NCBI GenBank assembly: GCA_001898645.1
Contig: MKUQ01000025.1
Coordinates: forward strand, 1 to 64,000
Length of the DNA stretch: 64,000 bases
Direction: 5' to 3'
DNA from: Burkholderiales bacterium 70-64
GTDB lineage: Bacteria; Pseudomonadota; Gammaproteobacteria; Burkholderiales; Burkholderiaceae_E
The notes under the pieces are model-generated. The model was not told the DNA's origin. It made no database searches and was given only the letters and a program-made list of their open reading frames with translations. This document shows positions 1 to 64,000 of this stretch, piece after piece. Within the stretch, counting starts at the first letter, position 1. Each line of letters starts with the position of its first letter. The translations under genes and the position numbers were made by a program.

Positions 1-53
1 GGATTCAACCGACATCCGAACCGGCTGCCGAGGCCGCTTAGGCGGCGTGTCCG

Positions 54-161
54 TCAGATCAAGTCTCGACTAGGACAGATCAGGCGCAGACCTTCGCGCA
101 ACACTTCGCTGGCGTTCTGGTAACGCCCTGATTGCTCCATAGCTTCGTCAACCGCCGCCAT
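54..161 (-). pseudogene. ParD/CopG-like antitoxin fragment
   Basis: Read on the minus strand, an ATG at 161 opens a 35-residue frame that contains SGRYQNASEVLREGLRLI. This is the conserved helix and linker segment of ParD-type antitoxins, in which the phrase SGRYxNASEVxREgLRLL is typical. The N-terminal ribbon that binds DNA and the C-terminal toxin-binding tail are both missing. No ParE toxin is visible before the window edge. The frame overlaps the 3' end of the upstream hydrolase-LuxR gene by 14 bases. I read it as a decayed toxin-antitoxin remnant. A short functional peptide is possible but less likely. Confidence 0.6.
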
Positions 162-1215
162 AGCCGGACGTGCGCGCAAGCACGATCGCCTGCGCGCGAT
201 TCTCCACCTGGAGCTTGGCGAACACGCTGGTGATGTGGTTGCGCACCGTCTTGTCGGTCAGTCCCATCACCGCGGCGATCTGCGCGTTGTCGCGACCCTG
301 CGCGATCAGCTCGAGCAACTCGCGCTCGCGCGGCGTGAGCGCGACGAAGCGCGGATCGGGCGGCGAGTCGGTCGATCCGAGGAAGTCGCGCACTTCTTCG
401 CGCCAGCGCGGCCACACTGGGTCGGTTGCGAGCATCAGATGGTTCGCGCTGTCGAGCGGCACGAGCCGGGCGCCCTCGATGCCGCCTGCCATCCGCCGCC
501 CTTCGGCGAAGGGTATCCGACGGTCGCCGGTCGCATGGAGCAGCAGCGTCGGACACCGGATCTGCGACAGCAGCGGCGTCACGTCGACGTCCGCGAATCC
601 GCGCATCAGGCGGACCGCATTGGCGGGCGAGGTCGAGATGCGCTGCAGCTCGTTGAACCAGTCGTGCTGCTCCCTGCTGCCGCCCGGAATGAACTGGCTG
701 GTAAAGAACTGTCGCCATGCCGGGTCGTTCTTGCCCCAGCCGAGCTCCATCAGCTTCATCGTCGTCTCCTCTTCCTCGAGATAGGTCGGGTCGGCGCTGC
801 GCCGGCGACGGCCGCGCGCGGCACCGCCGTGCAGGATCAACTGGCTGACTCGATCGGGATGACGAACGGTGAAGGCGATGCCGACGGTCGTGCCCTGCGA
901 GATGCACAGGAGCGGAAAGCGGCCGAGGTCCGCAGCCGCGACGACGGCCTCGAGGTCCCGGACCTGGTCCTCGAAGGTCATGCTCTCGACGTCGCGGTCC
1001 GACAGGCCCGTGCCGCGCTGGTCATAGCGCACGAGCGTCCGGTCCTGGGACAGCGCTTCGATGAGGTATCCCCAGACCGGGCTCTGCAGGTCGAGCTCGA
1101 GATGCGTCAGCCAGTTGCCGACCTTGACCAGCGGCGGCCCCTTGCCGCTGACCGCGTACGCGAGCCGCACGCCGTCGTGTGCGGTGCAGAGGCGGATCTT
1201 CTGCCGGAGTGCCAT
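148..1215 (-). CDS. alpha/beta hydrolase fused to LuxR-type HTH regulator
   Basis: This 355-residue protein has an N-terminal alpha/beta-hydrolase domain (about residues 5-285) and a C-terminal LuxR/GerE helix-turn-helix (about 290-352; LTPRERELLELIAQG, TDKTVRNHIT, KLQVENRAQAI). Numbered from this start, a catalytic triad can be proposed: Ser106 in a variant elbow (CISQG, where Cys replaces the first Gly of GxSxG), Asp231 (ATGDRR) and His259 (SANH). The start at 1215 is chosen because GAGGAAG lies just upstream; an ATG at 1233 gives six more residues. Known relatives are transcription factors in which the hydrolase fold may sense or turn over an ester or small ligand. The ligand cannot be told from sequence. 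It reads away from the next minus-strand gene with a short gap. Confidence 0.82.
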   Translation of the reverse strand: MALRQKIRLCTAHDGVRLAYAVSGKGPPLVKVGNWLTHLELDLQSPVWGYLIEALSQDRTLVRYDQRGTGLSDRDVESMTFEDQVRDLEAVVAAADLGRFPLLCISQGTTVGIAFTVRHPDRVSQLILHGGAARGRRRRSADPTYLEEEETTMKLMELGWGKNDPAWRQFFTSQFIPGGSREQHDWFNELQRISTSPANAVRLMRGFADVDVTPLLSQIRCPTLLLHATGDRRIPFAEGRRMAGGIEGARLVPLDSANHLMLATDPVWPRWREEVRDFLGSTDSPPDPRFVALTPRERELLELIAQGRDNAQIAAVMGLTDKTVRNHITSVFAKLQVENRAQAIVLARTSGYGGG

Positions 1216-1363
1216 GCGGGGCTTCCTCGCCAAGCCCGCATGCTACGCCTCTCCGGAGAGTACGACCCGCCTCCGCCGCGGCCTCGAAGCGCCGCGATGC
1301 GCCGGCGCAAACGGTCGACGACCGCGGCGCGCCGATCGGCATCGGGCACCTGCAGGGCAATGC

Positions 1364-1749
1364 TCATGACATCGCCCGCTGCATGGCCAGCGGCCGCGCG
1401 TACATCAGCGGCGTCAGGGCGTCGAGCACCCGCTTCATCTGCGTCTCGTCGATCAGGCTGCCGAGAATCTCCTGGAACCGCGGCTCGAGCGCGCCGGACA
1501 CGATGTACTGCCAGCGATAGGCCTTGAGCAACGTGGCGCCGACCGAGGCGGCCCGGGCCGTGTCGCCCGCCATGCCGGTCTGCCGCAGGAAATAGGCGGC
1601 GTCGGACCCGGCCTGTGTCTGGAGGATGCCGTCGACGCCGACCACGAGCGCGATCAGGTCGTCGACGGCGGCATCGCGCTGGGCCTTCGAGAGCTTGCCG
1701 TCCTCGCGGGCCCACTCCAGCTCGTGGCGGAAAAGGCAGTGGCTTGCAT
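1364..1749 (-). CDS. hypothetical protein with apparent N-terminal frameshift
   Basis: The main frame, HELEWAREDGKLSKAQRDAAVDDL and onward, is a convincing mostly helical protein of about 120 residues ending at 1364. It has no start codon of its own near a ribosome site. A well-placed ATG at 1749 (GAGGAG six bases upstream) opens MQATAF in another frame and runs out of frame at the CCTTTTCC run (minus strand, about 1729-1736). Joining MQATAF to RHELEW needs a net one-base shift at this run. Either the gene is frameshifted in this strain, it uses slippage, or the sequence has a homopolymer error. An ATG at 1819 in the main frame would add an implausible Arg/Ser-rich leader. I do not recognise the family. 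Confidence 0.55.
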
Positions 1750-1997
1750 GGCGGCTCCTCGACAGGGGTTGCGTCGGATGACGTGAGGGAATTGTCGAGG
1801 CCCGGCCGGATGCAGGCACCGTGGCCCACGCCCCGGATTTCGGCGGGCCGCATGCAGCGCGTGCGAAGCCCTGGGGCCGAGGTCCCGACCGCTACGCTCC
1901 GGTTGCGTTTGCCGGCCTGTACTCCGCCTGCGGGATCGAGCATGATTCAATTACCATGTCGCATTTTCCGCGACGCAGTACGCGCGCATTGCCCGCC

Positions 1998-3110
1998 ATG
2001 ACCCAACAGCTTTTCGACTACACCCGCCAGGACGCCAGCGGCGACAGCTGCACGATGCGCGCCTGGGCCAAGGTGCCCGAACCGCTGAGCCCGGCGCAGC
2101 GCACCGAGCTGCGCACGCGCGCCGCGCAGCTGCTGAAGGCGCACGACGCGGTGCTGGTCGCGCACTACTACGTCGACGGTGACCTGCAGGACCTGGCCCT
2201 CGAGACCGGCGGCTGCGTCGCCGATTCGCTGGAGATGGCGCGCTTCGGCCGCGATCATCCGGCCACCACGCTGGCGGTGGCCGGCGTGCGCTTCATGGGC
2301 GAGACGGCGAAGATCCTGTCGCCGCACAAGCGGGTGCTGATGCCGGACCTCGACGCCACCTGCTCACTCGATCTCGGCTGCCCGGCCGATGACTTCGCCC
2401 GCTTCTGCGACGCGCATCCCGATCGCAGCGTGGTCGTCTACGCGAACACCAGCGCGGCGGTCAAGGCGCGCGCCGACTGGATGGTCACCAGCTCGTGCGC
2501 GCTGGCCATCGTCGGCCATCTCGCCGCGCGCGGCGAGAAGATCCTGTGGGCGCCCGACCGCCATCTCGGGCGCTATATCCAGGAGCAGACCGGCGCCGAC
2601 ATGCTGCTGTGGAACGGCGAGTGCATCGTGCACGACGAGTTCAAGGGCGTGGAGCTGGAGCTGCTGCGCGAGAAGCATCCGGGCGCCATGGTGCTGGTGC
2701 ACCCCGAATCGCCGCAGAGCGTGATCGCGCAGGCCGACGTGGTGGGCTCCACCTCGCAGCTGCTGCGGGCGGTGGTGGAGGGCGACGCCCGCGAGTACAT
2801 CGTCGCCACCGACCGCGGCCTGTTCCACCGCATGCGCCAGCTCGCGCCCGGCAAGACGCTCATCGAGGCGCCCACCGCGGGCAACAGCGCCACCTGCAAG
2901 AGCTGCGCGCATTGCCCTTGGATGGCGATGAACGGGCTCGTGGGCTTGGTGCAATGTCTCGAGACCGGCAGCGGCGAGATCCGCGTCGACGAGCCGGTTC
3001 GCACGCAGGCGCTGGGCTGCATCGAGCGCATGCTCGACTTCGTCGCGAAGAACCCGGCATCGACCGCCCGCCCCGCGAGCGGCTTCGTGCCGAACATCGG
3101 CGCGGCTTGA
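1998..3110 (+). CDS. nadA: quinolinate synthase NadA
   Basis: NadA condenses iminoaspartate (from NadB) with dihydroxyacetone phosphate to form quinolinate, the precursor of NAD. The 370-residue product carries the three conserved [4Fe-4S] ligand cysteines at 122 ([10 protein letters not shown]), 209 (WNGEC) and 306 (the last Cys of CKSCAHC), each offset by 9 from the E. coli ligands 113, 200 and 297. The substrate motifs [13 protein letters not shown] and GETAKIL are also present. The ATG at 1998 matches the family length; an ATG at 1956 would add 14 residues of poor character. nadC follows 73 bases downstream on the same strand, so the two are probably co-transcribed. Confidence 0.95.
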
Positions 3111-3183
3111 CGCCGCGCGGCCCGATCCCGCCGATCCGTTCCCTGCGCTCCGCTTCCGTCGTCTCCATCCGTCGCCCGGCGCC

Positions 3184-4056
3184 ATGTTCGATCGCAACGA
3201 ATCCCTCGAAGAAGCCCGCGCCCGCAACGTGCGCGATGCGCTCGCCGAAGACATCGGCCGCGGCGACTGGACCGCGATGCTGGTGCCGGCCGGCCGCCGC
3301 GTGCGTGCGCGCGTGGTCGTGCGCGAGCCGGCGGTGCTGGCCGGGCGCGACTGGTTCGACGGCTGCCTGCGCACGCTCGATCCGGCGGCCCGCATCGACT
3401 GGGCCTGGGCCGACGGCGATGCGATGACGGCCGGCTCCACCGTGTGCGACATCGAGGCCGAGGCGCGCGCGCTGCTGTCGGCCGAGCGGCCGGCGCTCAA
3501 CTTCCTGCAGCTGCTGTCGGGCACGGCCACCGTCACGCGCGCCTACGTTCGGGCGATCGAAGGCGCGTCGCCCAATCCGCGCGGCTGCGTGGTGCTCGAC
3601 ACGCGCAAGACGCTGCCGGGGCTGCGCCAGGCGCAGAAGTACGCGGTGCGCGCCGGCGGCGGGACCAATCACCGGCTCGCGCTGTGGGACGGCATCCTGA
3701 TCAAGGAGAACCACATCGCCGCGGCCGGCGGGGTAGGCGCCGCGCTGCGCAACGCCATGGCGCTCGGCGCAGGGGTCCAGATCCAGATCCAGATCGAGGT
3801 CGAGTCGATCGCCCAGCTCCAGGAGGCGCTGGACGCCGGCGCGACCAGCGTGCTGCTCGACAACTTCGATCTCGCCGCGATGCGCGAGGCGGTCGCGCTC
3901 ACGCGCGGGCGCGCGCTGCTGGAAGTCTCCGGCGGCGTCACGTTCGAGCGGCTGCGCGAGATCGCGCTGACCGGCGTCGACCGCATCTCGGTCGGCAAGC
4001 TGACCAAGGACGTGGCCGCGGTCGACTTCTCGCTGCGGCTGCTCGAGCGGCCCTGA
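3184..4056 (+). CDS. nadC: nicotinate-nucleotide pyrophosphorylase (quinolinate phosphoribosyltransferase) NadC
   Basis: This enzyme converts quinolinate and PRPP to nicotinate mononucleotide, CO2 and pyrophosphate, the step after NadA. The 290-residue length is normal. Diagnostic motifs are DTRKTLPGLRQAQKYAV, the GGGTNHR loop, LIKENH and the barrel segments VEVES-type and LLDNF, followed by EVSGGV and VDRISVGKLTKD. It lies 73 bases after nadA and is convergent with nadB, so all three genes of the aspartate-to-NAD route are within 4 kb. A copy of the dispersed GGGTGAACAGGCCC motif lies just beyond its stop. Confidence 0.95.
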   Translation: MFDRNESLEEARARNVRDALAEDIGRGDWTAMLVPAGRRVRARVVVREPAVLAGRDWFDGCLRTLDPAARIDWAWADGDAMTAGSTVCDIEAEARALLSAERPALNFLQLLSGTATVTRAYVRAIEGASPNPRGCVVLDTRKTLPGLRQAQKYAVRAGGGTNHRLALWDGILIKENHIAAAGGVGAALRNAMALGAGVQIQIQIEVESIAQLQEALDAGATSVLLDNFDLAAMREAVALTRGRALLEVSGGVTFERLREIALTGVDRISVGKLTKDVAAVDFSLRLLERP

Positions 4057-4066
4057 CGCGGCCGTG

Positions 4067-4080
4067 GGGTGAACAGGCCC
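4067..4080 (+). repeat. dispersed 14-bp motif GGGTGAACAGGCCC (copy 1)
   Basis: This 14-mer sits between the convergent ends of nadC and nadB. The same motif occurs after the OprC-like receptor gene (32338-32351) and in both arms of the palindromic structure at 27.87-28.13 kb. A one-mismatch copy lies at 9097-9110, again between convergent genes. The intergenic placement suggests a short mobile or structural repeat. Its function is not evident. Confidence 0.6.
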
Positions 4081-4128
4081 TGATCCCCGTCGCTGCGCCG
4101 TGACGCGTGGCGGGATCCGGAGGAAGCT

Positions 4129-5763
4129 TCAGCCAGCGAGGTCCAGCGTGCCCCCCTTCGCGTCGCGCACCAGCACGGTGGGAAAGCCCACCGGCAGGGT
4201 CAGCGGGAAATCACGGCTGTAGTGCAGGCCGCGGCTCTCGCGGCGGCGCAGGGCCGATTCGACGATCAGCCCGGCGCAATCGACCAGGTTGCGCAGCTCG
4301 AGCAGGTCGCGGCTGACGCGGAAGTTGGCGTAGTAGTCGTCGATCTCCGCCTCGAGCAGGCGGATGCGGTGCAGCGCGCGTTCGAGCCGCCGCGTCGTGC
4401 GCACGATGCCGACGTAGTTCCACATCAGCAGGCGGAGCTCGTCCCAGTTGTGCGCGATCACCACCTGCTCGTCGGCGTTCTCGACCTGGCTCTCGTCCCA
4501 CGGCGGCAGCGCGGCCGCGTGCGTGAATCCGCGCACGTGCTGCAGCACGTCGGCCGCGCAGGAGCGGCCGAGCACCACGCATTCGAGCAGCGAGTTGCTG
4601 GCCAGCCGGTTGGCGCCGTGCAGCCCGGTGTAGGCGGCTTCGCCCACCGCATACAGGCCCGGCAGGTCGGTGCGGCCCGCGAGGTCGGTGACCACGCCGC
4701 CGCAGGTGTAGTGCGCCGCCGGCACGACCGGGATCGGCGTGCGCGCGATGTCGATGCCCAGCGCCAGGCAGCGCGCATGGATGGTCGGGAAGTGCGCCTT
4801 CAGGAACGTCTCGCCCAGGTGGGTGGCGTCGAGCAGCACGTAGTCGAGCCCGAGCCGCTTCATCTCGAAGTCGATGGCGCGCGCGACCACGTCGCGCGGC
4901 GCCAGTTCGAGCCGCTCGTCGTGCGCCTGCATGAAGCGCGTGCCGTCGGGCAGCTTCAGCTGCGCGCCCTCGCCGCGCATCGCCTCGGTAATCAGGAAGC
5001 TGCGCTCCTGCGGGTGGTACAGGCAGGTCGGATGGAACTGGATGAACTCCATGTTGCCGACGCGGCAGCCGGCGCGCCACGCCATGGCCACGCCGTCGCC
5101 GGTGGCGGTGTCGGGATTGCTGGTGTAGCGGTAGACCTTGCCCACCCCACCGGTGGCCAGCACCACTGCTGCCGCGGGCAGCGTCTCGACCCGCTGGTGA
5201 TCGATGTCGAGCGCGTAGACGCCGTAGCAGCGCGGCGCCTCGTCGCGCTGCAGGTGGCGCGTGGTGACCACGTCGACGGCCATCCAGCGTTCGCGCAGGG
5301 CGATGCGCGGGTGGCGCCGCGCCCGCTCGAGCAACGCCGCGTGGATCGCCTTGCCGGTGGCGTCGGCCGCGTGTGCGATGCGCCGCACCGCATGGCCGCC
5401 TTCGCGCGTCAGGTGCAGGCCGAGCGGCCCCGCCGGATCGGGCGAGAAGGCCACGCCGCGCTCGACCAACCACTCGATGGCCTGGCCGCTGCGCTCGGCG
5501 ATGAAGCGCGCCGCCGCCTCGTCGACCAGCCCGCCGCCGGCGTCGCGGGTGTCGCGCACGTGACTGTCCACGCTGTCGTCGCTGCCCAGCACGCCGACGA
5601 TGCCGCCCTGCGCCCAGGCGGTGGCGGCCTCTTCCAAGTCGCGCTTGGCCAGGACCACCACCGGCCGGTGGTCAGCTAACTCGAGCGCGACGGCGAGCCC
5701 CCCGAGGCCGGCCCCGACGACGACCACGGGCAGTGCGGCGGGTTCGGGGGAGGTGGGAGTCAT
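4129..5763 (-). CDS. nadB: L-aspartate oxidase NadB
   Basis: NadB is the FAD enzyme that oxidises L-aspartate to iminoaspartate for quinolinate synthesis. The 544-residue protein has the N-terminal dinucleotide motif VVGAGLGGLAVALELA (about residues 15-30) and the family motifs WAQGGI, REGGHAVRRIAHAADATG, EFIQFHPTCLY, AHYTCGGV and GLYAVGEAAYTGLHGANRLASNSL. These are the FAD and dicarboxylate contacts of the aspartate oxidase/fumarate reductase family. The helical C-terminal domain is complete. It converges on nadA-nadC rather than sharing their operon and starts about 150 bases from the divergent toxin-antitoxin pair. Confidence 0.95.
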   Translation of the reverse strand: MTPTSPEPAALPVVVVGAGLGGLAVALELADHRPVVVLAKRDLEEAATAWAQGGIVGVLGSDDSVDSHVRDTRDAGGGLVDEAAARFIAERSGQAIEWLVERGVAFSPDPAGPLGLHLTREGGHAVRRIAHAADATGKAIHAALLERARRHPRIALRERWMAVDVVTTRHLQRDEAPRCYGVYALDIDHQRVETLPAAAVVLATGGVGKVYRYTSNPDTATGDGVAMAWRAGCRVGNMEFIQFHPTCLYHPQERSFLITEAMRGEGAQLKLPDGTRFMQAHDERLELAPRDVVARAIDFEMKRLGLDYVLLDATHLGETFLKAHFPTIHARCLALGIDIARTPIPVVPAAHYTCGGVVTDLAGRTDLPGLYAVGEAAYTGLHGANRLASNSLLECVVLGRSCAADVLQHVRGFTHAAALPPWDESQVENADEQVVIAHNWDELRLLMWNYVGIVRTTRRLERALHRIRLLEAEIDDYYANFRVSRDLLELRNLVDCAGLIVESALRRRESRGLHYSRDFPLTLPVGFPTVLVRDAKGGTLDLAG

Positions 5764-5876
5764 GGCGGAGGGCAGAAGCGTCGCATTCTACCGACGTCGA
5801 ACTGTGACCGGCTGTAGGGGGCGAGCATCGATCACGTACCCCCCGCGGCTGGACACCATACCGAATTCTAATGATA

Positions 5877-5902
5877 ATGGTCATATCGATCATTATGACC
5901 AT
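5877..5902. promoter_or_regulatory. dyad operator upstream of toxin-antitoxin operon
   Basis: The arms ATGGTCATA (5877-5885) and TATGACCAT (5894-5902) form a perfect 9-bp dyad with an 8-base spacer, ending 9 bases before the antitoxin ATG. The region is strikingly AT-rich against its surroundings and probably also holds the promoter. Phd/YefM antitoxins bind such palindromes and autorepress their operon, so this is the expected operator. The binding itself is inferred. Confidence 0.7.
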
Positions 5903-5911
5903 CTAAACACC

Positions 5912-6184
5912 ATGATCACCGAAGTCAGTGCCGTGAACTTCCGGCAGAACTTGGGCGAGATGCTCAACCAGGTGCAGTACCGCAACGACAGCATCGTCAT
6001 CAACAAGGATGGAAAGCCGGTAGCTGCTCTGGTGGATGCCGAACTGTTCGCCCGCATCCGGCGCATGCGGGAGCGCTTCGACCAGCTGAGCAATCGGATT
6101 GCCCAAGCGTATTCTGATCTGTCGGTCGAGGAAGGTCTGGCCGAGATCGACGCGGCGGTGGCGGCCGAGCGCAAGCCACGCTGA
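5912..6184 (+). CDS. type II antitoxin, Phd/YefM family
   Basis: The 90-residue protein starts MITEVSAVNFRQNLGEMLNQV, the Phd/YefM DNA-binding fold, and continues IVINKDGKPVAALVDAELFARI, the strand-turn-strand of that family. The acidic/helical C-terminal half (about residues 50-90) is where these antitoxins wrap and block their toxin. The ATG at 5912 is chosen because it directly follows the dyad operator and gives a full-length family member; longer upstream readings cross the operator. Its TGA overlaps the toxin ATG by one base (TGATG), which couples their translation. Confidence 0.88.
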   Translation: MITEVSAVNFRQNLGEMLNQVQYRNDSIVINKDGKPVAALVDAELFARIRRMRERFDQLSNRIAQAYSDLSVEEGLAEIDAAVAAERKPR

Positions 6185-6597
6185 TGCTGGGATTGCGCGT
6201 TGTGCTCGATACCAACGTGTTGGTATCGGGCCTGGCCTACCCGGGTAGCGTGCCGGGCCGTATCGTCACCGCCTGGCGCCAAGGCAGCCTGGAGGTGGTG
6301 TTGTCGCGCTACATCCTGGACGAATTGGTCAGGGTGTTGCCCCGCTTGCCGCGGATTCGCATGACGCCCGCGGAAATCCGCGACCTGGCCGACAGCTTCA
6401 TGTTTCTGGCCGATGTCGTCGAGCCCGAGGGCACGCAGGATGCGACCCTGCGCGACCCTGCCGACCAGCCCGTGTTGCTCACGCTTTCGGCGGCGAAGGC
6501 CGACTATCTGATCACCGGCGACAAGGACTTGCTGGCGCTGGCGAATCAGTACCCCATCCTCACCCCCTCAGAGTTCTGGGCACGCCACGGGGCCTGA
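6184..6597 (+). CDS. PIN-domain toxin (putative endoribonuclease)
   Basis: This 137-residue single PIN domain begins VVLDTNVLVSGLA and matches the chromosomal 'putative toxin-antitoxin system toxin component, PIN family'. The acidic metal ligands visible are Asp9 (LDTN), Glu47 (LDELVRVL), Asp94 (DPADQPVL) and Asp113/Asp115 (TGDKDLL). PIN toxins are Mg-dependent RNases that cut RNA when the antitoxin is degraded; the target here is unknown. The start overlaps the antitoxin stop by one base. All catalytic residues are intact, so the toxin should be active. Confidence 0.88.
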   Translation: MLGLRVVLDTNVLVSGLAYPGSVPGRIVTAWRQGSLEVVLSRYILDELVRVLPRLPRIRMTPAEIRDLADSFMFLADVVEPEGTQDATLRDPADQPVLLTLSAAKADYLITGDKDLLALANQYPILTPSEFWARHGA

Positions 6598-6632
6598 TTC
6601 GCTGGTCGCGACGACACCCGCGCTCCGCCGCT

Positions 6633-7856
6633 TCAGGCCACCAGCTCGACCTTCAGCTCGTCGACCACCCTGAAGCGCGAACGGTCGGGGCGCACCGTCG
6701 GGCCGGCGCGGCGGATGCGCGGGAAGCGCTCGATCAGCTTGGCGAAGGCGACCTGAGCCTCCATGCGCGCCACCGCGTTGCCGGCGCAGAAATGGATGCC
6801 GTGGCCGAAGGCCACGTGCTTGTTCGGCTCGCGGGCGACGTCGAAGACGTCGGGATGGTCGAACTGGCGCGGATCGCGGTTGGCCGCGGCGATGGCGAGG
6901 TGGAAGAACGTGCCCGCCGGCACCGTCTCGCCCTGGATCGCGACCTCGACGGTCGGGCGCCGGTTGCCGATCTGCAGCGGGCTCTCGAAGCGCAGCATCT
7001 CCTCGACCGCGGGCTTGAGCAGCGAACGGTCTTGCCTGAGCCGCTCGAGCTGCTCCGGGAAGCGCAGCAGCAGGTCCATGCCGTTGGAGATGAGGCTAGT
7101 GGTGGTGTCGTGCCCGGCGTTGAGCAGGAAGATGGAGTTGTGGATGATCTCCAGCTCGGTGAGGCCGCCGCCGGCGTCGGCCGACTGGATCAGCGCCCAC
7201 AGGATGTCGGTCTCGGCGTTGCGCGAGGGATGGGCGCGCTTGCGGGCGATGAGCTCGCCCAGGTAGGCCTTGAATTCCTCCACGGCGCGGTTGCCGGCGG
7301 CCAGCTGCTCGGGCGTGCGCACCGGCTCGAGGCCGCCGAGGATGAGGCCGGCCCAGGTGCGCAGTGGCTCGCGCTCGCCCCGGGGCACGCCGAGCAGGTC
7401 GCCCACCAGGTTGAGCGGGATCGCCAGGGCGAACTCGCTCATGATGTCGATGACGCGTTTCTCGGCGGCCACGTCGAGCAGCTCGTCGACCATGCGCGCC
7501 ACGCCCTGCTCCATCTGGCGCAGCGTCTGCACGGCGAAGAACGGCTGCAGCAGCTTGCGCACCCGCGTGTGGTAGGGCGGGTCGTTGAACACCAGCGAGG
7601 TGGTGTGGTGCTCGTAGAGCGGGCTGTCGCCGAACTTCGGCTTGAAGTCGACCCGCTTGTCGGAGGAAAAGCGCGCCGCGTCGGTGAGCGCCGTGCGCAC
7701 GTCGTCGTAGCGGGTGAGCAGGATCGAGCCGTCGGGCTGGCGGCACAGCGGCGCGTGCTCGCGCAGCACGGCGAAGTCGGGGTAGGGGTCCTGCGCGAAT
7801 TCGTGGCCGACGCGCGAGAGCACGAACTGGCTGGCGGTATCGGGGGTCAGGCGCAT
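6633..7856 (-). CDS. cytochrome P450
   Basis: This is a 407-residue soluble bacterial P450 (class I type, needing separate redox partners). The haem-binding loop FGHGIHFCAGN puts the axial thiolate at Cys357. The I-helix has AGHDTTT for O2 activation, and the K-helix ExxR is in EEMLRFESP. No ferredoxin or ferredoxin reductase is adjacent, and the gene stands alone, divergent from the small envelope protein at 8066. The substrate cannot be inferred. Its upstream region carries a copy of a dispersed GTCGGNGTNGAATCGAGCC motif. Confidence 0.93.
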   Translation of the reverse strand: MRLTPDTASQFVLSRVGHEFAQDPYPDFAVLREHAPLCRQPDGSILLTRYDDVRTALTDAARFSSDKRVDFKPKFGDSPLYEHHTTSLVFNDPPYHTRVRKLLQPFFAVQTLRQMEQGVARMVDELLDVAAEKRVIDIMSEFALAIPLNLVGDLLGVPRGEREPLRTWAGLILGGLEPVRTPEQLAAGNRAVEEFKAYLGELIARKRAHPSRNAETDILWALIQSADAGGGLTELEIIHNSIFLLNAGHDTTTSLISNGMDLLLRFPEQLERLRQDRSLLKPAVEEMLRFESPLQIGNRRPTVEVAIQGETVPAGTFFHLAIAAANRDPRQFDHPDVFDVAREPNKHVAFGHGIHFCAGNAVARMEAQVAFAKLIERFPRIRRAGPTVRPDRSRFRVVDELKVELVA

Positions 7857-7893
7857 GTCGGCTCCTGGCGGGCGCAGGTGGCATGCATTCTAA

Positions 7894-7921
7894 GTCCGTC
7901 GGGGTCGAATCGAGCCTGCGC
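7894..7921 (+). repeat. dispersed 28-bp motif, copy upstream of P450
   Basis: The 28 bases beginning GTCCGTCGGGGTCGAATC and running on to TGCGC are repeated with about four changes at 49193-49220, over the start of the sortase-system kinase. A shorter core (GTTGAATCGAGCCC) recurs in reverse orientation near 23967-23980. It looks like a short interspersed repeat. No function is evident. Confidence 0.4.
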
Positions 7922-8065
7922 CGCCGGGCTCCTCGCATGGCCCCGGCGTGGTCCGGCCGGTCGGCAGCCTGTCCACCGCCGGGGCGGCCGTGCGTTATAA
8001 ATAAGTTAAATTCGGCCCAGGGGCGCAAGGCTGTCCCGTCGGTGCCGAGATGCAGGAGTGCTGGC

Positions 8066-8476
8066 ATGATCTCCCGAACGAGCAAGGCGCTGATCGCCGT
8101 CGCGCTGGCGGCGCTGGCGGGCGGCACCGCGTGGGCCGATCGCGGCGATGGCCGCGTCCGTGGCCATGTCACGGTGGGCATCGGCACGCCGGTGGTCGGT
8201 GTGCACCACTACTGGGGCGGGCACCGCTACTACCCGCACTACGGCGCCAGGGTCTTCATCGGGCCGGGGCCGTTCTACGACCCGTTCTGGTACTCGTACG
8301 GCTGGCCCTACTATGCGCCGCCGGTGGTCACGGTGCCGGCGACTCCTCCCACGTACATCGAGCAGGCGCCCGCGCAGGCGGCGTCGGGCTACTGGTACTG
8401 GTGCAACGACCCGCAGGGTTACTATCCCACGGTGCAGCAGTGCCCGGGCGGTTGGCAGCCGGTGCAGCCGCAGTGA
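8066..8476 (+). CDS. secreted/periplasmic Tyr-Gly-Pro-rich protein
   Basis: The 136-residue product has a clear signal peptide (MISRTSKALIAVALAALAGG, cleavage likely after TAWA). The body is rich in Tyr, Gly, Pro and His (HHYWGGHRYYPHYG, PFYDPFWYSYGWPYY) and ends YWYWCNDPQGYYPTVQQCPGGWQPV. That last phrase is common in small proteobacterial exported proteins of unknown role, often found with glycine-zipper lipoproteins, as here. The ATG at 8066 follows AGGAG with good spacing. It is probably co-transcribed with the lipoprotein 29 bases downstream. The function is unknown. Confidence 0.8.
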   Translation: MISRTSKALIAVALAALAGGTAWADRGDGRVRGHVTVGIGTPVVGVHHYWGGHRYYPHYGARVFIGPGPFYDPFWYSYGWPYYAPPVVTVPATPPTYIEQAPAQAASGYWYWCNDPQGYYPTVQQCPGGWQPVQPQ

Positions 8477-8505
8477 ACGCCGCAAGTGGCCGCGGAGGGA
8501 TGACC

Positions 8506-9078
8506 ATGAAGAAAGCTTTCGTTCGCCTGGGTCTGGCGGCCGTTCTCGCCGGCGCGCTGGCAGCCTGCGCGACGGTGCCCAGCGGGCCGAGCGTGCTGGT
8601 GCTGCCGGGCACCGGCAAGACCTTCGACCAGTTCCGTTCCGACGACCTGTCGTGCCGTGATTTCGCGATGGTCCAGATCGGCGGGCAGTCGGCGCAGGCG
8701 GCCTCGGAGCAGAGCGGCGTACGCAGCGCCGCCATCGGCACCGCGGTGGGCGCGCTCGCCGGCGTGGCCATCGGCGGATCGCGCGGGGCCGGCGTCGGGG
8801 CCGGCACCGGGCTGATCGTGGGAAGCGCGGCGGGTGCAGATGCGGGCCAGTCCTCGGCCTACGGCTCGCAGCGGCGCTACGACCACGCCTACATCCAGTG
8901 CATGTACGCCAAGGGGCACCGGGTGCCGGTATCGGGGCAGATGGGCCGCGCCTACCAGCAGCCGTACTACTCGGAGGCGGCTCCGGGCACCGTGGCTCCG
9001 CCGGCCAGGGCGCAGCAGCCACCTCCGCCCCCGCTGGGCGCGCCGCCCCCGCCTCCCCCGGGAGTCAGCCCGCGGTAG
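8506..9078 (+). CDS. glycine-zipper outer-membrane lipoprotein, hypothetical
   Basis: The 190-residue protein has a lipoprotein signal (lipobox LAAC, acylated Cys near residue 19). A Gly/Ala-rich zipper follows (AIGTAVGALAGVAIGGSRGAGVGAGTG in two stretches), typical of small outer-membrane lipoproteins that insert helical hairpins. The segment YDHAYIQCMYAKGHRVPV precedes a Pro-rich tail. The ATG at 8506 is favoured over 8500 because GGAGGG is then correctly spaced. It follows the exported protein at 8066 and likely forms a two-gene envelope operon. The role may be structural or stress-related. Confidence 0.8.
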   Translation: MKKAFVRLGLAAVLAGALAACATVPSGPSVLVLPGTGKTFDQFRSDDLSCRDFAMVQIGGQSAQAASEQSGVRSAAIGTAVGALAGVAIGGSRGAGVGAGTGLIVGSAAGADAGQSSAYGSQRRYDHAYIQCMYAKGHRVPVSGQMGRAYQQPYYSEAAPGTVAPPARAQQPPPPPLGAPPPPPPGVSPR

Positions 9079-9096
9079 TGCGGGTACACGATCGCA

Positions 9097-9110
9097 GGGT
9101 GAAGAGGCCC
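9097..9110 (+). repeat. dispersed motif GGGTGAAGAGGCCC (one mismatch copy)
   Basis: This is a one-base variant of GGGTGAACAGGCCC, placed between the convergent lipoprotein and glycosyltransferase genes. It extends the series of intergenic copies at 4067, 27873, 28112 and 32338. Confidence 0.4.
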
Positions 9111-9135
9111 CGGAGCGGGCACGGGCGCGTCCCGA

Positions 9136-10842
9136 TCACCGATTCGCCAGCAGATCGAAGCGCAGCGCCGTGTCGCCGGGACGCGCGAAGCTGCCGAGCA
9201 GCCGGGGCCAGCGATCCGCGCCTTCGGTCGCCGGTCCGCTGCCGCGATGCTGGCGCAGCAGGTAGCGGCACGTTGCGGCTGTCTGGGGCGCGCGTTCGAT
9301 GCGAATCGTCTCGAGGCCGGCGTAGTAGTGCAGCAGCCCGCGCTCGCTCTCGCCGAGGCCGATGCTGGCCACGCAGCCGTCGCGGGGAAGCAGGCGGGCC
9401 AGCTCGGTGTAGGGCTCGGCGAAGCCGGTGGTGCGCTCCAGGCCGCGTTCGAACGTCCCCACGAACGCCGCCCACCACACCGTCAGGCACACGGCCCAGG
9501 TGACCGCGGGGGATCGCAAGGACGCCAAGCGGCCGCGCAGGACGAGGAAGGCAGCCAGCGCCACGACGGCGGCGGCGATCAGCCCCGGCTGCGCGCCGCT
9601 TTCCAGCACGATGCGCAGGTCGGCGCGCCGGACCATGGACGACGGAATGCGATCGAGCGCCGCCAATGCCGCCAGCCCGAGGATGGCGAGCGCGATCATG
9701 GCCCGGCCCGTGGCTGGGCCTGCGGCCTGGCCGGCGATGACCGGCGGGTCGGCCGCCGACGGATCGGCTGCCGGTCGCCGGCAGCGGCCCGCCAGCAGCG
9801 CGAGCGGCACCAGCATGGGCAGGAAGTAGACGCTGCGCACCTGCGCCGAGGCGCCCAGCACCAATGCCCATCCCGCGACCATGGCCCATGCGCCGCGAGC
9901 CGGTGAAGCGAGCATCGCGCGGCCCCGCTGCGCCGCGGCGAGCAGGGCCACGGGCAGGGCGGGCGAGAGCAGCAGCGGCGCCTCGAGCAGCAGCCGCCAC
10001 GATTTCGACGGGCTGAGGTCGTTCAGTCCGAGGAAGCGCCCGACGTTGTCGACCCAGAACCACTGCCCGAGCAGCTGCGGGGAAGTCCAGGCGAGCGCGG
10101 CCGGCCAGGCGGCGAACCAGGGCGCCGCGGCCAGCACGAACACCGCCAGGTTGCGCCGCGTCAGCACCGAGCGGAAACGCGCATCGGCGCCCAGCAGGAG
10201 CAGGCCGATGCCGTTGGCCGCCGGCGAGACGAAGCCCTTGGTCATGAAGGCGGCGCCGAGCCCGGTCGCGAGCCAGGCGGCGCCGATCGCGTCACCGCGG
10301 CGCAGCAGCCGCAGCAGCCCGTAGGCGGCAACCGCCTGGAAGGCGAGCAGGCCGACGTCGCACACGAGGAAGCGGCTGGCGTAGAGCCAGGCCGGGCAGC
10401 CGGCGAGGATCAGCGGGGCGCATGGCGGTCCGTCGTCGCGATCGATCTCGCGGGCCGCGAGCCAGGTGAATCCGAAGGCGGCGACGGCGCAGGCGACGCT
10501 GGCCATGCGCGCGCCTTCGTGCAGGGGCAGCACGCCCCGCAGCGCGTCGGCGAACCCGGCACCCAGCCAGTAGACGAGCGGCGGCTTCTCCATGAATGGC
10601 TCGCCGGCGAGCGTCGGGACCAGCCAGTGCCCGTCGGCGAGCATCGAGTAGACGACCCCGAAGGTGTAGCCCTCGTCGGCTTTCCACGGGCTGCGGCCGA
10701 ATTGCCCGGGCAGCAGCCACAGCAGGGCCATCGCCAGGCACAGGACGGGCATGGCCATGCGCACGAGCATGGCCGCGCGCCGGGCATGCCGCTCGCTCAG
10801 GGGAGCGGCACCGCCCTCCGGATTCGTCGTCGGCCTCGGCAT
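9136..10842 (-). CDS. ArnT/PMT-family (GT39) integral membrane glycosyltransferase
   Basis: This 568-residue polytopic membrane protein has about a dozen hydrophobic segments. Its first periplasmic loop carries the acidic pair Asp56-Glu57 in KADEGYTFG, the catalytic/metal motif of the GT39/ArnT group. EPFMEKPPLVYW follows, as in ArnT-like enzymes. Such proteins move a sugar from a polyprenyl phosphate carrier to lipid A or protein on the periplasmic face. No arn operon is nearby, so the donor and acceptor are unknown. It is divergent from the cardiolipin synthase-like gene, so both may act in envelope lipid modification. Confidence 0.85.
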   Translation of the reverse strand: MPRPTTNPEGGAAPLSERHARRAAMLVRMAMPVLCLAMALLWLLPGQFGRSPWKADEGYTFGVVYSMLADGHWLVPTLAGEPFMEKPPLVYWLGAGFADALRGVLPLHEGARMASVACAVAAFGFTWLAAREIDRDDGPPCAPLILAGCPAWLYASRFLVCDVGLLAFQAVAAYGLLRLLRRGDAIGAAWLATGLGAAFMTKGFVSPAANGIGLLLLGADARFRSVLTRRNLAVFVLAAAPWFAAWPAALAWTSPQLLGQWFWVDNVGRFLGLNDLSPSKSWRLLLEAPLLLSPALPVALLAAAQRGRAMLASPARGAWAMVAGWALVLGASAQVRSVYFLPMLVPLALLAGRCRRPAADPSAADPPVIAGQAAGPATGRAMIALAILGLAALAALDRIPSSMVRRADLRIVLESGAQPGLIAAAVVALAAFLVLRGRLASLRSPAVTWAVCLTVWWAAFVGTFERGLERTTGFAEPYTELARLLPRDGCVASIGLGESERGLLHYYAGLETIRIERAPQTAATCRYLLRQHRGSGPATEGADRWPRLLGSFARPGDTALRFDLLANR

Positions 10843-10870
10843 CGGCCTCGCAGGTATCCTCGCGGCGCCC

Positions 10871-10910
10871 TTATGGTGCCTTCATAGGGTGCCTTCATGG
10901 CGCCTTCGTG
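10871..10910. repeat. short imperfect tandem repeat in divergent promoter region
   Basis: Three copies of a GGTGCCTTCAT-like unit (GGTGCCTTC, GGTGCCTTC, GGCGCCTTC) follow one another in the spacer between the divergent glycosyltransferase and cardiolipin synthase-like genes. They could be regulator half-sites or slippage products. Confidence 0.4.
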
Positions 10911-10988
10911 TGCGGGCCATGTTACTGTAGCCAAGGACAGCCCTGTCCGCAGCGCGCAGGCCGGTGCGGCAGCGCGCACCGGTGACGC

Positions 10989-12479
10989 GTGATGCCCGAT
11001 TCCCCGACTCCAGCCGCTTCGAGCCGTCCCGCGCCGGCGGCCGCGCAGCGCGCCTTCGCCGAGCGCGCCTTCCTGCGGGCGGCCGGCGCCGATCCCATCG
11101 ACGGCAACGCGGTGCGCGTGCTGCTCGATGCGCAGGAGAACTTCCCCGCGTGGGAGCAGGCGATCGATGCCGCCCGGCGCCTGATCCTGTTCGAGATGTA
11201 CATCTTCGAGGACGACCCGGTCGGGCGCGCCTTCGCCGAGCGGCTGGCGGCCAGGGCGCGCGCCGGCGTGCAGGTGTTCGTGCTGTGCGACTGGCTGGGA
11301 TCGTGGCGTTCGGGCGCGCTGTGGCGCACGCTGCGCGCCGCGGGGGCCCAGGTGCGGCTGTTCAATCCGCTGCGCTTCGCGAGCCCGTTCGGCTGGCTGT
11401 CGCGCGACCATCGCAAGACCATCGTGGTCGACGGCAGCGTCGGCTTCGTGAGCGGGCTGTGCGTGAGCGCCAAGTGGTGGGGCAACCCGGCGCGCCGGCT
11501 CGAGCCCTGGCGCGACACCGGCGTGGAGATCCGCGGCCCCGCGGTGGCCGCGCTCGAGAGCGCCTTCGCGCAGGCATGGGAGGCCTGCGGCGGCACGCCC
11601 CTGGCGCCTTCGCCGCCGCAGGACATGGCACGCCAGGGCGACATCCGGCTGCGCGTGGTGGCCGGCGCGCCGAGCGCCACCGGCACGTTCCGGCTCGACC
11701 TCTCCATCGCCTCTCTCGCGCGCCAGCACCTGTGGCTCACCGATGCCTACTTCGTCGGCAGCGCACCCTACGTGCAGGCGCTGGCGGCGGCCGCGCGCGA
11801 CGGGGTGGACGTGCGCCTGCTGGTGCCAGGCGCTTCCGACATCCCGGCGCTCTCGCCGCTTTCGCGCGCCGGCTACCGTCCCCTGCTCGAGGCGGGCGTG
11901 CGCGTGTTCGAGTGGAACGGCACGATGCTGCACGCCAAGACCGCCGTGGCCGACGGCGTGTGGTCGCGCATCGGCTCGACCAACCTGAACATCGCGAGCT
12001 GGATGCAGAACTACGAGCTCGACGTGGCCATCGAGGACGCCGGCATCGGAGCCTGGATGGCCGGGCAGTACGAGCGCGACCTCGAGCGCTCGACCGAGAT
12101 CGTGCTCACGCACCACAACCGCGTGCGCCGCAGCGGGCGCCGCAATCCCTTGCCGGTGCGCCGCGCCCACTCGGGCAGCGCCGGTCGCGCCGCGGCCGGA
12201 GCGGTGAGCGTCGGCAGCGCCCTCGGCGCGGCCCTGACCAACCGGCGCGTGCTGGTGCCCACCGAGGCCGGCCTGATCGCCCGCCTCGGCGTCGCGGCCA
12301 TCGCGCTCGGCGGCATCGGCGTGGTCTGGCCCGCGGTGGTCGCCTGGCCGGTGGCCGTGCTCTCCGTCTGGTTCGGCCTGGCCTGGCTCACGAAGGCCGC
12401 GGCGCTGCGCCGCCAGCGGCGCGCCGAGCAGGGCGAGCAGGCGCAGGCGCTGCCGCGACGCGACTCCGCCGCGCCTTGA
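10989..12479 (+). CDS. phospholipase D-like cardiolipin synthase family protein
   Basis: The 496-residue protein has two HKD motifs: His141-Lys143-Asp148 (DHRKTIVVDG) and His315-Lys317-Asp322 (LHAKTAVADG, then IGSTN). This is the active-site pair of PLD-type cardiolipin/phosphatidyl transferases. The C-terminal part (about residues 405-475) adds two hydrophobic segments (VLVPTEAGLIARLGVAAIALGG; VAWPVAVLSVWFGLAWL), which is unusual since ClsA-type proteins carry them at the N-terminus. GTG at 10989 and ATG at 10992 are adjacent start options. Cardiolipin synthesis is likely, but the exact substrates are inferred. Confidence 0.86.
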   Translation: MMPDSPTPAASSRPAPAAAQRAFAERAFLRAAGADPIDGNAVRVLLDAQENFPAWEQAIDAARRLILFEMYIFEDDPVGRAFAERLAARARAGVQVFVLCDWLGSWRSGALWRTLRAAGAQVRLFNPLRFASPFGWLSRDHRKTIVVDGSVGFVSGLCVSAKWWGNPARRLEPWRDTGVEIRGPAVAALESAFAQAWEACGGTPLAPSPPQDMARQGDIRLRVVAGAPSATGTFRLDLSIASLARQHLWLTDAYFVGSAPYVQALAAAARDGVDVRLLVPGASDIPALSPLSRAGYRPLLEAGVRVFEWNGTMLHAKTAVADGVWSRIGSTNLNIASWMQNYELDVAIEDAGIGAWMAGQYERDLERSTEIVLTHHNRVRRSGRRNPLPVRRAHSGSAGRAAAGAVSVGSALGAALTNRRVLVPTEAGLIARLGVAAIALGGIGVVWPAVVAWPVAVLSVWFGLAWLTKAAALRRQRRAEQGEQAQALPRRDSAAP

Positions 12480-12498
12480 GCAGGAGCGAACGAGCGCG

Positions 12499-12530
12499 CC
12501 GGGTTCATTCGCACTCCCGGAGCGGTTTTT
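12499..12530 (+). terminator. possible weak rho-independent terminator after the cls-like gene
   Basis: A 5-bp CCGGG/CCCGG stem with a 12-base loop is followed by AGCGGTTTTT. The stem is short and the T-run brief, so this is tentative. Confidence 0.3.
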
Positions 12531-12571
12531 CGCTACGCTTGGCATCTCGTCCCGATCCGAGGAGCATCACG

Positions 12572-13693
12572 ATGAGCGCCCGCACCACTCCGCCCTTTCG
12601 CGCCGATCACGTCGGCAGCTTCCTGCGGCCGAAGTACCTGCTCGAGGCCCGCGAGCGCGCCGCCAAGGGCGAGATCACGGCCGGGCAGTTGCGCGCGGTG
12701 GAGGACAAGGCCATCACCGAGATCGTCAGGTTCCAGGAGGACGTGGGCCTGCGCAGCATCACCGACGGGGAGTTCCGCCGGACCTATTTCCACATCGATT
12801 TCCTGCAGCAGCTCGGCGGCGTGCAGACCGACCTGCCGGTGATGGTGAAGAAGCCCGACGGCACCGAGGAGCTCGCCCCGCCGGTGATGCGCGTGGTCGA
12901 CAAGGTCCGCCACGTGAAGGACATCCAGCGCGCCGACTTCGAGTACCTCAAGAGTCAGGTCTCGCCGGGCCTCACCCCGAAAGTCACGATTCCGTCGCCG
13001 ACCATGCTGCACTTCCGCGGCGGGCGCGCCGGCATCAGCCGCGAGCACTACCCCGAGCTCGAGCCCGACTTCTACGAGGACGTGGCGCGTGCCTACGGCG
13101 ACGAGCTGAAGTCGCTGTTCGACGCCGGCTGCCGCTACGTGCAGATGGACGACACCAACCTCGCCTACCTGTGCGACGACAAGATGCGCGAGGCGGCGCG
13201 CCAGCGCGGCGACGACCCCGACGAGCTGCCGCACCGCTATGCGAAGTTCATCAACCGCGTGGTGGCGCGCAAGCCCGCCGGCATGACCCTGGCGGTGCAC
13301 CTGTGCCGCGGCAACTTCCAGAGCCACTGGGCCGCGCAGGGCAGCTACGAGCCGGTGGCCCAGGCGCTGCTCTCGGAGATGGACGTCGACGCCTACTTTC
13401 TCGAGTACGACGACCAGCGCTCGGGCGACTTCAAGCCGCTGCGCTTCCTGCCCAAGGGCAAGACGGTGGTGCTGGGCTTGGTGACCACCAAGTTCGACAA
13501 GCTCGAATCGAAGGACGTGCTCAAGCGCCGCATCGAGGAGGCCACGCAGTACGCGCCGCTCGAGCAGCTGTGCCTGTCGCCGCAGTGCGGGTTCTCCTCC
13601 ACGGTGCACGGCAACGACATCGCGGTGGAAGCGCAGCGCGCCAAGCTCGCGCTGGTGATCGAGACCGCGCGCGAGGTGTGGGGCGGCATCTGA
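12572..13693 (+). CDS. cobalamin-independent methionine synthase (MetE C-terminal)-like protein
   Basis: The 373-residue protein corresponds only to the C-terminal catalytic barrel of MetE (YxjG/YxjH-like). It shows RADHVGSFLRP, ITDGEFRR, YVQMDDTNL, VHLCRGN, LEYDDQRSGDFKPLRFLPKGKTVVLGLVTTK and LSPQCGFSS. The His, Glu and two Cys zinc ligands expected of the family appear to be present. Such stand-alone domains transfer methyl groups from varied donors and are not always methionine synthases. The ATG at 12572 follows GAGGAGCATCACG. It ends the ordinary high-GC segment before the accessory island. Confidence 0.85.
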   Translation: MSARTTPPFRADHVGSFLRPKYLLEARERAAKGEITAGQLRAVEDKAITEIVRFQEDVGLRSITDGEFRRTYFHIDFLQQLGGVQTDLPVMVKKPDGTEELAPPVMRVVDKVRHVKDIQRADFEYLKSQVSPGLTPKVTIPSPTMLHFRGGRAGISREHYPELEPDFYEDVARAYGDELKSLFDAGCRYVQMDDTNLAYLCDDKMREAARQRGDDPDELPHRYAKFINRVVARKPAGMTLAVHLCRGNFQSHWAAQGSYEPVAQALLSEMDVDAYFLEYDDQRSGDFKPLRFLPKGKTVVLGLVTTKFDKLESKDVLKRRIEEATQYAPLEQLCLSPQCGFSSTVHGNDIAVEAQRAKLALVIETAREVWGGI

Positions 13694-13833
13694 GCGATGG
13701 GTGCGGAAGTGAGTTCGCCGCCTGGGCAAATCTTAATGCCCCGTATCTCTGACCCGCCATCAACTCTACGAGCAACAATCTTTCGCGGCCCATGATCGGG
13801 TCAACGAGACGCGACGAAGACGAGCTGACGGTG

Positions 13834-13926
13834 TCAGGCGAAGTACGGAGCGTGGCCGAGCTTATGGACCAGGTCGCCGGCGTTGGCAAGCGCCTTGGCG
13901 ATGAGCGGCGGCAGTGCTGCTGTCAT
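13834..13926 (-). CDS. 30-codon ORF coupled to the RNA ligase gene (truncated fourth gene?)
   Basis: An ATG overlaps the RNA ligase stop in the same ATGA arrangement that joins the ligase to the PIN gene. It opens MTAALPPLIAKALANAGDL and ends HKLGHAPYFA at a TGA. The composition looks like real helical protein rather than noise. It may be a genuine small protein, or the 5' stump of a longer fourth gene lost by deletion; the next 140 bases show no continuation that I can recognise. No function can be assigned. Confidence 0.4.
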   Translation of the reverse strand: MTAALPPLIAKALANAGDLVHKLGHAPYFA

Positions 13927-14627
13927 TGTTCCACCTGGAGTCCAGCCCAGCGTACCTGGTTCCACTCCAGCTTGCGGCTGCGCCAATGCGTGTCGATCTG
14001 AGTGAAGTCTGCACGCACCAATTTGCCGCGGGTCAGCAGCCAGTCATCGTTTTCGCGACGCACTACCACACCTTCCAGTGCACCGTCGCGGAAGCGGCTG
14101 TGCTCCGCGGCGACCAATTGCTTGAGTGAAGCCACGGTCTGTTTCCCTTCGGCCAAGCGCGGAACCGTTGCCAAGTTCAGTGTTTTCGCCAGCGCATCGC
14201 GGCGGCGAGTGCTCCAGAACTTTCGCTCGCGGCGGTCGTATACGTCGAACAGCAACCACCAGTCCGGCAACGCCGGATAGTCCAGCGAGTGCCGCACAGC
14301 GCACCATTCTCCGAAGGCGATGCGATGGTCGCTCAGCGCTGCGGCAAGACCATCTTTATGCAGCGCCATCCATTCGGGCAGGCGCTGGAACTGCCCTGCG
14401 TAGGGCTCGGTCAGGTACTGGCCGCGGTTCTGGGCACGCAAGCGACTGTCCGTGCCGATCGAAAAGCCGAGGTTGGCACCGTCCAACTTCTCTTCCACCA
14501 CGACCGGACCGTCCAGCAACGCCCGCACCTCGGCGAGTGAGAGCACCTTGTCGTCGCGTGGCGTGCCTTCGCCCAGCCAGGCGATATGGTGGGTATGGGG
14601 AAAGCGAAAGAAGTCAGCGCTGCTCAT
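13923..14627 (-). CDS. ATP-dependent RNA ligase (nucleotidyltransferase superfamily)
   Basis: This 234-residue protein is a compact covalent nucleotidyltransferase of the RNA ligase/capping superfamily. The motifs in order are: motif I EEKLDG with the adenylated Lys47; a motif Ia-like QNRGQY; motif III FGEWCAV (Glu107); motif IIIa LLFDVYD (126-131); motif IV LEGVVVR (Glu185); motif V RGKLVRADF (Lys202, Arg205). Known relatives seal nicked or broken RNA in repair. There is no clear OB-fold or large C-terminal domain, so this is near a minimal catalytic module. Its start overlaps the PIN gene stop by four bases (ATGA), making it the third gene of a coupled ATPase-PIN-ligase operon. Confidence 0.85.
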   Translation of the reverse strand: MSSADFFRFPHTHHIAWLGEGTPRDDKVLSLAEVRALLDGPVVVEEKLDGANLGFSIGTDSRLRAQNRGQYLTEPYAGQFQRLPEWMALHKDGLAAALSDHRIAFGEWCAVRHSLDYPALPDWWLLFDVYDRRERKFWSTRRRDALAKTLNLATVPRLAEGKQTVASLKQLVAAEHSRFRDGALEGVVVRRENDDWLLTRGKLVRADFTQIDTHWRSRKLEWNQVRWAGLQVEQ

Positions 14628-15157
14628 GCGTCCGGGAGGGTTGGTTCAGGATGTTTCGGAAATTTCCTCTGATAGAACGTGCGCGCGTCGTTCGGGCAAA
14701 GGAACTTCACCATTACGCCATGGGCGCGTAGCGCCTGCCACCAATCCAACCACTTGCAGTCTGCTGCCTGCCATATCTCCGGCTTCTCGGCATGGGCGTG
14801 GGCCACCGCAGCAAACATCCGATCGGACGCGTCGAACTTTGATTCGAGTCCGGGATCCGGAAATTCGGCGTAATGGTACTCGGCTTGCTCAGTGAGGCTC
14901 ACCAGTTCGACACGCCGACCGCCGGTCGCTTCGCGCAACAACCATTTGAGGAACACATCGCCGACGCCCTTAGGCGGCTTTAACCGGGTCTTGTGCTGGT
15001 ACTCGCCAAGGATGCGAAAGCCATCGTCGATAACGACGATACCGGATCTCTGCATCGCCCGCAGCCCATCCACGCAGGCATCCACGCAATCGGGGGAGAC
15101 GTCATCATGTCGACCATTGGCAACCAGCAGGACATTGGTATCGATTACGGCCCTCAC
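14624..15157 (-). CDS. PIN-like endonuclease of the ATPase-ligase operon
   Basis: The 177-residue protein begins MRAVIDTNVLLVANG, the first strand of a PIN domain. Candidate metal ligands are Asp6, Glu52 (ILGEYQ), Asp109/Asp112 (FDASDRMFAAVA) and Asp133 (ADCKWLDWW), so the active site looks complete. The GTG at 15157 is chosen because it overlaps the ATPase stop in GTGA and gives the PIN fold its proper first residue. PIN enzymes are mostly RNases. The adjacent RNA ligase suggests that RNA, possibly tRNA, is the substrate; that is inference. The base composition is lower in GC than the flanks. Confidence 0.8.
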   Translation of the reverse strand: MRAVIDTNVLLVANGRHDDVSPDCVDACVDGLRAMQRSGIVVIDDGFRILGEYQHKTRLKPPKGVGDVFLKWLLREATGGRRVELVSLTEQAEYHYAEFPDPGLESKFDASDRMFAAVAHAHAEKPEIWQAADCKWLDWWQALRAHGVMVKFLCPNDARTFYQRKFPKHPEPTLPDA

Positions 15158-16545
15158 GATTTCGATTCCTGCGACAACCCCCGCTTGCGCTGCATGGCTG
15201 CTTTCGTACGTGCGGCGATATCTTCCATCTCGTCGCCAAAGAAATTGACCGGCCAGTTCTCGATCTCGCCGAATGTGTTCAGTCGCAGCGGTTCCAGTTC
15301 CGTGCCAGAGCGTGTGTTCCTGCAGAAGTAAACCGCAACGTCTTTCGAGGAAACCAAACACTCGGCCACGCGACGCTGCAGGCGATTGAGGAAGTGCTCC
15401 GAGTGGCTCTCCACAATCAATTGGACATGCCGTGCCCGGCCGCTCTCACGTGACTGGATGGCGGAGATGAAGACATCCGCGAGCGCCGATTGAACTTGCG
15501 GATGGAGGTGAATTTCCGGCTGCTCCATCCACACCGTGGAGTCGGGGGGGCAATAGAAGGCCTGAACAAGCGCGGGCAACACCTGTGAGATACCAAAACC
15601 CACATCGGTGATCTTCACTTCCGGCGCATGAGTATGCGTACGCACCAGCACTTCGTACTCTTTACGGCCCTTGGCGACAGGACGAACCGAGAAGTCTTGG
15701 ATGACACCCAGATCCTTCAACCAGGCCGCAATGAACGGCATGAACTCATGAGTGGCCTTCTTCGGACCACGATTCATCTTGCGCCCCTCGGCCTGCGCCG
15801 CGAGGAGGGCGGCAATGGCGTACTCCCCCATCTGTCCTACGCTCGAAGGTGTATCGCCGGACCATTGATAGATCCGCTCGGGCGGCTTGCGCAAAGGCCC
15901 AAGGTACGAAAGGCTCGCTAGCATCGACTCGGTCGCCAGCGCGAAATCGGTCATGAACCCAGCATTCTTGAAACGGGCCATGCTGATGTCCGACAGTCGA
16001 TAGAACTTTTCTGGCTCTTCCAGCGGCCATTTCCTGCCGTCGGCCATCTTGAAGTCATAGTGCTTCGAGCTGAGTTTGAGCCTGCGTTGAGCATCGCGCT
16101 CCAGCGTGACATCGAGTACGTCGTCGCTGTTCTGGCGCAACAGGTACTGCATGCGTGCGACTTCCGGCTGACCGGCCTTGCCTGCAGCAAGGCGCACGTC
16201 CAAGCGCATACCATCGCCTTCGTAGCGCCGGGTGGTCAATGGGTCGAGCACGTTCAGTGTGCCCGAAAGCTCCCAGCCCAGCTCAAACTCGAGTGCGGAC
16301 TGGAGGTCGTGCCCATGGAGGCAGTCGGAGAAGGTTCCAAGGTCAATGAGCGTGGTGCTGTCGCCCAGATGCAGGGCTCGTCGGCGATCCGTTGATTGCG
16401 CTGTCTGCTGCAAAGCCAGCAACAAGTGCCCCAGGCTGCTCTTGCCGGCGCTGTTGGCACCGAAAATGACGGTCAAAGGAGCCAGGCGGATGGGGCCGGT
16501 GTCTTTCCAGGCCTTGAAGTTTCGGATTCGCAGGTGTGTGAGCAT
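15154..16545 (-). CDS. OLD-like AAA ATPase with DUF3696-type C-terminus
   Basis: This 463-residue ABC-class ATPase is of the kind seen in anti-phage systems. Walker A is GANSAGKS (29-36). The signature-like DVGFGISQ is at 314-321. The Walker B region is VWMEQPEIHLHP, with Glu341 and Glu344, and the H-loop is VESHSEH (378-384). The C-terminal stretch LNTFGEIENWPVNFFGDEMEDI matches the DUF3696 pattern. There is no TOPRIM nuclease domain as in OLD, so the nuclease role presumably falls to the PIN protein encoded next. The ATG at 16545 has no strong ribosome site. It heads a three- or four-gene overlapped operon of lower GC than its flanks. Confidence 0.87.
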   Translation of the reverse strand: MLTHLRIRNFKAWKDTGPIRLAPLTVIFGANSAGKSSLGHLLLALQQTAQSTDRRRALHLGDSTTLIDLGTFSDCLHGHDLQSALEFELGWELSGTLNVLDPLTTRRYEGDGMRLDVRLAAGKAGQPEVARMQYLLRQNSDDVLDVTLERDAQRRLKLSSKHYDFKMADGRKWPLEEPEKFYRLSDISMARFKNAGFMTDFALATESMLASLSYLGPLRKPPERIYQWSGDTPSSVGQMGEYAIAALLAAQAEGRKMNRGPKKATHEFMPFIAAWLKDLGVIQDFSVRPVAKGRKEYEVLVRTHTHAPEVKITDVGFGISQVLPALVQAFYCPPDSTVWMEQPEIHLHPQVQSALADVFISAIQSRESGRARHVQLIVESHSEHFLNRLQRRVAECLVSSKDVAVYFCRNTRSGTELEPLRLNTFGEIENWPVNFFGDEMEDIAARTKAAMQRKRGLSQESKS

Positions 16546-16557
16546 GATGACTAGTCA

Positions 16558-16600
16558 GTTTTCATGAATTCAACGTTCGATGCCAAGTCAATCAAAACAG
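16558..16600 (-). promoter_or_regulatory. possible promoter for the ATPase-PIN-ligase operon
   Basis: On the minus strand upstream of the ATPase start, TTGATT and TTGAAT lie 16 bases apart and could be -35 and -10 elements (4 of 6 matches each). The region is AT-rich compared with the rest of the window. The assignment is weak. Confidence 0.3.
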
Positions 16601-16651
16601 TGACGCTTCATGTGATCCGATCCTCGACGTGCCCGATCGGTGCCACGTGAC

Positions 16652-16999
16652 TATATGCGCCTTGGCTCCACGACGCTGTTTTCGGCGCTCGACATCGCCA
16701 CGTGCGAGGTCATCTGGCAATTGCGCCGGCGCCGTCGCGCCAGCGGGTTCCTCGCGTCACGCCGACTTTGACCTCCTGGCCGAGCCAAGTCGAGCGCTGG
16801 TTCGCCACGCTCACCGACAAATACATCCGGCGCGGCGCGCATCGCTCCATGCGCTAACTCGAGCAGACAATCCGCCATTATCTGTCTGGACGCACATAAC
16901 GCTGACCCAAAGCCGCCGTTCGTCTGGACCAAATCTGCCGATGACATCCTTATGAGCATCCAGAATTCTTGTATGAGAATTTCAATCTCACGATCCTAG
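16652..16999 (+). pseudogene. decayed IS630-family transposase remnant
   Basis: Fragments of an IS630-type transposase can be read across frames. YMRLGSTTLFSALDIATCEVIWQ is followed by a large internal deletion. Then come TPTLTSWPSQVERWFATLTDKYIRRGAHRSMR, a stop where the next residue should be, LEQTIRHYLSG, a frameshift, and PFVWTKSADDILMSIQNS to a TAG. The phrases QVERWFA, DKxIRRG and FVWTKSADDIL are typical of the family's C-terminal part. Stops, shifts and the deletion make it nonfunctional. It abuts the accessory ATPase-PIN-ligase operon, consistent with that operon's arrival by transfer. Confidence 0.8.
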
Positions 17000-18729
17000 C
17001 CCGTCGTCCTGCGCCCGAGCGCGCGCGCCGCGAAGCGCATGCGCTGCGACAGCGGGAAGCGCCGGAAGGTCGATTTCGCGGTGCCGCTGGTGAAGGCGGT
17101 GCGGCGCGAATAGTCGATGCGTACGTCGACGATCACCGGGCGGCCGCCCCTGGCCTGCTCCCTCGCCTCGATCATCGCCACCGCGATGCGCGCGTCGCTC
17201 TCCATGCCGACCCAGGCCGCGCCGGTGGCGCGCGCCACGCCTTCGAGATCGAGCGCGCCCAGGGCGGTGCACGGCTTGCGCCCGTAAGGGATCTCCTGCG
17301 CCTGGGCGATCTGCGACAGCTCGCCGTCGCTGAAGACGAAGTAGACGATGCCGAGCCCGCGCGCGGCGGCGGTGACGATCTCCATGCAGGTCATCATGAA
17401 GCAGCCGTCGCCGACCACGGCGAACACCTCCTTGCCGGGCTGCGCGAGCCTGGCGCCGATGGCCGCCGGCACCGCATAGCCCATGGCGTTGAAGTCGGTG
17501 GGCGTGAGCAGCCTGCCGCCGCGGCGCATCGGGAACAGCTCGGCGGCGAGGTAGGTGTGGTTGCCGTCGTCGAGCACGGTGATCGCGTCGTCGGGCATCT
17601 GGCGGCGCAGCTCGTCGAAGAAGCGCGCCGGGTTGACGCGCCCGCCGCTGTCGTGGGCCAGCCACTGCTCGCGGTAGAGGCGCTTGTCGCGCGCGATGCC
17701 CTCGACCAGGGCGGTGGCGGGAGGGCGCGCGCCGCGGCCGCGCAGCTCGCCGAGCAGCGCCTGCAGGACGGTGCGGGCGTCGCCGGCGATCTTCACCGCG
17801 CTCGGGTAGTTGGCGTCGAACACCGTGGGGTCGATGTCGACGTGCACCAGGGCGGCCGGCACGGTGGCGGCGAAGCTTCCGGTCGGGATCTCGCCGAAGG
17901 CGGTGCCCACGGCGAGCATGGCGTCGCAGTCGCGAAAGGCGTTGCGCGCGGCCGGCACGGCCGAGGGGCTGAAGCCGAAGCCGGCGTGCAGCGGGTGGTC
18001 GGCCGGGAACGCGCCGAGCCCCTGCAGGGTGGTGGCCACCGGAGCCTGCAGCAGCTCGGCGATCGCAGCGACCTCGTCGATTGCGCCGCGCGCGCCCCAG
18101 CCGACGAACAGGCCGACCTTGCCGGCATGCGCCAGCACGTCGGCCGCCGCGGCGACGAGCCCGGCATCGGGCGCCGCGAGCGCGGCCGGGGGCTGCCAGC
18201 GCGGCAGCTCGCCGGCTTCGCCCGGGAACAGCTGCAGGTTCACCGGGATCTCGACCAGCACCGGTCCGGGCTTGCCGGAGGTGGCGATGCGCCAGGCCTC
18301 GAAGAGGGTCGGCACCACCTCGGCGTGGCGCTCGATGCGGAATGCCGCCTTGGTGAGCGGACGCGCCAGCTCGAGCTGGTCGATCCCGTGCAGCTTGAAG
18401 CGCTGAGGGGTGTCGGTGCGCACGCCGCCGGTGATCACCAGCATCGGGATGCCGTCGAGCAGCGCCTCGCCGATGCCGCTGGCGGCGTGGGTGAAGCCGG
18501 CCGCCGGCACGATGGCCAGCGCGCCGATGGTGTCGTCGGCGGTGCGGCTCACCGCGTCGGCCATGAAGGCCGCGCAGCCTTCGTGGGTGACCAGCACCGG
18601 CGTGATCGCCGCGGCGTTGTTCAGCTCGTCGTACAGCTCGGTGTTGTGCACGCCCGGTATGCCGAAGGTGTAGCGGATGCCGAGCTGCTGCAGCGCATGC
18701 ACGGCGAGCCAGGCCGCGGTCTTCTTCAT
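16996..18729 (-). CDS. thiamine pyrophosphate-dependent enzyme, acetolactate synthase-like
   Basis: This 577-residue three-domain TPP enzyme has the cofactor-activating Glu in VTHEGCAAF (about residue 50). The central domain includes KVGLFVGWGARGA, and the TPP/Mg motif VVGDGCFMMTCMEIVTAA is near residues 440-457. The family covers acetolactate synthases, benzoylformate decarboxylases and sulfoacetaldehyde or oxalyl-CoA enzymes. No regulatory small subunit is adjacent, so anabolic IlvB is unlikely. The following flavoprotein gene (upstream on the same strand) suggests a catabolic pair. The 3' end overlaps the IS630 remnant by 4 bases (shared CTAG). Confidence 0.83.
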   Translation of the reverse strand: MKKTAAWLAVHALQQLGIRYTFGIPGVHNTELYDELNNAAAITPVLVTHEGCAAFMADAVSRTADDTIGALAIVPAAGFTHAASGIGEALLDGIPMLVITGGVRTDTPQRFKLHGIDQLELARPLTKAAFRIERHAEVVPTLFEAWRIATSGKPGPVLVEIPVNLQLFPGEAGELPRWQPPAALAAPDAGLVAAAADVLAHAGKVGLFVGWGARGAIDEVAAIAELLQAPVATTLQGLGAFPADHPLHAGFGFSPSAVPAARNAFRDCDAMLAVGTAFGEIPTGSFAATVPAALVHVDIDPTVFDANYPSAVKIAGDARTVLQALLGELRGRGARPPATALVEGIARDKRLYREQWLAHDSGGRVNPARFFDELRRQMPDDAITVLDDGNHTYLAAELFPMRRGGRLLTPTDFNAMGYAVPAAIGARLAQPGKEVFAVVGDGCFMMTCMEIVTAAARGLGIVYFVFSDGELSQIAQAQEIPYGRKPCTALGALDLEGVARATGAAWVGMESDARIAVAMIEAREQARGGRPVIVDVRIDYSRRTAFTSGTAKSTFRRFPLSQRMRFAARALGRRTTG

Positions 18730-18777
18730 GGTGCGTATCCCATTGGGGTCGAGTCGATCTGCCGGTGTCGGGTCGAT

Positions 18778-20409
18778 CTAGCGCGCGATCGCCCGCGCGG
18801 CGCGGCGCGCGCCGTAGATGCAGCCGCCGAGGAAGGTGCCCTCGAGGCCGCGCAGCCCGTTTATGCCGCCGCCGCCGAAGCCGGCCGCCTCACCGGCGGC
18901 GTACAGGCCGGGGATGGGCCGGCCCACGGTGTCGAGCACGCGCGCGTCGAGATCGGTCTGGATGCCGCCCAGGCTCTTGCGGCTGATGATGAACTCGCGG
19001 ATGGCGATGAGCGGCCGCGCGCCGGGGTCGTCGATCCTCTGGAAGCGGCAGGTGCGCATGCGGTCGCCGCGCCAGCGGCGCAGGTGCGCGATGCGGCGCA
19101 GCTGCTCGTCGTTGTGCAGCGCCGGGCCGCGCTCGATCTCGGCGTCGTAGCGCCGCACCGCGGCGCCGACCGCTTCGAGGCTGACCGCCTCGTCGCCCTG
19201 CAGGGCGTTCATCTTCGCCACCAGCTCCGGCAGCGAGGCGGCCGTCACGACGTCGGGGCAGTGCCGCGTGACCTCGTCGAGCAGCCAGCGGTTGCCCAGC
19301 AGCGAATCGCGTAGGAAGCCGGCGATGCTGCGCTCGCGCAGCGACGGGTTGAACTCGGCGCCCGAGATCGCCAGCTCCTTGAGCGCGATGCGGCGGTTGA
19401 GCACCTGCCAGGAGTACTGGCGCTCCTGCCGGCAGACCTGGGTGACCAGCTCGCGCGTATCGAAGCCGCTGACCAGCGGCATCGGGCCGATGCGCTCGCC
19501 GCGCCAGTTCAGCCACAGCGCCGAGCGTGGCGGCACCAGCGACAGGCCGTGGCCGGGCTTGCGCGGCTTCCAATGGTGCACGCCGGCGGCGTAGTTCCAC
19601 ATGCGGTCGAGGAAGGTGAGGTTGCCTCCGACCGCCTGCACCGCGTCGTGCAGGGTGCCGTCGGCGTAGCGGTGCGAGCCGTTGAGGATGGTCGGCGGCG
19701 GCGTTCCCCAGTCGGCGTGCCAGTGCCGGCGCACGCGCTCGAGGCTGCCGTTGATGCCGCCGGCGGCGACCAGCACCGCGCCGGCGCGCGCCACGAATTC
19801 CTCGCGCCCCGCCGGCTGCGCCCCGTTCTCCTCGAGGGCGCCGTGGCAGCCGCACACGCGCCCACCCTCGTCGAGCAGCGCCTCCACGCGGTGGCCGAAG
19901 GCGAGCGTCAGCGCCGCGCGGCGCGGATGCGCCTGCAGCGCGGCGATCAGCTGCGTGGCCAGCACCTGCCCGGTGCCCCAGGTGACGTGCCAACGCGGCA
20001 CCGAGTTGCCGCCGCCGAACGAGCCGCGCTCGACCCACAGCGGCAGCGGCAGGAAGCGGATGCCGCGTGCGCGCAGCCACTGGTAGATCTCGTCGTGGCT
20101 GTCGTTGACATAGGCCTCGGCCCAGCGGCGCGGCCAGTGTTCGGCGCGCTCGTCGCGCCCGAACTCGCCGAAGGCGAGCCAGTCCTGCAGCGCCAGCTCG
20201 GGCGTGTCGCGGATCTTCGAGCGCCGCTGCTCGGGCGTGCCCACCAGCAGGATGCCGCCGAAGCTCTCCCGGGCGAGGCCGCCGAAGCTGGCTTCGACAT
20301 CGCGATCGAGCAGCGTGACGCGCCTGCCCGCCGACAGCAGCTCGAGCGCTGCCACGATGCCGGCCAGCCCCCCTCCGATGACGACGACATCGCTCTCGTA
20401 TTGGCGCAT
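18778..20409 (-). CDS. FAD-binding dehydrogenase (fumarate reductase/3-ketosteroid dehydrogenase-like)
   Basis: The 543-residue flavoprotein starts MRQYESDVVVIGGGLAGIVAALELL, an N-terminal Rossmann FAD site. It has FGGLARESFGGI after the first strand-helix unit. The C-terminal FAD motif is GGIQTDLDARVLDTVGRPIPGLYAAGEAAGFGGGGINGLRGLEGTFLGGC. The organisation is that of the succinate dehydrogenase/fumarate reductase flavoprotein superfamily, close to proteins annotated as FAD-binding dehydrogenases. The ATG at 20409 is preferred to one at 20466, which adds a low-quality leader. It precedes the TPP enzyme gene by about 50 bases, so the two probably form an operon. The substrate is unknown. Confidence 0.85.
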   Translation of the reverse strand: MRQYESDVVVIGGGLAGIVAALELLSAGRRVTLLDRDVEASFGGLARESFGGILLVGTPEQRRSKIRDTPELALQDWLAFGEFGRDERAEHWPRRWAEAYVNDSHDEIYQWLRARGIRFLPLPLWVERGSFGGGNSVPRWHVTWGTGQVLATQLIAALQAHPRRAALTLAFGHRVEALLDEGGRVCGCHGALEENGAQPAGREEFVARAGAVLVAAGGINGSLERVRRHWHADWGTPPPTILNGSHRYADGTLHDAVQAVGGNLTFLDRMWNYAAGVHHWKPRKPGHGLSLVPPRSALWLNWRGERIGPMPLVSGFDTRELVTQVCRQERQYSWQVLNRRIALKELAISGAEFNPSLRERSIAGFLRDSLLGNRWLLDEVTRHCPDVVTAASLPELVAKMNALQGDEAVSLEAVGAAVRRYDAEIERGPALHNDEQLRRIAHLRRWRGDRMRTCRFQRIDDPGARPLIAIREFIISRKSLGGIQTDLDARVLDTVGRPIPGLYAAGEAAGFGGGGINGLRGLEGTFLGGCIYGARRAARAIAR

Positions 20410-20618
20410 GGCTTGCCCGGAACCGGAATGCCCGGGATTCTCGCCCAGGCGGCGGGGTGGCGCCATCCCCGTGCATTCGGCCTCGTGTGTTCGACCGCGC
20501 GTTCGGTCCCGTGCATGGAGCCCCGCGTGTCCGGCTCCGTACCCTGCATTCAGCTCCGGTTCAGCCGCCCGGCCCTATCCTGCGATCCGATTCCGACCGA
20601 AAGACCTCCGTAACCATC

Positions 20619-21206
20619 ATGACGACGGCAACGACGACTGACGCGCCCGCGCATTTTTCGCGCTGGCAGATCCGCCTGCACTGGCTGACCCTGCTGGCGA
20701 TCGCGCTCGCCTACGGCGCGATCGAGGCCAAGGGCTTCATCCCCAAGGGAATGGCGGCCCACGACATCGTGAAGCGGCTGCACTTCGACTTCGGTGTGCT
20801 GGTATGGGTGCTGATGCTGGTCCGGCTCGGCCTGCGGCTGCATCGTCCCGATCCGGCCATCGTGCCGGCGTTGCCGCGCTGGCAGGCGGTCGCGGCGCGG
20901 CTGGCGCATGGACTGCTGTACGTCACCTTCCTCGCGCTGCCGGTGCTGGGCGTGCTGGCGCTGGCTTACGGCGGCAAGCAGTGGTCGCTGCTCGGCTTCG
21001 CCGTGCCCGACTTCGTGACGCCCGACCGCGCCACCGGGAGGACGCTGAAGGAGATCCACGAGGCCTGGGCCGAGGCCGGCTACTTCTTCATCGGGCTGCA
21101 CGCCGCCGCGGCGCTGCTGCACCACTACGTCCGGCGCGACAGCGCGCTGCTCGGCATGATGCCGGCGCACTGGGCGACGCGCGGCCGGCGCGGCAGGATC
21201 TCTTGA
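20619..21206 (+). CDS. cytochrome b561-family protein
   Basis: This 195-residue four-helix membrane protein is of the bacterial cytochrome b561 (CybB) type. The helices begin near residues 17, 53, 96 and 152. Candidate haem ligands are His21 (IRLHW), His55 (RLHFDFG), His147 (EIHEAW) and His161 (GLHAAAALLHHY). Relatives oxidise ubiquinol or pass electrons to oxygen or periplasmic acceptors, often under oxidative stress. The gene is divergent from the flavoprotein gene across a 209-base spacer holding GTGCATTC-like repeats and no recognisable regulator site. Confidence 0.88.
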   Translation: MTTATTTDAPAHFSRWQIRLHWLTLLAIALAYGAIEAKGFIPKGMAAHDIVKRLHFDFGVLVWVLMLVRLGLRLHRPDPAIVPALPRWQAVAARLAHGLLYVTFLALPVLGVLALAYGGKQWSLLGFAVPDFVTPDRATGRTLKEIHEAWAEAGYFFIGLHAAAALLHHYVRRDSALLGMMPAHWATRGRRGRIS

Positions 21207-21307
21207 TCTGGCGCATGGACGAGGCGCGGCGCCCGGCGCCATCGTGATCGTCTGTCCGGCTGCCGCGTTGCGGCGCGGCCCGGTCGCACACACGGGGGCG
21301 CCGCATC

Positions 21308-22843
21308 ATGCAATCCGGAATGAACGCCGCCGCGGCGCTGTTCGAGCGCGGCGATGCACAGCGCATCGCCATCGTCTGCGGCGAGCGGCAGATCACCTAC
21401 GGCGAGCTTGCCGACCGGGTGGCGCGCGCCGCCCAGGCCTGGCAGGCGGCCGGGCTGGCTCCCGACGATCGCGCGATGGTGCTCGCCCCGGACGGCATCG
21501 AATGGACCGAGGCCTACCTGGGGGCCATCTGGGCCGGCGGCGTGCCGATCGGCGCCAACCCGCGCGTCCCGCTGCCGGAGCTGGCGCCCATCCTCGCCGA
21601 ATCGCAGGCCCGCTACGCCTGGGTCGCGCCGGCGCTGGCGTCCGGCGTGCAGGCAATGGCCGGCGCGATGCAGGGCGGTCCCGCGGTCGTCACCCCGGCA
21701 TCGGTGCCTGGCACGATCGACTGGAACGCACTGCTCGCCGCGGCGCGGGCTATCGCGCCGGTACCCCGGCGGCCGCACGACGCCGCCCTGTGGATCAGCA
21801 CCTCGGGCACCACCGGCCGGCCCAAGGCGGTGATCCACATGCAGACGGTGACCGCGCCCTGCGACGCCTTCGCGCGCGAGCTGCTGGGCGCGAGTGCCGA
21901 CGATCGCCTCTACGCCACCTCCAAGCTTACCTTCGCCTACGCGCTGGCCAACAGCTTCTTCGCCGGCCTGCGCCTGGGCGCGACGGTGATCCTCGACGAG
22001 GAGTGGCCCAATGCCGAGCGCGTCGCGGCCATGGCCGAGCGCCATCGCCCGACGCTGCTGTTCAGCGTGCCTACGCTGTATCGCGGCATGCTGCAGGCGG
22101 GCGTGGCCGAGCGCCTGGCGCGCTGCGGCGTGCGCCACTACGTCTCGGCCGGCGAGGCGCTGCCGCCGGTGCTGTGCGACGGGTGGCGCGAGCGCACCGG
22201 CAGGGCGCCGTGGTCGGGCTACGGCACCTCCGAGACGCTGTGCCTGATGCTCTACAGCGAGGACGGCCGGCGGCTGCGGCCGACGCCGCTGACGCAGATG
22301 CGCTTCCCGGATGCCTCGACGGGCCTGCCGCAGCGCATCCTGGTCGAGCATCCGGCCGTCGCCGCCGGCTACTGGCAGCGCCCCGACGACCAGCGCGACG
22401 CCTTCCACGACGGCGCGTTCCGACCCGGCGACCTGTTCCTGCGCCACGATGACGGCCTGGAGTTCGTCGGCCGCAACGACGACCTGCTCAAGGTCGCCGG
22501 CCAGTGGGTCAGCACGCAGTGGGTCGAGCAGCATTTGCAGGGCGCCTGCGGCGATGCGCTGCAGACGCTGGCCGCGGTGGGCGTGACCACGGCCGAGGGC
22601 CTGGGCGGCATCGCGGCGTTCGTGATCGCCGTGCCGGGCCTCGAGGCGCAGGCGCACCAGCGCCTGCAGGCGGCCATCGCCGACCTGCCGGGCCACAAGC
22701 GTCCACGCTGGGTGCACTGGGTCGAGAGCCTGCCGCAGACGGCCACCGGCAAGCTGCAGCGCTCCCGCTTGGTCGAGCTTCACCGGCGCGCCGTCGAGGA
22801 CGGCAACTCACCGCGGCGGGCACACGCGGGCGCCCCCGGATAG
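21308..22843 (+). CDS. AMP-dependent acyl-CoA synthetase (benzoate-CoA ligase-like)
   Basis: This 511-residue ANL enzyme activates a carboxylate to an acyl-adenylate and then to a CoA thioester. The motifs are complete: P-loop STSGTTGRPKAV (about residues 160-171), adenine site GYGTSET (about 303), hinge region GDLF with GRNDDLLKVAGQWVS, and catalytic Lys in TATGKLQR (about 480). LTFAYALANSFFAGLRLGATVIL resembles benzoate/4-hydroxybenzoate-CoA ligases, so an aromatic acid substrate is plausible but unproven. A perfect hairpin follows the stop and separates it from the convergent reductase gene. Confidence 0.85.
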   Translation: MQSGMNAAAALFERGDAQRIAIVCGERQITYGELADRVARAAQAWQAAGLAPDDRAMVLAPDGIEWTEAYLGAIWAGGVPIGANPRVPLPELAPILAESQARYAWVAPALASGVQAMAGAMQGGPAVVTPASVPGTIDWNALLAAARAIAPVPRRPHDAALWISTSGTTGRPKAVIHMQTVTAPCDAFARELLGASADDRLYATSKLTFAYALANSFFAGLRLGATVILDEEWPNAERVAAMAERHRPTLLFSVPTLYRGMLQAGVAERLARCGVRHYVSAGEALPPVLCDGWRERTGRAPWSGYGTSETLCLMLYSEDGRRLRPTPLTQMRFPDASTGLPQRILVEHPAVAAGYWQRPDDQRDAFHDGAFRPGDLFLRHDDGLEFVGRNDDLLKVAGQWVSTQWVEQHLQGACGDALQTLAAVGVTTAEGLGGIAAFVIAVPGLEAQAHQRLQAAIADLPGHKRPRWVHWVESLPQTATGKLQRSRLVELHRRAVEDGNSPRRAHAGAPG

Positions 22844-22851
22844 ACGACCGG

Positions 22852-22892
22852 CAGAACGTGTGAAGGAACCGTAAATTCCTTCACACGTTCTG
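22852..22892. repeat. perfect 17-bp inverted repeat between convergent genes (GAACGTG family)
   Basis: The arms CAGAACGTGTGAAGGAA (22852-22868) and TTCCTTCACACGTTCTG (22876-22892) are perfect complements around a 7-base loop. The right arm includes the last codons and stop of the minus-strand reductase gene. A bidirectional terminator role is plausible, although there is no T-run. The arms resemble those at 45391-45452 and at the outside of the nested structure at 27811-28186, so this is one member of a dispersed family. Confidence 0.8.
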
Positions 22893-23900
22893 GCGGATGC
22901 AGATCTTGCCGAACTGCCTCCCGCTCTTCAGCCGCTCGAAAGCAGGCACCAGCTCCTCGAAGGCGAACGTCCGGTCGATCACCGGCGCCACGCCGTGCTG
23001 CTCGATGGCGCGGCACATCTGCTCGAAGTCGTCGCGATTGCCTACCGTGATGCCCTGCATGCGCACCTGGCGCGTCACGATATGCCCCAGCGAGGCCTGC
23101 AGGACGCCGCCCGAGAGCACGCCGATCATGGAGATGGTGCCGCCGGGGCGGATGCAGCGCAGCGACTGCGGCAGCGTCTTCTCGCCGCCGAGCTCGATGA
23201 TCTGGTCGTAGCCGCGGCCGCCGGTGATCTCGCGCGTGGCGCGCGCCCATTCGGGCGTGCGCACGTAATTGATCGCGGCGTCGGCGCCCATCGCGCGCAG
23301 GCGCTCGATCTTCTCGTCGCTCGAGGAGATCACGGTGATGTGCGCGCCGAACAGGCGCGCGAACTGCAGGGCGAACAGCGCCACCCCGCCCGAGCCCTGG
23401 ATCAGCACGTGCTCGCCCGGGCGGGTGGCGCCCAGGACGGCCAGCGCGCGCCACGCGGTCACGCCGGCGCAGGGCAGGCAGGCCGCCTGCTCGGGGCCGA
23501 ACGCCGCCGGCACCCGCGAGACGGCCGATTCGGGCACGCACATGTACTCGCTCATGGTGCCGTCGAGCGGGCCGCCGAGCGACTGCGTCAGGCGCGCGAG
23601 GTCGGGCTCGCCGCCGATCCAGTCGCGGAAGAACATCGGGCAGACCCGATCGCCGACCGCCACCCGGCGCACGCCGTCGCCCACGGCCACGACCTCGCCG
23701 GCGCCGTCCGACAGCGGCACGATGGGCAATGAACCGGTGAAGCTGCCGTAGCCGCCCTCGAGCACGACCAGGTCGCGGTAGTTGAGCGAGGAGGCCTGCA
23801 TCCTCAGCAGGACCTCGCCCGGCCCGGGCTGCGGGTCGGGGCGCGTCGTCAGGCGCAGGTTGGCCAGTCCCCAGTCGCCGTGGATCTCGTATGCCCGCAT
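22881..23900 (-). CDS. NAD(P)-dependent quinone oxidoreductase/alcohol dehydrogenase-like MDR protein
   Basis: The 339-residue medium-chain dehydrogenase/reductase has SSLNYRDL near residue 50 and the nucleotide-binding GSGGVALFALQFARLFGA (about 165-185). It also has CAGVTAWRAL before the Rossmann domain. The four-Cys structural zinc loop of true alcohol dehydrogenases is absent, pointing to the zinc-poor quinone oxidoreductase side of the family. The ATG at 23900 follows GGGAGCAGCC; an upstream ATG at 23933 is less likely. Its last codons form the right arm of the hairpin at 22852-22892. Confidence 0.85.
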   Translation of the reverse strand: MRAYEIHGDWGLANLRLTTRPDPQPGPGEVLLRMQASSLNYRDLVVLEGGYGSFTGSLPIVPLSDGAGEVVAVGDGVRRVAVGDRVCPMFFRDWIGGEPDLARLTQSLGGPLDGTMSEYMCVPESAVSRVPAAFGPEQAACLPCAGVTAWRALAVLGATRPGEHVLIQGSGGVALFALQFARLFGAHITVISSSDEKIERLRAMGADAAINYVRTPEWARATREITGGRGYDQIIELGGEKTLPQSLRCIRPGGTISMIGVLSGGVLQASLGHIVTRQVRMQGITVGNRDDFEQMCRAIEQHGVAPVIDRTFAFEELVPAFERLKSGRQFGKICIRQNV

Positions 23901-24021
23901 GGCTGCTCCCGTCCCGATGCCGATGGACGGCACTGTACCGCCAGGAGTCGCCCGACGTTGAGCCCCGGGCTCGATTCAACCCCATGGCCTCCCGGGGCGA
24001 TCGCGGCGCGGGTCATGAAGA

Positions 24022-24040
24022 AAGATATAGTATCGATCTT
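24022..24040. promoter_or_regulatory. dyad AAGAT-N9-ATCTT upstream of ferredoxin/oxidase operon (candidate NsrR site)
   Basis: AAGAT (24022-24026) and ATCTT (24036-24040) flank a 9-base spacer, with partial extension of the arms outward. A -10-like TATAGT overlaps it, as expected of a repressor site, and it lies 27 bases before the ferredoxin start. NsrR sites are dyads ending in AAGAT/ATCTT, and an NsrR-like gene closes this same cluster. The inner bases fit the published consensus only partly, so the match is suggestive. Confidence 0.45.
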
Positions 24041-24066
24041 CTTGCCCGATCTCCGGAGATTACGCC

Positions 24067-24411
24067 ATGACCCACGTCGTGAGCGAAGCCTGCATCAAGT
24101 GCAAGTACACCGACTGCGTCGACGTGTGCCCGGTCGATGCCTTCCGCGAGGGCAAGAACATGCTGGTGATCGACCCCGACGAGTGCATCGACTGCGGGGT
24201 GTGCATCCCGGAGTGTCCGGTCGAGGCGATCTCCACCGAGGAGGACGTACCGGCCGGGCAGGAGGCGTACGTCGCGCTGAACGCCGAGCTGGCGCCGCAG
24301 TGGCCGGTCATCACCAAGACCAAGGCGGCGCTGCCCGAGGCCGACCAGTGGGCCAAGGTCGCCGACAAGCAATCGCTGCTGGACAGGAGGGGAGCCGACG
24401 ATGACAAGTGA
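24067..24411 (+). CDS. fdxA: FdxA-type 7Fe ferredoxin
   Basis: This 114-residue cytoplasmic ferredoxin has cysteines at 9, 12, 17, 21 and 40, 43, 46, 50 ([15 protein letters not shown] and [15 protein letters not shown]). This is the pattern of Azotobacter FdI-like proteins that carry one [3Fe-4S] and one [4Fe-4S] cluster. The long C-terminal extension and length are normal. It starts an apparent operon with the cbb3-like oxidase genes. That is unusual, since those oxidases take electrons from cytochromes c. Overlapping its 3' end is a 20-codon ORF with its own strong ribosome site. Confidence 0.92.
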
Positions 24412-24463
24412 CGCACCGATCCCGCGCGCGGCCGCGCGCTCCGCGAGCCGGAAGGCCGCGTGA
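24401..24463 (+). CDS. 20-codon ORF coupling fdxA to the oxidase gene
   Basis: AGGAGGGGAGCCGACG precedes an ATG at 24401 that opens [20 protein letters not shown] and stops in TGATG, whose ATG starts the oxidase subunit. The ribosome site is the strongest in the neighbourhood, while the oxidase start itself has none visible. This suggests a small translated leader that delivers ribosomes to the oxidase gene. The peptide has no recognisable similarity. Translation is inferred from the site and the overlap. Confidence 0.5.
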
Positions 24464-26112
24464 TGGACAGCGCGATTCTCAGCCTGCTGGGCGCCTTCAT
24501 CCTGTCCATCCTCGGCCTGTTCGCCTTCATCTGGTCGCTGCGCAAGGGCCTGCTGGTGGAAAATCCCGCCGGCGCGGGGGTGATCTTCGGGCGCGGCGAG
24601 ATCGGCCGCATCGACGACCCCGCGCTGGCCGAAGGCGCCCGCGGCGAGCTGCAGCAGGCCGCGTCGGCCGCCCACGGAGCGCCCGAGGGCGCCGATTCCG
24701 CGGAGGTGCACGAGCGTATCGAGGCCGACCGCTCGAGCGCCTTCCCGGTGTTCATGTTCGTGGCCTTCGCCTGTCTGTGGCTGCTGGTCGGCTCGGCGGC
24801 CGGGCTGGTGTCGTCGATCAAGCTGCACGCGCCCGACTGGCTGGTGAGCGAGCCCTGGCTGACCTTCGGACGGCTGCGCGCGGTGCACACCAATGCGGTG
24901 TTCTACGGCTGGGCTTCCAACGCCTGCCTGGCGGTGATCCTGTGGCTGCTGCCGCGCCTGCTGCGTACGCGCCTGGTGGGGGCGGGCTGGGCGATGCTGG
25001 GCGGCACCTTCCTGAATGCCGGCGTGGCCTCGGGGCTGGGCGCGATCGCCGCGGGCTGGTCCGACGGGATGGAGTTCCTCGAGATCCCCTGGCAGATCGA
25101 CGTGTTCATCTTCGCCGGCTTCGCGCTGGTGATCCTGCCGGCGCTGTTCACGCTGGTGAACCGCAAGGTCGAGCACCTGTACGTGAGCGTCTGGTACTGC
25201 GTCGCCGCGCTGCTGTGGATCGCTGTGCTGTTCCTGGTCGGCAACCTGCCGGGCGTGCATTTCGGCGTGCAGCAGGCCACCACCAACTGGTGGTTCGGCC
25301 ACAACGTGCTCGGCCTGTGGTTCACACCGGTGAGCGTGGGGGCCATCTACTACTTCCTGCCCAAGGTGCTCGGGCGCCCGGTCGTCTCGTACAACCTGTC
25401 GCTGCTGGGCTTCTGGACGCTGGCCTTCTTCTATCCCCAGGTGGGCGGCCACCACCTGATCGGCGGCCCGGTGCCGGGCTGGCTCACCACGCTGTCGATC
25501 GTGCAGAGCGTGATGATGGTGATCCCGGTGGTCGCCTTCAGCATCAACCAGGGCGGCACGCTGTGGGGGCGGATGCACCTGGCGGTGCATTCGCCGACCC
25601 TGCGCTTCATGATGTACGGCGGCCTGATGTACTTCGCTTCCTCGGTCGAGGGCTCGATCGAGGCGCTGCGCAGCGTCAACCAGGTGGCGCACTTCACCCA
25701 CTTCACCGTGGCGCACGCCCACCTGGGCGCCTATGCCTTCGTCTCCATGGTGCTGTTCGGCGCGATCTACTTCATGATGCCGCGCGTGCTGGCCTGGGAG
25801 TGGCCCTACCCGCGGCTGATCACGCTGCACTTCTGGCTGGCGGCGATCGGCGGGCTGGTCTACGTGATCCCGCTGTCGATCGGCGGCTGGCTGCAGGGGC
25901 TGGCGATGCTCGACGCCTCGCGCCCCTTCATCGAGTCGGTCACGCTCACCCTGCCCTGGCTGCAGTGGCGCAGCGTCGGCGGCGCGATGCTCACCCTCGG
26001 GCACCTGGTGTTCGTCGGCCATTTCTTCGCCATGGCCCTGCGCTTCGGCCCGGAGCGTACCGGGGCGGCGCTGTTCTGGCTGCCGCGGGGAGAGCTGTCC
26101 CATGGAAAATGA
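24463..26112 (+). CDS. cbb3-type haem-copper oxidase catalytic subunit I with CcoS-like N-terminal extension
   Basis: This 549-residue polytopic protein has the cbb3 metal sites. His142 (AVHTNAV) and His420 fit low-spin haem b, His418 haem b3, and His280 (WWFGHN), His330 and His331 CuB. Tyr324 lies 44 residues after His280, the same spacing as the cross-linked His207-Tyr251 pair of cbb3 oxidases, so O2 reduction rather than pure NO reduction is expected. Unusually, residues 1-55 form an extra membrane segment with FAFIWSLRKGLL, resembling the separate assembly protein CcoS. Residues 55-95 form a charged linker. No canonical ccoNOQP order is present. It overlaps the next gene by 11 bases. Confidence 0.85.
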   Translation: MDSAILSLLGAFILSILGLFAFIWSLRKGLLVENPAGAGVIFGRGEIGRIDDPALAEGARGELQQAASAAHGAPEGADSAEVHERIEADRSSAFPVFMFVAFACLWLLVGSAAGLVSSIKLHAPDWLVSEPWLTFGRLRAVHTNAVFYGWASNACLAVILWLLPRLLRTRLVGAGWAMLGGTFLNAGVASGLGAIAAGWSDGMEFLEIPWQIDVFIFAGFALVILPALFTLVNRKVEHLYVSVWYCVAALLWIAVLFLVGNLPGVHFGVQQATTNWWFGHNVLGLWFTPVSVGAIYYFLPKVLGRPVVSYNLSLLGFWTLAFFYPQVGGHHLIGGPVPGWLTTLSIVQSVMMVIPVVAFSINQGGTLWGRMHLAVHSPTLRFMMYGGLMYFASSVEGSIEALRSVNQVAHFTHFTVAHAHLGAYAFVSMVLFGAIYFMMPRVLAWEWPYPRLITLHFWLAAIGGLVYVIPLSIGGWLQGLAMLDASRPFIESVTLTLPWLQWRSVGGAMLTLGHLVFVGHFFAMALRFGPERTGAALFWLPRGELSHGK

Positions 26113-26692
26113 GATCAAGCTGACCGCCGGCGCGGTGGCTTCGCTGGGCATCGCCACCGCCGCGCTGGTGGTGCTGCCCTACGTGCAGGTGCGCGACATC
26201 GCGCCGCCGGCGGGGCTCAAGCCGTATACCGAGCAGCAGGCGCGCGGGCGCCAGCTGTACGTCTCCAACGGCTGCGTGTACTGCCACAGCCAGCAGCCGC
26301 GCGACCGCAACTTCGGGCCCGATTTCGAGCGCGGCTGGGGGCGCGCCTCGGTGCCGGCCGACTACGTGTACGACCGCCCGCACCTGCTGGGCACGATGCG
26401 CACCGGCCCCGACCTGTTCAACATCGGCGCCCGCCAGCCGAGCGAGGACTGGCACCTCGGCCACCTGTACCAGCCGCGCGCCTACGTCGAGGAGTCGAAC
26501 ATGCCGGCCTACCCCTTCCTGTTCGTGCAGAAGGACGCGGCCGAGGACGGCGACCGCGTGGTGGCCCTGCCGCCGGCCTATGCGCCGCCCGGCAAGGTGG
26601 TGGTGGCCACGCGCGAGGCGCTCGACCTGGTGAGGTACCTGCAGTCGCTGGTCCACACCTACCCGGTCGTGCCCGCGGCGGACAGGCCCTGA
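26102..26692 (+). CDS. CcoO-like membrane-anchored monohaem cytochrome c
   Basis: The 196-residue protein has one N-terminal membrane anchor (about residues 8-28) and a single haem site, CVYCH, at Cys58, Cys61 and His62. GCVYCHSQ, TGPDLFNIGARQPSEDWHLGHLYQPRAYVEESNMPAYPFL closely follows the CcoO pattern, and the distal ligand is likely the Met of NMPAY. CcoO is the subunit that feeds electrons to CcoN in cbb3 oxidases. The start overlaps the subunit I gene by 11 bases, and the third gene follows after 12 bases. Confidence 0.9.
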   Translation: MENEIKLTAGAVASLGIATAALVVLPYVQVRDIAPPAGLKPYTEQQARGRQLYVSNGCVYCHSQQPRDRNFGPDFERGWGRASVPADYVYDRPHLLGTMRTGPDLFNIGARQPSEDWHLGHLYQPRAYVEESNMPAYPFLFVQKDAAEDGDRVVALPPAYAPPGKVVVATREALDLVRYLQSLVHTYPVVPAADRP

Positions 26693-26704
26693 GGAGCGGC
26701 GGCC

Positions 26705-27310
26705 ATGCTGAACGAACCCGGAGCCAAGACCGGCGCGCAGCGTCGCGAGAACGCCGAACCTTCGGAGTACATCCGCCCCATCCCGCTCGCCGCGGTGGGC
26801 GTCACGCTGGTCATGGTGCTCTTCGGGGTGGGTTACCTGCTGTTCTCGGAGTCCTTCGGCAGCGCCGCGCTCGGCGACCGGCGCACGGTGGCCGACCTGA
26901 CCGGGGCCCCGGCGGTGGCGGCGGGCGGCGCCGACGGCAAGGCGCTGTTCGCCGCGCACTGCGCGGCCTGCCACCAGGCCAGCGGCGCGGGGGTGCCGGG
27001 CGTCTTCCCGCCGCTCGACGGATCGGAATGGGTAAATGGTAGTTCGCGGATACTTTCGAATATCCTGTTGCACGGTGTCAGCGGCGAGATCGAGGTGAAG
27101 GGCGTGACCTACAAGGGTTCCATGCCCGCCTTCGGGCAGCTTGCCGATGCCGAGCTGGCGGCCATCGCCACGTGGGTCCGCGGCCAGTGGTCGAACCGGT
27201 CCGACGCGATCGAGCCGGCGGTGTTCGAGGCCGCACGCAAGGCCGACGCCCGCACGACGCCCTTCACCGGGGGCGCCGAGCTGCGGGCGCTGGCGGGCGG
27301 GGGGCACTGA
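26705..27310 (+). CDS. membrane-anchored monohaem cytochrome c (CcoP-like position)
   Basis: This 201-residue protein has one membrane segment (about residues 27-48) followed by a class I cytochrome c domain with CAACH (Cys86, Cys89, His90) and a probable distal Met in GSMPAFGQL. Canonical CcoP has two haems; this has one, so the complex would carry fewer c-haems than a standard cbb3 oxidase. A short AT-rich stretch at 27030-27070, encoding WVNGSSRILSNILLHG, departs from the local codon use and contains a dyad. Confidence 0.87.
   Translation: MLNEPGAKTGAQRRENAEPSEYIRPIPLAAVGVTLVMVLFGVGYLLFSESFGSAALGDRRTVADLTGAPAVAAGGADGKALFAAHCAACHQASGAGVPGVFPPLDGSEWVNGSSRILSNILLHGVSGEIEVKGVTYKGSMPAFGQLADAELAAIATWVRGQWSNRSDAIEPAVFEAARKADARTTPFTGGAELRALAGGGH
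27048..27065. promoter_or_regulatory. AT-rich dyad GGATA-N8-TATCC inside the cytochrome c gene
   Basis: GGATA (27048-27052) and TATCC (27061-27065) flank CTTTCGAA within coding sequence, about 275 bases before the NsrR-like gene. The stretch uses AT-rich codons unlike the rest of the gene. It could be an internal regulatory site or recombination scar. This is speculative. Confidence 0.25.
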
Positions 27311-27338
27311 CCGAGGCAATGAGAAAAGGGGACACGAG

Positions 27339-27806
27339 ATGCGCCTGACCATGATGACCGACTATGCGATGCGCCTGCTGATGTACGTGGGCCAGCACCC
27401 CGAACGGCTGTGCACCATCGCCGAGGTCGCGCGTGTCTACGGGATCTCCGAGGCGCACCTGATGAAGGTCACCCACCAGCTCGGCCTGAACGGCTGGATC
27501 GAGACCGTGCGCGGCAAGGGCGGCGGCATGCGGCTGGCGCATCCGCCCGAGAAGATCGGGCTGGGCGCGGTGGTGCGCAGCATGGAGTCCGATTTCTATC
27601 TCACCGAGTGCCTGGGCACCGGCAACCACTGCATCCTGACCGGCAGCTGCCGGCTCACCAGCATCGTCGACGAGGCGCTCGGCAGCTTCCTGCGCACGCT
27701 CGACGGCTATACCCTGGCCGACATCCTGCGGCCGCCCACCTCGGGGGGCGCCCCGGAGCTGCATGAGCGTCCGCTGGTGCGTCAGGGCCGGGTGCGCGCC
27801 GCCTGA
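27339..27806 (+). CDS. NsrR-like Rrf2-family transcriptional regulator
   Basis: The 155-residue protein is an Rrf2 winged-helix regulator that begins MRLTMMTDYAMRLLMYV and carries the recognition region ISEAHLMKVTHQLGLNGWIETVRGKGGG. Cys91, Cys98 and Cys104 (TECLGTGNHCILTGSC) plus Asp8 (TDY) match the [4Fe-4S] ligands of NsrR, the nitric oxide sensor that represses NO-detoxifying genes. AAAAGGGG precedes the ATG at 27339. It ends the ferredoxin/oxidase cluster, so NO control of that cluster, possibly through the dyad at 24022-24040, is a reasonable inference. Confidence 0.88.
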   Translation: MRLTMMTDYAMRLLMYVGQHPERLCTIAEVARVYGISEAHLMKVTHQLGLNGWIETVRGKGGGMRLAHPPEKIGLGAVVRSMESDFYLTECLGTGNHCILTGSCRLTSIVDEALGSFLRTLDGYTLADILRPPTSGGAPELHERPLVRQGRVRAA

Positions 27807-27810
27807 ACGT

Positions 27811-28186
27811 GAACGTGCGAATGAACCTACTGCGCGGCCCGATCTCGCGCTTGCGATGCTCGCCGTACACTAGGGCCTGTTCACCCTGCGATCGACCCCG
27901 CGTGAACCCGAAAACGGCGCGCAATCAAGGCGCAAAGCGCAGCCGTGGCGGGGCCACGGCGAGCATTTGCAACGCCGAGTGCGCGCTGTTTTCGGGTTCA
28001 CCCTTCGGGCCGGGGTCTGGCGAGCCGCCACACTTCGTTGCCGGCTCCTTGCGTGGCACCGCCACGCGCGTCGCCGGCGCCTCGCCAGGCCCCGGCGCGG
28101 GGTCGATCGTAGGGCGAACAGGCCCTGGTACGGCTGCGCTTCTCGGCGCGACCTCGGGCCGCTCGCTACGGTTCCTTCGCACGTTC
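27811..28186. repeat. nested multi-palindrome element between nsrR-like and SCO genes
   Basis: This gene-free stretch of about 400 bases is built almost entirely of inverted repeats. The outer arms 27811-27850 and 28146-28186 match imperfectly over 40 bases. The middle arms 27873-27902 and 28096-28125 match at 28 of 30. Inside are two side-by-side pairs: 27902-27923 with 27980-28001 (21 of 22), and 28010-28024 with 28081-28095 (14 of 15). The outer arms are the same sequence family as the compact hairpin at 45391-45452, as if a second palindromic element had inserted into a first. The short reading frames inside look spurious. Function is unknown; a mobile repeat or structured RNA are options. 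Confidence 0.75.
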
Positions 28187-28206
28187 TGAGCTTTTCGAGG
28201 GGTGGG

Positions 28207-28851
28207 ATGCTGCGCACGGCAGTGGCGACCGTTTGCCTGGCCTTGGCGTGCGCGTTCGCGGGCGGCTGGCTGACCCACGGTTTCCGCGTCTGGACGGCCG
28301 AGGGCGCGCGCCGGCTCGAGGTGGTCCGCCATCCGGTGGCGGTGCCGGCGGTGCGCGCCGTCGGGCCGGGGATCGATGGCGCACGTCCGCTGCCCGAATG
28401 GCTGGGCGACGACGGCGGCGTCACCCTGGTCGACTTCGTCTACACGCGCTGCCGTGCGGTGTGCGCAGCGCTGGGCAGCGGTTTCCAGCAGCTGCAGGCG
28501 CGCATCGGCGCCGCGCCCGCCGGCTCTCCCGATACCCGCGTGAGGCTGCTTTCGATCAGCTTCGACCCCGGGCACGACGATGTCGCCGTGCTGCAGCGCT
28601 ACGCGGCCGAGCTCAAGGCCGATGCGCGCATCTGGCGCTTCGCGACCGTCCCCGACGCCGGCGAGCTGCGCCGGCTGCTCGGGCTGTTCCAGGTGGTGGT
28701 GATCCCCGACGGGCTCGGCGGCTACGAGCACAACGCCGCCCTGCTGGTGCTCGACGGGCGCGGCCGGCTGGTGCGCATCTTCGACTACGCACGCATCGAC
28801 GACGCGCTGCATTTCGCACGCGCGCTTGCTGCCGATGAGGAGCGCGGATGA
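28207..28851 (+). CDS. SCO1/SenC/PrrC-family copper chaperone
   Basis: The 214-residue protein has an N-terminal signal anchor (about residues 1-22) and a thioredoxin-like fold with the SCO metal motif CRAVC (TRCRAVCAAL). A later His (YEHNAALLVLD) completes the copper site. SCO proteins insert or reduce copper centres of haem-copper oxidases in the periplasm. The ATG at 28207 follows GAGGGGTGGG. It is the first gene after the palindrome element and is coupled by ATGA to the membrane protein gene, near the cbb3-like oxidase cluster. Confidence 0.87.
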   Translation: MLRTAVATVCLALACAFAGGWLTHGFRVWTAEGARRLEVVRHPVAVPAVRAVGPGIDGARPLPEWLGDDGGVTLVDFVYTRCRAVCAALGSGFQQLQARIGAAPAGSPDTRVRLLSISFDPGHDDVAVLQRYAAELKADARIWRFATVPDAGELRRLLGLFQVVVIPDGLGGYEHNAALLVLDGRGRLVRIFDYARIDDALHFARALAADEERG

Positions 28852-29543
28852 TCGCGCACGGCCTGCGGCGCGCCGGCGCGGCGCGGCCGGCCCGGCGGCC
28901 TCGGTCCCGGCCCCATGCCCGGTCCTGGTCTCGATTCCGGCCCCTCTCTTGGCTCCGGTCCTGGCCCAGGCTCCGGCATTGGCGCGAGCTCCAGGCGCCG
29001 GCCGGCCTGGCCGTGCTCGCGCTGCTCGCCTTGCCGCCGGTGCGCGGCGCGATGGAGTCGGGCATGGCCAGCCACATGCTGCTGCAGTTCCCGCTGCTCG
29101 TGGCTGCCGGTGCTGCGCTGGCAGCGGCCTGCCCTGCCGCCTGGCGCGCGGCCCTGGCGCGCTGGAACGCGCTCGGCATCGCCGGGCTGGCGGCGAGCGC
29201 CGGCGTGCTCGGACTGGCGATGGTGCCGCGCCTGCTCGACCTGGCGCTGGTCGATGCGCGCGTCGAAGTCGTCAAGTGGCTGGCGCTCGCCGCCTGCGGG
29301 GCGGCGCTGCGCCTGTCCTGGCGCGCCGCCGGCGTGGTGGTGCAGGGCTTCTTCCTCGGCAACGTGCTGCCGATGACCGCCGTGGCCGGGATGCTCTACC
29401 AGGACGCGCCGCAGCGCCTGTGCAACGGCTACCGGCTCGACGAGCAACTGCTGGTCGGCCAGGCGCTGGTGTGGGGCGCGCTCGCCGTGGCCGCGGCCTG
29501 GCTGGTCCTCGCCGGCTGGCGGCTGTCGCGCGCGCCGCGCTAA
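28848..29543 (+). CDS. integral membrane protein, possibly CtaG-like oxidase assembly factor
   Basis: The 231-residue protein has an Arg/Pro-rich N-terminal 45 residues encoded by a CCGGTCCTGG-like degenerate repeat. About five hydrophobic segments follow. ESGMASHMLLQFPLLVAAG resembles the His-containing helix of caa3-type CtaG assembly proteins, which is weak evidence. The ATG overlaps the SCO stop (ATGA), so the two are made together and a role in copper/oxidase assembly is likely. The first 30-40 residues may not be translated if a downstream start is used. Confidence 0.65.
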   Translation: MIAHGLRRAGAARPARRPRSRPHARSWSRFRPLSWLRSWPRLRHWRELQAPAGLAVLALLALPPVRGAMESGMASHMLLQFPLLVAAGAALAAACPAAWRAALARWNALGIAGLAASAGVLGLAMVPRLLDLALVDARVEVVKWLALAACGAALRLSWRAAGVVVQGFFLGNVLPMTAVAGMLYQDAPQRLCNGYRLDEQLLVGQALVWGALAVAAAWLVLAGWRLSRAPR

Positions 29544-29633
29544 CCGGCGATTCGTTGATCGATATCGGGTTTGCGCGGCGCCGCGGGCGCGGCCCCGGCA
29601 TTTTGCCGACGAAGCTGACGATAGACTGCGCGC

Positions 29634-30059
29634 ATGAATCTCGCCGTGGTCCAGCGCGCTCGCATCGCATGGCTCGTCCTCGCGGCGATGCTGATGTCGG
29701 CGCTGGCGCCCGGCATCTCGCACGCGCTGCTCGCCGGCCCGGCCGGCCCGTCGCTGGCCGTCCTGGTGAGCGGCGACGTCTGCAGCATCGACGCCGCCGG
29801 CGGCGCCGGGGCAGCGCAGGTAGCGGGCGGGCAAGCCGCACCGCATGCGCCGTCCGGCGAGCACGACGGCGACCGCCTCGAGCACTGTCCCTACTGCCTC
29901 ACCCACGCGTTCCAGCACACCCTGCCGGCCGGGCCGTCGGCTGCACCGCCGGCGGCGGCGGCCACGCTGCTGGCGCTCCCCCGGCTGCATCCTCCTGCGC
30001 CTGCCACGCCGCTGGCATGGCGGACGGCGCACCCGCGCGCCCCGCCGCTCTCCGCCTGA
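29634..30059 (+). CDS. DUF2946-like protein of copper-handling cluster
   Basis: The 141-residue protein has an N-terminal hydrophobic segment (RIAWLVLAAMLMSALAPGISHAL), probably a signal anchor. It has a central EHDGDRLEHCPYCLTHAF motif and a Pro/Ala-rich C-terminus with a second weaker hydrophobic stretch. The HCPYC phrase is the hallmark of DUF2946 proteins, which commonly sit next to TonB-dependent copper receptors, as here. A metal-binding role is plausible through the Cys and His residues. The next gene encodes an OprC-like receptor on the same strand. Confidence 0.7.
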   Translation: MNLAVVQRARIAWLVLAAMLMSALAPGISHALLAGPAGPSLAVLVSGDVCSIDAAGGAGAAQVAGGQAAPHAPSGEHDGDRLEHCPYCLTHAFQHTLPAGPSAAPPAAAATLLALPRLHPPAPATPLAWRTAHPRAPPLSA

Positions 30060-30256
30060 TCCTGCCCTGACCGAGCGCTCGCCTCGCGCGAGCCCAAATC
30101 GAATATCCCGGCGCGCGCTGCCGTGCGCGGTTGCGCCCGCGCGTGTCGATCCCGATCCGGAGAAAACATGCTTTCCCGCCATTCCCGCATCGCGGGCGCG
30201 CTGGCCGCGTTCCCGCTCGCCACCCTTGTCACCGGTCCGATCGAGGAGCGGAAGCA

Positions 30257-32338
30257 ATGAAGACCTCTCCTCTGTCCAGCCGTCTTGCGTTCGCGTTGCT
30301 GGGCGTCCATGCCTGCATGGCGCCCGCACACGCCGAGCCGGCCACCGGCGAGAACGAGCACACCCTCGACGCCGTCGTGGTGACCGCGCCCCTCAGTACC
30401 GAGGCGCTCACGGTGGTCACCGACCCGAAGGCTCCGCGCCAGCCCATTCCCGCGCATGACGGCGCGGACTTCCTGAAGAGCATTCCGGGCTTCTCGGTGA
30501 TCCGCAAAGGCGCGACCGACGGCGACCCCGTATTCCGCGGCATGTCCGGCTCACGCCTGGGCATCTTCCTGGACGGACAGGAGATCTACGGCGGCTGCGG
30601 CGGCCGCATGGATCCGCCGACCGCCTATGTGTATCCCGAATCCTACGACCGCGTGACGGTGCTGAAGGGCCCGCAGACGGTGATCTACGGTGCCGGCATG
30701 TCCGCCGGCACCGTGCTCTTCGAACGCGATCTGCGTCCGCTCGAGCAAACCGGCTGGAGCCTGGACGGCAGCCTCACGGCGGGCAGCTTCGGGCGCAACG
30801 ACCAGGTCATCGACGTACGCGGCGGCACGCCGCAGTTCCAGATCCGTGCCGGCGGCACCCACGCGGATGCCGACGACTACAAGGACGGCGATGGCACCCG
30901 CATCCACTCGCGCTACACGCGCTGGAATACCCAGGCTTCACTGGCGTGGACACCGGACCGGAACACCGCGCTGGAACTTTCCGGCGCGCGCAGCGACGGC
31001 GAGGCCGCCTATGCCGATCGCAGCATGGACGGCTCGCGCTTCGCGCGCGAAAACGTCGCACTGAAGTTCGAGAAGCGCCGGTTGTCGCCGCTGGTGGAGA
31101 AGATCTGGGCGCAGGCGTACCGCAACTACGTGGATCACGTGATGGACAACTACAGCCTGCGCGATCAGTTGCTGACCAACGGATTCTCCGCGATGAACCC
31201 GGACCGCACCACCGTGGGTGCGCGCGCCGGCATCACGCTGGCCCCCGGCGAGGCATGGAGCTTCGCCCTGGGTGCCGATGCCAAGCGTGATACCCACCGC
31301 ACCCGCAATGCCATGGGCCAGGCCAGCGGCGATGCCGCGAACGCTTTCTTTCGCAGCCTGCCGTACGAGGAAGACATGAGCTTCCGCCAGTTCGGCGTGT
31401 TCGGCGAGGCGGCCTACGCGCTGGAAGACGGTGCCCGGGCGGTGGGCGGTCTGCGCATGGATCGCCACTCGGCCGAGGACGGCAGGCGTTGCGTGGCCGG
31501 CATGTACATGAACGGCATGTGCATGATGGCGCCGGTCAACCAGACCCGGGGGAAAACCGATCGTGACACGCTGACCAGCGGCTTCCTGCGCTATGAGGGC
31601 CTTTTCGCGCTGGGCGACTGGTACGCCGGCCTGGGCCACGCCGAGCGCTTCCCCGACTACTGGGAGCGCCTGCTGCGCGACGAGACCACGCTCAACAGCG
31701 CCTTCCTCACCATCGAGCCGGAAAAGACCACCCAGATCGACGCCGGGCTGAACTGGCGGCGGGGCGAGTGGAGCGGGTCGGCGTCGGCCTATTACGGCAA
31801 GGTGCAGAACTATGTTCTGCTGACGTGGATCGCACCCACCCGCGTGCGCAACGTCGACGCCACCGTCTACGGCCTGGAAGCCGACGTGATCTGGCGCTTC
31901 GCGCGCCACTGGAGAACCACCGGCACGCTGGCCTGGGTGCGCGGCTCCAACGATACCGACGGCAAGGCGCTGGCCCAGCAGCCGCCGCTGGAAGGCCGTC
32001 TGGCGCTGGAGTACGACGACGGCGCCTTCTCCTATGGCGCCCTGCTGCGCCTGGTGGCGGCGCAGAACCGCGTCGACATCGGCTCCGGCAACATCGTCGC
32101 GAACGGCCAGGACATCGGCAGGTCTTCCGGCTTCGGCGTGCTGTCGCTGAACGCCGGCTGGCGGCCGAAGAAGGGCATGCTGCTGACCGCAGGCATCGAC
32201 AACGTGTTCGACCGCACCTATGCCGAACACCTGTCGCGCACCGGAGCCTCGCTGCCCGGCTTCGTGTTCCCGGCCAACACGCGCATCAACGAACCGGGCC
32301 GCAACGCCTGGGTAAAGGCGCAAATCGCGCTGGACTAG
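30257..32338 (+). CDS. oprC: TonB-dependent copper receptor, OprC-like
   Basis: This 693-residue outer-membrane receptor has a signal peptide ending near APAHA and a TonB-box region (DAVVVTAPL). The plug domain has LKSIPGFSVIRKGATDGDPVFRGMSGSRLGIFLDG and YGGCGGRMDPPTAY. A 22-stranded barrel ends with an aromatic-poor terminal strand (KAQIALD). The Met/Cys-rich CVAGMYMNGMCMMAPVN loop (near residue 415) is a likely copper-binding external loop, as in OprC/NosA. The ATG at 30257 follows GAGGAGCGG. With SCO and DUF2946 it defines a copper uptake and delivery cluster that could supply the cbb3-like oxidase. Confidence 0.88.
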   Translation: MKTSPLSSRLAFALLGVHACMAPAHAEPATGENEHTLDAVVVTAPLSTEALTVVTDPKAPRQPIPAHDGADFLKSIPGFSVIRKGATDGDPVFRGMSGSRLGIFLDGQEIYGGCGGRMDPPTAYVYPESYDRVTVLKGPQTVIYGAGMSAGTVLFERDLRPLEQTGWSLDGSLTAGSFGRNDQVIDVRGGTPQFQIRAGGTHADADDYKDGDGTRIHSRYTRWNTQASLAWTPDRNTALELSGARSDGEAAYADRSMDGSRFARENVALKFEKRRLSPLVEKIWAQAYRNYVDHVMDNYSLRDQLLTNGFSAMNPDRTTVGARAGITLAPGEAWSFALGADAKRDTHRTRNAMGQASGDAANAFFRSLPYEEDMSFRQFGVFGEAAYALEDGARAVGGLRMDRHSAEDGRRCVAGMYMNGMCMMAPVNQTRGKTDRDTLTSGFLRYEGLFALGDWYAGLGHAERFPDYWERLLRDETTLNSAFLTIEPEKTTQIDAGLNWRRGEWSGSASAYYGKVQNYVLLTWIAPTRVRNVDATVYGLEADVIWRFARHWRTTGTLAWVRGSNDTDGKALAQQPPLEGRLALEYDDGAFSYGALLRLVAAQNRVDIGSGNIVANGQDIGRSSGFGVLSLNAGWRPKKGMLLTAGIDNVFDRTYAEHLSRTGASLPGFVFPANTRINEPGRNAWVKAQIALD

Positions 32339-32353
32339 GGTGAACAGGCCCTG
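32335..32353 (+). repeat. dispersed motif CTAGGGTGAACAGGCCCTG
   Basis: This 19-base copy of the GGGTGAACAGGCCC repeat overlaps the stop of the OprC-like gene and precedes rlmJ. It is almost identical to the arms at 27871-27887 and 28110-28127. Confidence 0.6.
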
Positions 32354-32395
32354 GCGCGCGAGCCGTCCACGCCGCGGATGCGGCATGATTCGCCG

Positions 32396-33304
32396 ATGTT
32401 CAGCTATCGACACGCCTTTCATGCCGGCAACCACGCCGACGTCCTCAAGCACGTGGTGCTGGTGCAGCTGCTGCGCCACCTGGCGGCCAAGGACACGCCG
32501 TTCTGGGTGATCGACACGCATGCGGGCGCCGGCCTGTACGCGCTCGAAGGCGAGTGGGCCGCGCAGCGGCGCGAGTTCGCCGACGGCGTCGGGCGGCTGT
32601 GGGAGCGCACCGACCTGCCGCCGGCGGTCGCCGACTACCTGGCGGTGGTGCGGGCGTTCAACCCCGACGGGGTGCTGCGCCACTACCCCGGCTCGCCCTT
32701 CATCGTCCTGCGGCACCTGCGCGAGCACGACCGGCTGCGCCTGTTCGAGCTGCACCCGAACGAGCACCGCGTGCTGTCGCGCAACCTCGAGGAAGCCGGG
32801 CGCGAGGCGATGCAGCGCGCCCGGGTGCAGGCCTCCGACGGCTTCGACGGGCCCAAGGCGCTGCTGCCTCCGCCGCCGCGCCGGGCGCTGGTGCTGATCG
32901 ATCCGGCCTACGAGGACAAGCGTGACTATGCGCGGGCGTTCGGGACGCTGCGCGACGCGCTCGGCCGCTTCGCCACCGGCTGCTATGCGATCTGGTACCC
33001 GCAGGTGCAGCGGCGCGAGTCGCTCGACCTGCCGCGCCGGCTCGAGGGCCTGTCCGGCGCGCGCTGGCTGCATGCCAGCCTGACCGTGAGCCGCTCCTCG
33101 CCGGGCGGCTTCGGCCTGCACGGCAGCGGCATGTTCGTGGTCAACCCGCCCTGGACCCTGCGCGCCGCGCTCGAGGGCTGCCTGCCGTGGCTGGCCCGGA
33201 CGCTCGGCCAGGATGCGCACGCACGCGCCGGCCTGCGCGAATCCGGCGATCCCGGCGCGTTCCGCCCGCCCGGCGCGCCGCGCTATCCCGCGCGCCCGAG
33301 GTAG
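32396..33304 (+). CDS. rlmJ: 23S rRNA (adenine-N6)-methyltransferase RlmJ
   Basis: RlmJ methylates A2030 of 23S rRNA. The 302-residue protein begins MFSYRHAFHAGNHADVLKHVVLVQLL and has DTHAGAGLYAL at the AdoMet site and LFELHPNE, all family hallmarks. The catalytic motif IV reads DPAYE (residues about 167-171), where the usual form is DPPYE; the Asp, Pro and Tyr that matter for N6 methylation remain. The C-terminal 20 residues overlap the 3' end of the convergent DUF1993 gene by 22 bases. The ATG at 32396 matches the known start of the family. Confidence 0.92.
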   Translation: MFSYRHAFHAGNHADVLKHVVLVQLLRHLAAKDTPFWVIDTHAGAGLYALEGEWAAQRREFADGVGRLWERTDLPPAVADYLAVVRAFNPDGVLRHYPGSPFIVLRHLREHDRLRLFELHPNEHRVLSRNLEEAGREAMQRARVQASDGFDGPKALLPPPPRRALVLIDPAYEDKRDYARAFGTLRDALGRFATGCYAIWYPQVQRRESLDLPRRLEGLSGARWLHASLTVSRSSPGGFGLHGSGMFVVNPPWTLRAALEGCLPWLARTLGQDAHARAGLRESGDPGAFRPPGAPRYPARPR

Positions 33305-33792
33305 TCCTGCTTGCCGATCTCCACGCCGTTGTGCCGCAGCAGGTTGTACGCGGTGGTGAGGTGGAAGTAGAAGTTCGGCAGCGCGCGATGCAGCAGGAAG
33401 TCGATGCCCTTCATCTCGAGCTTGCGCTCGCGCATCGGGATGACCACGTCGCGATCTTCCTGGCCGTCGATCGAGCTGCGCGGCACGCCGGCGATGAAGG
33501 CCAGCGTGCGGGCGATGCGCTCGCGCAGCTCGGCCAGCGTGCGCTCGCTGTCCTCGAACTTCGGCGCCTCGATGCCCGCCAGGCGCGCGACGCCGAACTT
33601 GGCGGCGTCGCAGGCGATGCGCACCTGCATGGCGAGCGGGTACATGTCGGGGAACAGGCGCACCTGCATCAGCGTGTCGGGGTCGAACTTGCGTGCCTGG
33701 GCATGCGCTTCGGCCTTGGCGAGTATCGCGTCGAGGCCGCCGAGCAGGCGGGTGAACACGGGGACGCTGGCATCGTAGAGAGTGATCGGCAT
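33283..33792 (-). CDS. DUF1993 (DinB-like four-helix) protein
   Basis: The 169-residue protein begins [31 protein letters not shown] and includes [29 protein letters not shown] and [26 protein letters not shown], the signature phrases of DUF1993. The family is a helical bundle related to DinB-type proteins, with conserved His residues that could bind metal. Its reaction is unknown. It is convergent with rlmJ and divergent from the class III alcohol dehydrogenase gene. Confidence 0.88.
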
Positions 33793-33905
33793 GGGTATCC
33801 TCGGGTGACGTGCACACCGCGCATGCTACCGCCCCGGCGCGCCGCCGGCCCGGCGCGATGGCGTACCATCGATCCACCTCGATGCTCCCCGGGAGGATGC
33901 GCCCC

Positions 33906-35015
<1,110 letters not shown>

Positions 35016-35110
35016 CGCCGGGCGTCGGCCGGGGCGCCACCCCCTGCTGCGGGGGCCCGGCATTGTGTAACATCGCGTCCATTCTTCAATGACCGGATGG
35101 CCGATCGAGG

Positions 35111-36196
35111 ATGAGTCTGCTGGAAGTTCGCGGGGTGACGCGCCGTTTCGGCTCCCTGGTCGCGGTCGACGACGTCAGTTTCTCGGTGGGCGCAGGCGAA
35201 TTCTTCACGCTGCTCGGCCCGTCCGGCTGCGGCAAGACGGTGCTGCTGCGCATGATCGCCGGCTTCGACCTGCCCGATGGCGGCGCCGTGCTGCTCGACG
35301 GCCGCGACCTGGCCGGCACGCCCCCGGAGCGGCGGCCCATCCACACCGTGTTCCAGAGCTACGCGCTGTTCCCGCACATGACGGTGGCGGCCAACATCGC
35401 CTTCCCGCTGCAGATGGCCGGGCGCCCGCGCGAGGAGGTCGAGCGCCGGGTCGCCGAGGCGCTCGACCAGGTGCACCTGAGCGACAAGGCGCGCCGCTAC
35501 CCGAACGAGCTCTCCGGCGGCCAGCGCCAGCGGGTGGCGCTGGCGCGCGGGCTGGTGAACCGGCCGCGCCTGCTGCTGCTCGACGAGCCGCTGGGCGCGC
35601 TCGACGCCAAGCTGCGGGTGCAGATGCAGTACGAGCTGATGTCGCTGCAGCGCGACGTCGGCATCACCTTCGTGTTCGTCACCCATGCGCAGGACGAGGC
35701 GCTGTCGCTGTCGCACCGCATCGCGGTGATGAACGCCGGGCGCGTCGAGCAGATCGACGAGCCGGCGCGGCTGTACGGCTATCCGCACAACCGCTTCGTC
35801 GCCGGCTTCATCGGCAGCATCAACCTGTTCGACTGCGAGGTGCTCGAGGCCGGCGACGCGACGATGCGCCTGCGCGTGGACCGGCTCGGCGAGGTGCAGG
35901 CGCCCGCGCGCGCCGGCTTGCGCGCCGGCCAGCGCGGCGCCTTCGCGATCCGGCCCGAGCAGGTGCACCTGGCCGCGCCCGGCGAGCCGCGCCGCCGCGC
36001 CAACCGGGTGGAGGGCCGCGCGCGCGAGTTCCTCTACGTCGGCGAGGTCACCACCTACGTGCTCGAGCTCGAGTGCGGTGCCACCTTCTCGGCCCTGCTG
36101 CCCAATGCCGCGCCGGGCAGCGCGCGCGCGGTGGGCGCCGGCGAGCCGGCGGCCATCGAGTGGGACGCCGACTGCGGCCTGTTCCTCGAGCAGTGA
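35111..36196 (+). CDS. potG: polyamine ABC transporter ATP-binding protein (PotA/PotG-like)
   Basis: This 361-residue cytoplasmic ATPase has Walker A GPSGCGKT (about residues 36-43), Q-loop FQSYALFPHMTV, signature LSGGQRQRVALARGL and Walker B LLLLDEPLGALD. A C-terminal TOBE-type domain (about 280-361) is typical of polyamine/spermidine and related importers. It begins a four-gene set (ATPase, two permeases, binding protein) for polyamine uptake. The stop is 4 bases before the first permease gene. Substrate assignment to putrescine or spermidine comes from the family. Confidence 0.9.
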   Translation: MSLLEVRGVTRRFGSLVAVDDVSFSVGAGEFFTLLGPSGCGKTVLLRMIAGFDLPDGGAVLLDGRDLAGTPPERRPIHTVFQSYALFPHMTVAANIAFPLQMAGRPREEVERRVAEALDQVHLSDKARRYPNELSGGQRQRVALARGLVNRPRLLLLDEPLGALDAKLRVQMQYELMSLQRDVGITFVFVTHAQDEALSLSHRIAVMNAGRVEQIDEPARLYGYPHNRFVAGFIGSINLFDCEVLEAGDATMRLRVDRLGEVQAPARAGLRAGQRGAFAIRPEQVHLAAPGEPRRRANRVEGRAREFLYVGEVTTYVLELECGATFSALLPNAAPGSARAVGAGEPAAIEWDADCGLFLEQ

Positions 36197-36200
36197 AGCC

Positions 36201-37079
36201 ATGACCCGATCCGCCGAAGCGGCGCTGCGCGAGCGCCAGCGCAGCGCGCAGTTCGAGGGCCGCTTCGGACGCTGGGCCAGCGCCGGCGCCCCGATGCTGT
36301 TCCTGCTGGTGTTCTTCGTCGCGCCGGCGCTCATCATGATCGTCGCTTCGGTGCGCCATCCCGGCGAGTTCGGCGGCCTGGCGCCGCTGGTGGGCGCCCA
36401 CGGCGAGGCCGAGACCGGGCTCACCCTCGAGAACTACCAGGTCTTCTTCGGCGATTCGATCTACGCCCAGGTGTTCGCCAAGTCGTTCGGGGTGGCCGCC
36501 ACGACCACGCTGGCGTGCCTGCTCATGGCCTACCCGCTGGCGCTGCTCATCGCGCGCAGCCCGCAGCACTATCGCAACCTGCTGGTGCTGCTGGTGGTGC
36601 TGCCGTTCGCCAGCAACTTCCTGGTGCGCGTCTATGCCTGGATGATCATCCTCGGCCCGTGGAACCTGCTGTTCACCCGCTTCGCGGTGATCGTCGGCAT
36701 GGTCTACGCGCACCTGCCGTTCATGATCCTGCCGCTCTACACCAACCTCGAGAAGCACGACCCGGTCCTGCTCGACGCAGCGCAGGACCTCGGCGCCAAC
36801 GCCTGGCAGCGCTTCTGGCGCGTCACCTTCCCGCTGTCCCTGCCGGGCATCTTCTCCGGCTCGGCGCTGGTGTTCATCCCGGTGCTGGGGATGTTCGCGA
36901 TCCCCGAGATCCTCGGCGGCAAGGACGACTGGCTGGTCGGCAACATGATCAAGGAGTCGTTCCTCGGCACGCGCGACTGGCCCTTCGGCTCGATGCTCTC
37001 GGTGATGCTCACGCTCGCCGTGCTGGCCGCCGCCGGGCTGGCGGCCTGGGCCGGCCGCAGGGGGCTGCAGCGTGCGTAG
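36201..37079 (+). CDS. potH: polyamine ABC transporter permease (PotB/PotH-like)
   Basis: The 292-residue inner-membrane permease has six predicted helices. The first is at about residues 30-50, following a cytoplasmic N-terminus. The ATPase-contact loop EAA motif is LLDAAQDLGANAWQRFWRVTFPLSLPGI. It sits 4 bases after the ATPase gene and overlaps the second permease gene by 8 bases, giving tight stoichiometric coupling. The large loop around residues 55-80 (GGLAPLVGAHGEAETGLTLENY) matches PotB/PotH architecture. Confidence 0.9.
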   Translation: MTRSAEAALRERQRSAQFEGRFGRWASAGAPMLFLLVFFVAPALIMIVASVRHPGEFGGLAPLVGAHGEAETGLTLENYQVFFGDSIYAQVFAKSFGVAATTTLACLLMAYPLALLIARSPQHYRNLLVLLVVLPFASNFLVRVYAWMIILGPWNLLFTRFAVIVGMVYAHLPFMILPLYTNLEKHDPVLLDAAQDLGANAWQRFWRVTFPLSLPGIFSGSALVFIPVLGMFAIPEILGGKDDWLVGNMIKESFLGTRDWPFGSMLSVMLTLAVLAAAGLAAWAGRRGLQRA

Positions 37080-37851
37080 GACGGGCTGGCTGTGGGTCTT
37101 CGCGGCGCTGGTGTACGCCTTCCTGTACGTGCCGCTGGCGGTGGTGGTGGCGTTCTCGTTCAACGATTCGCGCCTGAACGCCGAGTGGGTCGGCTTCACC
37201 CTCGACTGGTACCGCACGCTGGCGCGCGACGACGAGATGCTGGTGGCCGCGCGCAACTCGGTCATCATCGCGCTGACCGCCGCGAGCGCGGCGACCCTGC
37301 TGGGCACCATGGCGGGGCTGGCGATCCACCGCTACCGCATGCGCTGGATGATGCCGGTGGTCATCACGCCGGTGGCGATGCCCGAGATCCTGCTCGGCGT
37401 GTCGCTGCTGATCTTCTTCGTGTCGGTGTTCGGCCCGACCTCGCTCGGCCTGACCTCGGTGATCATCGCGCACACCGCCTTCTGCATCGGTTTCGTGGCG
37501 GTGATCGTGCGCGCGCGCCTGAGCGGCATGGACGAGAGCGTGTTCGAGGCGGCGCGCGACCTCGGCGCCACCCCCTGGCAGACCTTCCGCCTGGTGACGC
37601 TGCCGCTGATCCTGCCGGCGGTGATCGCCGGCTTCCTGATGTCGTTCACCCTGTCGATCGACGACTTCGTCATCACCTTCTTCACCGCCGGCGTGGGCGT
37701 CAAGACGCTGCCGCTGACGATCTACTCGATGATCAAGATCGCGGTCACCCCCGAGGTCAACGCGATCTCGGCGCTGCTGCTGGCGGTCACGCTGGCGATG
37801 ATCATCGCCGCCTCGCGGCTCGCGCCCGACGCGCTGCGCGCCAGGAGCTGA
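37072..37851 (+). CDS. potI: polyamine ABC transporter permease (PotC/PotI-like)
   Basis: The 259-residue second permease has six helices and the coupling-loop motif VFEAARDLGATPWQTFRLVTLPLILPAV. FSFNDSRLNAEWVGFTLDWYRTL after the first helix and the SIDDFVITFF stretch are family hallmarks. It uses a GTG start at 37072 that overlaps the previous stop by 8 bases. The binding-protein gene starts 5 bases after its stop. Confidence 0.9.
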   Translation: MRRTGWLWVFAALVYAFLYVPLAVVVAFSFNDSRLNAEWVGFTLDWYRTLARDDEMLVAARNSVIIALTAASAATLLGTMAGLAIHRYRMRWMMPVVITPVAMPEILLGVSLLIFFVSVFGPTSLGLTSVIIAHTAFCIGFVAVIVRARLSGMDESVFEAARDLGATPWQTFRLVTLPLILPAVIAGFLMSFTLSIDDFVITFFTAGVGVKTLPLTIYSMIKIAVTPEVNAISALLLAVTLAMIIAASRLAPDALRARS

Positions 37852-37856
37852 GGGGC

Positions 37857-38963
37857 ATGCGGCGCGCCGCCATCGCATCGCCGTCGCGGCGCGGCTTCGC
37901 GCAGGCCGCCGCCCTGGCGTGCGCCGGGCTGGCGATGCCGGCGCGCGCCGCGCGCGATCGCGACGTGCTCAACCTCTACAACTGGAACAACTACATCTCC
38001 GAGGCGACGCTGCAGCGCTTCGAAGCCGGCTGCGACTGCCGGGTCATGCAGGACTACTACTCGAGCAACGAGGAGCTGCTCGCCAAGCTGGCCGCGGGCG
38101 CGGTCGGCTACGACCTCCTGGTGCCCACCGGCAACGCGGTCGAGACGCTGATCCGCCAGAACGCGCTGCGTCCGCTCGACAAGACCCAGCTGCACAACCT
38201 GGGCAACATCAAGCCGGAGTTCCTCGATACGCCGTTCGACCCCGGCAACGTGTACTCGGTGCCGTACGCCTATTCGATGACGCTGCTCGGCTACAACGAG
38301 CAGCGCCTGCGCGAGGCCGGCGTCCCGACCGACTCGTGGGCCGCGGTCTTCGAGCCGCGCCATCTCGAGCGGCTCGCCGGCAGGGTGACGGTGCTCGACG
38401 ACCAGCGCGAGGTGTTCGCCGCGGCCCTGAAATACCTCGGCATGTCGGTCAACGAGCGCAGCGAGGCAAAGCTCAAGCAGGCGCGCGACCTGATCCTGCG
38501 CGCCAAGCCGTACTGGGCGGCCTTCAACGCGTCCTCGTACATCAAGGAGCTGACCATCGGCAACGTGTGGCTGGCGCACGGCTACTCCAACGACATGTTC
38601 CAGGCCCAGGCCGATGCGCGGCGCGCGCGCCGGCCGTTCACCATCGGCTACTCCATCCCCGAGGAGGGCGCGGTGCTGTCGCTGGACTCCATGGTGCTGC
38701 ACCGCACCGGGCGGCGCCCCGACCTCGCCTACCGCTTCATCGACTTCATGCTCGAAGGGCGCAACTCGGCCGACCTGACCAACCTGATCGGCTCGGGCAA
38801 CCCCAACGCCGCCGCCATGCCCTACATCGAGCCGGCGATCCGCGCCAATCCGGGGGTCTTCCCCGATGCCGCGCATCGCAGCCGCCTCGAGATGATGCGC
38901 GACTACGATCGAGCCACCCGGCGGCTGGCCAACCGCCTGTGGATCGAGGTCAAGGTGCGCTGA
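37857..38963 (+). CDS. potF: polyamine-binding periplasmic protein (PotD/PotF-like) with Tat-type signal
   Basis: The 368-residue solute-binding protein begins with a signal containing SRRGFAQ followed by a hydrophobic Ala-rich stretch. This resembles a twin-arginine export signal, whereas PotD/PotF of E. coli use Sec. The mature part has LNLYNWNNYISEATLQRFEA, YYSSNEELLAKL, GYDLLVPTGNAVETLI and the C-terminal LIGSGNPNAAAM of the polyamine group. Aromatic and acidic residues for binding the diamine are present. Its stop overlaps the helicase ATG by one base (TGATG). Confidence 0.9.
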   Translation: MRRAAIASPSRRGFAQAAALACAGLAMPARAARDRDVLNLYNWNNYISEATLQRFEAGCDCRVMQDYYSSNEELLAKLAAGAVGYDLLVPTGNAVETLIRQNALRPLDKTQLHNLGNIKPEFLDTPFDPGNVYSVPYAYSMTLLGYNEQRLREAGVPTDSWAAVFEPRHLERLAGRVTVLDDQREVFAAALKYLGMSVNERSEAKLKQARDLILRAKPYWAAFNASSYIKELTIGNVWLAHGYSNDMFQAQADARRARRPFTIGYSIPEEGAVLSLDSMVLHRTGRRPDLAYRFIDFMLEGRNSADLTNLIGSGNPNAAAMPYIEPAIRANPGVFPDAAHRSRLEMMRDYDRATRRLANRLWIEVKVR

Positions 38964-41065
38964 TGCTGCACGGCGCGCTGAACGTGCAGCAGCGCGCAGC
39001 GGCCACCCACGGCGAGCGCGACGGCGCCGGCCGCTTCGGCGCCGGGCCGCTGCTGGTCATCGCCGGCGCCGGCACCGGCAAGACTGCCACGCTGGCGTAC
39101 CGGGTCGCCCACCTGGTGGCGCAGGGCGTCGATCCGGCACGCATCCTGCTGCTCACCTTCAGCCGGCGCGCCGCGCAGGAGATGGAGCGCCGTGCGCAGC
39201 GGCTGCTGGCGCAGGCGGCCATCCTGCCCTGGGCCGGCACCTTCCACGCCATCGGCGCGCGCCTGCTGCGCATCTACGCCGGGCGCATCGGGCTCGATCC
39301 GGCATTCGGCATCCTCGACCGCGGCGACGCCGCCGACCTGCTCGACGTGGTGCGCCACGAGCTCGGCTTCTCGTCGGTGCGCCAGCGCTTCCCGCGCAAG
39401 GACACCTGCCTGGCGATCTACTCCCGGCGCGTCAACAGCGGCCGGCCGCTCGAGCAGGTGCTGCAGGAAACCTTCCCCTGGTGCGCCGGCTGGCGCGAGG
39501 AGCTGGCATCGCTGTTTCGCCGCTACGTCGAGCGCAAGCAGGCCAGCGGCGTGCTCGACTACGACGACCTGCTGCTGTGGTGGCACGCCGCCATGGCCGA
39601 GCCGGCGCTGGCCGCGGAGATCGGCGCGCGCTTCGACCACGTGCTGGTCGACGAGTACCAGGACACCAACGCCCTGCAGGCGCAGATCCTGCTCGCGCTC
39701 AAGCCCGACGGCCGCGGCGTGACCGTGGTGGGCGACGACGCGCAGTCGATCTACGCGTTTCGCGCCGCCGAGGTCGGCAACATCCTCGACTTCCCGTCGA
39801 AGTTCGATCCGCCGGCGCGCTGCGTCGCGCTCGAGATCAACTACCGCTCGGTGCAGCCGGTGCTCGATGCCGCCGGTGCGCTGATCGCGCAGGCTGTACG
39901 CCGCCATCCCAAGGCGCTGCACGCGCACCGCGCGGGCGGTGCGCGCCCGCAACTGGTCACGGTGATCGACGAACGCGCCCAGGCCGACTGGGTGATCGAC
40001 GCCGTGCTGCGCCACCGCGAGGCGGCCGTGCCGCTGCGCCGCCAGGCGGTGCTGTTTCGCAGCGCGCACCACAGCGCCGGGCTCGAGATCGAGCTGACGC
40101 GGCGCAACGTTCCGTTCGTGAAGCACGGCGGCCTGAAATTCCTCGAGGCGGCCCACGTCAAGGACCTGCTCGCGGTGCTGCGCTGGGCAGAGAACCCGCG
40201 CAACAGCATTGCTGGCTTCCGCTCGCTGCAGCTCATGACCGACGTCGGGCCGGCCACCGCGCAGCGCTGCCTCGATGCGCTGCACGGCGCGCCGCGGCGC
40301 CTGCCCGAGATGCTCGCGGCGTTCCCGCCTCCGGCGGCCGCGCGCGAGGAATGGATCGCCTTCGCCGCGCTGATGCGCGAGCTGGTCGAACCGTCGGCGC
40401 GCTGGCCGGCGCAGATGGAGCCGCTGCGGCGCTGGTACCAGCCGCTGCTCGAGCGCCGCCACGACGACGCAGCGGTGCGCGCGGCCGACCTGGACATGCT
40501 GCAGTCGGTCGCCGCGCAGTTCGGCACGCGCGAGCGCTTCCTCACCGGCCTGGCGCTCGATCCGCCGCAGGCCGGCAGCGACCTGGCCGGCGATCCGCTG
40601 CGCGACGAGGACTACCTGATGCTGAGCACCGTGCACTCGGCCAAGGGACAGGAGTGGGATGCCGTGTACCTCATCAACGTGAGCGACGGCAGCTTCCCCA
40701 ACGAATACGCCACTGGCACTCCGGAGGAGATCGAGGAGGAGCGCCGGCTGCTCTATGTCGCGATGACGCGCGCACGCGATGCGCTGTACCTGGTGGAGCC
40801 GCAGCGCTATTACCTGACCGCCCAGCCGCGCCGCGGCGACGTCCACGTGTACGGCGCGCGCAGCCGCTTCCTCGACGAGGCCGTGCTGGCACGGCTGGAC
40901 CGGATCGCCCCGGACGGCTGCGGCGCGGTGGAGAGGGCCGGACCGGCGGCCGGAAGCGGGCAGGCAGCCGGGGCCGGGGGGCAGGCGGCACCCGGGGTGC
41001 CTGCGCCGCGTGCCGACAGCCCGCTTCCCGTCGACGTGGCCGCGCGCGTGCACGGGATGTGGTGA
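38963..41065 (+). CDS. UvrD/Rep-family (SF1A) DNA helicase
   Basis: This 700-residue ATP-dependent 3'-5' helicase-like protein has the Q-motif LNVQQRAA, Walker A AGAGTGKT (34-41), motif Ia LLTFSRRAAQEM, Walker B VLVDEYQDTN, motif III GDDAQSIYAFRAA, motif V STVHSAKGQEWDAVYLI and motif VI EERRLLYVAMTRAR. The last 60 or so residues are Ala/Gly/Pro-rich low complexity. It is not typical UvrD in length and may be a Rep-like paralogue. The gene is coupled by TGATG to the polyamine transporter operon, an odd but clear arrangement. Confidence 0.88.
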   Translation: MLHGALNVQQRAAATHGERDGAGRFGAGPLLVIAGAGTGKTATLAYRVAHLVAQGVDPARILLLTFSRRAAQEMERRAQRLLAQAAILPWAGTFHAIGARLLRIYAGRIGLDPAFGILDRGDAADLLDVVRHELGFSSVRQRFPRKDTCLAIYSRRVNSGRPLEQVLQETFPWCAGWREELASLFRRYVERKQASGVLDYDDLLLWWHAAMAEPALAAEIGARFDHVLVDEYQDTNALQAQILLALKPDGRGVTVVGDDAQSIYAFRAAEVGNILDFPSKFDPPARCVALEINYRSVQPVLDAAGALIAQAVRRHPKALHAHRAGGARPQLVTVIDERAQADWVIDAVLRHREAAVPLRRQAVLFRSAHHSAGLEIELTRRNVPFVKHGGLKFLEAAHVKDLLAVLRWAENPRNSIAGFRSLQLMTDVGPATAQRCLDALHGAPRRLPEMLAAFPPPAAAREEWIAFAALMRELVEPSARWPAQMEPLRRWYQPLLERRHDDAAVRAADLDMLQSVAAQFGTRERFLTGLALDPPQAGSDLAGDPLRDEDYLMLSTVHSAKGQEWDAVYLINVSDGSFPNEYATGTPEEIEEERRLLYVAMTRARDALYLVEPQRYYLTAQPRRGDVHVYGARSRFLDEAVLARLDRIAPDGCGAVERAGPAAGSGQAAGAGGQAAPGVPAPRADSPLPVDVAARVHGMW

Positions 41066-41133
41066 AATCGACGCTCCGCCGCAGCGCGGGGACGCCTCGC
41101 TGCTCCATGCGCCCACCCTGATCGGCATGGCGC

Positions 41134-42492
41134 TCAGCGCGGCAGGGTGATCGTCACCTCCAGCCCGCCGCCGTCCCGGTTGGCCGCGCCGATGCGGCCG
41201 CCGTGCGCCTCGATCGCGCGCTTGGCGATCGCCAGCCCCAGGCCGAAGCCCTGCGTGCCGGCGCCGCTGCGCGCGCGGTAGAACGGCTCGAAGATCGCCT
41301 CCAGATCGCCGGGCGGCACGCCGGGCCCGCGATCGGCCACCGTCAGGGTGAACGGGCCGCGCTCGCCGCCGGGGTCGGCGCGCACCTCGACCGTGGTGCC
41401 TTCGCCGGTGTACTTGACCGCGTTGCGCACCACGTTCTCGAAGGCCCGGTACACCAGCTCGGCGCGCACCGCGGCCGATGCGCTGCCGCTCGCCGCCAGC
41501 GTCACGTCGCGCCCGCTCGCGCGCGCCTCGAAGCGCGCGTCGTCGACGATCGCCGTGGCCAGCTCGACCAGGTCGACGGTCTCGAGCGGCCCCAGCGGGT
41601 TGCCCGACTCGAGGCGGGCGAGCGCCAGCAGCTCGCCGACCAGGCCGTCGAGCCGCACCGCTTCGCGCTCGATGCGCCCGAGCATGGCCTCGGCGCGCTC
41701 GGGGTTCTGGCGCGCCAGCCCGATCGCCGCCTGCAGGCGCGCCAGCGGCGAGCGCAGCTCGTGCGAGACGTCGTGCAGCAGCCGGCGCTGCGAGCCGATC
41801 AGCTGCTGCAGGTGCAGGGCCATGCGGTCGAAGTCGCGGCCCAGATCGGCCAGCTCGTCGGCGCGCCGTCCCATGGCCGGCGCCACCCGGGTCTCGAGCC
41901 GGCCCTCGGCCACGGCCGACACGGCACGGCGCAGCTGCCGGATCGGCTTGGTCAGCGACCAGGCCAGCAGGGCGCTGAAGGCCAGGCTGGCCAGCAGGCC
42001 GATGGCGCCGAGCAGCACCGGCGGCAGCGGCTCGGCGACCGGCCCGCGGCGGCCGGGGTGCGGCATGGGGCGGATCGGGGCCTCGCCGGCCAGCGGCACG
42101 AACAGCAGCAGGCCGCTGGCCGCATCGAGCCGCACCGCGCGGGCAGCGCGCCGTGTCGCCGGCTGCTCGGCCAGCTCGCGCGCGCGTTCGAGCGACCCGG
42201 CGGGCACCTCGCGGCCGAGCACGTCGCGGCCGTCGCCGTCGACCGCGTAGACCACCGAGGCGCGCGGGCCGGTCTCGTCGCCGAGCAGCTCGCGCAGCGC
42301 CGGCACGCCGCCGTGGCGCAGCGTCGCGGACGCGGCGCGCAGCGCCAGCTCGGCGCGCGGGCCCGCTGCGAGCACCGGCTCGTCGCGGCCGGCCTCCTGC
42401 TGATGCAGCCACACCAGCACGCCGACCGCGGCGGCGGCCACGATCAGCGCCAGCCAGAAGGCGAGGAAGAACTTCCAGAACAGTCGCCCCAT
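41134..42492 (-). CDS. cpxA: CpxA-like sensor histidine kinase
   Basis: This 452-residue inner-membrane kinase has membrane segments near residues 8-28 and about 150-172 with a periplasmic sensor loop between. HAMP follows (about 172-228), then the H-box DVSHELRSPLARLQ, N-box RNAVKYT, and G-boxes DRGPGVP and GFGLGLAIA. It pairs with the CpxR-like regulator whose stop lies 10 bases upstream. A Spy/CpxP-like gene with a perfect CpxR box is divergent from the pair, supporting a Cpx-type envelope stress role. The name is assigned on context as much as on sequence. Confidence 0.82.
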   Translation of the reverse strand: MGRLFWKFFLAFWLALIVAAAAVGVLVWLHQQEAGRDEPVLAAGPRAELALRAASATLRHGGVPALRELLGDETGPRASVVYAVDGDGRDVLGREVPAGSLERARELAEQPATRRAARAVRLDAASGLLLFVPLAGEAPIRPMPHPGRRGPVAEPLPPVLLGAIGLLASLAFSALLAWSLTKPIRQLRRAVSAVAEGRLETRVAPAMGRRADELADLGRDFDRMALHLQQLIGSQRRLLHDVSHELRSPLARLQAAIGLARQNPERAEAMLGRIEREAVRLDGLVGELLALARLESGNPLGPLETVDLVELATAIVDDARFEARASGRDVTLAASGSASAAVRAELVYRAFENVVRNAVKYTGEGTTVEVRADPGGERGPFTLTVADRGPGVPPGDLEAIFEPFYRARSGAGTQGFGLGLAIAKRAIEAHGGRIGAANRDGGGLEVTITLPR

Positions 42493-42502
42493 GGCCGCGC
42501 CG

Positions 42503-43192
42503 TCAGTCGATCAGCAGCTGGTAGCCGCGGCCGCGCACCGTCTCGATCCACGAGCGGGCGTCGTCGCGCGGGCCGAGCTTCTGGCGCAGGCTGCTCACGT
42601 GCACGTCGATGCTGCGGTCGAAGCGTGCCAGCGGACGCCCGAGCGCCTGCTCCGAGAGCTCGGCCTTGCCGACCACGCGGCCGGCATGGCGGGCGAGCAC
42701 CTCCAGCAGGCTGAACTCGGTGCTGGTGAGCGCGAGCGTCCGGCCGTGCCAGGTCGCCTGGCGCTTGCCCGGCGACAGCCACAGCGGGCCCGCCGTGAAC
42801 GCCTCGTTGCCGGCCGCGGCGGCCTCGTGTCCGCGCGCGCGCCGCAGGATGGCGCGCAGGCGCGCGGCGAGCTCGCGCGGCGTGCACGGCTTGGGAACGT
42901 AGTCGTCGGCGCCGAGCTCCAGCCCCACGATGCGGTCCACGTCGTCGCCGCGGGCGGTGAGCATGAGCACCGGCACCGCGCTGGCGGCGCGGATGCGCCG
43001 CAGCGCCTCCACGCCGTCGAGGCGCGGCATCATCACGTCCAGCACGACGATGTCGTAGTCGCCGGCGAGCGCGCGTTCGGCGCCGCTCGCGCCGTCGTGC
43101 ACGGCATCGGTCTCGAAGCCTTCCTGCTGCAGGAATTCGCGCAGCAGGTCGGTCAGCTCGACGTCGTCGTCGACCAGCAGGACGCGGGGCAT
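42503..43192 (-). CDS. cpxR: CpxR-like OmpR-family response regulator
   Basis: The 229-residue regulator begins MPRVLLVDDDVELTDLLREFL, with the phosphorylated Asp in IVVLDVMMP (about residue 51) and the switch Lys in DDYVPKPCTPREL. The winged-helix domain (about 130-229) has STEFSLLEVLARHAGRVVGKAEL and RSIDVHVSSLRQKLG, close to CpxR. The ATG at 43192 gives the family length; longer upstream readings cross the promoter region. The kinase gene follows after 10 bases. A CpxR box lies 85 bases upstream, so autoregulation is expected. Confidence 0.87.
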   Translation of the reverse strand: MPRVLLVDDDVELTDLLREFLQQEGFETDAVHDGASGAERALAGDYDIVVLDVMMPRLDGVEALRRIRAASAVPVLMLTARGDDVDRIVGLELGADDYVPKPCTPRELAARLRAILRRARGHEAAAAGNEAFTAGPLWLSPGKRQATWHGRTLALTSTEFSLLEVLARHAGRVVGKAELSEQALGRPLARFDRSIDVHVSSLRQKLGPRDDARSWIETVRGRGYQLLID

Positions 43193-43276
43193 CGCGGCAG
43201 GGGCAGGGTGGGCATGGCGTCGATCATATCGGCCGCGCCGCCGCGCGGCGCACCGGCATGCAAACCGATACCGATC

Positions 43277-43291
43277 TTTACCGGCTTTTAC
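43277..43291 (-). promoter_or_regulatory. perfect CpxR box GTAAA-N5-GTAAA
   Basis: On the minus strand the sequence reads GTAAAAGCCGGTAAA, an exact match to the CpxR consensus GTAAA-N5-GTAAA. It lies between the divergent cpxR-like and spy-like genes, about 85 bases from the first and 98 from the second. One box could serve both promoters. Confidence 0.8.
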
Positions 43292-43388
43292 ATGGTGCGA
43301 ACGGCGGTTAACGCGCCGGGCGCGCATCGTACGGTCGTGGCGGCGCCGCGGCGGTGCCGGCCCGGACAGCAACCGAAAGGAGTTCACG

Positions 43389-43958
43389 ATGAAATCAGCA
43401 CGTCTCGCCGGCCTGGCCCTTGCGGGCGGCATGGCCCTCGCGGTCCCGTTCCTGGCCTCGGCGCAGCCCGGTCCCGGCCCCGGCGGTCCCGGTCCCCGCA
43501 TGGGAGGCGATTTCCATTCCATGCATGCGCGCCACGGTCACGGCGGGCACGGCGAGTGGGGCATGGGCGGCGGCTTCCTGCGCGGGCTCGACCTGACCGA
43601 AGCGCAGCGCGACAAGGTGTTCAACGTGATGCACGCCAATGCGCCGGCCATGCGCGAGCAGGGCAAGGTGCTGCACGCCGCGCGCGCCGATCTGGCGAAG
43701 CTGGCGCTGTCGAACGACTACGACGAGGCCAAGGCCAAGGCGCTCACCGAGCGCAGCGCTCAGGCGATGGCCACCATGGCCCAGCTGCGCGCGCGCGGCA
43801 TGAACGAGATCTTCCGCGCCCTCACGCCCGAGCAGCAGGCCAAGGTGCTCGAGCGCCAGGCCCGCTGGGAGCAGCGCGGCCAGGGACGCCGCGGTCCCGG
43901 TGGGCCCGGCCCGGGTGCACCCGGCCGCCCGGGGAGCCCGGCCGCGCCGCGCGGCTGA
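43389..43958 (+). CDS. Spy/CpxP-family periplasmic chaperone
   Basis: The 189-residue protein has a signal peptide (cleavage likely after LASAQ), a Gly/Pro/His-rich N-terminal segment (HSMHARHGHGGHGEWGMGGG) and a helical core with two LTxxQ-type motifs (LTEAQRDKVF, LTPEQQAKVL). Spy and CpxP are envelope stress chaperones or pathway modulators. The His-rich segment could bind metal. It has a low-complexity Pro/Gly tail (GRRGPGGPGPGAPGRPG). AAAGGAG precedes the ATG. It is divergent from the Cpx-like pair with a perfect CpxR box between. Confidence 0.87.
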   Translation: MKSARLAGLALAGGMALAVPFLASAQPGPGPGGPGPRMGGDFHSMHARHGHGGHGEWGMGGGFLRGLDLTEAQRDKVFNVMHANAPAMREQGKVLHAARADLAKLALSNDYDEAKAKALTERSAQAMATMAQLRARGMNEIFRALTPEQQAKVLERQARWEQRGQGRRGPGGPGPGAPGRPGSPAAPRG

Positions 43959-44022
43959 AGGCGCAAGACGGGGCGACCGCGCGCCGCGCCTGCGGCGCGC
44001 GGCCGTTCCGGTACAGTGCCGC

Positions 44023-44568
44023 ATGGCACTGAAAGCCACCATCTACAAGGCCGAGCTGTCGGTCGCGGATATGGACCGCGGCCACTACGGCGATCATTCG
44101 CTGACCATCGCGCGGCATCCGTCGGAAACCGAGGAGCGGATGATGATGCGCGTGCTCGCGTTCGGGCTGCACGCCGACCCGGCGCTGGCCTTCGGGCGCG
44201 GCCTGTCCAGCGACGACGAGCCGGACTTGAGCCGCGCCGACCTCACCGGCGCGATCGAGGCCTGGATCGACGTCGGCTGGCCCGACGAAAGGCGCGTGCG
44301 GCGCGCGGCCTCGCGCGCCGGCGCGGTGACCGTGCTCACCTACGGCGGCGCCAAGGCCGATGCCTGGTGGGCGCAGAACGGCGGCGCGCTCGCCCGCTGC
44401 GGCAACCTCGAGGTGCTCGAGGTGCCGCCCGGGGCCACCGCCGAGCTGGCCGCGCTGGCGCGGCGGGCCATGCGGCTGCACTGCTCGATCCAGGACGGCC
44501 ACGTCCTGTTCGGCTCGGACGACGGACAGGTGGCGTTCGAGCCGGCGGTACGCAAGGCGCGGGCCTGA
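44023..44568 (+). CDS. yaeQ: YaeQ family protein
   Basis: The 181-residue protein begins MALKATIYKAELSVADMDRGHYGDHSLTIARHPSETEERMMMRVLAFGL, the hallmark of YaeQ. It continues DLTGAIEAWIDVGWPDERRVRRAASRA. The fold is PD-(D/E)XK nuclease-like; residues of that site (GAIEAWIDVG, then VTVLTYGG) are visible. Its function in cells is not established. It is followed on the same strand after 108 bases by the SEC-C protein gene. Confidence 0.92.
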   Translation: MALKATIYKAELSVADMDRGHYGDHSLTIARHPSETEERMMMRVLAFGLHADPALAFGRGLSSDDEPDLSRADLTGAIEAWIDVGWPDERRVRRAASRAGAVTVLTYGGAKADAWWAQNGGALARCGNLEVLEVPPGATAELAALARRAMRLHCSIQDGHVLFGSDDGQVAFEPAVRKARA

Positions 44569-44676
44569 CGCGGCCGCGGCCCTGTCGCCGCTTCGCCGCC
44601 AAGCCGCCGCGGCGGTACGCCGAGAGGCGGAGCCGGCAGGGCGGGATGGGAGCGCCGAGCGCGTAACATCCGGGCC

Positions 44677-45390
44677 ATGATCACCGACATCCTTGATGCG
44701 TCCGGTCAGCCGGACCTGGGCGAGGCCGACTTCGACCGCCTGGACGAGCTGCTCGCGGCGCTGGACGACGACGACGCGATGGTGGTCGAGGAGCTCGACG
44801 GCTTCCTCGCCGCGCTCGCCTGCGCGCCCGAGCCGGTCTCGGCCGCCGACTACCTGCCGGTGGTGCTCGGCCTCGAGGAACGGCCCGACGCGGCGGCCCG
44901 GATCGCGCCCGACGATGCGCTGCCGTCGCTGGTGCGCCGGCACGCGCGGGCGATGAGCGCGGCGCTCGACGCGCAGGCCTACGCCCCCGTGCTGGCCTAT
45001 GACGAGCACGGGCAGCCCGACGGCAGCGCCTGGGCGGTGGGCTTTCTGCGCGCCGTCGAGGCAGCCCCCGAGAGCTGGGAGGCGATGCTCGAGGAGAAGG
45101 AGTTCGGCGATGCGCTCGACGCCATGGAGGCGCTGGCCGCCACGCTCGACGCCGATGATCCGGCGCGCCAGCCGCCGCTCGCGCGCCGCGAGCGCGATGC
45201 GCTCATCGACCGGATGATCGCCGACGTGGCCGACATCCACGAGTTCTTCCGGCCCTACCGGCAGACGGGCACCACGCCGCAGGCGATGCGGGTCGAGACC
45301 GTGCGCCGGGAGCAGCCCAAGGTCGGCCGCAACGAGCCCTGCCCCTGCGGCAGCGGGCGCAAGTACAAGGCCTGCTGCGGCGCGAGCTGA
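44677..45390 (+). CDS. YecA/UPF0149-family protein with C-terminal SEC-C motif
   Basis: The 237-residue protein has a helical YecA-type domain ([28 protein letters not shown], about residues 35-65). It ends in a zinc-binding SEC-C motif, [20 protein letters not shown], as found at the end of SecA. The motif binds ribosomes or SecB-like partners in other proteins, but the role here is unknown. Its stop is followed directly by a strong hairpin of the GAACGTG family. Confidence 0.9.
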
Positions 45391-45452
45391 GAACGTGCGC
45401 AGGAATCTACTGCGCAACCTCGGGCCGCTCGCTACGATTCCTGCGCACGTTC
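45391..45452. repeat. GAACGTG-family hairpin between convergent genes
   Basis: The arms GAACGTGCGCAGGAATC (45391-45407) and GATTCCTGCGCACGTTC (45436-45452) are perfect 17-base complements around a 28-base loop. The loop carries ACCTCGGGCCGCTCGCTAC, also seen at 28151-28169 beside the outer right arm of the nested palindrome element. It follows the SEC-C gene stop and faces the sortase gene end, so a bidirectional terminator is plausible. Confidence 0.8.
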
Positions 45453-45471
45453 ATCACGTGCTGCCCGGGCT

Positions 45472-46122
45472 TCAGGCGCCGTCGGCCACGGCCGACACCA
45501 CGTAGCGCAGCGGCCCGCCGGGGCGGATGGCGTCGAACGGCCAGCAGGTCACCAGGGTGAGCTCGTCGATGCCGCGATCGGCGACCACGCCCAGGTCGCG
45601 CCGGTCGACGACGCGGGTCGCCACGACGCGGTACGTCCGGTGCCGTCCGTCGAGCCGCTCGACCTCGACGTGCTGGCCCGGCGCGACCTGCTCGAGGATC
45701 CGGAAGTGGGTGTCGCGATGGCCGCTGACCACGCTGTTGCCGGCGCTTCCCGGCAGCGGCGAGCCGGCGCGGCGGCCCGGCCCGAAGGCGAGCACGCGGC
45801 CCGAATCGCCGTCGAGCACGATCAGCGAGCGCGCCTGCTCGACGAAGGTGATGCGCGCCACTGCCGTGGTGTCGGCCCAGGCCCAGGGCCGCGCATGGGG
45901 CCGGGCCTCGGCGAGGTTGCGCTGCCACGCCTGCTCGATGAGCGTCTGCGCGAGCCAGGCCTTGGCGTGCAGCGCCAGCCCGGCGCCGAGCTGCCACAGG
46001 CCCGCCGCGGCCAGCGCGGCGATCACCAGCCGCCGGCGGTTGCGCCGTGCCCACAGCGCGCGCCAGCCGTAGCGCAGGTCGATGCGGCGGTCGATGAGCC
46101 ACAGGCGCAGGGTCTGGATCAT
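45472..46122 (-). CDS. class GN-type sortase of dedicated proteobacterial sortase system
   Basis: The 216-residue transpeptidase has an N-terminal membrane segment (about residues 32-52) and the sortase barrel with catalytic His135 (VVSGHRDTHF), Cys193 (TLVTCWPF) and Arg206 (PLRYVV). Sortases of this group occur singly in Gram-negative genomes beside one VIT/vWA target and a two-component pair; all four are present here. Its start overlaps the target's stop in ATGA. The attachment site for its product in the Gram-negative envelope is not known. Confidence 0.9.
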   Translation of the reverse strand: MIQTLRLWLIDRRIDLRYGWRALWARRNRRRLVIAALAAAGLWQLGAGLALHAKAWLAQTLIEQAWQRNLAEARPHARPWAWADTTAVARITFVEQARSLIVLDGDSGRVLAFGPGRRAGSPLPGSAGNSVVSGHRDTHFRILEQVAPGQHVEVERLDGRHRTYRVVATRVVDRRDLGVVADRGIDELTLVTCWPFDAIRPGGPLRYVVSAVADGA

Positions 46123-48320
46123 CGCGCGCCTCCTGCCGGATGCGCGGCGAGCCGCGCGCGCAGCGCCGGGGCGAGCGCCGGGAGCAGCGCCAGGGCGAGC
46201 AGCAGCAGGCCGGCGGCGACGTGCAGCGCGGCCGGCGTCGCGCCCTGCGCGAGCTCGCCCTGGCCGAGCACTGCCTCGAGCTCCCAGCCGTCGGGCAGGT
46301 GCGTGGGTACCGTGGTCGATGTCAGCGGTGCATCGGCGGGGCGTGCCGGGGTGACATCCACCGCGACCAGGCTGGTGTAGGCGGTGACGAGGTGGTGCGC
46401 CAGCCCGAGGTCGCGCACCTGCGCACGCAGCCGTTCGATGCTCGCGGCATCGCCCGAAGCGCGCGCGATCTCGTCGCCGAGCGTCTCGATGCGCTGGCGC
46501 GCCCAGGCCGCATGCAGGCCGCTGCCTTCCCCGGGCGCCGCGGGGACGCGGCTTTCCCAGCGGATGCCGCCGGCGGTGCCGGACACGATGGCCGCCGACG
46601 GGGCCGAAGCGAAGCGTGCCTGCACCACCACCGGCTCGCCGGCATACAGCTCGCCGGGCAGCGCGACCGCCTCGAGCGGCTGCGCGCCCTCGAAGCGCAG
46701 CTGCAGGTCGCCCACCATCGGATGAGCCAGCTTGGCGTAGAGCTCGCCCATCCTGCGCTCGACCTCCTCGACGCGGCCGATGTAGGTGTAGCTGCCGCGG
46801 CCGGCCGCCGCGGCCTTGCGCATGAACCAGCCGTTAGGCGCCGAGCCGATGCCGACGGTGAAGAAGCGCCGCGCGCCGAGCCTGCGCTCGATCAGCGTCA
46901 GCATGTCGGCCTCGTAGCCGACCGCGCCGTCGGTCATGAACACGACCTGCGCCACGCGGCCGGGCGCGGCCGGCGCACCGAGCGCCTGCTCGATGGCGCC
47001 GCGCATCTCGGTGCCTCCTTCCGCGCGCAGCCGCTCGATCCAGGCCAGGGCCTCGCGCCGGCTCGTCTCGTCGAAGGGGCGCGGGGCCGGATACAGGCTG
47101 GAGTGGCTGTTGGCGAAGCGGATCACGTTGAAGCTGTCGCCCGGACGCAGCTGCGCGAGCCCGAAGCGCAGCGCGCGCAGCGCCTGCTCGAACGACGCGC
47201 CGGCCATCGAGCCCGAGGTGTCGATGACGAAGGTGGTCTCGCGCGGCAGCCGCGCCTGCGCGCCGTGCGCATCCAGCGGCGGGGCGAGCACCAGCAGGCC
47301 GTACCACGCGTCGTCGAGGCGTTCGGTGCGGAAGGCCGCGGCTGGCGCAGTGCCCGGCTTCGGCGCCCATTCGAGCTCGAAGTCGCGATCGGCGACCGCG
47401 CCCCCGGCCAGGGCGATCTCGTGCAGGTAGGGCGCCGCGCTGCGTACGCGGATCGCATGAGTCGAGGAGACCGGCGTCGTGACGGGCACCCCGGCATCGA
47501 GCCGGACCGTGATGGCGACCGGGTTCACCGCGTCCTCCGCGCCGCGCGCGGCCGCCGGCAGCAGCAACGGCGTGACGCCCGGCCCGAGGACGCTGCCGTC
47601 GGGGTCGTAGCGCGGCGCGACCACCGTGGGCAGGCGCAGGCGCCACACGCCGTCCTTCAGGGCGAGCGTCTGCTGGTACTCGATGCGGATCGCGATGCGC
47701 GCGCCCGGCGCGATGTTGGCCACGCGCGCGGTGAACAGGTTCGGGCGCTGCTGCTCGACGAGCGAGGCGCCATGGCCGGCCGCGGCCGCCTCGCGATACT
47801 GGCGGCGCGCGGCGTCGCGTTCGCGGATGCGGCCTTCCACGATGCGCTCGCCCACGTGCATGCGCAGCCGGTCCACCGCGCCGTCGTCGGGCAGCGGGAA
47901 CACATAGAGGCCTTCCAGCCAGTCGCGGCCGGGATTGTGGAAGGTCTGGGTGACGGTGGCGCGCACCACCGGCCCGGTGACCTCGATGTGCATGTCGCTC
48001 TTCTGCAGCGGCGCCGCCTTCAGGCCTTGCGTGGTGCGAAACAGCAGTGCCCCGCGATCGCTGTCGTGCGCCGAGGCCACGCCCGGCAGCCGCTCGATGG
48101 CCGGATCGCCCGGCGCCGGCGCCGGCGCCGGCGTCTGCGTCTGCGTCTGCGTCTGCGCATTGGCCTGGGTGCTCACGATCAGCACCACCGCCGCCAGCAC
48201 CAGCGAGACCAGCAGGGCGGTGCCCAGCACCGAGCCGACGAAGGCGAGCCAGTCGCGCCAGTCGAAGCGCGGCGGGGCATCGGCCAGCGGGGGTTGGCGG
48301 GAAGCGGCGTGTCGCGACAT
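46119..48320 (-). CDS. sortase target: VIT and von Willebrand A domain surface protein
   Basis: The 733-residue protein has an N-terminal membrane segment (about residues 30-52), a Gln-Thr/Pro-Ala linker, and a VIT domain with MHIEVTGPVVRATVTQTFHNPG and ERIVEGRIRERDAARRQYREA. The vWA domain follows, with the MIDAS DTSGSMAG. Near the C-terminus LAQGATPAALHVAAGLLLLALALLP ends in basic residues, the layout of a sorting signal. The motif LAQGATP departs from the LPQTATP-like form I expect for these targets. The ATG at 48320 follows GAGGAG. The (GTCTGC)n repeat at 48137-48160 encodes the linker. Confidence 0.87.
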   Translation of the reverse strand: MSRHAASRQPPLADAPPRFDWRDWLAFVGSVLGTALLVSLVLAAVVLIVSTQANAQTQTQTQTPAPAPAPGDPAIERLPGVASAHDSDRGALLFRTTQGLKAAPLQKSDMHIEVTGPVVRATVTQTFHNPGRDWLEGLYVFPLPDDGAVDRLRMHVGERIVEGRIRERDAARRQYREAAAAGHGASLVEQQRPNLFTARVANIAPGARIAIRIEYQQTLALKDGVWRLRLPTVVAPRYDPDGSVLGPGVTPLLLPAAARGAEDAVNPVAITVRLDAGVPVTTPVSSTHAIRVRSAAPYLHEIALAGGAVADRDFELEWAPKPGTAPAAAFRTERLDDAWYGLLVLAPPLDAHGAQARLPRETTFVIDTSGSMAGASFEQALRALRFGLAQLRPGDSFNVIRFANSHSSLYPAPRPFDETSRREALAWIERLRAEGGTEMRGAIEQALGAPAAPGRVAQVVFMTDGAVGYEADMLTLIERRLGARRFFTVGIGSAPNGWFMRKAAAAGRGSYTYIGRVEEVERRMGELYAKLAHPMVGDLQLRFEGAQPLEAVALPGELYAGEPVVVQARFASAPSAAIVSGTAGGIRWESRVPAAPGEGSGLHAAWARQRIETLGDEIARASGDAASIERLRAQVRDLGLAHHLVTAYTSLVAVDVTPARPADAPLTSTTVPTHLPDGWELEAVLGQGELAQGATPAALHVAAGLLLLALALLPALAPALRARLAAHPAGGAR
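48115..48160. repeat. hexanucleotide simple repeats in the sortase-target linker
   Basis: Runs of GGCGCC/GCCGGC and then four GTCTGC units encode Pro-Ala and Gln-Thr repeats. Changes by whole units would keep the frame, so the linker length may vary without switching expression. Confidence 0.6.
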
Positions 48321-48490
48321 CTTGTGGTTCTCCTCGGGGCATCGCAGCAGCTCGCTGCGACACGCATTGCGCGCCCGCGCGGCGGCGCCCGGCGGGCACG
48401 AATCGGATCGAAGGCGGCACGATTCGGGCAATCCGCGGGCAGGCCGGCGGGGTGCCCGGGCCGCGCGCACCTTTGCGCTACAGTGCGCGC

Positions 48491-49186
48491 ATGAGCCGCC
48501 GCATCGCGATCGTCGAGGACGAGCCCGCCATCCGCGAGAACCTGCGCGATGCGCTGGTGCGCCAGGGCTTCGAGGTGCAGGGTTTCGCCGAGCGCAGCTC
48601 GGCGCAGGCGGCGCTGTCGTCGCGGCTGCCCGACATGGCGATCATCGACGTGGGGCTGGGCAGCGAGCCCGACGGCGGCTTCGAGCTGTGCCGCTGGCTG
48701 CGCGGTCACGCGCCTGCGCTGCCGATCGTGATGCTCTCGGCGCGCGATTCGGAGATCGACATCGTGTCGGGCCTGCGACTGGGCGCCGACGACTACCTGA
48801 CCAAGAACGTGAGCCTGCCGCACCTGCTGGCGCGGGTCACTGCGCTGTTCCGGCGCGTCGACGCGCTGGCGCAGCCGCAGCGCCAGACCGAGCAGCTGGT
48901 GCGCGGCGCGCTGCGCCTGGACGTCCCCCGCTTCGAGGCGAGCTGGCGCGGCCAGTCGATCGAGCTGACGGTGACCGAGTTCTGGATGCTGCACGCGCTC
49001 GCCCGCCACCCCGGGCACGTGAAGGATCGCGAGGCGCTGATGCGCGAGTCCAGCCTGGTGGTCGACGACCAGACGGTGACCTCGTACGTCAAGCGCATCC
49101 GGCGCAAGTTCGAGGCGGTGGATCCCGGCTTCGACGCCATCGAGACGATCTACGGCCTGGGCTACCGCTTCGTCGAGCGCGGATAA
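48491..49186 (+). CDS. OmpR-family response regulator of the sortase system
   Basis: The 231-residue regulator starts MSRRIAIVEDEPAIRENLRDAL and has the phospho-acceptor in MAIIDVGLG (about residue 54). An atypical DDYLTKNVSLPHLLARV replaces the common LxKP loop. The winged-helix end is VTSYVKRIRRKFEAVDPGFDAIETIYGLGYRFVERG. These features fit the 'proteobacterial dedicated sortase system' regulator. It is divergent from the target gene and precedes its kinase by 17 bases. The 170-base divergent spacer is GC-rich and shows no clear box. Confidence 0.87.
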   Translation: MSRRIAIVEDEPAIRENLRDALVRQGFEVQGFAERSSAQAALSSRLPDMAIIDVGLGSEPDGGFELCRWLRGHAPALPIVMLSARDSEIDIVSGLRLGADDYLTKNVSLPHLLARVTALFRRVDALAQPQRQTEQLVRGALRLDVPRFEASWRGQSIELTVTEFWMLHALARHPGHVKDREALMRESSLVVDDQTVTSYVKRIRRKFEAVDPGFDAIETIYGLGYRFVERG

Positions 49187-49192
49187 CTAGGA

Positions 49193-49220
49193 GTCTGTCG
49201 GAGTTGAATCGAGCCCGCGC
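49193..49220 (+). repeat. dispersed 28-bp motif, copy over the kinase start
   Basis: This stretch repeats the motif at 7894-7921 with about four changes and overlaps the proposed TTG start of the sortase-system kinase. The first codons of that gene may therefore derive from the repeat. Confidence 0.4.
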
Positions 49221-51282
49221 AGGCTCCCGGCGCCGCTGGCGCCCGACGATCGGGCTGCGCTTCACGCTGGCGCTGGCCATGCTGCCGCTGCTCGCGATGC
49301 CGCTGATCGCCCTGCGCTACGCGGAGGTGATGACCGAGCTGGCGCGCAACGAACGGCTGGAGAACCAGGCGCAGGCCGCGCGCAACCTCGCCGCCTCGCT
49401 GCACGAGCGGCGCGAGCTGTTCGAGGCCGAAGCCGGCGGCCAGCGCCCGGGCGTCGAGCCGCTGCCGGTCGAGCTGCTCGCCGACGTGGCGGTCGACCAG
49501 GACCCCGGCGAGTGGCTCGAGGCGCCCGGGCGCGCGCTGCCCTTCCGCGTGCCGGAGGGCTCCCCCGAGGGCACGCCCGCTCCGGCGCCGCCGGTGCGCC
49601 TGGCCGCGGCCCGCGCGCAGGAGCGCCCGGGGCGCTTCTTCCTGCTCGTCGATGCCGACGACGAGCGGCTGGTGGTGCCCGAGCAGCGCGACGGCGTGGA
49701 GCTGCCCGGCGACGAGCTGATCGTCGAGTACGGCCCGGCGCCCGACGCCATGCAGACGCTGCGCGTGCAGCCGGTCGAGCGTCCGGGAGGCTGGCTGGCG
49801 GAGATCGGCTTCGACCAGGAGCCGGCCCTGCTGCGGGTGCGCGTCACCGACGTCGACTACCTGGGATCGCGCCGCGTCGAGGGCCGGGCCGATTCCGGGC
49901 TGCTGGCGCCGGTGCGCCCGATCGACGCGCGCCGGCGCGACGAGCGCCACGCCGCGCGCTGGGACGAGGCGCTGCGCGGACTGGCGCGCGCGAGCGGGCG
50001 GGTGTCGGTGTACGACGCCGGCGGCGCGCTGCTGGCCCAGGCGGGCCGGGTGTCGAGCGAGCTGGCGCCGGCCGGCGACTGGCAGGCCGGGCTGGCGCGC
50101 CGTCTGCTCTCGGCCACGCGCAGCCTGCGCCCGCAGCGCTTCGTGGAAGAGCCCGGCGGCAGCGGCGATTCGACTCTCACGCCGCTCACGCGCGCGCTGT
50201 CGGGCGTGGCGGCCCAGCAGTCCGAGCGCGTCGCGCTGCAGGCTGGGCTGCCGGTGTGGCTGCTGACCAGCGCGCAGCCGGTGTGGGTCGGCGACCGCGT
50301 GGCCGGCGCCCTGGTGCTCGAGGAGAGCACCGGCTCGCGGCTCGGCCCGGGTCGCGCTGCGATCGAGCGGCTCACGCTGCTGACCGCGGCCGCGATGGCG
50401 GCCAGCGCGCTGGCGCTGCTGGCGATCGGCTCGATCACGGTGGCGCGCATCGTGCGCCTGCGCCGGCAGGCCGAGCAGGCGATCGACGCGCGCGGCAGGG
50501 TGGTCGGCACCGTCGATGCGCCCGGGGTGCGCGACGAGATCGGCGCGCTGGCCGAAAGCCATGCCCGCGTGCTGGAGCGGCTCAGGCAGCACCAGCAGTA
50601 CGTGGGCCAGCTGCGCGCGCGCCTGATGCACGAGCTGCGCACGCCGATCATGGTGGTGCGCTCGTCGCTCGACAACCTGGCCGCCGAGGACGATGCGCAG
50701 CGGCGCGAGGCCTACCTGGCGCGGGTGCGCGAGGGCGCGCAACGCCTCGAACGGCTGGTCGCCAGCATGGGCGAGGCCTCCAGCCTGGAGACCATGCTGG
50801 CGCAGAGCCGGCTCGAGACCACCGACCTGGTCGCGCTGCTGGGCGCCTGCGCCGAGGGCTATCGCGGCGCGTTCGCGCCGCGGCGCTTCGTCGTGGAGTG
50901 CGAGCCGCGCACCGCGTCGTGCCCGGTAGTGCCCGAGGCGATCGTGCAGGCGCTCGACAAGCTGGTCTCCAACGCGGTCGACTTCGCCGAGCCGGACACG
51001 CCGGTCGTGCTGGCGCTGCGCGCCGCGCGCGAGGGCGCGACAGGCGCCGCGCAGTGGGAGATCGCGGTGCGCAACCAGGGGCCGCCGCTGCCGGCGACCA
51101 TGCGCGAGAACCTGTTCGATTCGATGGTGTCGATCCGCGAGCATCGCGCCGGCGCCGACGCCCACCTCGGCCTGGGCCTCTACCTGGTGCGCCTGGTGGC
51201 CGAGTTCCACGGCGGGCGCGCGTTCGCGCGCGACGTGGCCGGCGGCGTCGAGGTCGGCTTCCTACTGGCCCGCAGCGCCTGA
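49204..51282 (+). CDS. sensor histidine kinase of the dedicated sortase system
   Basis: This 692-residue membrane kinase has helices near residues 20-40 and about 385-415 that bracket a long periplasmic sensor with LLVDADDERLVVPEQRDG and LRVRVTDVDYLGSRRVEG. HAMP-like sequence is followed by H-box LMHELRTPIMVVRSSLDNL and N-box KLVSNAVDFAEPDTP; the catalytic G-boxes are reduced but LGLGLYLVRL is present. No ATG lies near the regulator end, so a TTG at 49204 with AGGAG 10 bases upstream is proposed. A later in-frame start would shorten the cytoplasmic N-terminus. It is surely the partner of the regulator. Confidence 0.85.
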   Translation: MNRARAGSRRRWRPTIGLRFTLALAMLPLLAMPLIALRYAEVMTELARNERLENQAQAARNLAASLHERRELFEAEAGGQRPGVEPLPVELLADVAVDQDPGEWLEAPGRALPFRVPEGSPEGTPAPAPPVRLAAARAQERPGRFFLLVDADDERLVVPEQRDGVELPGDELIVEYGPAPDAMQTLRVQPVERPGGWLAEIGFDQEPALLRVRVTDVDYLGSRRVEGRADSGLLAPVRPIDARRRDERHAARWDEALRGLARASGRVSVYDAGGALLAQAGRVSSELAPAGDWQAGLARRLLSATRSLRPQRFVEEPGGSGDSTLTPLTRALSGVAAQQSERVALQAGLPVWLLTSAQPVWVGDRVAGALVLEESTGSRLGPGRAAIERLTLLTAAAMAASALALLAIGSITVARIVRLRRQAEQAIDARGRVVGTVDAPGVRDEIGALAESHARVLERLRQHQQYVGQLRARLMHELRTPIMVVRSSLDNLAAEDDAQRREAYLARVREGAQRLERLVASMGEASSLETMLAQSRLETTDLVALLGACAEGYRGAFAPRRFVVECEPRTASCPVVPEAIVQALDKLVSNAVDFAEPDTPVVLALRAAREGATGAAQWEIAVRNQGPPLPATMRENLFDSMVSIREHRAGADAHLGLGLYLVRLVAEFHGGRAFARDVAGGVEVGFLLARSA

Positions 51283-51495
51283 AGCCGGCGAGCGTTCCCC
51301 GCGCGCGCCATCGCGCCGGGCCGGCAGCACGGCTGCCACCACCGTGCCGCGGCGCGCCTCGTCGCCCGTATCAGGGGTGGAGATGCTCACCGGCTGGTCC
51401 GCGTCGTCGCTGTCGGGAAGGCGCACGCCGATCGACCAGGCCACGGCCGTGGTCATGAGGAGTGCGTGCACGACGGGGCGTTTGGAAATCCTCAT
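51262..51495 (-). CDS. small hypothetical exported protein downstream of protease gene
   Basis: The 77-residue ORF begins MRISKRPVVHALLMTTAVAWSIGV, a signal- or anchor-like N-terminus. It continues as hydrophilic sequence with no recognisable motif. AGGAG lies 10 bases before the ATG. It follows the DegP/MucD-like gene by 42 bases on the same strand and overlaps the end of the sortase-system kinase by 21 bases in antisense. It may be a genuine operon partner of the protease. Confidence 0.4.
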   Translation of the reverse strand: MRISKRPVVHALLMTTAVAWSIGVRLPDSDDADQPVSISTPDTGDEARRGTVVAAVLPARRDGARGERSPASGAAGQ

Positions 51496-51537
51496 CGGTC
51501 GGTTGCTCCTGTGGGTGGGTTCGGGTACCGCCCGGCT

Positions 51538-53007
51538 TCAGCCGAGCCGCACCGGTACGAAGATGCGCACGTCGCCCCGCTGCACCAGCAGGGCCAGTTG
51601 CCGCGCATCGCCGTTGACCAGCGAGCGCAGTTGCTCCACCGTGGCGACGGCCGTGCCGTTGACCGACAGGATCACGTCGCCCGGCTCGATGCCGGCGCGC
51701 GCGGCCGCGCCCGTGACCTGCTCGACCACCAGGCCGCCGCGCAGGTGGGTGACTTCGCGTTCCTGCGGCGCCAGCGGGCGCACCGCGATGCCCAGGCGCG
51801 CCTCGCTGCGTTCCGGGGCGTGCTGGGCGAGCTCCTCGCTGCCGGCCGGCGCTTCGGCGAGCACGGCGGTGAGCTTCTGGCGCTTGCCCTGGCGGATCAC
51901 CTCCATCACCACGCGATCGCCCGGCTTGGCCTTGCCGACCATGGCGGCCAGGTCGCCGGAGCGCTCGATGCGCACGCCGTCCAGGCTCAGCACGACGTCG
52001 CCGGCGCGCAGCCCGGCTTTCTCGCCCGCGCTGCCCTCGGCGACGCTGGAGACGAGCGCACCGTTGGGGCCGTCGAGCCCGAACGACTCGGCCAGGCCCT
52101 GGTTGAGCTCCTGCACGGTGACGCCGAGCCGCGCGTGACGCACGCTGCCGGTGGCCAGGATCTGGTCGCGGATGCGCACCGCCACGTCGATCGGGATGGC
52201 GAACGACAGGCCCTGGTAGCCGCCGGTGCGCGAGTAGATCTGCGAGTTGATGCCGATCACGCGCCCGCTCGCGTCGAACAGCGGGCCGCCCGAGTTGCCG
52301 GGGTTCACGGCCACGTCGGTCTGGATGAACGGCACGTAGGCGTCGCCGGGCAGCGCACGGCCCTTGGCGCTGACGATCCCCGAGGTGGCGCTCTGCTCGA
52401 AGCCGAACGGCGAGCCGATGGCGAGCACGTAGTCGCCCACCGCCAGCTGCGAGGGGTCGCCCAGCTGCACCGTGGGCAGGCCGCTCGCGCGGATGCGCAG
52501 CACCGCCACGTCGGTCGCCGCGTCCACGCCGAGCACCCGCGCCTCGAACTCGCGCCGGTCGGCCAGCTTCACGGTGACCGTGCGCGCGTCGCGCACCACG
52601 TGCGCGTTGGTGAGCACCACGCCGTCGGCGCTGACGATGAAGCCCGAGCCCTGCCCGTACGTCGGGGCGTCGCCGCGCGGCATGGGCGGGATCGGCAAGC
52701 CCCGGTAGAAGCGGAAGAAGGGGTCGCCGCCGGGATCGGGGGCGTTCTGCGGGCGCGCCGCCGGCGTCGAGCCTTCGACCGTGATGCCGACCACTGCCGG
52801 GCCGAAGCGCTGGAAGATGGCGCGATAGTCAGGCGCGCCGATGGTGGCCACCGGCGCGGGGGTCGCGGCCGCATCGGCCGCGGGGACCGGCGGGGTCGTC
52901 GCGGCCGAGCCGAACCAGCGGGCCGGATTCAGGCTCCAGCCCCAGGCGGTACCCGCGGTGACCGCACCGGCCGCGGCCAGCGCGACGATCAACGACCTGG
53001 CTTTCAT
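51538..53007 (-). CDS. DegP/MucD-like periplasmic serine protease
   Basis: The 489-residue HtrA protease has an N-terminal signal or anchor (about residues 5-22), the trypsin-like domain with His136 (TNAHVV), Asp166 (ATDVAVL) and Ser239 (PGNSGGPL). Two PDZ domains follow (about 295-385 and 405-485). It degrades or refolds damaged envelope proteins. The linker 30-60 is Ala/Pro-rich. It lies between the sortase system and another two-component pair, strengthening the envelope-stress character of this block. The 96-base spacer to the kinase gene downstream of it has no evident regulator site. Confidence 0.9.
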   Translation of the reverse strand: MKARSLIVALAAAGAVTAGTAWGWSLNPARWFGSAATTPPVPAADAAATPAPVATIGAPDYRAIFQRFGPAVVGITVEGSTPAARPQNAPDPGGDPFFRFYRGLPIPPMPRGDAPTYGQGSGFIVSADGVVLTNAHVVRDARTVTVKLADRREFEARVLGVDAATDVAVLRIRASGLPTVQLGDPSQLAVGDYVLAIGSPFGFEQSATSGIVSAKGRALPGDAYVPFIQTDVAVNPGNSGGPLFDASGRVIGINSQIYSRTGGYQGLSFAIPIDVAVRIRDQILATGSVRHARLGVTVQELNQGLAESFGLDGPNGALVSSVAEGSAGEKAGLRAGDVVLSLDGVRIERSGDLAAMVGKAKPGDRVVMEVIRQGKRQKLTAVLAEAPAGSEELAQHAPERSEARLGIAVRPLAPQEREVTHLRGGLVVEQVTGAAARAGIEPGDVILSVNGTAVATVEQLRSLVNGDARQLALLVQRGDVRIFVPVRLG

Positions 53008-53103
53008 GAGCTCCGACAGACTTCCGGGGGATAGGGGCTTGCGCCCGGATCGGCCACCTTAGGGGCCGCGTCTTAGGCGATGCTTAAGCCCGGGCGCAAG
53101 GGC

Positions 53104-54444
53104 TCACGCCGGCGCGCCGCCCTGGCGCGGCATGCTGACCAGCACGCGCAGGCCGCCGAGCGGCGAACGGTCGAGCTCGATGCTGCCGGCGTGGCGCTCC
53201 ACCACCGCCTTGGCGATCGCCAGCCCCAGGCCGCTGCCGGCGGCGTCGCCGGCGGTGCGTCCGTAGAAGCGGTCGAACACCCGTTCGCGTTCGTCGACCG
53301 GGATGCCGGGCCCGTCGTCGTCGACGCTCAGGCACACCGCGCCGCCGCGCTGGGCGACCTCGACCGCGATGCGGCTGCCGGCCGGCGTGTGGCGCAGCGC
53401 GTTGTCGACCAGGTTGCGCACCAGGCTGTGCAGCGCGCTGGCATCGCCCTGCAGCGGGGCTGCTTCGGGCGCCTTGTACTCGATGTGCGAGCCGTGCGCC
53501 TCGCCGAGCGGCAGGATCTCGGCCACTGCGTCGCCGGCGATGCGCGCCAGGTCGACGTCGGCGGCCTGCGCTGCGGCGGGCGTCGCACGCGCCTGCGGCT
53601 CGCTGCGCGCGAGCGTGAGCAGCTGGTCGACCAGGTGCGCCGAGCGGTCGATGCCGGCGTTGAGCTCGCGCAGCGCCTCGCTGCGCGAAGCCTCGTCGCG
53701 CGCGCGTCCGAGCAGGCCGGCCTGCAGCTTGAGCGCCGCGATCGGGGTGCGCAGCTCGTGCGCGGCGTCGGCCACGAAGGCGCGCTGCGTCTCGAAGGCG
53801 CGGCGCAGGCGCTCGAGCAGGCCGTTGAGCGAGCGCACCATCGGCTCGACCTCGGCGGGCAGGCGGTCTTCGGAGACCGGGTCGAGGCGCTGCGCATCGC
53901 GCCGCTTCAGCTCGGAGGCGATGCGCTCGACCGGCTCCAGCGACTGCCCGACCAGCCACCAGATCGCCAGCGCCACGATGGGCGCGAAGATCAGCAGCGG
54001 CGTGATGCTGCGCAGCGCCGCCGAGGCGGCGATGCGCTCGCGCACCTCGAACGGCTGGCCGACCTGGATCACGCGCCCGCGCGCCAGCGTGCTGTAGACA
54101 CGCCAGCGTTCGCCGTCGGTGACCACGTCGGCGAAGCCCAGCGTGGCGCGCTCGGGCAGCCGCGCGCGCGAGCGGGTGTGCGAGAGGTAGATCTTGGAGC
54201 CGTCGGCGCTCCAGATCTGCACCACGAAATCGAACTGCTCGCGGTCCTCGGGCGGCCCCGGCGGCGGCAGCACGGCGCCCTGGTCGCGCAGCGACAGCGC
54301 CATCTGGCGCAGGTGGTAGTCGAACAGCTCGTGGCTCTCGTTCAGCACGTAGCGGTAGCTCACCGTGCCGATGACCACCTCGGCGAGGATGAACAGCGGC
54401 AGCAGCGACAGCAGCAGCCGCGCGCGGATCGACGTCCCCTTCAT
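53104..54444 (-). CDS. sensor histidine kinase (QseC/TctE-like)
   Basis: The 446-residue membrane kinase has helices near residues 9-28 and about 160-180, a short periplasmic sensor and a HAMP region. The H-box is VADAAHELRTPIAALKLQ, the N-box RNLVDNALRHTP, and the G-boxes DDDGPGIP and GSGLGLAIAKAV. Its ATG overlaps the regulator's stop in ATGA. The signal is unknown. The divergent DegP-like gene is on the same strand downstream and could be in its regulon. Confidence 0.87.
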   Translation of the reverse strand: MKGTSIRARLLLSLLPLFILAEVVIGTVSYRYVLNESHELFDYHLRQMALSLRDQGAVLPPPGPPEDREQFDFVVQIWSADGSKIYLSHTRSRARLPERATLGFADVVTDGERWRVYSTLARGRVIQVGQPFEVRERIAASAALRSITPLLIFAPIVALAIWWLVGQSLEPVERIASELKRRDAQRLDPVSEDRLPAEVEPMVRSLNGLLERLRRAFETQRAFVADAAHELRTPIAALKLQAGLLGRARDEASRSEALRELNAGIDRSAHLVDQLLTLARSEPQARATPAAAQAADVDLARIAGDAVAEILPLGEAHGSHIEYKAPEAAPLQGDASALHSLVRNLVDNALRHTPAGSRIAVEVAQRGGAVCLSVDDDGPGIPVDERERVFDRFYGRTAGDAAGSGLGLAIAKAVVERHAGSIELDRSPLGGLRVLVSMPRQGGAPA

Positions 54445-55118
54445 CGATCTTCCTGCGCGTCGGTTCTCGGGACGAAGTAGCCGACCCCGCGCACGTTCTG
54501 GATGAAATCGTGCCCGAGCTTGCGCCGCAGGCCGTGGATGTAGACCTCCACCGCGTTGCTCTCGATCGATTCGCCCCAGCCGTAGAGGCGGTCCTCGAGC
54601 TGCGAGCGCGAGAGGATCGCGCCCGGGCGCAGCATGAGCGCCTCCAGCACGGCGAACTCGCGCGGCGACAGCGTCACCGGCTCGCCGTCGCGGCTGACCT
54701 CGCGCGTGGACGGATCGATGCGCACGCCGCGATGCTCGAACACCGATTCGCCGCGCCCGGCGCTGCGGCGCAGCAGCGCGCGTATGCGCGCGCCGAGCTC
54801 CTCGAGGTCGAACGGCTTGACCAGGTAGTCGTCGGCGCCGGCATCGAGGCCGGCCACCCGGTCGGACACCTCGTCGCGCGCGGTGACGATCAGCACCGGC
54901 GTCGTGTCGTGGCGCCCGCGCATGGTGCGCAGCAGCCACACGCCGTCGCGCCCCGGCAGGCCGAGATCGAGCAGCACCATGTCGAAGCGGCCGGCCGACA
55001 GGGCGGTGTCGGCCGCCTCCGCATCGCGCACCCAGTCGACTGCATAGCCGTCCTGGCGCAGGGCGGTCTGCACCGCCTGTCCGATCATCCGGTCGTCTTC
55101 GACGAGAAGCACTCTCAT
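54441..55118 (-). CDS. OmpR-family response regulator (QseB/TctD-like)
   Basis: The 225-residue regulator begins MRVLLVEDDRMIGQAVQTAL. The acceptor Asp is in MVLLDLGLPGRDG (about residue 51) and the Lys in DDYLVKPFDLEEL. The winged helix has LSPREFAVLEALMLRPGAILSRSQLEDRLYGWGESIESNAVEVYIHGLRRKLG. The ATG at 55118 is preferred to a GTG at 55130. It is coupled to its kinase by ATGA. Confidence 0.88.
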   Translation of the reverse strand: MRVLLVEDDRMIGQAVQTALRQDGYAVDWVRDAEAADTALSAGRFDMVLLDLGLPGRDGVWLLRTMRGRHDTTPVLIVTARDEVSDRVAGLDAGADDYLVKPFDLEELGARIRALLRRSAGRGESVFEHRGVRIDPSTREVSRDGEPVTLSPREFAVLEALMLRPGAILSRSQLEDRLYGWGESIESNAVEVYIHGLRRKLGHDFIQNVRGVGYFVPRTDAQEDR

Positions 55119-55256
55119 GTCATCCGCCACAAGCCACGCGGCTCCGTCCGTGCAGGCGGACGGCCGTCACGTCCGGCCCTGGCCACTCTCCGGAGGATAC
55201 CGTGTCCGGCGGGGTGAGCATGCCCGGCGCGGGGACGATCGGAGTGTTGACACGCC

Positions 55257-56930
<1,674 letters not shown>

Positions 56931-57023
56931 CGAAGCATGTTCCTGTCGAATCGAGAGAGCCGCCGGGCGTGCGCCGGTGCCCGCCGGGCCCGGCGCCCGT
57001 GCGCCCGGACGTATCGACGCGTC

Positions 57024-57497
57024 CTAGCGGCGGTGGCGATCGAGCACCGACAGGCGGCGCAGCACCACCAGCGCGACGATGGTCACGCCGACGGCGACGA
57101 TCAATTGTCCCATGGCCACCGCCATGCCGACCGCTGCCGACAGCCAGATGGTGGCGGCGGTGGTCAGGCCGCCGACCTTGCCGCCGCTGCCGCCGTCGCT
57201 CCTGAAGATGGTGCCCGCGCCGAGGAAGCTCACCCCGGTGACGATGGCCGCGGCCACGCGCAGGGGGTCGATCTCGACGCTGCCGTGCGCATGCAGGTAG
57301 TCGGGCGACGCCACGGCGACCGCCATGAACAGCGCGGCCGCGCCTGCCACCAGCGTATGGGTGCGAAAGCCCGCCGGCTTGTTGGCCAGCTCGCGCTCGA
57401 AGCCGATGAAGCCGCCCAGGACCATGGCCAGCACCACCTGGCCGATGATCACCAGCTGGGTCAGCCAGTCGTGGTCGATCAGCATGAGCTGTGACAT
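57024..57497 (-). CDS. MgtC/SapB family membrane protein
   Basis: This 157-residue inner-membrane protein has about five helices and the MgtC core phrases GGFIGFERELANKPAGFRTHTLVAGAAAL, VTGVSFLGAGTIFR and GGLTTAATIWLSAAVGMAVAMG. Family members are linked to growth at low Mg and to inhibition of the ATP synthase in some pathogens, but many environmental relatives have no known role. The Arg-rich C-terminus is short. It is divergent from the ketopantoate reductase-like gene by 73 bases. Confidence 0.9.
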   Translation of the reverse strand: MSQLMLIDHDWLTQLVIIGQVVLAMVLGGFIGFERELANKPAGFRTHTLVAGAAALFMAVAVASPDYLHAHGSVEIDPLRVAAAIVTGVSFLGAGTIFRSDGGSGGKVGGLTTAATIWLSAAVGMAVAMGQLIVAVGVTIVALVVLRRLSVLDRHRR

Positions 57498-57570
57498 CGG
57501 ATTTCCATGTGATCGATTATGCCGCCCCGCTACGCTCTGGCATATTCGCAGCGGAAAGGAGGAATGAGCG

Positions 57571-58494
57571 ATGAAGATGCTGTTCCTGGGCGCCGGCGGC
57601 GTCGGCGGCTATTTCGGCGGGCGCCTGGCCGAGGCGGGCGCCGACGTGACCTTCCTCGTCAGGCCGGCGCGCGCGGAGAGCCTGCGGCGCGACGGCCTGC
57701 GCATCCGCAGCCCGCTCGGCGATGCGCAGCTGGCGGTGAAGACCGTGACGGCCGATGAGCTGGCGCCGCAGTACGACCTGGTCGTGCTGGCGCCCAAGGC
57801 CTACGATCTCGACGATGCCATCGCGGCGGTGGCACCGGCCGTCGGTGCGCACACCCACGTCCTGCCGCTGCTCAACGGCATCGCCCACATGGACGCGCTG
57901 GACCGGCGCTTCGGGCGCGAGCGGGTGCTGGGCGGAGCGGCGCACATCGGCGCCGTGCTCGAGCGCGACGGGACGGTGCGCCAACTCGGGGAGCTGCACG
58001 TGCTCATCGCCGGCGGCCGGGATGCGCAAGCCGCGGGCGCGGCGGCCGAGTTCATCGCGGTGTGCGCGCGGGCGCGCTTCGATGCGGTGCTGTCGGCCGA
58101 CATCGAGACCAGCCTGTGGGAGAAATGGGTCCTGCTCGCCACGCTGGCGGGCATCACCACGCTGGCGCGGGGCTCGATCGGCGAGATCATGGAGACGCGC
58201 GACGGCGAGCGCCTGATCCGGCAGCTGCATGCCGAATGCGCAGCGGTGGCCGCCGCTGCAGGCGTCGCCATCGCGCCGCAGGTGCACGAGCGCACGCTGG
58301 CCATGCTCACGCGGCGCGGCTCGAGCTTCACCGCCTCGATGCTGCGCGACCTGCAATCGGGCCGGCGCACCGAGCACGACCACGTGTTGGGCGACATGCT
58401 GGCGCGCGCCGACGCCTTCGGGCACGACGCCCCGGTGCTGCGCGCCGCCTACTGCCACCTGCAGGTGCAGGCGGCGCGGAGGGCAGGCAATTGA
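57571..58494 (+). CDS. ketopantoate reductase-family protein (PanE/ApbA-like)
   Basis: The 307-residue NADPH reductase has the N-terminal [25 protein letters not shown] nucleotide motif, the active-site Lys in [24 protein letters not shown], and LLNGIAH. Its C-terminal substrate segment reads [13 protein letters not shown], where PanE usually has TEID-like. A 2-dehydropantoate or related 2-oxoacid substrate is likely. GGAAAGGAGG precedes the ATG. Its stop overlaps the PPK2 start as TTGA. Confidence 0.85.
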
Positions 58495-59254
58495 AGCGCA
58501 AGGACTACGAGCAGGCGCTCGAGCCGCTGCAGCTCGAGCTCAACGACCTGGCTCACTGGCTGCAGCACACCGGCCGGCGCATGCTGGTGCTTTTCGAAGG
58601 GCGCGACGCCGCGGGCAAGGGCGGGGTCATCCAGGCCATCGCGCAGAACCTCGAGCCGCGCCAGGTGCGCGCGGTCGCGCTGCCCAGGCCGGGCGAGCGC
58701 GAGCGCACGCAATGGTACTTCCAGCGCTACGTCGCGCACCTGCCGGCCGCCGGCGAGCTGGTGCTGTTCGATCGCAGCTGGTACAACCGTGCCGGAGTCG
58801 AGAGGGTCATGGGCTTCTGCAGCGACGCCGAGTACGCGCTGTTCCTGAAGCAGGCGCCGCTGTTCGAGCGGATGCTGGTCGACGACGGCATCCTGCTGTA
58901 CAAGTACTGGCTCGCCGTGGACCAGGTCCACCAGGAGGAGCGCTTCGCCGAGCGCGCCGAAGATCCCTTGAAGCGCTGGAAGCTCTCGCCGATCGACCTC
59001 GAGGCGCGCCGGCGCTACGTCGAGTACGGCAAGGCGCGCGACGCCATGTTCGAGGCCACCCACACGCGGCATGCGCCCTGGCACGTGGTCGAGTTCGACG
59101 ACCAGCGCGTGGGGCGGCTGAACCTGATCCGCCACCTGCTCGACCAGGTGCCCGACGTGCGCGTGCCCGAGACGCTGCTCGATTTCCCGCCGCTGCCGGG
59201 CAAGCCGGCGAAGGAGCGCTTTGCCGGGCCGGTCAAGCCGATCAGGGGGCGCTA

Positions 59255-59258
<4 letters not shown>
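58491..59258 (+). CDS. ppk2: polyphosphate kinase 2 family protein
   Basis: The 255-residue single-domain PPK2 transfers phosphate between polyphosphate and nucleotides. Walker A is [10 protein letters not shown] (about residues 37-46), Walker [13 protein letters not shown], and the lid region has [27 protein letters not shown]. It has one PPK2 domain, and class I is most likely. No ATG lies at the beginning; a TTG at 58491 that overlaps the panE-like stop is proposed, with GGAGGGCAGG upstream. The product is otherwise complete. Confidence 0.88.
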
Positions 59259-62359
<3,101 letters not shown>

Positions 62360-62406
62360 GGTGGCTGAATGAGGCGGCGGACGATGTCGTATCTTCCGGG
62401 GCATCC

Positions 62407-63618
62407 ATGAAGATCCCACGCTTCGGTCGCCGCACCGTCCTCACGATCGCGCTTGCCGCGCTGGCGGCCGCGGGGCTCGCCTTCGGGTTTCGCACGCCGG
62501 CGCCGCTGGTCGATACCGCGGAGGTCGTGCGCGGCCCGTTCCGGGTCTTCTTCGAGGAGGAGGGCCGCACCCGGGTGAAGGATCTCTACGAAGTGTCGGC
62601 GCCGATCGCCGGCCGCCTGCGCCGCGTGCAGCTCGAGCCGGGCGACCAGATCGCGCCCGGCGACCTGCTGTTCACGATCGAGCCGCTGGTGGCGGCGCCC
62701 CTCGACGCGCGCGCCCTCGCCCAGGCGCAGGCGAGCCTGGAGCGCGCCGAGGCGGCGCTGAACGAGGCCGGCACGCGCCGGCAGGCCGAGGAGGCGCGCG
62801 CCGGGCTGGCCACCGCCGAGCTGGCGCGCATCCGGCCGCTGGCCGCCGACGGCCACGTCTCGAAGTCGGCGCTCGATCGCGCCCGCACCGAGGCCGACGG
62901 CGCGGCCGCTGCGCTGCGCTCGGCACGCTTCGCCGTCGAGGTGGCGCGCCACGAGCGCGACGTGGCGCGCGCGGCGTTCACCAGCGGGCGCAGCGGCGCG
63001 GCGCAGGCGATCCGGGTCACCTCGCCGATCGAGGCCACCGTGCTCAAGCGGCTGCGCCAGAGCGAGGGCACCGTGGCCTCGGGCACGACGGTGCTCACCC
63101 TCGGCGATCTCGACAGCCTGGAGGTCGAGGTCGACGTGCTCTCGCCCGACGCGGTGCGGCTGAGCCCGGGCACGCCGGTCGAGCTGGAGCGCTGGGGCGG
63201 CGACGGCGTCCTGCCCGGACGCGTGCGGCGCATCGAGCCGGCCGGGTTCACCAAGGTGTCGGCGCTCGGCGTGGAGGAGCAGCGCGTGTGGGTGATCGTC
63301 GAGCTCGACGGCGCGCGCGAGGCATGGCGGCGGCTCGGCGATGCCTATCGGGTGGAGGCGCGCTTCGTCGTCTGGCAGGGCGACGACGTGCTGCAGGTGC
63401 CGGCGGCGGCGCTGTTTCGCGAGGGCGAGCGCTGGGGCGTCTACGTGCTGGAGGGCGGGCGGGCGCGCTACCGGGCGGTCACGCCGGGGCGGCGCAGCGG
63501 CCTGCTGGCCGAGGTCGCCGAGGGCCTGGCGGCCGGCGAGCAGGTGCTGCTGCATCCCGGCCAGGAGATCGCCGACGACGTGCGCGTGCGGCCGCGCCGG
63601 CATGCCGCCGGCAGCTGA
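62407..63618 (+). CDS. HlyD-family periplasmic adaptor protein
   Basis: The 403-residue membrane fusion protein has an N-terminal anchor (about residues 10-28), a lipoyl/barrel-sandwich half VSAPIAGRLRRVQLEPGDQIAPGDLLFTIEP (60-95) and an Ala-rich coiled-coil hairpin (about 100-195). The second lipoyl half is IRVTSPIEATVLKRLRQSEGTVASGTTVLTLGD, followed by beta-barrel and membrane-proximal domains. It connects an inner-membrane transporter to an outer channel; no TolC-like gene is in view. It lies 47 bases after the permease gene and completes the export set. Confidence 0.9.
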   Translation: MKIPRFGRRTVLTIALAALAAAGLAFGFRTPAPLVDTAEVVRGPFRVFFEEEGRTRVKDLYEVSAPIAGRLRRVQLEPGDQIAPGDLLFTIEPLVAAPLDARALAQAQASLERAEAALNEAGTRRQAEEARAGLATAELARIRPLAADGHVSKSALDRARTEADGAAAALRSARFAVEVARHERDVARAAFTSGRSGAAQAIRVTSPIEATVLKRLRQSEGTVASGTTVLTLGDLDSLEVEVDVLSPDAVRLSPGTPVELERWGGDGVLPGRVRRIEPAGFTKVSALGVEEQRVWVIVELDGAREAWRRLGDAYRVEARFVVWQGDDVLQVPAAALFREGERWGVYVLEGGRARYRAVTPGRRSGLLAEVAEGLAAGEQVLLHPGQEIADDVRVRPRRHAAGS

Positions 63619-63738
63619 ACGCCGGCGTCCGCTGGCGATGGCGGTAGTCGATCGCGGTCGACAGGGGTCGGCGGCGATGGTTACCGGTGATCGGTATCGG
63701 TTGACGGTGACCGTCAGGAACGCCGCGGCCGCGCTCGG

Positions 63739-63752
63739 TTGATCTGAATCAA
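63739..63752. promoter_or_regulatory. perfect FNR/Anr box TTGAT-N4-ATCAA
   Basis: TTGATCTGAATCAA exactly matches the FNR-type consensus. It lies 105 bases before the fixA/etfB-like start in an otherwise GC-rich spacer. A -10-like CATAAT appears at 63819-63824, about 74 bases from the box centre, further than the usual -41.5 position. The leader may be long or the start site elsewhere. Anaerobic control of the downstream gene is implied. Confidence 0.7.
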
Positions 63753-63857
63753 GAACATCGCGCCGGAGCGCAAAAACCATGGCCGGGAGGCGCGCGCCGA
63801 TCTTGTGAGGATCGGAGCCATAATGGTAAAACGGTACCGAAATACCGGAGCCGCCCC

Positions 63858-64000
63858 ATGGGTATGCACATCGTCGTCTGCATCAAGCAGGTGCCCGACT
63901 CGAGCCAGATCCGCGTCCACCCGGTGACTAACACCATCATGCGCCAGGGCGTGCCGGCCGTGGTCAATCCGTTCGACCTGATCTCGCTCGAGGAGGCGCT
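63858..64000 (+). CDS. fixA: electron transfer flavoprotein beta subunit (FixA/EtfB-like), partial
   Basis: Only the first 47 codons are present; the gene runs off the window. MGMHIVVCIKQVPDSSQIRVHPVTNTIMRQGVPAVVNPFDLISLEEA is the N-terminus of an ETF beta subunit. The phrase MHIVVCIKQVPDSSQIRVHPVTNTIMRQGVP is characteristic of FixA proteins of bifurcating FixABCX complexes and anaerobic beta-oxidation ETFs. GGAG lies 8 bases before the ATG at 63858; the second ATG at 63864 is also possible. A perfect FNR box lies upstream. Confidence 0.82.
   Translation, partial: MGMHIVVCIKQVPDSSQIRVHPVTNTIMRQGVPAVVNPFDLISLEEA

What the first reader, a model, noticed from the sequence alone, without database searches (positions are those of the whole stretch)
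13834..16545. Overlapped ATPase - PIN nuclease - RNA ligase operon: candidate undescribed defence or RNA damage/repair system
Three genes are joined by four-base overlaps (GTGA, ATGA) and a fourth short ORF by another ATGA. They encode an OLD-like AAA ATPase with DUF3696-type C-terminus, a PIN-like nuclease with intact acidic residues, and a minimal ATP-dependent RNA ligase with motifs I-V intact. ATPase-nuclease pairs are common in anti-phage systems (OLD/Gabija/PARIS/Septu-like logic). Adding an RNA ligase to the same transcript is not a combination I know. One model is regulated cleavage of RNA (perhaps tRNA) on infection, with the ligase restoring the cut RNA when the threat is not lethal. 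Another is that the ligase counters phage tRNA-repair products. The lower GC and adjacent IS630 remnant support horizontal arrival.
Basis: partly seen in the sequence, partly recalled or inferred. Interest (0 to 1): 0.87.

Follow-up and report, generated by a model that had tools for sequence, protein, structure and literature searches.

The report
Portable RNA ligase in defence operons
Three overlapping genes encode a probable infection-sensing ATPase, an RNA-cutting enzyme and an enzyme that could rejoin cut RNA, and the rejoining gene appears to have been passed between different bacterial defence systems, which hints at defences that carry their own antidote.

Summary
On the minus strand an AAA_15/DUF3696 ATPase, a PIN-fold nuclease and an RNA_ligase (PF09414) overlap by 4 bases. 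ATPase and PIN match PADLOC's candidate defence system HEC-03, so that pair is already catalogued; no PADLOC model hits the ligase.

The ligase is a conserved partner. A PIN gene lies just upstream in 74 of the 80 best ligase relatives, and 60 of 80 also show the ATPase. Starting from the PIN, 17 of 22 genomes have the ligase adjacent. PIN-linked ligases form one clade, apart from ligases paired with the end-healing enzyme HD-Pnk; full HD-Pnk is found in 0 of 30 genomes with the PIN-type ligase. The ligase behaves as a cassette: ligases 76-84% identical sit behind PINs of 21-26% identity, with DNA similarity rising at the ligase start codon. Single copies follow PD-T4-4, PDC-S46 and an MqsRA-SecB module.

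Most likely the ligase reseals RNA cut by the system's own nuclease, as an RNA-level antidote. No activity was tested.

The parts
15154..16545 (-). AAA_15/DUF3696 (OLD-type ABC) ATPase, 463 aa; HEC-03B
   Evidence: Pfam AAA_15 7.2e-21, DUF3696 8.3e-9; PADLOC HEC-03B 2.6e-125
14624..15157 (-). PIN-fold nuclease, 177 aa, GTG start overlapping the ATPase stop (GTGA); HEC-03A
   Evidence: PADLOC HEC-03A 5.1e-24; AF2 pLDDT 95.7, pTM 0.91; weak fold matches headed by PIN proteins; acidic residues conserved in relatives
13923..14627 (-). minimal ATP-dependent RNA ligase, 234 aa, start overlapping the PIN stop (ATGA)
   Evidence: Pfam RNA_ligase 2.1e-32; AF2 pLDDT 88.9; Foldseek best hits Naegleria RNA ligase, then archaeal RNA ligases and T4 Rnl2; catalytic residues kept in 101 of 101 relatives
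13834..13926 (-). 30-codon ORF overlapping the ligase stop (ATGA); probably not part of the system
   Evidence: no significant relative outside copies of the same locus among the loci fetched by then

Best explanation
An HEC-03-type defence operon with a built-in RNA ligase. Inferred mechanism: the DUF3696 ATPase holds or activates the PIN nuclease and releases it on an infection cue; the PIN nuclease makes a metal-dependent cut in an RNA, perhaps tRNA or rRNA, leaving 5'-phosphate and 3'-hydroxyl ends; the ligase reseals those ends, so that leaky or sub-lethal cutting is reversed and the cell can recover. The ligase would thus act as an RNA-level antidote, not as a protein that binds the nuclease. 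Shown here: the operon, its conservation, intact active-site residues, absence of full HD-Pnk in the genomes tested, and exchange of the ligase as a cassette between two PIN-ATPase lineages. Inferred: the trigger, the RNA target, the end chemistry, the resealing and any phage protection.
For: PIN immediately upstream of the ligase in 74 of 80 relatives; 60 of 80 also show the ATPase, some of these cut by contig ends or split (L041, L083, L091). With start codons chosen by my script, the PIN-to-ligase gap is within -25 to +43 bases in 74 of 74, with the 4-base overlap in 20. PIN-first sampling: 17 of 22 genomes have the ligase adjacent; with the PADLOC model alone, which is not built from ligase-linked PINs, 7 of 10. 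ATPase and PIN are HEC-03B and HEC-03A. Catalytic residues kept; in 10 of 11 close pairs every computable dN/dS is 0.04 to 0.31, the exception being L085/L094 at very low divergence. The sister ligase clade goes with HD-Pnk, while a full HD-Pnk match is found in 0 of 30 genomes with the PIN-type ligase, as expected if the ends need no healing. Ligases 76-84% identical serve PINs of 21-26% identity, which fits a ligase acting on RNA rather than on its protein partner. Eleven of 80 loci show PIN plus ligase and no ATPase hit (upstream ORFs looked at in six of them). Three ligases of this clade follow other defence or toxin modules in genomes with no PIN of this family. Four fetched trios lie on plasmids typed conjugative or mobilizable, a fifth on one typed non-mobilizable; AbiE-like and GASH genes flank it on the Aeromonas plasmids.
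Against: No activity has been measured. End chemistry is disputed: PMC6459853 (passage) says VapC-family toxins leave 5'-hydroxyl ends, which this kind of ligase could not join without a kinase. The ligase is not obligatory: 4 of 22 PIN-bearing genomes lack it nearby, and the fetched Acinetobacter soli plasmid has an HNH gene in its place. One ligase stands alone among housekeeping genes (L062). The 17-of-22 count leans towards ligase-linked PINs, because the profile used was built from PINs found through the ligase. The 6 HD-Pnk control genomes were chosen because their ligase has HD-Pnk beside it, so they show only that the search works. One of 30 genomes carries a full bacterial Pnkp (G448); only HD-Pnk and bacterial Pnkp were searched, other kinases were not excluded. 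Neighbourhood enrichment for defence genes is weak. Within the close ATPase lineage the ligase does track the PIN (rho 0.75), so exchange is seen mainly between lineages and within the divergent one. The other-partner contexts are single cases.
Confidence: 0.5

Rival explanations
1. Cut-and-join RNA processing: PIN and ligase together process, splice or circularise a specific RNA, as proposed for HARP with Rnl3, and resealing is the product rather than an antidote.
For: HARP-Rnl3 is a published pairing of a PIN-superfamily nuclease with an RNA ligase (PMC12153264); two-gene PIN-ligase loci without an ATPase hit exist, some beside housekeeping genes, and ten ligase rows of this kind form one clade (one of the ten, L059, is cut at a contig end).
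Against: The PIN goes with a defence-type ATPase in 60 of 80 loci, four fetched trios sit on conjugative or mobilizable plasmids, and the ligase also follows PD-T4-4, PDC-S46 and MqsRA-SecB, which are not known as processing enzymes. Patchy distribution: 11 of 299 sampled genomes of the phylum have an adjacent PIN-ligase pair.
Confidence: 0.15
2. End-blocking: the ligase adenylates or misjoins the cut ends so that phage repair enzymes cannot restore the RNA, making damage permanent.
For: The ligase is little more than a nucleotidyltransferase domain (234 aa); a paper read here cites an archaeal Rnl3 with strong adenylation but weak ligation activity (PMC12153264).
Against: The ten motif residues checked are kept in 101 of 101, and relatives share a conserved C-terminal tail (F208, H214, W215, N223 invariant in the 41-row alignment). 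No direct evidence for blocking.
Confidence: 0.12
3. Hitch-hiking repair gene: the ligase repairs RNA cut by foreign ribotoxins or phage and is linked to PIN genes only because both are mobile defence cargo.
For: A solitary ligase exists (L062), the ligase has been exchanged between two PIN-ATPase lineages, and four genomes with this ligase have no PIN of the family.
Against: Immediate placement after the PIN in 74 of 80 loci, often overlapping; metal-independent ribotoxins leave 5'-hydroxyl and cyclic-phosphate ends (PMC4411300, section 3) that need end healing, and full HD-Pnk was found in 0 of 30 genomes, full Pnkp in 1 of 30.
Confidence: 0.13
4. DNA system: the PIN nuclease nicks DNA and the ligase seals DNA nicks, as a self-limiting restriction module.
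For: Some OLD-type ATPase partners are DNA nucleases (recalled); the ligase fold is shared with DNA ligases, which appear lower in the fold list.
Against: The best fold matches and the Pfam hit of the ligase are RNA ligases, and named PIN matches such as VapC20 and Nob1 are RNases.
Confidence: 0.06

Closest known systems
HEC-03 (Hma-embedded candidate 03, PADLOC-DB 2.0.0)
   Same: The ATPase matches HEC-03B (2.6e-125) and the adjacent PIN matches HEC-03A (5.1e-24).
   Different: No PADLOC model hits the ligase. By eye the genes flanking the window operon are not Hma genes. The fetched plasmid copy next to helicase and methylase genes has an HNH gene where the ligase would be, and its ATPase is annotated in two pieces.
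OLD-ABC ATPase with PIN endoRNase in BREX-linked systems (PMC12839542, passages seen)
   Same: Same kind of ATPase-nuclease pairing, discussed there among auxiliary and backup effectors.
   Different: The word ligase does not occur in that paper's held main text.
HARP-Rnl3 (protein-only RNase P homologue with RNA ligase; PMC12153264, parts 1-2 of 3 read)
   Same: A PIN-superfamily nuclease linked to an ATP-dependent RNA ligase.
   Different: PIN_5 found in 0 of 36 genomes searched and not among the families hit by the 47 PIN members; the ligase scores 18.8 bits against a cut-off of 136.9 for TIGR01209; that paper reports no ATPase partner in the parts read and mostly divergent gene orientation, here co-directional.
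RNA ligase plus HD-Pnk repair pair (the name HD-Pnk is recalled)
   Same: Sister group of the ligase in the trees, which are midpoint-rooted.
   Different: The six found are open frames of 307-347 aa beside an HD plus P-loop kinase gene; full HD-Pnk is in 0 of 30 genomes with the ligase type studied here.
[quoted passage not shown]
   Same: Rnl sealing of RNA cut by a ribotoxin.
   Different: Works with Pnkp and Hen1; full bacterial Pnkp is over cut-off in 1 of 30 genomes here. There the toxin is foreign; here the nuclease is in the same operon.
PARIS (AriA-AriB)
   Same: ATPase of the same broad class with a separate nuclease; an AriA model hits the ATPase at 5.9e-23.
   Different: AriB is a Toprim nuclease (PMC12409363, title and passages); here a PIN; HEC-03B scores far higher.

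Membership tests
HEC-03 | ATPase matching HEC-03B | tested here: met
   2.6e-125 over residues 1-454
HEC-03 | adjacent PIN matching HEC-03A | tested here: met
   5.1e-24 over residues 3-158; 4-base overlap with the ATPase gene
HEC-03 | anti-phage activity | not testable with these tools
   the passages seen say that several HECs are active, naming HEC-06; HEC-03 is not named there (PMC12988326)
HARP-Rnl3 | PIN_5 (PF08745) nuclease | tested here: not met
   0 of 36 genomes, with 4 of 14 control genomes ringing; PIN_5 not among the 19 families hit by the 47 PIN members
HARP-Rnl3 | ligase over the TIGR01209 cut-off | tested here: not met
   18.8 bits against 136.9
RNA ligase plus HD-Pnk repair pair | HD-Pnk gene in the genome | tested here: not met
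   no match in the window's own genome; full match in 0 of 30 genomes with this ligase type and in 6 of 6 control genomes; 10 of the 30 have weak partial matches of 19.5 to 53.2 bits
Pnkp-Rnl-Hen1 repair | bacterial Pnkp over cut-off | tested here: not met
   window's own genome: one fragment of 18.3 bits against a cut-off of 750; 1 of 30 genomes over cut-off, G448; Hen1 not searched
VapBC toxin-antitoxin | small VapB-type antitoxin gene next to the PIN | tested here: not met
   the PIN overlaps the ATPase on one side and the ligase on the other
PARIS | AriB Toprim/DUF4435 nuclease partner | tested here: not met
   the partner matches only HEC-03A in PADLOC at E up to 1
RNA_ligase PF09414 | catalytic lysine and nucleotidyltransferase motifs | tested here: met
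   2.1e-32; E45, K47, D49, G50, R68, E107, D128, E185, G186 and K202 kept in 101 of 101 relatives

The most novel reading that the evidence does not exclude
A clade of minimal RNA ligases is a general, exchangeable antidote module for defence nucleases: it reseals RNA cut by the cell's own immune effector, serves several unrelated systems (two HEC-03 lineages, PD-T4-4, PDC-S46, MqsRA-SecB), and can stand with a PIN nuclease alone as a two-gene toxin and RNA-repair antitoxin. This would be a class of antitoxin that acts on the damage rather than on the toxin.
Probability: 0.33. Interest if true: 0.92.

Novelty: new variant of a known kind. Interest (0 to 1): 0.76.

Why it matters
Abortive-type defences are usually seen as one-way. 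A self-encoded ligase would make an RNA-cutting defence reversible and could explain how cells tolerate leaky effectors. It also turns an open question, which ends PIN effectors leave and whether hosts repair their own immune damage, into a direct test, because the genomic pattern (ligase without HD-Pnk) predicts 5'-phosphate and 3'-hydroxyl ends.

Tried and rejected
Rejected: the 30-codon ORF as a fourth component; HARP identity of the PIN; Rnl3 identity of the ligase; a phage origin of this ligase: of 26 viral loci one is close (65%, L114, ligase at the very start of its contig, so its upstream gene is unknown) and the other 25 are 23-30% identical; of 37 phage records the 20 listed are 26-30% identical. 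Presence in complete E. coli genomes: the Lelliottia copy, as DNA, found no match.

Inconclusive: defence-island enrichment. 140 of 342 neighbouring ORFs from 44 loci matched 50 PADLOC families at 1e-30 (25 shown, among them HEC-05 in 2 members, an Argonaute-type, a type I specificity, a PDC-S02 and an RtcR model in 1 each), against 9 families for 140 of 152 ORFs from 20 arbitrary stretches (mad3 in 3 members, Cas12-type models and Csx1 in 2). Families are not genes, my gene caller keeps spurious ORFs, and ORFs over 700 aa were dropped before sampling. A Pfam scan of the same 140 neighbours gave mostly ordinary families, with GmrSD_N in 2 members. RNA families near the operon: none at E up to 1. 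Promoter and terminator scans: not above shuffles. The PIN profile found no PIN in the PDB by sequence.

Bias to note: the 80 loci are the best of 501 ligase relatives, so ligase identity is range-restricted, and the low ligase correlation is partly a sampling effect. The 8 pairs were picked by me from the 25 discordant pairs listed, and some share near-identical loci (L074 and L077), so they are not 8 independent events. Rows dropped: before the tree, duplicate loci of one place and hits under 40 bits, near-identical rows, the viral and contig-edge rows without partner, and L155; one search used the 74 of 101 loci examined whose three genes passed length and score limits.
Full report
What is there. 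The minus strand of the window carries an ATPase (16545-15154), a PIN-fold nuclease (15157-14624) and an RNA ligase (14627-13923), joined by GTGA and ATGA overlaps. Pfam gives AAA_15 and DUF3696 for the ATPase and RNA_ligase PF09414 for the ligase; the PIN is below Pfam cut-offs. GC is 0.599 against 0.728 in 5 kb on each side. The fourth ORF has no significant relatives.

The pair is catalogued, the ligase is not. PADLOC assigns the ATPase to HEC-03B and the PIN to HEC-03A; no PADLOC model hits the ligase. HEC stands for Hma-embedded candidate; several HECs, including HEC-06, were reported active, and HEC-03 is not named in the passages I saw (PMC12988326). A 2026 BREX paper reports OLD-type ABC ATPases paired with PIN endoRNases and its held main text does not contain the word ligase (PMC12839542, passages). 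My ten literature searches returned no paper whose listing or inspected passages describe this trio; the library is open-access only, and two papers that I wanted were not held.

Structures. The PIN model has pLDDT 95.7. No Foldseek match reaches 0.001, but the head of the list holds PIN proteins: PAE0151, AF1683, VapC20 and Nob1 (that the first two are PIN proteins is recalled). The ligase model (88.9) matches Naegleria RNA ligase at 7e-8, then archaeal ligases and T4 Rnl2.

Conservation of the linkage. Of these 80: 60 have a PIN and an ATPase hit upstream, a few of them cut by contig ends or split (L041, L083, L091); 11 have PIN and ligase without an ATPase hit (L061, L069, L073, L075, L078, L079, L080, L086, L098, L099, L101; upstream ORFs looked at in L061, L069, L079, L086, L099, L101); 3 have the PIN with the upstream cut off (L042, L059, L089); 2 are cut off before the PIN (L058, L092); 4 have other contexts (L049, L062, L106, L108). 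With start codons chosen by my script the gap between PIN stop and ligase start was within -25 to +43 bases in 74 of 74, with a 4-base overlap in 20. Starting from the ligase, 15 of 300 genomes of the order have a hit: 6 are of the HD-Pnk type and 9 of the window's type, 8 of these 9 with the PIN adjacent and G096 split over contigs. A class sample gave 5 of 274: two with the PIN adjacent besides the window's own genome, one HD-Pnk type and one truncated ligase without PIN (G302). Starting from the PIN, 10 of 300 genomes of the order (PADLOC model) and 14 of 299 of the phylum (my profile, built from ligase-linked PINs and so biased towards them) have it, 22 genomes in all: 17 have the ligase adjacent, 4 do not (G013, G133, G315, G375) and G096 is split; with the PADLOC model alone it is 7 of 10. 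In the phylum of a verrucomicrobial locus 4 of 145 genomes have a ligase hit, 3 of them with the trio and the fourth (G858) a distant ligase without PIN in the stretch read; in the phylum of the Pelotalea locus 3 of 148, all with the trio, one ATPase (L234) split in two frames. Both counts include the genome that served as centre, chosen because it has the trio. A Rhodococcus plasmid carries the trio too. Among plasmids, 12 records have the PIN and 9 of those 12 also have a close ligase; I opened six regions, five trios and one without ligase.

Two kinds of ligase, two kinds of partner. In a FastTree tree of 136 ligases the PIN-linked ones fall in one clade of 103 rows (support 96), which includes 8 rows without a visible PIN; 8 of 9 HD-Pnk-linked ligases form another (98), and the ninth, L155, is on a very long branch. 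An IQ-TREE quick tree of 91 rows puts all 7 retained HD-Pnk ligases on one side of a branch at 100. Roots are midpoints. Genome-wide, a full HD-Pnk match (474-886 bits) occurs in 6 of 6 control genomes, chosen because their ligase has it, and in 0 of 30 genomes whose ligase is PIN-linked or of that clade; 10 of those 30 have weak partial matches of 19.5-53.2 bits. Full bacterial Pnkp is over cut-off in 1 of the 30 (G448), with fragments below cut-off in most others. Classical ATP-dependent RNA ligases need 5'-phosphate and 3'-hydroxyl ends (established knowledge), and two-metal PIN nucleases are expected to leave them (recalled). Against this, PMC6459853 states that VapC-family toxins leave 5'-hydroxyl ends (passage). 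The genomic pattern favours phosphate ends for this PIN, and it is testable.

The ligase is a cassette. Among 74 trios, PIN and ATPase distances correlate (rho 0.86), PIN and ligase hardly (0.10), ATPase and ligase 0.16. Ligase identity is the same within and between the two ATPase lineages (0.598 and 0.597), while PIN falls from 0.53 to 0.25 and ATPase from 0.58 to 0.34. Within the close lineage (44 loci) PIN and ligase do correlate (0.75), within the divergent one (30) weakly (0.18). On the ligase tree the divergent-ATPase label needs 21 changes against 23.3 for shuffled labels, 4 or 5 of them forced by strongly supported branches. In 8 chosen discordant pairs (ligases 77-84% identical, PINs 21-26%) DNA identity is 0.37-0.52 in the 60 bases before the ligase start and 0.73-0.87 in the first 60 bases after it. 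The window's own ligase groups with one copy from each lineage, L034 and L035.

Other partners. L049: the ligase follows PD-T4-4 A and B (7e-203, 2e-93). L106: it follows PDC-S46, an AAA_13 protein (1.2e-212). L108: it follows MqsR, MqsA and SecB-like genes beside what look by eye like type I methylase and specificity genes. Each is a single case, and a search found no PIN of this family in any of these genomes. L062 is a lone ligase whose genome also gave no PIN.

Function is under selection. Ligase catalytic residues are kept in 101 of 101; PIN D6 in 90 of 94 (3 gaps, 1 glycine), E52 in 93 of 94 (1 gap), D109 and D112 in 94 of 94, D133 in 89 of 94 with E in 5. In 10 of 11 close pairs every computable dN/dS lies between 0.04 and 0.31; the pair L085/L094 gives 0.29 to 0.91 at very low divergence.

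Mechanism. I commit to an ATPase-gated PIN ribonuclease whose RNA damage is resealed by the co-encoded ligase, at about 0.5. The exchangeability of the ligase argues that it recognises RNA ends rather than a protein partner. The closest published parallel that I found is HARP with Rnl3, where a toxin-antitoxin reading was raised and judged unlikely for one archaeon (PMC12153264, parts 1-2 of 3); membership in that pair was tested and not met.

Noticed in passing
L061, L069, L073, L075, L078, L079, L080, L098, L101 (PIN-ligase pairs near 5400-6700): A two-gene PIN-ligase unit with no ATPase hit, in Aquabacterium-type Burkholderiales; where looked at by eye it lies beside general-secretion (ExeA/GspB-like; L061, L101) or other housekeeping genes (L069, L079). 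It may be a domesticated or toxin-antitoxin-like form.
   Followed up: partly
L032:7992-9284: On an Acinetobacter soli plasmid the PIN is followed by an HNH gene instead of the ligase, next to helicase and methylase genes; by eye an HNH-like gene also lies downstream of the ligase in L049 (8084-8914).
   Followed up: no
L202:9362-9739: A truncated ligase (126 aa, C-terminal part) without a PIN in the stretch, next to an HNH-like gene (by eye): a decaying copy.
   Followed up: no
L076:5465-5998: The PIN of Candidatus Accumulibacter regalis reads IGTN where relatives have the DTN motif, so its first catalytic Asp appears lost although ATPase, PIN and ligase are all present.
   Followed up: no
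window 16755-16960: By eye an IS630-type transposase C-terminus broken by stops on the plus strand; Pfam gave no hit to the short pieces scanned.
   Followed up: partly
L028:9361-15479 and L033:9542-15660: A metallophosphoesterase, a GTPase-associated GASH gene and hypothetical genes downstream of the trio on Aeromonas conjugative plasmids, with AbiE-like genes upstream.
   Followed up: no
L232:5457-6227: A distant RNA ligase (82 bits) in a genome of the verrucomicrobial sample, without PIN or HD-Pnk in the 12-kb stretch, near a metallophosphoesterase-like gene (by eye): possibly a third kind of partner.
   Followed up: no
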